NCBI GenBank assembly: GCA_902773215.1
Contig: CACYDQ010000310.1
Coordinates: 1-10,219 of the forward strand
Direction of reading: 5' to 3'
From: an uncultured Spirochaetaceae bacterium
Lineage (GTDB): Bacteria; Spirochaetota; Spirochaetia; Treponematales; Treponemataceae
DNA length: 10,219 bases
Shown one piece after another: positions 1 to 10,219 of the stretch. Each line of letters starts with the position of its first letter. Position 1 is the first letter of the stretch. The notes below the pieces were generated by a model. The model was given only the letters and a program-made list of their open reading frames with translations, was not told the DNA's origin and did no database searches. The position numbers were made by a program, and so were the translations under genes.

Positions 1-180
1 GTTCAGCTCGTTGGTCCCGGCCTTGCGGGCCTGGATGCGGGCGATGAGCGTCCTGGTGTTCACGGTCTTCCTGTCGAAGCGTCCGTAGTAGCTGTTACCC
101 TTTTCAAGATAGTTCTTGAAAAGCACGATTTTTCCCTGAGCCTCAACATCATTGAAGCTCGTCTGCAAGGTTTCAGACAT
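1..180 (-). CDS. Hypothetical protein, N-terminal 60 residues (runs off window)
   Basis: The ATG at 180-178 follows a clear AGGAGG ribosome binding site (about 186-192) at good spacing, and the frame stays open for 60 codons to the window edge, so this is the 5' part of a real gene. The peptide begins MSETLQTSFNDVEAQGKIVL and continues with a Tyr/Gly/Arg-rich stretch and a basic helix (LIARIQARKAGTNELN). I do not recognise the family with confidence. The basic second half followed by an apparent new helix is reminiscent of HU/IHF-like DNA-binding proteins, but that is weak. It lies downstream of, and on the same strand as, the restriction-modification operon, but has its own promoter, so it need not be part of that system. 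Confidence 0.7.
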   Translation of the reverse strand, partial: MSETLQTSFNDVEAQGKIVLFKNYLEKGNSYYGRFDRKTVNTRTLIARIQARKAGTNELN

Positions 181-210
181 ATTGTCCTCCTGAAAATTGA
201 TGTTGGGGAC

Positions 211-219
211 AATATAGCA
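211..219 (-). promoter_or_regulatory. Extended -10 promoter of the 180-1 gene
   Basis: Read on the minus strand, TGCTATATT (219-211) is an extended -10 box (TGn plus TATATT), 31 bp upstream of the ATG at 180. No good -35 hexamer sits 17 bp upstream, as is common for extended -10 promoters. Confidence 0.5.
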
Positions 220-272
220 CCGCCTGAAGGGGGCAAAATGTAGCGAATTCACCTGTTCCCCGAAAAAATTTC

Positions 273-299
273 AAAAAAGAGCTGCATGGTGCCGTGCAG
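273..299 (-). terminator. Possible intrinsic terminator of the restriction-modification operon
   Basis: On the minus strand, CTGCA (299-295) and TGCAG (286-282) can pair around an 8-nt loop that could close further by two G-C pairs after one mismatch. The stem is followed by CTCTTTTTT (281-273). It lies downstream of the helicase gene and upstream of the next gene's promoter. The stem is short, so this is a modest call. The 5' arm overlaps the first unit of the tandem array. Confidence 0.4.
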
Positions 300-405
300 T
301 TATAAGCGCAGATGCCGTGCAGTTATAAGCGCAGATGCCGTGCAGCTATAAGCGCAGATGCCGTGCAGCTATAAGCGCAGGCGGCGTGCAGTTGTAAGTG
401 ACGGT
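291..405. repeat. Tandem array of a 23-bp repeat, about five copies
   Basis: Units start at 291, 314, 337, 360 and 383. Units 1 and 2 are identical, unit 3 differs at one base (TTATAA to CTATAA), unit 4 carries that same change plus an altered 3' end, and unit 5 is diverged. Each unit carries TGCAGTTATAAGCGCA or its variant, an imperfect 16-bp dyad centred on TTATAA. There are no spacers, so it is not a CRISPR. The 23-bp length is not a multiple of three and the units contain TAA stops, so it is not coding. It fills the gap between the helicase stop and the next gene. It could be an operator or iteron-like binding array, or a variable-number tandem repeat. Confidence 0.9.
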
Positions 406-457
406 CCCGTGGCGAGCGGGCGGGGGCCTCCTGTTCGGGCGGCAATCTGCGGGGCTG

Positions 458-2998
458 CTAGCGCAGCTCCTCGAACTCTGCTACCGTGATGGCGGTGTCA
501 AAGCCGCCGACATAATTGTCAAGCTCCGCGTGCCGGTCGATTCCCGTGTAGCTGAGGCTTGAATCCTCGTAGCTCCGGAACTTGAAAATCGCATCATTCA
601 TGACGGGGCCGTTGAAGACGTTCAGGCTTACCAGCAGCTCAAAGTCCTTGAGGCCAAGCCCCGTCACCTTCTTGAAAAGCCCCGGCTCAAGCTGGGTAAT
701 GACATCCCGCAGGCAGTACTCGCGGTAATCGGTCAGGTACATGAACACCGGGATACGGGTGGCGAACTTTATCAGTTTTTCCTGAATCTGCTTCCGCTTG
801 CTCTTGTACTCTTTCTCTTCGTCGCTCAGTTCGCGTTTTTCAGCCTGTGTCATCTTGTCCTGCTTTTCTTTCTTCACCTTTTTGACGGCCTCGCTCTTGT
901 TGATGATTGTCTCAATGTCGCTGTTCAGGTTGCGGAATCCCTCAATGCTCTCAAGGGCCCGCATCGCCTCTGGGTTTGCCATGAGGCGGGCGAGCGTCTC
1001 GTTGTCAACGTTCACGAGTAGCGCGCTTTCCCATCGCTTTGCAAGGAGGGTCGCGCTCGTACCGCTCATCGCCATGTCAAGGATTTCTGTGGCGTTTATC
1101 TGCTTCATCGTGGAACCGTCATAGGCCAGTACCGGCAGGAACGAGATGAATTCCTCCACGAGCTTCTGCGGATTATCCTTGAGAGGGTCCGTGTTCAGAT
1201 TCCGGCTGTAATCGCTTATCTGCTTGAGCGCACGGTCCAACGCGAAGTCGAAGATGTAGCACTCCTGTTTGAGGATGACATTCTTGCCAAGGGAGTCCTT
1301 TACTTCCCAGGGGCTTTGTACGCGGAATGCGCTCTGAAAGTAGGTTTCCGGGCTGTGCAGGTTGCAGAGCATGAAAATACCTGTCCATGGCTTCACGGTG
1401 ACGCCGGTCATCAGCTTACCACAGCTGAGGGTAATTGTCTTTGTCTCAAGCGGATTTTGCATCGCAATCTGGACAGGCTCCAGTGCCGCCATCCCAACCC
1501 CGGCTCCGCTTCCCGCGCAGACAATGACCTCATAGTCATGAAAGAAGACGTTCTGCTTCTCTTTCAAAAGATTTGCCATTGCGAAGCAGGATGCCACGCC
1601 CGGCAGGAGCCACACGGTGTGGCTTAGGACGTTCAGGAGCCGCGTGTCGCTGAAGGGCATAGGGGGCCGCTTGTTCGCGCCAAGCTTCAGGTAGTCAACG
1701 CTCGACGGCAAGTCCGCGCCCCGGATTAAGTCAAGCCATTTCTGTACGTGCTCCTTGTACGTGAACTGCGCGTCTTCCCCAGAACCTTCCGCGCTGAAGA
1801 ACAGGTTCAGGTCGAACTCGTTGAACTCACCGCCCTTCGCGATTTCCTTTATGCGCTCGGGAATCTGGTAGGTCATCATCACCATGCGGGGGAGGGAGGC
1901 ATAGGGATTTGGCTTTCCGGCAGGCCACTCTTGTTTGGCTTTCTGCTCGTAGGAGTATGTCCAGCTGAAAATCTGTTCTTCGATGAACTCGCCACTGTTC
2001 AGTGCACGGAAAGGCGTTCCGCTCAAAAAGAGATAGTGTTCTGTCGTGATGGGAAGCGAGTCTTCGTTCTGGGCATTGGCAGCCTCTTCCTTGATGTATT
2101 TTTCTTCATCGAACGCATTCAGGCTCTCTTCATCTTCACTTTCAAAGAGCCGTTTCGCATTTTCCCGCCACGCACCGAAGTGGTACTCGTCGAAAATCAC
2201 CAGGTCCCAGTGCGTCGTGTGAACCCATTCGTTACGGGCCTTGATGCCGCCGTTCTCGTTCGTCCCGAGGAAGTCCTGAAAGCTTCCGAAGCAGACGACA
2301 GGCTTTGTCTTGTTACAGGCCTCATAGGACATGCCGTCACGGCAGACGAACTGCCAGCCATCGAACAGGATGTGGTTCTCCAAATCCTCTTGCCACGCGC
2401 TCTGGACTGCTGGTTTGAAGGTAAGAACAAGGACACGCTTTGCGCCCATTTTCCGGGCAAGGAGGTAGGATGCAAATGTTTTCCCGAATCGCATCTTGCA
2501 GTTCCAGAGGAACTTCGGGACAAAGCTTTTTGGAAGGGTACCGTTCGCTTTTTCCGCTTTGATTTTCTTGAAATACGCGAAGGTCTTTTCGACCGCCAGT
2601 TCCTGCTCGGGGCGCGGGGCAAAATCTGCGCTGCGGGTTTTCAGGCTTGCGTCTCCTGTCCTGACCGCCATGATTGCCCCGCGGACATCTTTTGCCGTGC
2701 AACGGAACCATTCGCTCTTGCTGTCCTTCTGGTCACGAACGGCCTTGATTCCCCACTGCTCCAGCACCCGGTGGACATCGTGATCCATGAACGCAGACCC
2801 GTCCTGCCTCATCGCGCTTTCCGTCAGCTCAACCGTCCACGACCGCGTTGGCGTGAGCGTCGGGTAATGCTCCTTCATCCGTTCCTCGATTGGTCGCTCT
2901 GTGTAGCCGACTTTCAGCATCCCGGGAAAGCGGGTGTCCGAATATGCGTAGATGATGGGTTTTGCCTGGGGACGTTTTGGAAAGAACTTCTGTTCCAT
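458..2998 (-). CDS. GIY-YIG/T5orf172-like nuclease domain fused to SF2 helicase (restriction subunit)
   Basis: An 846-residue protein, probably the DNA-cleaving and translocating subunit of the restriction-modification system encoded upstream. Residues 15-105 look like a GIY-YIG nuclease of the T5orf172/MUG113 type: IIYAY (15-19), LKVGYT (28-33), Arg40 and a late SEWF (95-98) whose Glu96 could be the catalytic acid. Superfamily 2 helicase motifs follow: RPEQ (129-132), a Walker A shortened to RFGKT (170-174), DEYH (270-273), SGTPF (326-330), GKLMTGVT (527-534) and QSAFRVQ (555-561). Residues of about 690-740 are highly charged and may be a coiled coil. The ATG lies 10 bp after the methyltransferase stop with only a weak Shine-Dalgarno, suggesting translational coupling. 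The family assignment rests on motifs; the cleavage site and mechanism cannot be read here. Confidence 0.88.
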   Translation of the reverse strand: MEQKFFPKRPQAKPIIYAYSDTRFPGMLKVGYTERPIEERMKEHYPTLTPTRSWTVELTESAMRQDGSAFMDHDVHRVLEQWGIKAVRDQKDSKSEWFRCTAKDVRGAIMAVRTGDASLKTRSADFAPRPEQELAVEKTFAYFKKIKAEKANGTLPKSFVPKFLWNCKMRFGKTFASYLLARKMGAKRVLVLTFKPAVQSAWQEDLENHILFDGWQFVCRDGMSYEACNKTKPVVCFGSFQDFLGTNENGGIKARNEWVHTTHWDLVIFDEYHFGAWRENAKRLFESEDEESLNAFDEEKYIKEEAANAQNEDSLPITTEHYLFLSGTPFRALNSGEFIEEQIFSWTYSYEQKAKQEWPAGKPNPYASLPRMVMMTYQIPERIKEIAKGGEFNEFDLNLFFSAEGSGEDAQFTYKEHVQKWLDLIRGADLPSSVDYLKLGANKRPPMPFSDTRLLNVLSHTVWLLPGVASCFAMANLLKEKQNVFFHDYEVIVCAGSGAGVGMAALEPVQIAMQNPLETKTITLSCGKLMTGVTVKPWTGIFMLCNLHSPETYFQSAFRVQSPWEVKDSLGKNVILKQECYIFDFALDRALKQISDYSRNLNTDPLKDNPQKLVEEFISFLPVLAYDGSTMKQINATEILDMAMSGTSATLLAKRWESALLVNVDNETLARLMANPEAMRALESIEGFRNLNSDIETIINKSEAVKKVKKEKQDKMTQAEKRELSDEEKEYKSKRKQIQEKLIKFATRIPVFMYLTDYREYCLRDVITQLEPGLFKKVTGLGLKDFELLVSLNVFNGPVMNDAIFKFRSYEDSSLSYTGIDRHAELDNYVGGFDTAITVAEFEELR

Positions 2999-3008
2999 AC
3001 TTGCTCAC

Positions 3009-4532
3009 TTACTCCATGGGACGGATCATAGATTCGATGAATGCGATTTCTTCATTGGTCAGTTTGTACTTGGCGTAGAGCTCCTCGTCTGTCCATGGCT
3101 TGGAGAAATCCTGCATGGGGACGAATATGAAGTTGTCACGTACAATGTGCATTGATGAAATTGTCAGCAGTATCAAGTATCTTGCAAATCGTGTAGAAAT
3201 ATAGGATGCAAAATTCTTTGCAGAAGATTCATCATCAAAAGTATCGAGGACAATATAGGTTTCTGTTGGTACTTCATTCGGTGAAAGAATTTTTATCTTT
3301 GTTGTGACGCTTGATTTCCCATCACTTGCATTATTTACTCCGCCCCGATCAGGGTTAAGGGTTCCAATGGTAATCTTATATTTCCGAGAAAGTTCCTTGT
3401 TTTTTGTAACTTCATTTGGAGCGATAAAAGATTTTCCACTGCTGCTGATAAGTGTCATGCAATCTGGAAATTCCTCTTTCTTTCCTCTGTATGATGTAGT
3501 AAAGCCAAAAGAGTTTCTTGGAAGAACATAATCAGAAAGATATGTTGAGGATTTTTCTTTTACCTTATGAATGATATCGACACCAATATTATCAGACACT
3601 ACTATTGGGAATTCTGATAAATCGCGAGACCTTGTGTTCTGTGAATTTTGGCTTATAGAAGTCAATTCACAAAGCCCCTGATAGGTTTTCTGCCAGAGAA
3701 AATAACAAACGCCACCAGCTATATCAACACCTTGAAAGCATTCTCGACTCTTGGGGTAGTTTACCAACGTTTTGATTCTTTTATCATTTATCATTTCTGA
3801 TCGGAAATCATTCAGACCTTTTCCTCCTGCAAACCATCGGGATGGAATAATCATCGTTATAAACCTTGGTTGCAATCTTTTTGCCTGCTGGATGAAATAA
3901 TGATAAATAGGCTTTGCACTTATTTCATTGGCTCCCCCTCCATCATTCAGCTGATACGGCGGATTCCCGATAATCACATCAAACTTCATATTCGCTAATT
4001 CTCCCGGCAGTGCGTTGTGTATGAACTGGTAGGCGTGGCTCTCAAGTCCCTCGCGGGTTTCGTCTCCGTACTCGCTCCTGCTCGCGCCGCAGTAGCGGCA
4101 TTTGTCGCCCGCCCATTCATGTTTTGTATCCGCGTAAAAAATGTTCCCTTGCACAGTCCCGAAGTGCGAGACGCTGTACCTGCCCGACGCATCCTTTGAG
4201 CAGTACACGCTCCGGCGGGACAGAAGACCCGTGAGCTCCGTAATCGAAATGGCATAGAGCTGTTCCTGAAAGATGTGGTCAACCCGTTCCTGCAAGTCCG
4301 GGATTGTATCCGCGAGCCCCTCAATCAGGCGTTTGGCAATCTCGCGCAGGAATACCCCGCTCTTGCATGCCGGGTCAAGGAACTTCGCGTCCGGGTCCGA
4401 GAACAGCTCCTGTGGCAGCAGGTTCAGCATCGCGTTCGCGACTTCCGGCGGAGTAAAGACCTCGTCGTTGCTCAGGTTCGCAAGGCAGGACAACACGTCG
4501 GGATTATAGCCAGATTCATTCTGACTGCTCAT
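3009..4532 (-). CDS. Eco57I-like N6-adenine DNA methyltransferase
   Basis: A 507-residue protein expected to methylate adenine N6 within the system's recognition site. Residues 23-32 (DEVFTPPEVA) are the usual lead-in of N6-adenine methyltransferases. Motif I at 51-62 reads FLDPACKSGVFL, with Lys57 where DPACGSG would have Gly. The catalytic motif IV, NPPY, is at 190-193, followed by IIPSRWFAGG (228-237). A Cys-x2-Cys (145, 148) suggests a small metal-binding insert. The C-terminal part is presumably the target-recognition region. The ATG at 4532 is chosen because an AGGAGGG box lies just upstream. The open frame continues 43 codons further, but that stretch overlaps the preceding gene and looks non-coding. 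This gene overlaps the end of the upstream subunit gene by 17 bp. Base composition shifts sharply inside the gene (separate entry). Confidence 0.9.
   Translation of the reverse strand: MSSQNESGYNPDVLSCLANLSNDEVFTPPEVANAMLNLLPQELFSDPDAKFLDPACKSGVFLREIAKRLIEGLADTIPDLQERVDHIFQEQLYAISITELTGLLSRRSVYCSKDASGRYSVSHFGTVQGNIFYADTKHEWAGDKCRYCGASRSEYGDETREGLESHAYQFIHNALPGELANMKFDVIIGNPPYQLNDGGGANEISAKPIYHYFIQQAKRLQPRFITMIIPSRWFAGGKGLNDFRSEMINDKRIKTLVNYPKSRECFQGVDIAGGVCYFLWQKTYQGLCELTSISQNSQNTRSRDLSEFPIVVSDNIGVDIIHKVKEKSSTYLSDYVLPRNSFGFTTSYRGKKEEFPDCMTLISSSGKSFIAPNEVTKNKELSRKYKITIGTLNPDRGGVNNASDGKSSVTTKIKILSPNEVPTETYIVLDTFDDESSAKNFASYISTRFARYLILLTISSMHIVRDNFIFVPMQDFSKPWTDEELYAKYKLTNEEIAFIESMIRPME
3121..3960 (-). 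other. AT-rich block inside the methyltransferase gene
   Basis: Sample 60-base lines in this block have about 30-35% GC (3121, 3181, 3541), while lines just outside have 53-62% (3061, 4081, 4381, and 2581 in the helicase). On the protein the block runs from directly after NPPY (residue about 191) to about residue 470, leaving the last 37 residues in the normal composition. This is where the DNA-recognition domain of such enzymes is expected, so the block probably marks a recombined specificity segment. Confidence 0.75.
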
Positions 4533-5223
4533 AGACCCTCCTGTAATGGATGAGCGGGAATTCTTTGACTGGCGAGAATATTTCGGCCTCATCGCCAAGG
4601 TCAGAAAAGAGGCTCCCCGCTTCGTTCGCAAAATCTTGATTGACCAAAGAATTGAACGCAAAATCCCGGCGTTTCAGATTTTCACCTACCAGGCTCCATT
4701 CGCTGAAGATAATCGGGCGGTCGGTGTCGTTCTGCTTTTCATCCACTTCTTTGAGCGAGAGCGCATTCCCGCAGAGGATGTTCCTTTTCAGGATGAAGCG
4801 GGCGGACCGTCCGGCTTCTTCTTTTTGTTCTGCGCTGCTGTCCCCTCCGCAGTGCCTCTCGTATTCCGTAAGCCAGAGCGTATACAGGCGGTCGCGGCAG
4901 CCCTGCGCGTTGTCCTGCATGATGTCTATGCCATAAAGGGAGGTGAGGGCAACGAGGGAATATTTTTCCCAGTCGCCCAGGGCTTTCGCATACTGCCTAG
5001 AAACGACTGATAGTTTCCTGCCCAGTATCTCCGCAAGGAAGTTCCCGTCCCCGCAGGCAGGCTCCAGAAAGCGGCTTTCGATGCGCTCCGTCTCGTCCTT
5101 TACAAGGTCGCACATGGCCTTTATCTCCCGCTCGGCGGTAAAGACCTCGCCGTGGAGTGCGACCCGCTCCCGGGATTTTATCTGAGAGTTCTGTTCCTTT
5201 GCCTGTAGTCCGGATCCGTTCAC
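4516..5223 (-). CDS. Methyltransferase-like subunit (restriction endonuclease subunit M type)
   Basis: A 235-residue protein and first gene of the restriction-modification operon. HGEVFTAEREIKAM (24-37) followed by RFLEPACGDGNFLAEIL (51-67) is the methyltransferase lead-in plus an intact motif I (SAM-binding loop), and YGIDI (97-101) fits motif II. RNILCGNAL (147-155) is followed by IIFSEWSL (171-178) where D/NPPY would be expected, so it probably lacks catalysis and may pair with the downstream NPPY subunit. The GTG at 5223 is chosen because the open frame upstream (to 5373) runs through the promoter and operators. An AGG 6-8 bp before the GTG gives only a weak ribosome binding site. The start is less certain than the frame. 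The third operator-like site lies just upstream of the GTG. Confidence 0.8.
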   Translation of the reverse strand: MNGSGLQAKEQNSQIKSRERVALHGEVFTAEREIKAMCDLVKDETERIESRFLEPACGDGNFLAEILGRKLSVVSRQYAKALGDWEKYSLVALTSLYGIDIMQDNAQGCRDRLYTLWLTEYERHCGGDSSAEQKEEAGRSARFILKRNILCGNALSLKEVDEKQNDTDRPIIFSEWSLVGENLKRRDFAFNSLVNQDFANEAGSLFSDLGDEAEIFSPVKEFPLIHYRRVYEQSE

Positions 5224-5269
5224 GATGTACCTACAAAGTGTAGGAGAGATAACTCTTCTACATATTGTA

Positions 5270-5297
5270 AGTATATCACATTTTCTACGTTTTGTAA
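5270..5297 (-). promoter_or_regulatory. Sigma-70-type promoter of the restriction-modification operon
   Basis: On the minus strand, TTACAA (5297-5292) is followed by a 16-bp spacer and TATACT (5275-5270), preceded by TG at the extended -10 position (TGATATACT). Transcription would start near 5263, giving a leader of about 40 nt before the GTG at 5223. Operator-like sites overlap both hexamers. Confidence 0.7.
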
Positions 5298-5306
5298 CTG
5301 TAAAAT
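5278..5306 (+). promoter_or_regulatory. Weak candidate promoter of the XRE regulator gene
   Basis: TAAAAT (5301-5306) could be a -10 box, with a poor -35 (ACATTT, 5278-5283) at 17 bp. It sits between operator sites 3 and 4, so the regulator could repress its own gene. No Shine-Dalgarno precedes the ATG at 5334, implying weak or leaderless translation. Confidence 0.3.
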
Positions 5307-5333
5307 TTGCTTTTTTCCTTACAAAATGTAGAT

Positions 5334-5675
5334 ATGACAGATGGAACGGGTGTTTTGGGAATACTTTCATCAAATATCAAGAGTTTCAGAAAGGAAAAAG
5401 GCTGGACCCAAGAGAGACTGGCTGAGAAAGCGGAGTTATCCGTGCAAGCAATCAATTTTTTTGAGGGGAAGCGCCGATGGCCAGGAGAGGATTCTATTTC
5501 GAAAATAGCAAATGCTTTAGAGATTGAGGTCTACCAACTTTTTATCCCGCAGGATACAACGCCCGTCTTAATAGAAGAGACTCCGGAGAACGAGCGGCTT
5601 CGCAGCCAGATTACCGGGGAGGTCGTCGCCGACATCCGGCGTCTGCTGAACGCCGCGCTGGATAAATGTCTATGA
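5334..5675 (+). CDS. XRE-family transcriptional regulator, probable controller of the restriction-modification operon
   Basis: A 113-residue protein. Residues 11-65 form an XRE/Cro-type helix-turn-helix: SSNIKSFRKEKGWTQERLAE, then ELSVQAINFFEGKRRWP (recognition helix about 36-43). The C-terminus has its own module, GEVVADIRRLLNAALDK, preceded by an acidic linker. Size, position and divergent orientation resemble C (controller) proteins, which bind palindromes between themselves and the R/M genes to delay or limit their expression. The four palindromic sites in the shared gap fit this role. The ATG at 5334 is preferred; a TTG at 5307 would add nine residues encoded by operator sequence. No ribosome binding site is visible. 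A degenerate second copy of the 3' end lies at about 6574-6653. Confidence 0.85.
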   Translation: MTDGTGVLGILSSNIKSFRKEKGWTQERLAEKAELSVQAINFFEGKRRWPGEDSISKIANALEIEVYQLFIPQDTTPVLIEETPENERLRSQITGEVVADIRRLLNAALDKCL

Positions 5676-5693
5676 ATTCTGGTTTAATCACGT

Positions 5694-5711
5694 TCCCCCT
5701 GCTGTGGGGGA
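5694..5711 (+). terminator. Hairpin between convergent genes, weak terminator candidate
   Basis: TCCCCC and GGGGGA form a 6-bp stem around a TGCTGT loop, 18 bp after the regulator stop and 28 bp before the end of the convergent toxin gene. There is no T-tract, so termination is uncertain. Confidence 0.3.
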
Positions 5712-5738
5712 TAATGGAGAACGGCTTCAAGAAGCAGT

Positions 5739-6236
5739 TTACTTGCTTTCAATCATATCCAGCAGCTGCTTGTAAAGACGTTCGCTGATATGCCGTCCGG
5801 CATCCCGCAAAATCTCTATCGCGGTCTTGATTTCTTCTTTTGAGATAAGCTTGTCCTCATAAGCCAGCCCTAAGACACCGAGCGTCCCCATGATTTTTAT
5901 GCCCATCCGCATTGCGACTTCACGTCCCCGGATTTCGTCCATTAAAAGCAAATCTGCTTTTCCGCGGTCAGAGAGATAAATAGCCTCGCTCTCTCCTAAG
6001 TCAAGACCTGTAGAACGCCGAAGCAGGGACACATAATCATCATCAATATCCTCAATGACTTGTATGAAATCGCTCCGATTTACGACCTCGGCTTCATCTT
6101 GAAACTTCGGGTTTCCTGTGAGTTCTGTAAAAACACCTCTGGGGATTTGAACCAAGCCGAAAATACTTTCGAGCAGGTCAAGGCGATTGATTTTTAAGAG
6201 TGAGATAATCGGTGTCGTGTCGGAAATGACAATCAT
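5739..6236 (-). CDS. DUF3368-type PIN-like toxin
   Basis: A 165-residue protein resembling the DUF3368 group of PIN-like nucleases, the toxin half of a type II toxin-antitoxin pair and presumably an RNase. The N-terminus MIVISDTTPIISLLK carries the first acidic residue (Asp6), Glu38 follows the PRGVFTEL strand-helix, LDLGESEAI (78-86) supplies Glu82/Glu84, and LLLMDEIRGR (96-105) supplies Asp100: the usual acidic set of PIN folds. Its ATG overlaps the antitoxin stop as ATGA (6233-6236), so the two are translationally coupled. The C-terminal 50 residues (helices after GVLGLAYEDKLIS) match the family's usual extension. The gene appears intact. Confidence 0.88.
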   Translation of the reverse strand: MIVISDTTPIISLLKINRLDLLESIFGLVQIPRGVFTELTGNPKFQDEAEVVNRSDFIQVIEDIDDDYVSLLRRSTGLDLGESEAIYLSDRGKADLLLMDEIRGREVAMRMGIKIMGTLGVLGLAYEDKLISKEEIKTAIEILRDAGRHISERLYKQLLDMIESK

Positions 6237-6523
6237 GCCATCTCCTTCTTTAATGAGCGGAATGTCCGTATGTCCTGCATGATATCGCTGATGTCCATGT
6301 CAAAGTAGGGGAAGCCCATGTCATCATACAGTTCAATCAGGTCGAGCTTCCGTATGCCGAGTATTTCTGCCGCCCTGCCGTGCGAGATGACATTGTTATG
6401 GACATACGGATAGAGGAGGAGGGCGTTTCGTTTCAGCACGTCGCCTGAATCCTGTGCGTATTCATCCGAGAAATACTCCTGCATCGCCTTCGGCACGGTA
6501 ACTTGAATCGTCGCATGTTCCAT
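6233..6523 (-). CDS. UPF0175-family antitoxin
   Basis: A 96-residue protein expected to bind and neutralise the DUF3368-type toxin encoded immediately downstream. The central stretch LLLYPYVHNNVISHGRAAEI followed by LGIRKLDLIELYDDMG is the characteristic UPF0175 helix-turn-helix-like segment. The N-terminal part (ATIQVTVPKAMQEYF) is a strand plus helix. The start ATG at 6523 has AAGGGG six bases upstream. The pair is transcribed from a good promoter at 6570-6542 and, like most such pairs, is probably autoregulated through the antitoxin. Confidence 0.87.
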   Translation of the reverse strand: MEHATIQVTVPKAMQEYFSDEYAQDSGDVLKRNALLLYPYVHNNVISHGRAAEILGIRKLDLIELYDDMGFPYFDMDISDIMQDIRTFRSLKKEMA

Positions 6524-6541
6524 AATCAGCCCCTTGCCATG

Positions 6542-6570
6542 AGTGTACCGCAGAGGGAGGCTTTTTTCAA
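6542..6570 (-). promoter_or_regulatory. Sigma-70 promoter of the UPF0175/DUF3368 pair
   Basis: On the minus strand, TTGAAA (6570-6565), a 17-bp spacer and TACACT (6547-6542) lie 19 bp upstream of the antitoxin ATG. The -35 region overlaps the 5' side of the regulator remnant on the other strand. Confidence 0.65.
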
Positions 6571-6573
6571 GCT

Positions 6574-6653
6574 TGCAGGCAGCCAGATTGCTGGGGAGGT
6601 TGTTGCCGACGTGTGGCGGCTGCTGAATGCCGCGCTGGACAAATGGCTATGTT
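6574..6653 (+). pseudogene. 3' fragment of a second XRE-regulator copy
   Basis: Read on the plus strand this encodes SQIAGEVVADVWRLLNAALD and then KWL, matching the C-terminus of the regulator at 5334-5675 (SQITGEVVADIRRLLNAALD, then KCL) with only a few changes. The similarity is also visible in the DNA. No helix-turn-helix is encoded upstream: the frame begins at an ATG at 6539 inside unrelated promoter sequence and reads to a stop at 6682, giving a 47-codon remnant. It most likely survives from a deleted or replaced neighbouring system with a related regulator. Confidence 0.75.
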
Positions 6654-6779
6654 TGTGTCGAAATAGAAGCTCGTGCGCATAAAGTTGTCAGTGAAGCTGA
6701 ACGACTGTTCGTTGTACGTGTGCAAAATCCGCCGCATCCCGCTCCTTAGGCTTGATTCAAAGAGTTTGAGACAGCGGCA
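6651..6779 (-). pseudogene. C-terminal remnant resembling RecG-like/AlbA_2 ATP-binding regulator
   Basis: The minus strand encodes, without a plausible start, LFESSLRSGMRRILHTYNEQ followed by SFSFTDNFMRTSFYFDTN. A G-M/I-R-R-I helix followed by a Phe/Asn-rich strand pair (FxxxDNFxRxxFY) is typical of the extreme C-terminus of AlbA_2/divergent AAA-4 proteins often annotated as RecG-like transcriptional regulators. The frame has no upstream body; the YoeB-type toxin gene abuts it at 6780. At its other end it meets the regulator remnant. Assignment is by motif resemblance only. Confidence 0.5.
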
Positions 6780-7040
6780 TCATACATAATGTCCGCGGCA
6801 TGAGACAATCTGAAGCATTCCGTTTTCCATACGGTAAACAAGGCGGTTTGTTTCGTCTATGCGGCGGCTCCATAGGCCGCTCAGATTCCCTTTCAAAGGC
6901 TCCGGTTTACCGGTTCCGGTATCAAATCCGCTCCGCTCGATGTCCTGAATCAGGGCATTTATCCGTTTGAGAGTCTTTTTGTCTTGAGTTTGCCAATAAA
7001 GGTAATCGTCCCAAGCTTCATCGAACCAGATTTTCTTCAT
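6780..7040 (-). CDS. yoeB: YoeB-type mRNA interferase toxin (Txe/YoeB family)
   Basis: An 86-residue protein of the RelE superfamily, YoeB branch, which cleaves mRNA in the ribosomal A site. The whole chain fits: KIWFDEAWDDYLYWQTQDKK at the start, GKPEPLKGNLSGLWSRRID in the middle and an SCRGHYV end. Counting from the ATG at 7040, Glu47, Arg66, His84 and Tyr85 match the catalytic Glu46, Arg65, His83 and Tyr84 of E. coli YoeB. Length matches too (84 residues in E. coli). The ATG overlaps the antitoxin stop as TGATG; a TTG one codon earlier is less likely. The gene looks intact and active. Remnant DNA begins directly after the stop. Confidence 0.93.
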   Translation of the reverse strand: MKKIWFDEAWDDYLYWQTQDKKTLKRINALIQDIERSGFDTGTGKPEPLKGNLSGLWSRRIDETNRLVYRMENGMLQIVSCRGHYV

Positions 7041-7267
7041 CAATCTACCTCGATGAGCTCGTGCTCTACCCCTTTCCCTTCATCGAGTGCTTTTATCCCG
7101 CGTTCAATATGCTCAATATTGCTTTTTGAATAAAACAAATCTTCATCGCTGTCTTTTGAAGCCCAGTTCTGCAATGCCTGGGAAAGCCGCGTCAAGAGCA
7201 TGACGCACTGGTTGTACGAAAAGCTGTCCACTTCATTCAAAACCGCGTTAAATGCAATGTCGCTCAT
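7040..7267 (-). CDS. Antitoxin partner of the YoeB-type toxin
   Basis: A 75-residue protein directly upstream of and overlapping the toxin gene, so the antitoxin role follows mainly from position. The N-terminal half (FNAVLNEVDSFSYNQCVML and a following helix) looks helical and unlike the Phd/YefM fold that usually partners YoeB. The acidic C-terminus GKGVEHELIEVD resembles the toxin-wrapping tails of RelB/YefM-type antitoxins. The ATG at 7267 is chosen for the AGGAGG box seven to eight bases upstream; the frame is open for 16 more codons but those cover the promoter. Confidence 0.82.
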   Translation of the reverse strand: MSDIAFNAVLNEVDSFSYNQCVMLLTRLSQALQNWASKDSDEDLFYSKSNIEHIERGIKALDEGKGVEHELIEVD

Positions 7268-7286
7268 AAAGGCCTCCTGCGTATTC

Positions 7287-7333
7287 AGTATATCGCTTCT
7301 TTTGGGGAACGGCAACCGTATGTCCCTGTTCCC
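7287..7333 (-). promoter_or_regulatory. Promoter and possible operator of the YoeB-type pair
   Basis: On the minus strand, TTGCCG (7315-7310), a 17-bp spacer and TATACT (7292-7287) form a good sigma-70 promoter 19 bp before the antitoxin ATG. An inverted repeat GGGAAC (7305-7310) / GTTCCC (7328-7333), arms 23 bp apart, overlaps the -35 and could be the autoregulatory operator. Confidence 0.6.
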
Positions 7334-7342
7334 TCCCCCCTT

Positions 7343-7409
7343 CCGACAGCAAAAATCGGTCAGTTTTCAGTAAAAACCCTCTATCTTTTTCCGCAATCCT
7401 GCCTTATCA
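7343..7409 (+). repeat. 67-bp dispersed repeat, copy 1
   Basis: Matches 9924-9990 in the same orientation at 62 of 67 positions without gaps, and similarity stops abruptly at both ends. It begins with a small dyad (CCGA...TCGG) and ends in CTGCCTTATCA. It lies 70 bp upstream of the third antitoxin gene, ahead of that gene's own -10 box. Confidence 0.9.
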
Positions 7410-7448
7410 GATGAAACTCTGATTCATCTGGAACATAAGTCAAAAGCG

Positions 7449-7457
7449 TGATATACT
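7449..7457 (+). promoter_or_regulatory. Extended -10 promoter of the third toxin-antitoxin pair
   Basis: TGATATACT (7449-7457) is an extended -10 box, 21 bp before the antitoxin ATG, with a weak -35 (TGGAAC) 17 bp upstream. The 14 bases GTGATATACTTACA (7448-7461) are identical to the core of the restriction-modification promoter read on the minus strand. Confidence 0.6.
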
Positions 7458-7478
7458 TACAGATACTGGGGGTGATAC

Positions 7479-7709
7479 ATGACTATCGAAGGGTACTATG
7501 ATGGCAGGCAATATGTTGCTCTGGAGGATGTTTCCATAAAGGAGAATCAGAAAGTCCGGATTACCATTCTTGATGAATACTTTGAGCCGGATGAACATGA
7601 AAAGAACGTGGATCTTCTTGCGCGGTATAAAGGTTTCGGCGGAAGGATATGGGAGGAAGATCCTCAGGAGTATGTTTCTGCGCTGAGGGCCGAGGAACGG
7701 TCAAGATGA
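7479..7709 (+). CDS. Antitoxin of a VapBC-like pair
   Basis: A 76-residue protein upstream of a PIN toxin. MTIEGYYDGRQYVALEDVSI and KENQKVRITILDE suggest a short beta-rich N-terminal domain like AF2212/DUF104-type or AbrB-like antitoxins. The remainder (LLARYKGFGGRIWEEDPQEY) is a flexible acidic/aromatic tail suited to block the toxin's active site. GGGGG (7468-7472) is the ribosome binding site, six bases before the ATG. Its stop overlaps the toxin start as ATGA. The role is inferred from order and overlap; the exact antitoxin family is uncertain. Confidence 0.82.
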   Translation: MTIEGYYDGRQYVALEDVSIKENQKVRITILDEYFEPDEHEKNVDLLARYKGFGGRIWEEDPQEYVSALRAEERSR

Positions 7710-8119
7710 GCCCGATATTCTTGGACACGTCCCCGCTCATTTATTATTTGGACGGAATTGAGCCGTTTGCATCAAAGGTGGAAAAATACCTGCTTTCCGC
7801 AATGGATGAGAAATGCCTCCTGTATACTTCCACCATAACGGACACAGAGTATTTTGTGTATCCTTATCGCGAGAAAAATTTCGTGAAAATCATGGGATAC
7901 AAAGCATTCTTGCAGAATGCACATATCCTAAAAATCAGTATCGGGGAAGATATAGCCGAAAAAGCCGCTCAAATTCGTGCTGAATATCCTGGAATAAAAA
8001 CTGCGGATTCATTGCAGCTTGCGGCTGCTATTGTATACGATTGCGATGTTTTTTTGACGAATGACAAGCAGCTGCGGCAAATCCAGGAGCTTGGCATAAA
8101 ACTTGTGGACGAGCTGTAG
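7706..8119 (+). CDS. VapC-like PIN-domain RNase toxin
   Basis: A 137-residue PIN-domain protein, the usual VapC length. SPIFLDTSPLIYYLDG carries Asp7, TITDTEYFVYPY carries Glu48, KTADSLQLAAA carries Asp101 and FLTNDKQLRQI carries Asp120: the four acidic residues that bind the catalytic metal, in their canonical order. It is thus expected to be an active site-specific RNase. The ATG at 7706 overlaps the antitoxin stop; an upstream GTG-initiated frame from 7649 would add 19 residues that overlap the antitoxin and look non-native. Length, catalytic set and context agree, so confidence is high that it is intact. Confidence 0.92.
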   Translation: MSPIFLDTSPLIYYLDGIEPFASKVEKYLLSAMDEKCLLYTSTITDTEYFVYPYREKNFVKIMGYKAFLQNAHILKISIGEDIAEKAAQIRAEYPGIKTADSLQLAAAIVYDCDVFLTNDKQLRQIQELGIKLVDEL

Positions 8120-8189
8120 TCCATTAACCCTGCGTCCTGAGCTGCATCACTATCCTTTGTCACGGCCCTGTTTTTTTTCCAAAAAGCCC

Positions 8190-8220
8190 TTGACCTGGCC
8201 GTAAGGGCCGGCATTATCAT
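8190..8220 (+). promoter_or_regulatory. MerR-type promoter with 19-bp spacer
   Basis: TTGACC (8190-8195) and TATCAT (8215-8220) are separated by 19 bp. The spacer holds an imperfect dyad (CCTGGCC / GGCCGG around GTAAG). Over-long spacers with central dyads are the hallmark of promoters activated by MerR-family proteins through DNA untwisting. The operon's second gene encodes a MerR-family protein, the obvious candidate regulator. Confidence 0.7.
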
Positions 8221-8247
8221 GTGTCCAAAAGACAAAACGGAGGACAA

Positions 8248-9117
8248 ATGATGAAGGACTTGAGCCTGCTGACATGGAAGGAGGTCCGGGCGCTTGACAA
8301 GGACAGGAGCATCGTCTTTGTCGTGCTCGCCCCGATTGAGGAGCACGGGTGCTGCCTGCCGCTTGCGACGGACTTGCTGGAGGGCGAGTATTGGTGCCGG
8401 GGCGCGATGGCAAAAGTGGAGGCGGCCCTGGGTGCCGGGTGCTACTACCTCCCGGCGTTCCCGGTCGCGGCCGCATCGGTCACCGAGTTCTACGGGTCGG
8501 TTCATTTTACGATGCGGACGACCTGCGAGGTTGCCCGGGGAATCCTTGAGAGCCTGTGCTGCATGGGCTTCAGGCATATCGTCGTCATTGCGTCCCATGC
8601 GGATCCCCAGCATCAGATAGCCGTCGGGAAGGCGGTCAGGAAGGTGAACCGCAAATACGGTGTCCGCGCGATTGCCCCGATGGGAGCGATTTTCATGGGG
8701 GCGGGAACCGGGCAGGCGGAAGCTGTGGGGCGCGTCATGCGGGAGCATGCGGATGACTACCATGCGGGCTGGGTCGAGACTTCCTGCCTGCTGGATATGG
8801 ACGGCGGGTATGTCCGTGACGGCTACCGGCAGCTGCCCGACACGGGGATACCGGACAGGGACATGATTTTCAGGAAGAGGCAGCTGGCGGCGATGGGGGT
8901 ATACGGGCATATCGGCTCTCCCCGTCTCGCGACTGCGGAACTCGGCAGGCAGCTGAACGGGAATTGTGTTGATTCGCTCTGCGATGCTGCTGTATGCTTC
9001 TATAAACGGAGCGGTTACCAGAAGTATGCGGGCTACCCCTTGTACGGGATTCTTCCGCTCCACCTGGGATTCCTGGGGATGTTCGGCCGCGTGAGGCGGA
9101 GTAAGGAGGGCAGGTGA
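8248..9117 (+). CDS. Creatininase-family metallohydrolase
   Basis: A 289-residue protein of the creatininase family (metal-dependent amide hydrolases such as creatininase and 3-dehydro-scyllo-inosose or MftE-like members). APIEEHGCCLPLATD (28-42) matches the family signature E-x-H-G-x3-L-P-L-x-T-D, giving metal ligands Glu31, His33 and Asp42. IASHADPQH (114-122) replaces the common NGHGGN; His117 and Asp119 align with His120 and Glu122 of creatininase. HAGWVETS (172-179) matches the conserved HAGxxETS. The substrate cannot be inferred. GGAGG at 8239-8243 serves either ATG 8248 or ATG 8251 (better spacing); an in-frame GTG at 8221 lies in the promoter. The stop overlaps the MerR gene start. 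Confidence 0.87.
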   Translation: MMKDLSLLTWKEVRALDKDRSIVFVVLAPIEEHGCCLPLATDLLEGEYWCRGAMAKVEAALGAGCYYLPAFPVAAASVTEFYGSVHFTMRTTCEVARGILESLCCMGFRHIVVIASHADPQHQIAVGKAVRKVNRKYGVRAIAPMGAIFMGAGTGQAEAVGRVMREHADDYHAGWVETSCLLDMDGGYVRDGYRQLPDTGIPDRDMIFRKRQLAAMGVYGHIGSPRLATAELGRQLNGNCVDSLCDAAVCFYKRSGYQKYAGYPLYGILPLHLGFLGMFGRVRRSKEGR

Positions 9118-9878
9118 TGTATTCAAGAGGTCAGTTCGCGGTGATGGGGAAGGTGGGCAGGAAAGCCTTGCGCCTCTATCACGAGGAGGGGCTGCTCGTC
9201 CCCGCGTATCGCAACGAGGAGAACGGCTACCATTATTACGCGGAGGAACAGCTTGCGGTCCTTGAGCGGATAAAGCGGCTCAGGGGCATCGGGCTCTCGC
9301 TCTTTGAGATACGGCAGGTGCTTGACGGGAAAGCCAGCGAGGGAGAGCTTGTCAAAAGCAGGATACGGGAGCTGGGTGAACAGGTCAGGGCCGTGAAGGA
9401 GCTGGCGGCCAGTGCGGACAGTCCTGCGGTCAAAGGTCCCGGCACGAAGGGGGGCAAACCCGGTGAATGTATGCCGGATATCCGGGGATTCGAGCGGAAG
9501 GCCTGCCTGTACGTCGATGAGAACGTCGGGAGGGAGGACCTTGGCATGTCGGTCGGCAGGCTGTACGAGAAGGCGGCCCGGGAAGGGCGTGCCGTCACCG
9601 GAAGTCATTTCGTCATCTATACGGGGCTGGCGGATGAAGAATCTTTTTCCATGCGGACCTGCCTCCCGGTTTCCGGGCCGGACGGGGAGGGCGTCATCGG
9701 AATCCGCGAGGAGAAGTGCCTGCATCTTGTTTTCCGGGGTGGCTTCTCCAAAACGGGGGAAGCGCACGTGCTCATGCGGAAGTATGCGGAGGAACACGAT
9801 ATTGCCCTTGCGGACACCGTGATCGAAGTTTACAACAGGGATATGTCGGTGGACGTGTACTACCCGCTCCCCGGCTGA
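9117..9878 (+). CDS. MerR-family regulator with C-terminal effector-binding domain
   Basis: A 253-residue protein. Residues 5-70 form a MerR winged helix-turn-helix: KALRLYHEEGLLVP (16-29), NGYHYY (36-41) and GIGLSLFEIRQVLDG. A coiled-coil linker follows (SRIRELGEQVRAVKELAA), then a Gly/Lys-rich hinge, and from about residue 125 a GyrI-like/BmrR-type effector-binding domain beginning ERKACLYVDENVGRED and ending VIEVYNRDMSVDVYYPL. Such proteins bind small organic molecules and activate promoters with long spacers; the 19-bp-spacer promoter at 8190 fits. The ATG at 9117 overlaps the hydrolase stop as TGATG and follows AAGGAGGG (9103-9110) by six bases. A GTG one codon earlier is less likely. 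The ligand may be a substrate of the neighbouring hydrolase or dehydrogenase. Confidence 0.9.
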   Translation: MYSRGQFAVMGKVGRKALRLYHEEGLLVPAYRNEENGYHYYAEEQLAVLERIKRLRGIGLSLFEIRQVLDGKASEGELVKSRIRELGEQVRAVKELAASADSPAVKGPGTKGGKPGECMPDIRGFERKACLYVDENVGREDLGMSVGRLYEKAAREGRAVTGSHFVIYTGLADEESFSMRTCLPVSGPDGEGVIGIREEKCLHLVFRGGFSKTGEAHVLMRKYAEEHDIALADTVIEVYNRDMSVDVYYPLPG

Positions 9879-9895
9879 GCCGTGTGAGTCTGGGA

Positions 9896-9923
9896 CGGCA
9901 ATCTGCGGGCATCGGGATTGCCG
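9896..9923 (+). terminator. Hairpin after the MerR gene
   Basis: CGGCAATC and GATTGCCG form a perfect 8-bp stem with a 12-base loop, 17 bp after the MerR stop and directly before the 67-bp repeat. There is no T-tract, so it may be a factor-dependent terminator, a protein-binding dyad or an RNA stabiliser. Its left arm plus loop start (CGGCAATCTGCGGG) also occurs at 440-453. Confidence 0.4.
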
Positions 9924-9990
9924 CCGACAGCAAAAATCGGGCAGTTTTCAGTAAAAATCCCCTATCTTTTTCCGCGATTCTGCCTTATCA
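9924..9990 (+). repeat. 67-bp dispersed repeat, copy 2
   Basis: Ungapped match to 7343-7409 with five differences, same orientation. It ends 25 bp before the alcohol dehydrogenase ATG. TATCAT (9986-9991) at its end could be that gene's -10 box, so this copy may carry the dehydrogenase promoter, although no good -35 is visible. Confidence 0.9.
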
Positions 9991-10015
9991 TGGAAGGGTA
10001 AGGAGATTTTGACCC

Positions 10016-10219
10016 ATGGAAAACTTTACCTTCTATTCACCGACCTTCTTTGTCTTCGGAAAGGACACCGAGAAAGAGGCGGGCAAGTATGTCAGGCGGT
10101 TCGGCGGCAGCAAGGTGCTGATACATTTCGGAGGCAAGAGCGCGAAGAGCTCCGGCCTCCTGGACCGGGTGGAAGCCTCCCTCAAGGGGGCGGGCATTCC
10201 CTATGTGAGCCTGGGCGGA
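10016..10219 (+). CDS. Iron-containing alcohol dehydrogenase, N-terminal 68 residues (runs off window)
   Basis: The peptide starts MENFTFYSPTFFVFGKDTEK, the typical opening of group III iron-dependent alcohol dehydrogenases of the butanol dehydrogenase (BdhA/YqhD-like) branch, followed by the first dinucleotide-binding segment: GGSKVLIHFGGKSAKSSGLLD. Relatives usually have GGGS-x-K here, so GGKSAK is a slight deviation. These enzymes reduce aldehydes with NAD(P)H. The metal-binding half lies beyond the window. AAGGAG at 10000-10005 is the ribosome binding site, with a somewhat long 10-base spacing. It follows the MerR/hydrolase operon on the same strand and may be co-regulated or driven from the 67-bp repeat. 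Confidence 0.88.
   Translation, partial: MENFTFYSPTFFVFGKDTEKEAGKYVRRFGGSKVLIHFGGKSAKSSGLLDRVEASLKGAGIPYVSLGG

What the first reader, a model, noticed from the sequence alone, without database searches (positions are those of the whole stretch)
5231..5331. Phased operator array shared by a restriction-modification operon and its XRE regulator
Four 13-bp sites (yTACA-n3-TGTAr) fill the divergent gap. Three are spaced exactly 27 bp apart, and they coincide with the -35, the -10 and the leader of the restriction-modification promoter; the fourth touches the regulator's ATG. This arrangement implies cooperative binding with graded control of both genes. Controller-protein circuits are known for type II systems, but I do not recall one described for this nuclease-helicase type of system.
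Basis: partly seen in the sequence, partly recalled or inferred. Interest (0 to 1): 0.75.

Follow-up and report, generated by a model that had tools for sequence, protein, structure and literature searches.

The report
Swappable restriction-gene controller with operator array
Four matching DNA sites between a bacterial restriction-modification operon and a small regulator gene look like that regulator's own binding sites, because across related gut Treponema the sites change their letters when the regulator's DNA-reading helix changes, and the same switch also stands in front of other kinds of genes.

Summary
In detail: four TACA-N3-TGTA sites (one with a single mismatch) fill the divergent gap, 27/27/34 bp apart; shuffles give 0.37 such matches per window. 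In 37 related Treponema regulators the best further site lies at the second or third place in 36 (shuffles: mean 2.2, at most 9); the site farthest from the regulator is often weak.
Strongest evidence: the half-site has at least four versions (TACA, TCCA, TGCA, TACT), and the version follows recognition-helix residues 39 and 42 of the neighbouring XRE protein. Helix-blind, anchor-free typing is uniquely right in 35 of 37, 2 ties; label shuffles at most 22. Classes A and D are not single clades on a tree without that helix. So the XRE very probably binds the array, most likely repressing both promoters.
The R-M reading is only partly right. Beside this regulator stand the same M1-M2-R operon (8 of 37), fused IIG-like systems (2), a C5-methylase system (1), or other genes. 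Conversely, 17 of 18 fetched M1 loci in the family have a divergent small HTH gene, 9 from other XRE groups. Binding, cooperativity and direction of control are untested. New variant of the controller-protein/RptR kind.

The parts
5231..5243 (.). operator site 1 (CTACAAAGTGTAG), in the R-M leader
   Evidence: least conserved site: arms 0.70 identical in 9 class-A loci; score 9 of 14 or more in 13 of 37
5258..5270 (.). operator site 2 (CTACATATTGTAA), beside the R-M -10 and over the expected start site
   Evidence: arms 0.85 identical; score 9 of 14 or more in 34 of 37
5285..5297 (.). operator site 3 (CTACGTTTTGTAA, 1 mismatch), overlapping the R-M -35
   Evidence: arms 0.89 identical; score 9 of 14 or more in 25 of 37
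5319..5331 (.). operator site 4 (TTACAAAATGTAG), 2 bp before the XRE ATG
   Evidence: arms 0.89 identical
5270..5275 (-). proposed -10 (TATACT, preceded by TGA) of the R-M promoter
   Evidence: hexamer at this fixed place within 1 mismatch of TATAAT in 25 of 37 loci; shares letters with the outer end of site 2
5293..5298 (-). proposed -35 (GTTACA, 17-bp spacer) of the R-M promoter
   Evidence: position only
5301..5306 (+). proposed -10 (TAAAAT) of the XRE promoter; no good -35 seen
   Evidence: by eye; L025 reads TATAAT here
5334..5675 (+). XRE regulator, 113 aa, HTH_3 plus C-terminal helix
4516..5223 (-). M1, 235 aa (GTG start), methylase-like: motif I present, no [DNSH]PP[YFW] found
3009..4532 (-). 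M2, Eco57I-type N6-methylase with NPPY (ATG start chosen from homologue lengths)
458..2998 (-). R, 846 aa, T5orf172 (GIY-YIG-like) nuclease domain plus helicase motifs (RFGKT, DEYH)

Best explanation
The 113-aa XRE protein is a dedicated autoregulator of the divergent M1-M2-R operon. Its dimers bind the four palindromic sites. Sites 3 and 2 sit on the -35 and the -10/start of the R-M promoter and shut it; site 1 adds a downstream block. Site 4, just before the XRE start codon, caps the regulator's own expression. The result is a low, self-limited level of the nuclease operon, with a burst when the locus enters a cell without the repressor. Shown by sequence: the array, its conservation, and covariation of helix and operator. 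Inferred: binding, dimers, repression, the burst. The unit (regulator plus array plus promoters) is a Treponema-family cassette that has been joined to different R-M systems and to other genes, with its operator code re-tuned through residues 39 and 42.
For: Array positions conserved: the best-scoring further site lies in the second or third place in 36 of 37 loci, shuffled regions mean 2.2, at most 9 of 37. Operator arms 0.70-0.89 identical against spacers 0.33-0.57 and upstream DNA 0.33 in 9 class-A loci. Operator class follows helix class: 37 of 37 anchored; 35 of 37 uniquely right and 2 ties when anchor-free and helix-blind, label shuffles mean 10.7, at most 22; the same typing inside the gene is uniquely right in 0 of 37. 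On a helix-masked tree classes A and D are not single clades; the four classes need 5 changes where 3 would be the least. Fold matches NHTF and controller proteins C.AhdI, C.BclI, C.Esp1396I. M1-M2-R loci keep matched helix and operator although the class differs: A in L023/L024/L026/L031/L037, C in L034/L043, D in L040. 17 of 18 fetched M1 loci of the family have a divergent small HTH gene.
Against: No binding, footprint or expression data. The cores used to score sites come from these same sequences, many of them related. Promoters are assigned by consensus only; the -10 is not found at the fixed place in 12 of 37, among them the R-M loci L031, L037 and L040, and it shares letters with site 2, so it is not independent evidence. 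Site 3 is not recognisable in some class-C loci (L034, L043, L100); site 1 is weak or absent in many. L106 has the class-C helix but no clean array. With R and M in one operon, a repressor alone does not delay R behind M. The XRE promoter lacks a good -35, which would also fit activation. In 26 of 37 loci I found no R-M gene directly on the divergent side.
Confidence: 0.72

Rival explanations
1. C-protein-like switch: at low level the XRE activates (its own -35-less promoter, or the R-M promoter), and represses only at high level, giving delayed expression.
For: Fold close to C proteins; XRE -10 candidate without a good -35; C proteins activate at low and repress at high level (PMC12707154 passages).
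Against: Sites lie on the -35, the -10/start and downstream of the R-M promoter, not upstream as for an activator; no activation data.
Confidence: 0.2
2. The array is read by another DNA-binding protein and the XRE gene merely sits beside it.
For: No binding shown.
Against: Operator letters covary with the XRE recognition helix in 35 to 37 of 37 loci, and classes A and D are scattered on the helix-masked tree.
Confidence: 0.04
3. The sites belong to an interspersed repeat: the genome has intergenic arrays of about 22-bp units with GTTTCA/GTTACA-N3-TGTAAC.
For: Such units on C70, C191 and C21 of the window's genome match the pattern with up to one mismatch.
Against: Different period (22, not 27/27/34) and flanks; the ORFs listed around them show no XRE by eye; the window array is conserved with the XRE in other genomes.
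Confidence: 0.02

Closest known systems
C.Kpn2I controller circuit (PMC6237814, passages including part of the abstract)
   Same: C and M genes divergent; the C protein blocks the M -35 and acts as a roadblock near the start of its own gene
   Different: Kpn2I R gene separate; binding site inside the C gene; here four sites and R in the M operon
C proteins of type II systems: C.AhdI, C.BclI, C.Esp1396I (folds; passages of PMC3874152, PMC12707154, PMC5282649, PMC3115060)
   Same: small XRE-type HTH protein beside an R-M system, palindromic operators over its promoters, autogenous control
   Different: operators usually built on AGTC/GACT; C usually co-transcribed with R; here TACA-N3-TGTA, divergent, four sites
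C.Csp231I / EcoO109I class (PMC3115060, passages)
   Same: extra C-terminal helices; A-rich operator centre; the paper divides this class by recognition-helix residues and sites
   Different: CTAAG-N5-CTTAG, two operators; type II
RptR (PMC12255303: abstract, one section in full, passages)
   Same: small repressor, several sites in the promoter of a restriction island; also found before non-R-M modules
   Different: 6-bp TAGCTA in three direct repeats, 79 aa, type I systems, Gammaproteobacteria
HsdC of Mollicutes (PMC5282649, passages)
   Same: C-like regulator before type I and type II systems, operator classes differing by lineage
   Different: direct repeats such as (GTGTTAN5)2; lies within the hsd operon
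CapH of CBASS (PADLOC capH)
   Same: best PADLOC hit of the XRE (4.2e-11)
   Different: no CapP-like peptidase among the 10 window proteins scanned

Membership tests
type II C (controller) proteins | small XRE-type HTH protein with C-protein fold | tested here: met
   HTH_3 1.6e-11; C.AhdI and C.BclI among the top folds; PADLOC Control_protein only 1.6e-4
type II C (controller) proteins | linked to R-M genes | tested here: met
   window and 7 other M1-M2-R loci; but only 11 of 37 loci of the XRE family have R-M genes directly on the divergent side
type II C (controller) proteins | C-box built on AGTC/GACT | tested here: not met
   sites are TACA-N3-TGTA; classes B, C and D also differ
type II C (controller) proteins | C gene upstream of and co-transcribed with R | tested here: not met
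   divergent from M1-M2-R
type II C (controller) proteins | autogenous activation then repression | not testable with these tools
   needs expression data
RptR | TAGCTA-type 6-bp sites in direct repeats, type I system downstream | tested here: not met
   sites; R-M type
RptR | sequence homology to RptR | not tested
   no RptR sequence was fetched
C.Csp231I class | C-terminal helical extension | tested here: met
   model helix 84-112, pLDDT 82-91 in the blocks there; dimer not modelled
C.Csp231I class | CTAAG-N5-CTTAG operators | tested here: not met
CapH (CBASS) | CapP peptidase and CBASS genes beside it | tested here: not met
   none among the 10 window proteins scanned
IIG-like nuclease-helicase/Eco57I R-M system (PADLOC PDLC03626) | nuclease-helicase half and Eco57I methylase half | tested here: met
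   R 7.8e-31 and M2 1.6e-45, split over two genes

The most novel reading that the evidence does not exclude
Treponema carries a family of exchangeable regulator-operator cassettes that speak different DNA codes set by two helix residues (39 and 42): A/T39 with F/A42 goes with TACA, N39 with N42 with TCCA, N39 with D42 with TGCA, L/Q39 with G/A42 with TACT. These cassettes are moved between restriction systems of at least three kinds and other genes, and several can work side by side in one cell without cross-talk (the two genomes with two counted members hold different classes: A and C, B and C): a natural set of orthogonal repressors that may decide which restriction systems can share a host.
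Probability: 0.5. Interest if true: 0.65.

Novelty: new variant of a known kind. Interest (0 to 1): 0.55.

Why it matters
If true, a nuclease-helicase/Eco57I restriction system, for which my searches listed no described regulator, has a controller that can be tested directly, and the family gives a ready-made protein-DNA code with at least four specificities. It would let one test whether shared or different operator codes decide which R-M systems can coexist or be exchanged (C-protein incompatibility is described for type II systems, PMC3874152 passages), and how one regulator unit is re-used for non-defence genes.

Tried and rejected
A motif-free palindrome profile with badly chosen anchors was noisy; redone with anchored sites, anchor-free and against shuffles, because anchoring with helix-derived cores favours agreement. 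Even with good anchors the motif-free profile is only clear for class A (places 0, -34, -61); in B, C and D other places score as high. The genome-wide motif scan is not evidence of a regulon: with 1 mismatch the reversed control pattern is commoner (172 against 110 hits), and the 22-bp units on C70, C191 and C21 are another repeat. XRE relatives with other helices (34 of 131 loci left out by the helix pattern, mostly L121-L153) were only looked at: some seem to have arrays of other letters, not counted. The other divergent HTH genes of M1 loci (9) showed no common array. I could not read a -35 for the XRE promoter. The M2 tree conflicts with the R and M1 trees: perhaps swaps of the specificity part; not followed.

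Rows dropped before counts: of 41 distinct loci, L111, L113 and L135 (other or broken members) and L106 were dropped, leaving 37. L106 has the class-C helix and no clean array; typed anchor-free it gives C as the best core (23 against 20), on weak sites. Some of the 37 are near copies (L027/L028, L042/L044, L032/L036/L039). Cargo: L052 and L104 show no divergent-strand ORF in the DNA held, L041 only an incomplete one starting further away. Of the non-R-M loci only selected genes were scanned: 20 proteins, and 10 proteins (9 of them from those 20 plus none other than listed there). For M1, 18 of 19 strong places were fetched; fragment L172 was not counted. Outside the family, G055 (L185) shows no divergent HTH ORF near M1, and in G053 (L184) the fetched stretch ends too close to tell.

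Full report
What is there. The window is a whole contig (C310) of a 2.7-Mb draft genome in 523 contigs; its nearest named relatives are Treponema / Spirochaetales assemblies, many from rumen and other stomach samples. On the minus strand lie M1 (235 aa), M2 (Eco57I-type N6-methylase) and R (T5orf172 nuclease domain with a weak ResIII match); on the plus strand a 113-aa HTH_3 protein. PADLOC matches R and M2 to the two halves of one type IIG model, PDLC03626. M1 has methylase motif I but no [DNSH]PP[YFW], and M2 has NPPY, in 8 of 8 loci. Between the two sides lie the four sites, 27/27/34 bp apart, the only four matches with up to one mismatch in the window, against 0.37 expected.

Promoters. 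On the R-M strand TATACT (5275-5270, with TGA before it) and GTTACA (17-bp spacer) fit a sigma-70 promoter; site 3 overlaps the -35, site 2 touches the -10 and covers the expected start, site 1 lies in the leader. On the XRE strand TAAAAT at 5301-5306 is a possible -10 without a good -35; site 4 lies between it and the ATG. These assignments are by consensus. A hexamer within one mismatch of TATAAT stands at the same place in 25 of 37 related loci (26 of 37 for TATACT), against 2.4% of all hexamers in these regions. The hexamer shares letters with the outer end of site 2, so it is not independent of the operator; the misses include R-M loci L031, L037 and L040 and all six class-D loci.

Conservation. 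XRE relatives were sought in 274 genomes of the family (241 have some match at E 0.001 or better, mostly distant) and in the named genome collection (41 loci; every one at 42% identity or more is titled Treponema, Spirochaetales or Spirochaetaceae; the three weakest matches come from other groups or a Spirochaetia assembly). Of 131 loci examined, 97 had the helix pattern used, 41 were distinct, and 37 were kept (L106, L111, L113 and L135 dropped). Every one of the 37 was anchored on a site at the start codon (score 10 of 14 or more). At the second place (-60 to -63) 34 of 37 score 9 of 14 or more (shuffles mean 0.5, at most 4); at the third (-33/-34) 25 of 37, or 33 at 8 or more (shuffles 0.4, at most 3; 1.4, at most 7); at the fourth (-86 to -90) 13 of 37 (0.8, at most 6). 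The best further site lies in the second or third place in 36 of 37 (2.2, at most 9). In nine class-A loci, including the window, the operator arms are 0.70-0.89 identical, the spacers 0.33-0.57, the DNA upstream 0.33; the sites were placed at their best match within one to three bases, which favours them slightly.

Covariation. The half-site differs: TACA (11 loci), TCCA-like (5), TGCA (15), TACT (6). The class follows residues 39 and 42 of the XRE: A/T with F/A, N with N, N with D, L/Q with G/A. Anchored typing agreed in 37 of 37, but the anchors had been set with the helix-derived cores; so it was repeated without anchors: 35 of 37 uniquely right, 2 ties (both class B, tied with A); in 10,000 label shuffles on average 10.7 and never more than 22 were right; the same typing inside the gene was uniquely right in 0 of 37. 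Related sequences are not independent. On a tree built without the recognition helix, however, starred branches force at least two changes each for classes A and D, and all four classes need 5 changes where 3 would be the least; so helix and operator have switched together more often than a single origin per class allows (two changes may be a gain and a loss). This is the main reason to name the XRE as binder. Two genomes hold two of the 37 each, and both have different classes: L042 (A) with L100 (C), and L035 (B) with L102 (C).

Structure. AlphaFold (mean pLDDT 87.6) gives five helices of the HTH part and a long C-terminal helix 84-112. Best solved folds are NHTF of Neisseria and the controller proteins C.AhdI and C.BclI, then SinR, ClgR and C.Esp1396I. 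A dimer on DNA was not modelled.

Not only restriction. Beside these 37 regulators the divergent genes are: M1-M2-R in 8; a methylase plus a fused helicase-methylase of the same IIG-like family in 2 (L025 scanned; L045 by similarity to it); a C5-methylase with a type II endonuclease match in 1 (L100); elsewhere, on the divergent strand, BspA-LRR proteins, an ankyrin-repeat protein, an LPP20 lipoprotein, a DUF1232 protein with a zinc-ribbon protein, or genes without a family; in L038 a type I HsdM is the third gene. L052 and L104 show no divergent-strand ORF (only selected genes were scanned). Conversely, M1 was sought in the same 274 genomes: 43 have some match, 19 places are strong, 18 were fetched. 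Of these 18, 8 have this regulator, 9 a different divergent small HTH gene (Pfam HTH_3 or HTH_26 above cut-off in 9 of 9), and one (L168) none that I found. So a divergent XRE is the usual partner of this R-M type in the family, while its subfamily is exchangeable. In another family of the order (G055, L185) no divergent HTH gene was seen near M1.

Exchange. For the 8 loci, the R tree joins L040 with the window and L026 (97/98), while the helix-masked XRE tree puts L023, L024 and L026 together against L040 and the rest (100/99); the two are incompatible. R and M1 reject L031+L037 as a clade (AU p below 1e-6), although their XREs have the same helix motif and the same operator class; the XRE tree groups them only weakly (62/73) and does not reject L031 with L034 and L043 (p 0.40). 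Gene exchange explains the L040 conflict; chimeric assembly of single loci cannot be excluded from here.

Mechanism. From the positions I expect repression of the R-M promoter at sites 3 and 2, help from site 1, and self-limitation at site 4, as C.Kpn2I blocks its M promoter and acts as a roadblock on its own gene (PMC6237814). Graded or cooperative binding is possible but unsupported: 27 bp is about 2.6 turns. Activation of the XRE's own -35-less promoter cannot be excluded.

Prior work. Controller proteins, their operators and incompatibility are well known (PMC3874152, PMC12707154, PMC3115060; passages). Operator classes differing by lineage were described for Mollicutes HsdC (PMC5282649, passages), and RptR shows several sites and association with non-R-M modules (PMC12255303: abstract, one section, passages). 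A systematic study of C-protein sites (Sorokin 2009) is cited in PMC3115060, but its text is not held, so I cannot say whether it covers spirochaetes. No title or abstract start in the listings (one search found no paper) describes a regulator of this R-M type or this Treponema family.

Noticed in passing
5602-5674 and 6579-6651: 73-bp direct repeat (85%): the 3' end of the XRE gene occurs again beyond the DUF3368/UPF0175 toxin-antitoxin-like pair, as if the pair lies between two XRE gene ends, one of them a remnant.
   Followed up: partly
5739-8119: Cluster of toxin-antitoxin-like genes next to the R-M locus: DUF3368 with a sub-threshold UPF0175 match, YoeB with the small gene before it, and a PIN-domain gene with a small gene before it.
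   Followed up: no
L172 (G257:C338): The C-terminal piece of M1 (residues 191-234, 91%) lies beside a gene like the window's PIN gene: a shortened or rearranged version of this region.
   Followed up: no
L001 1500-1570, L002 1470-1520, L186 1065-1135: Arrays of about 22-bp units, GTTTCA/GTTACA-N3-TGTAAC-TAGNCT, on three contigs of the window's genome; they resemble the operator but are another repeat.
   Followed up: partly
L162-L171: M1 loci with divergent HTH genes of other XRE groups; some gaps hold repeated short words (for example AGAGAAGTT in L167, CATATAGCA in L171) that may be operators of other kinds (by eye).
   Followed up: partly
L121-L153: More distant Treponema XRE genes (helix SEQTVNSIEG, QMINDIEG, RQMMNDIEG) also seem in part to have repeated sites before the start codon with other letters (by eye).
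   Followed up: partly
8 M1-M2-R loci: The M2 tree disagrees strongly with the R and M1 trees, suggesting that M2 or its recognition part is exchanged between operons.
   Followed up: no
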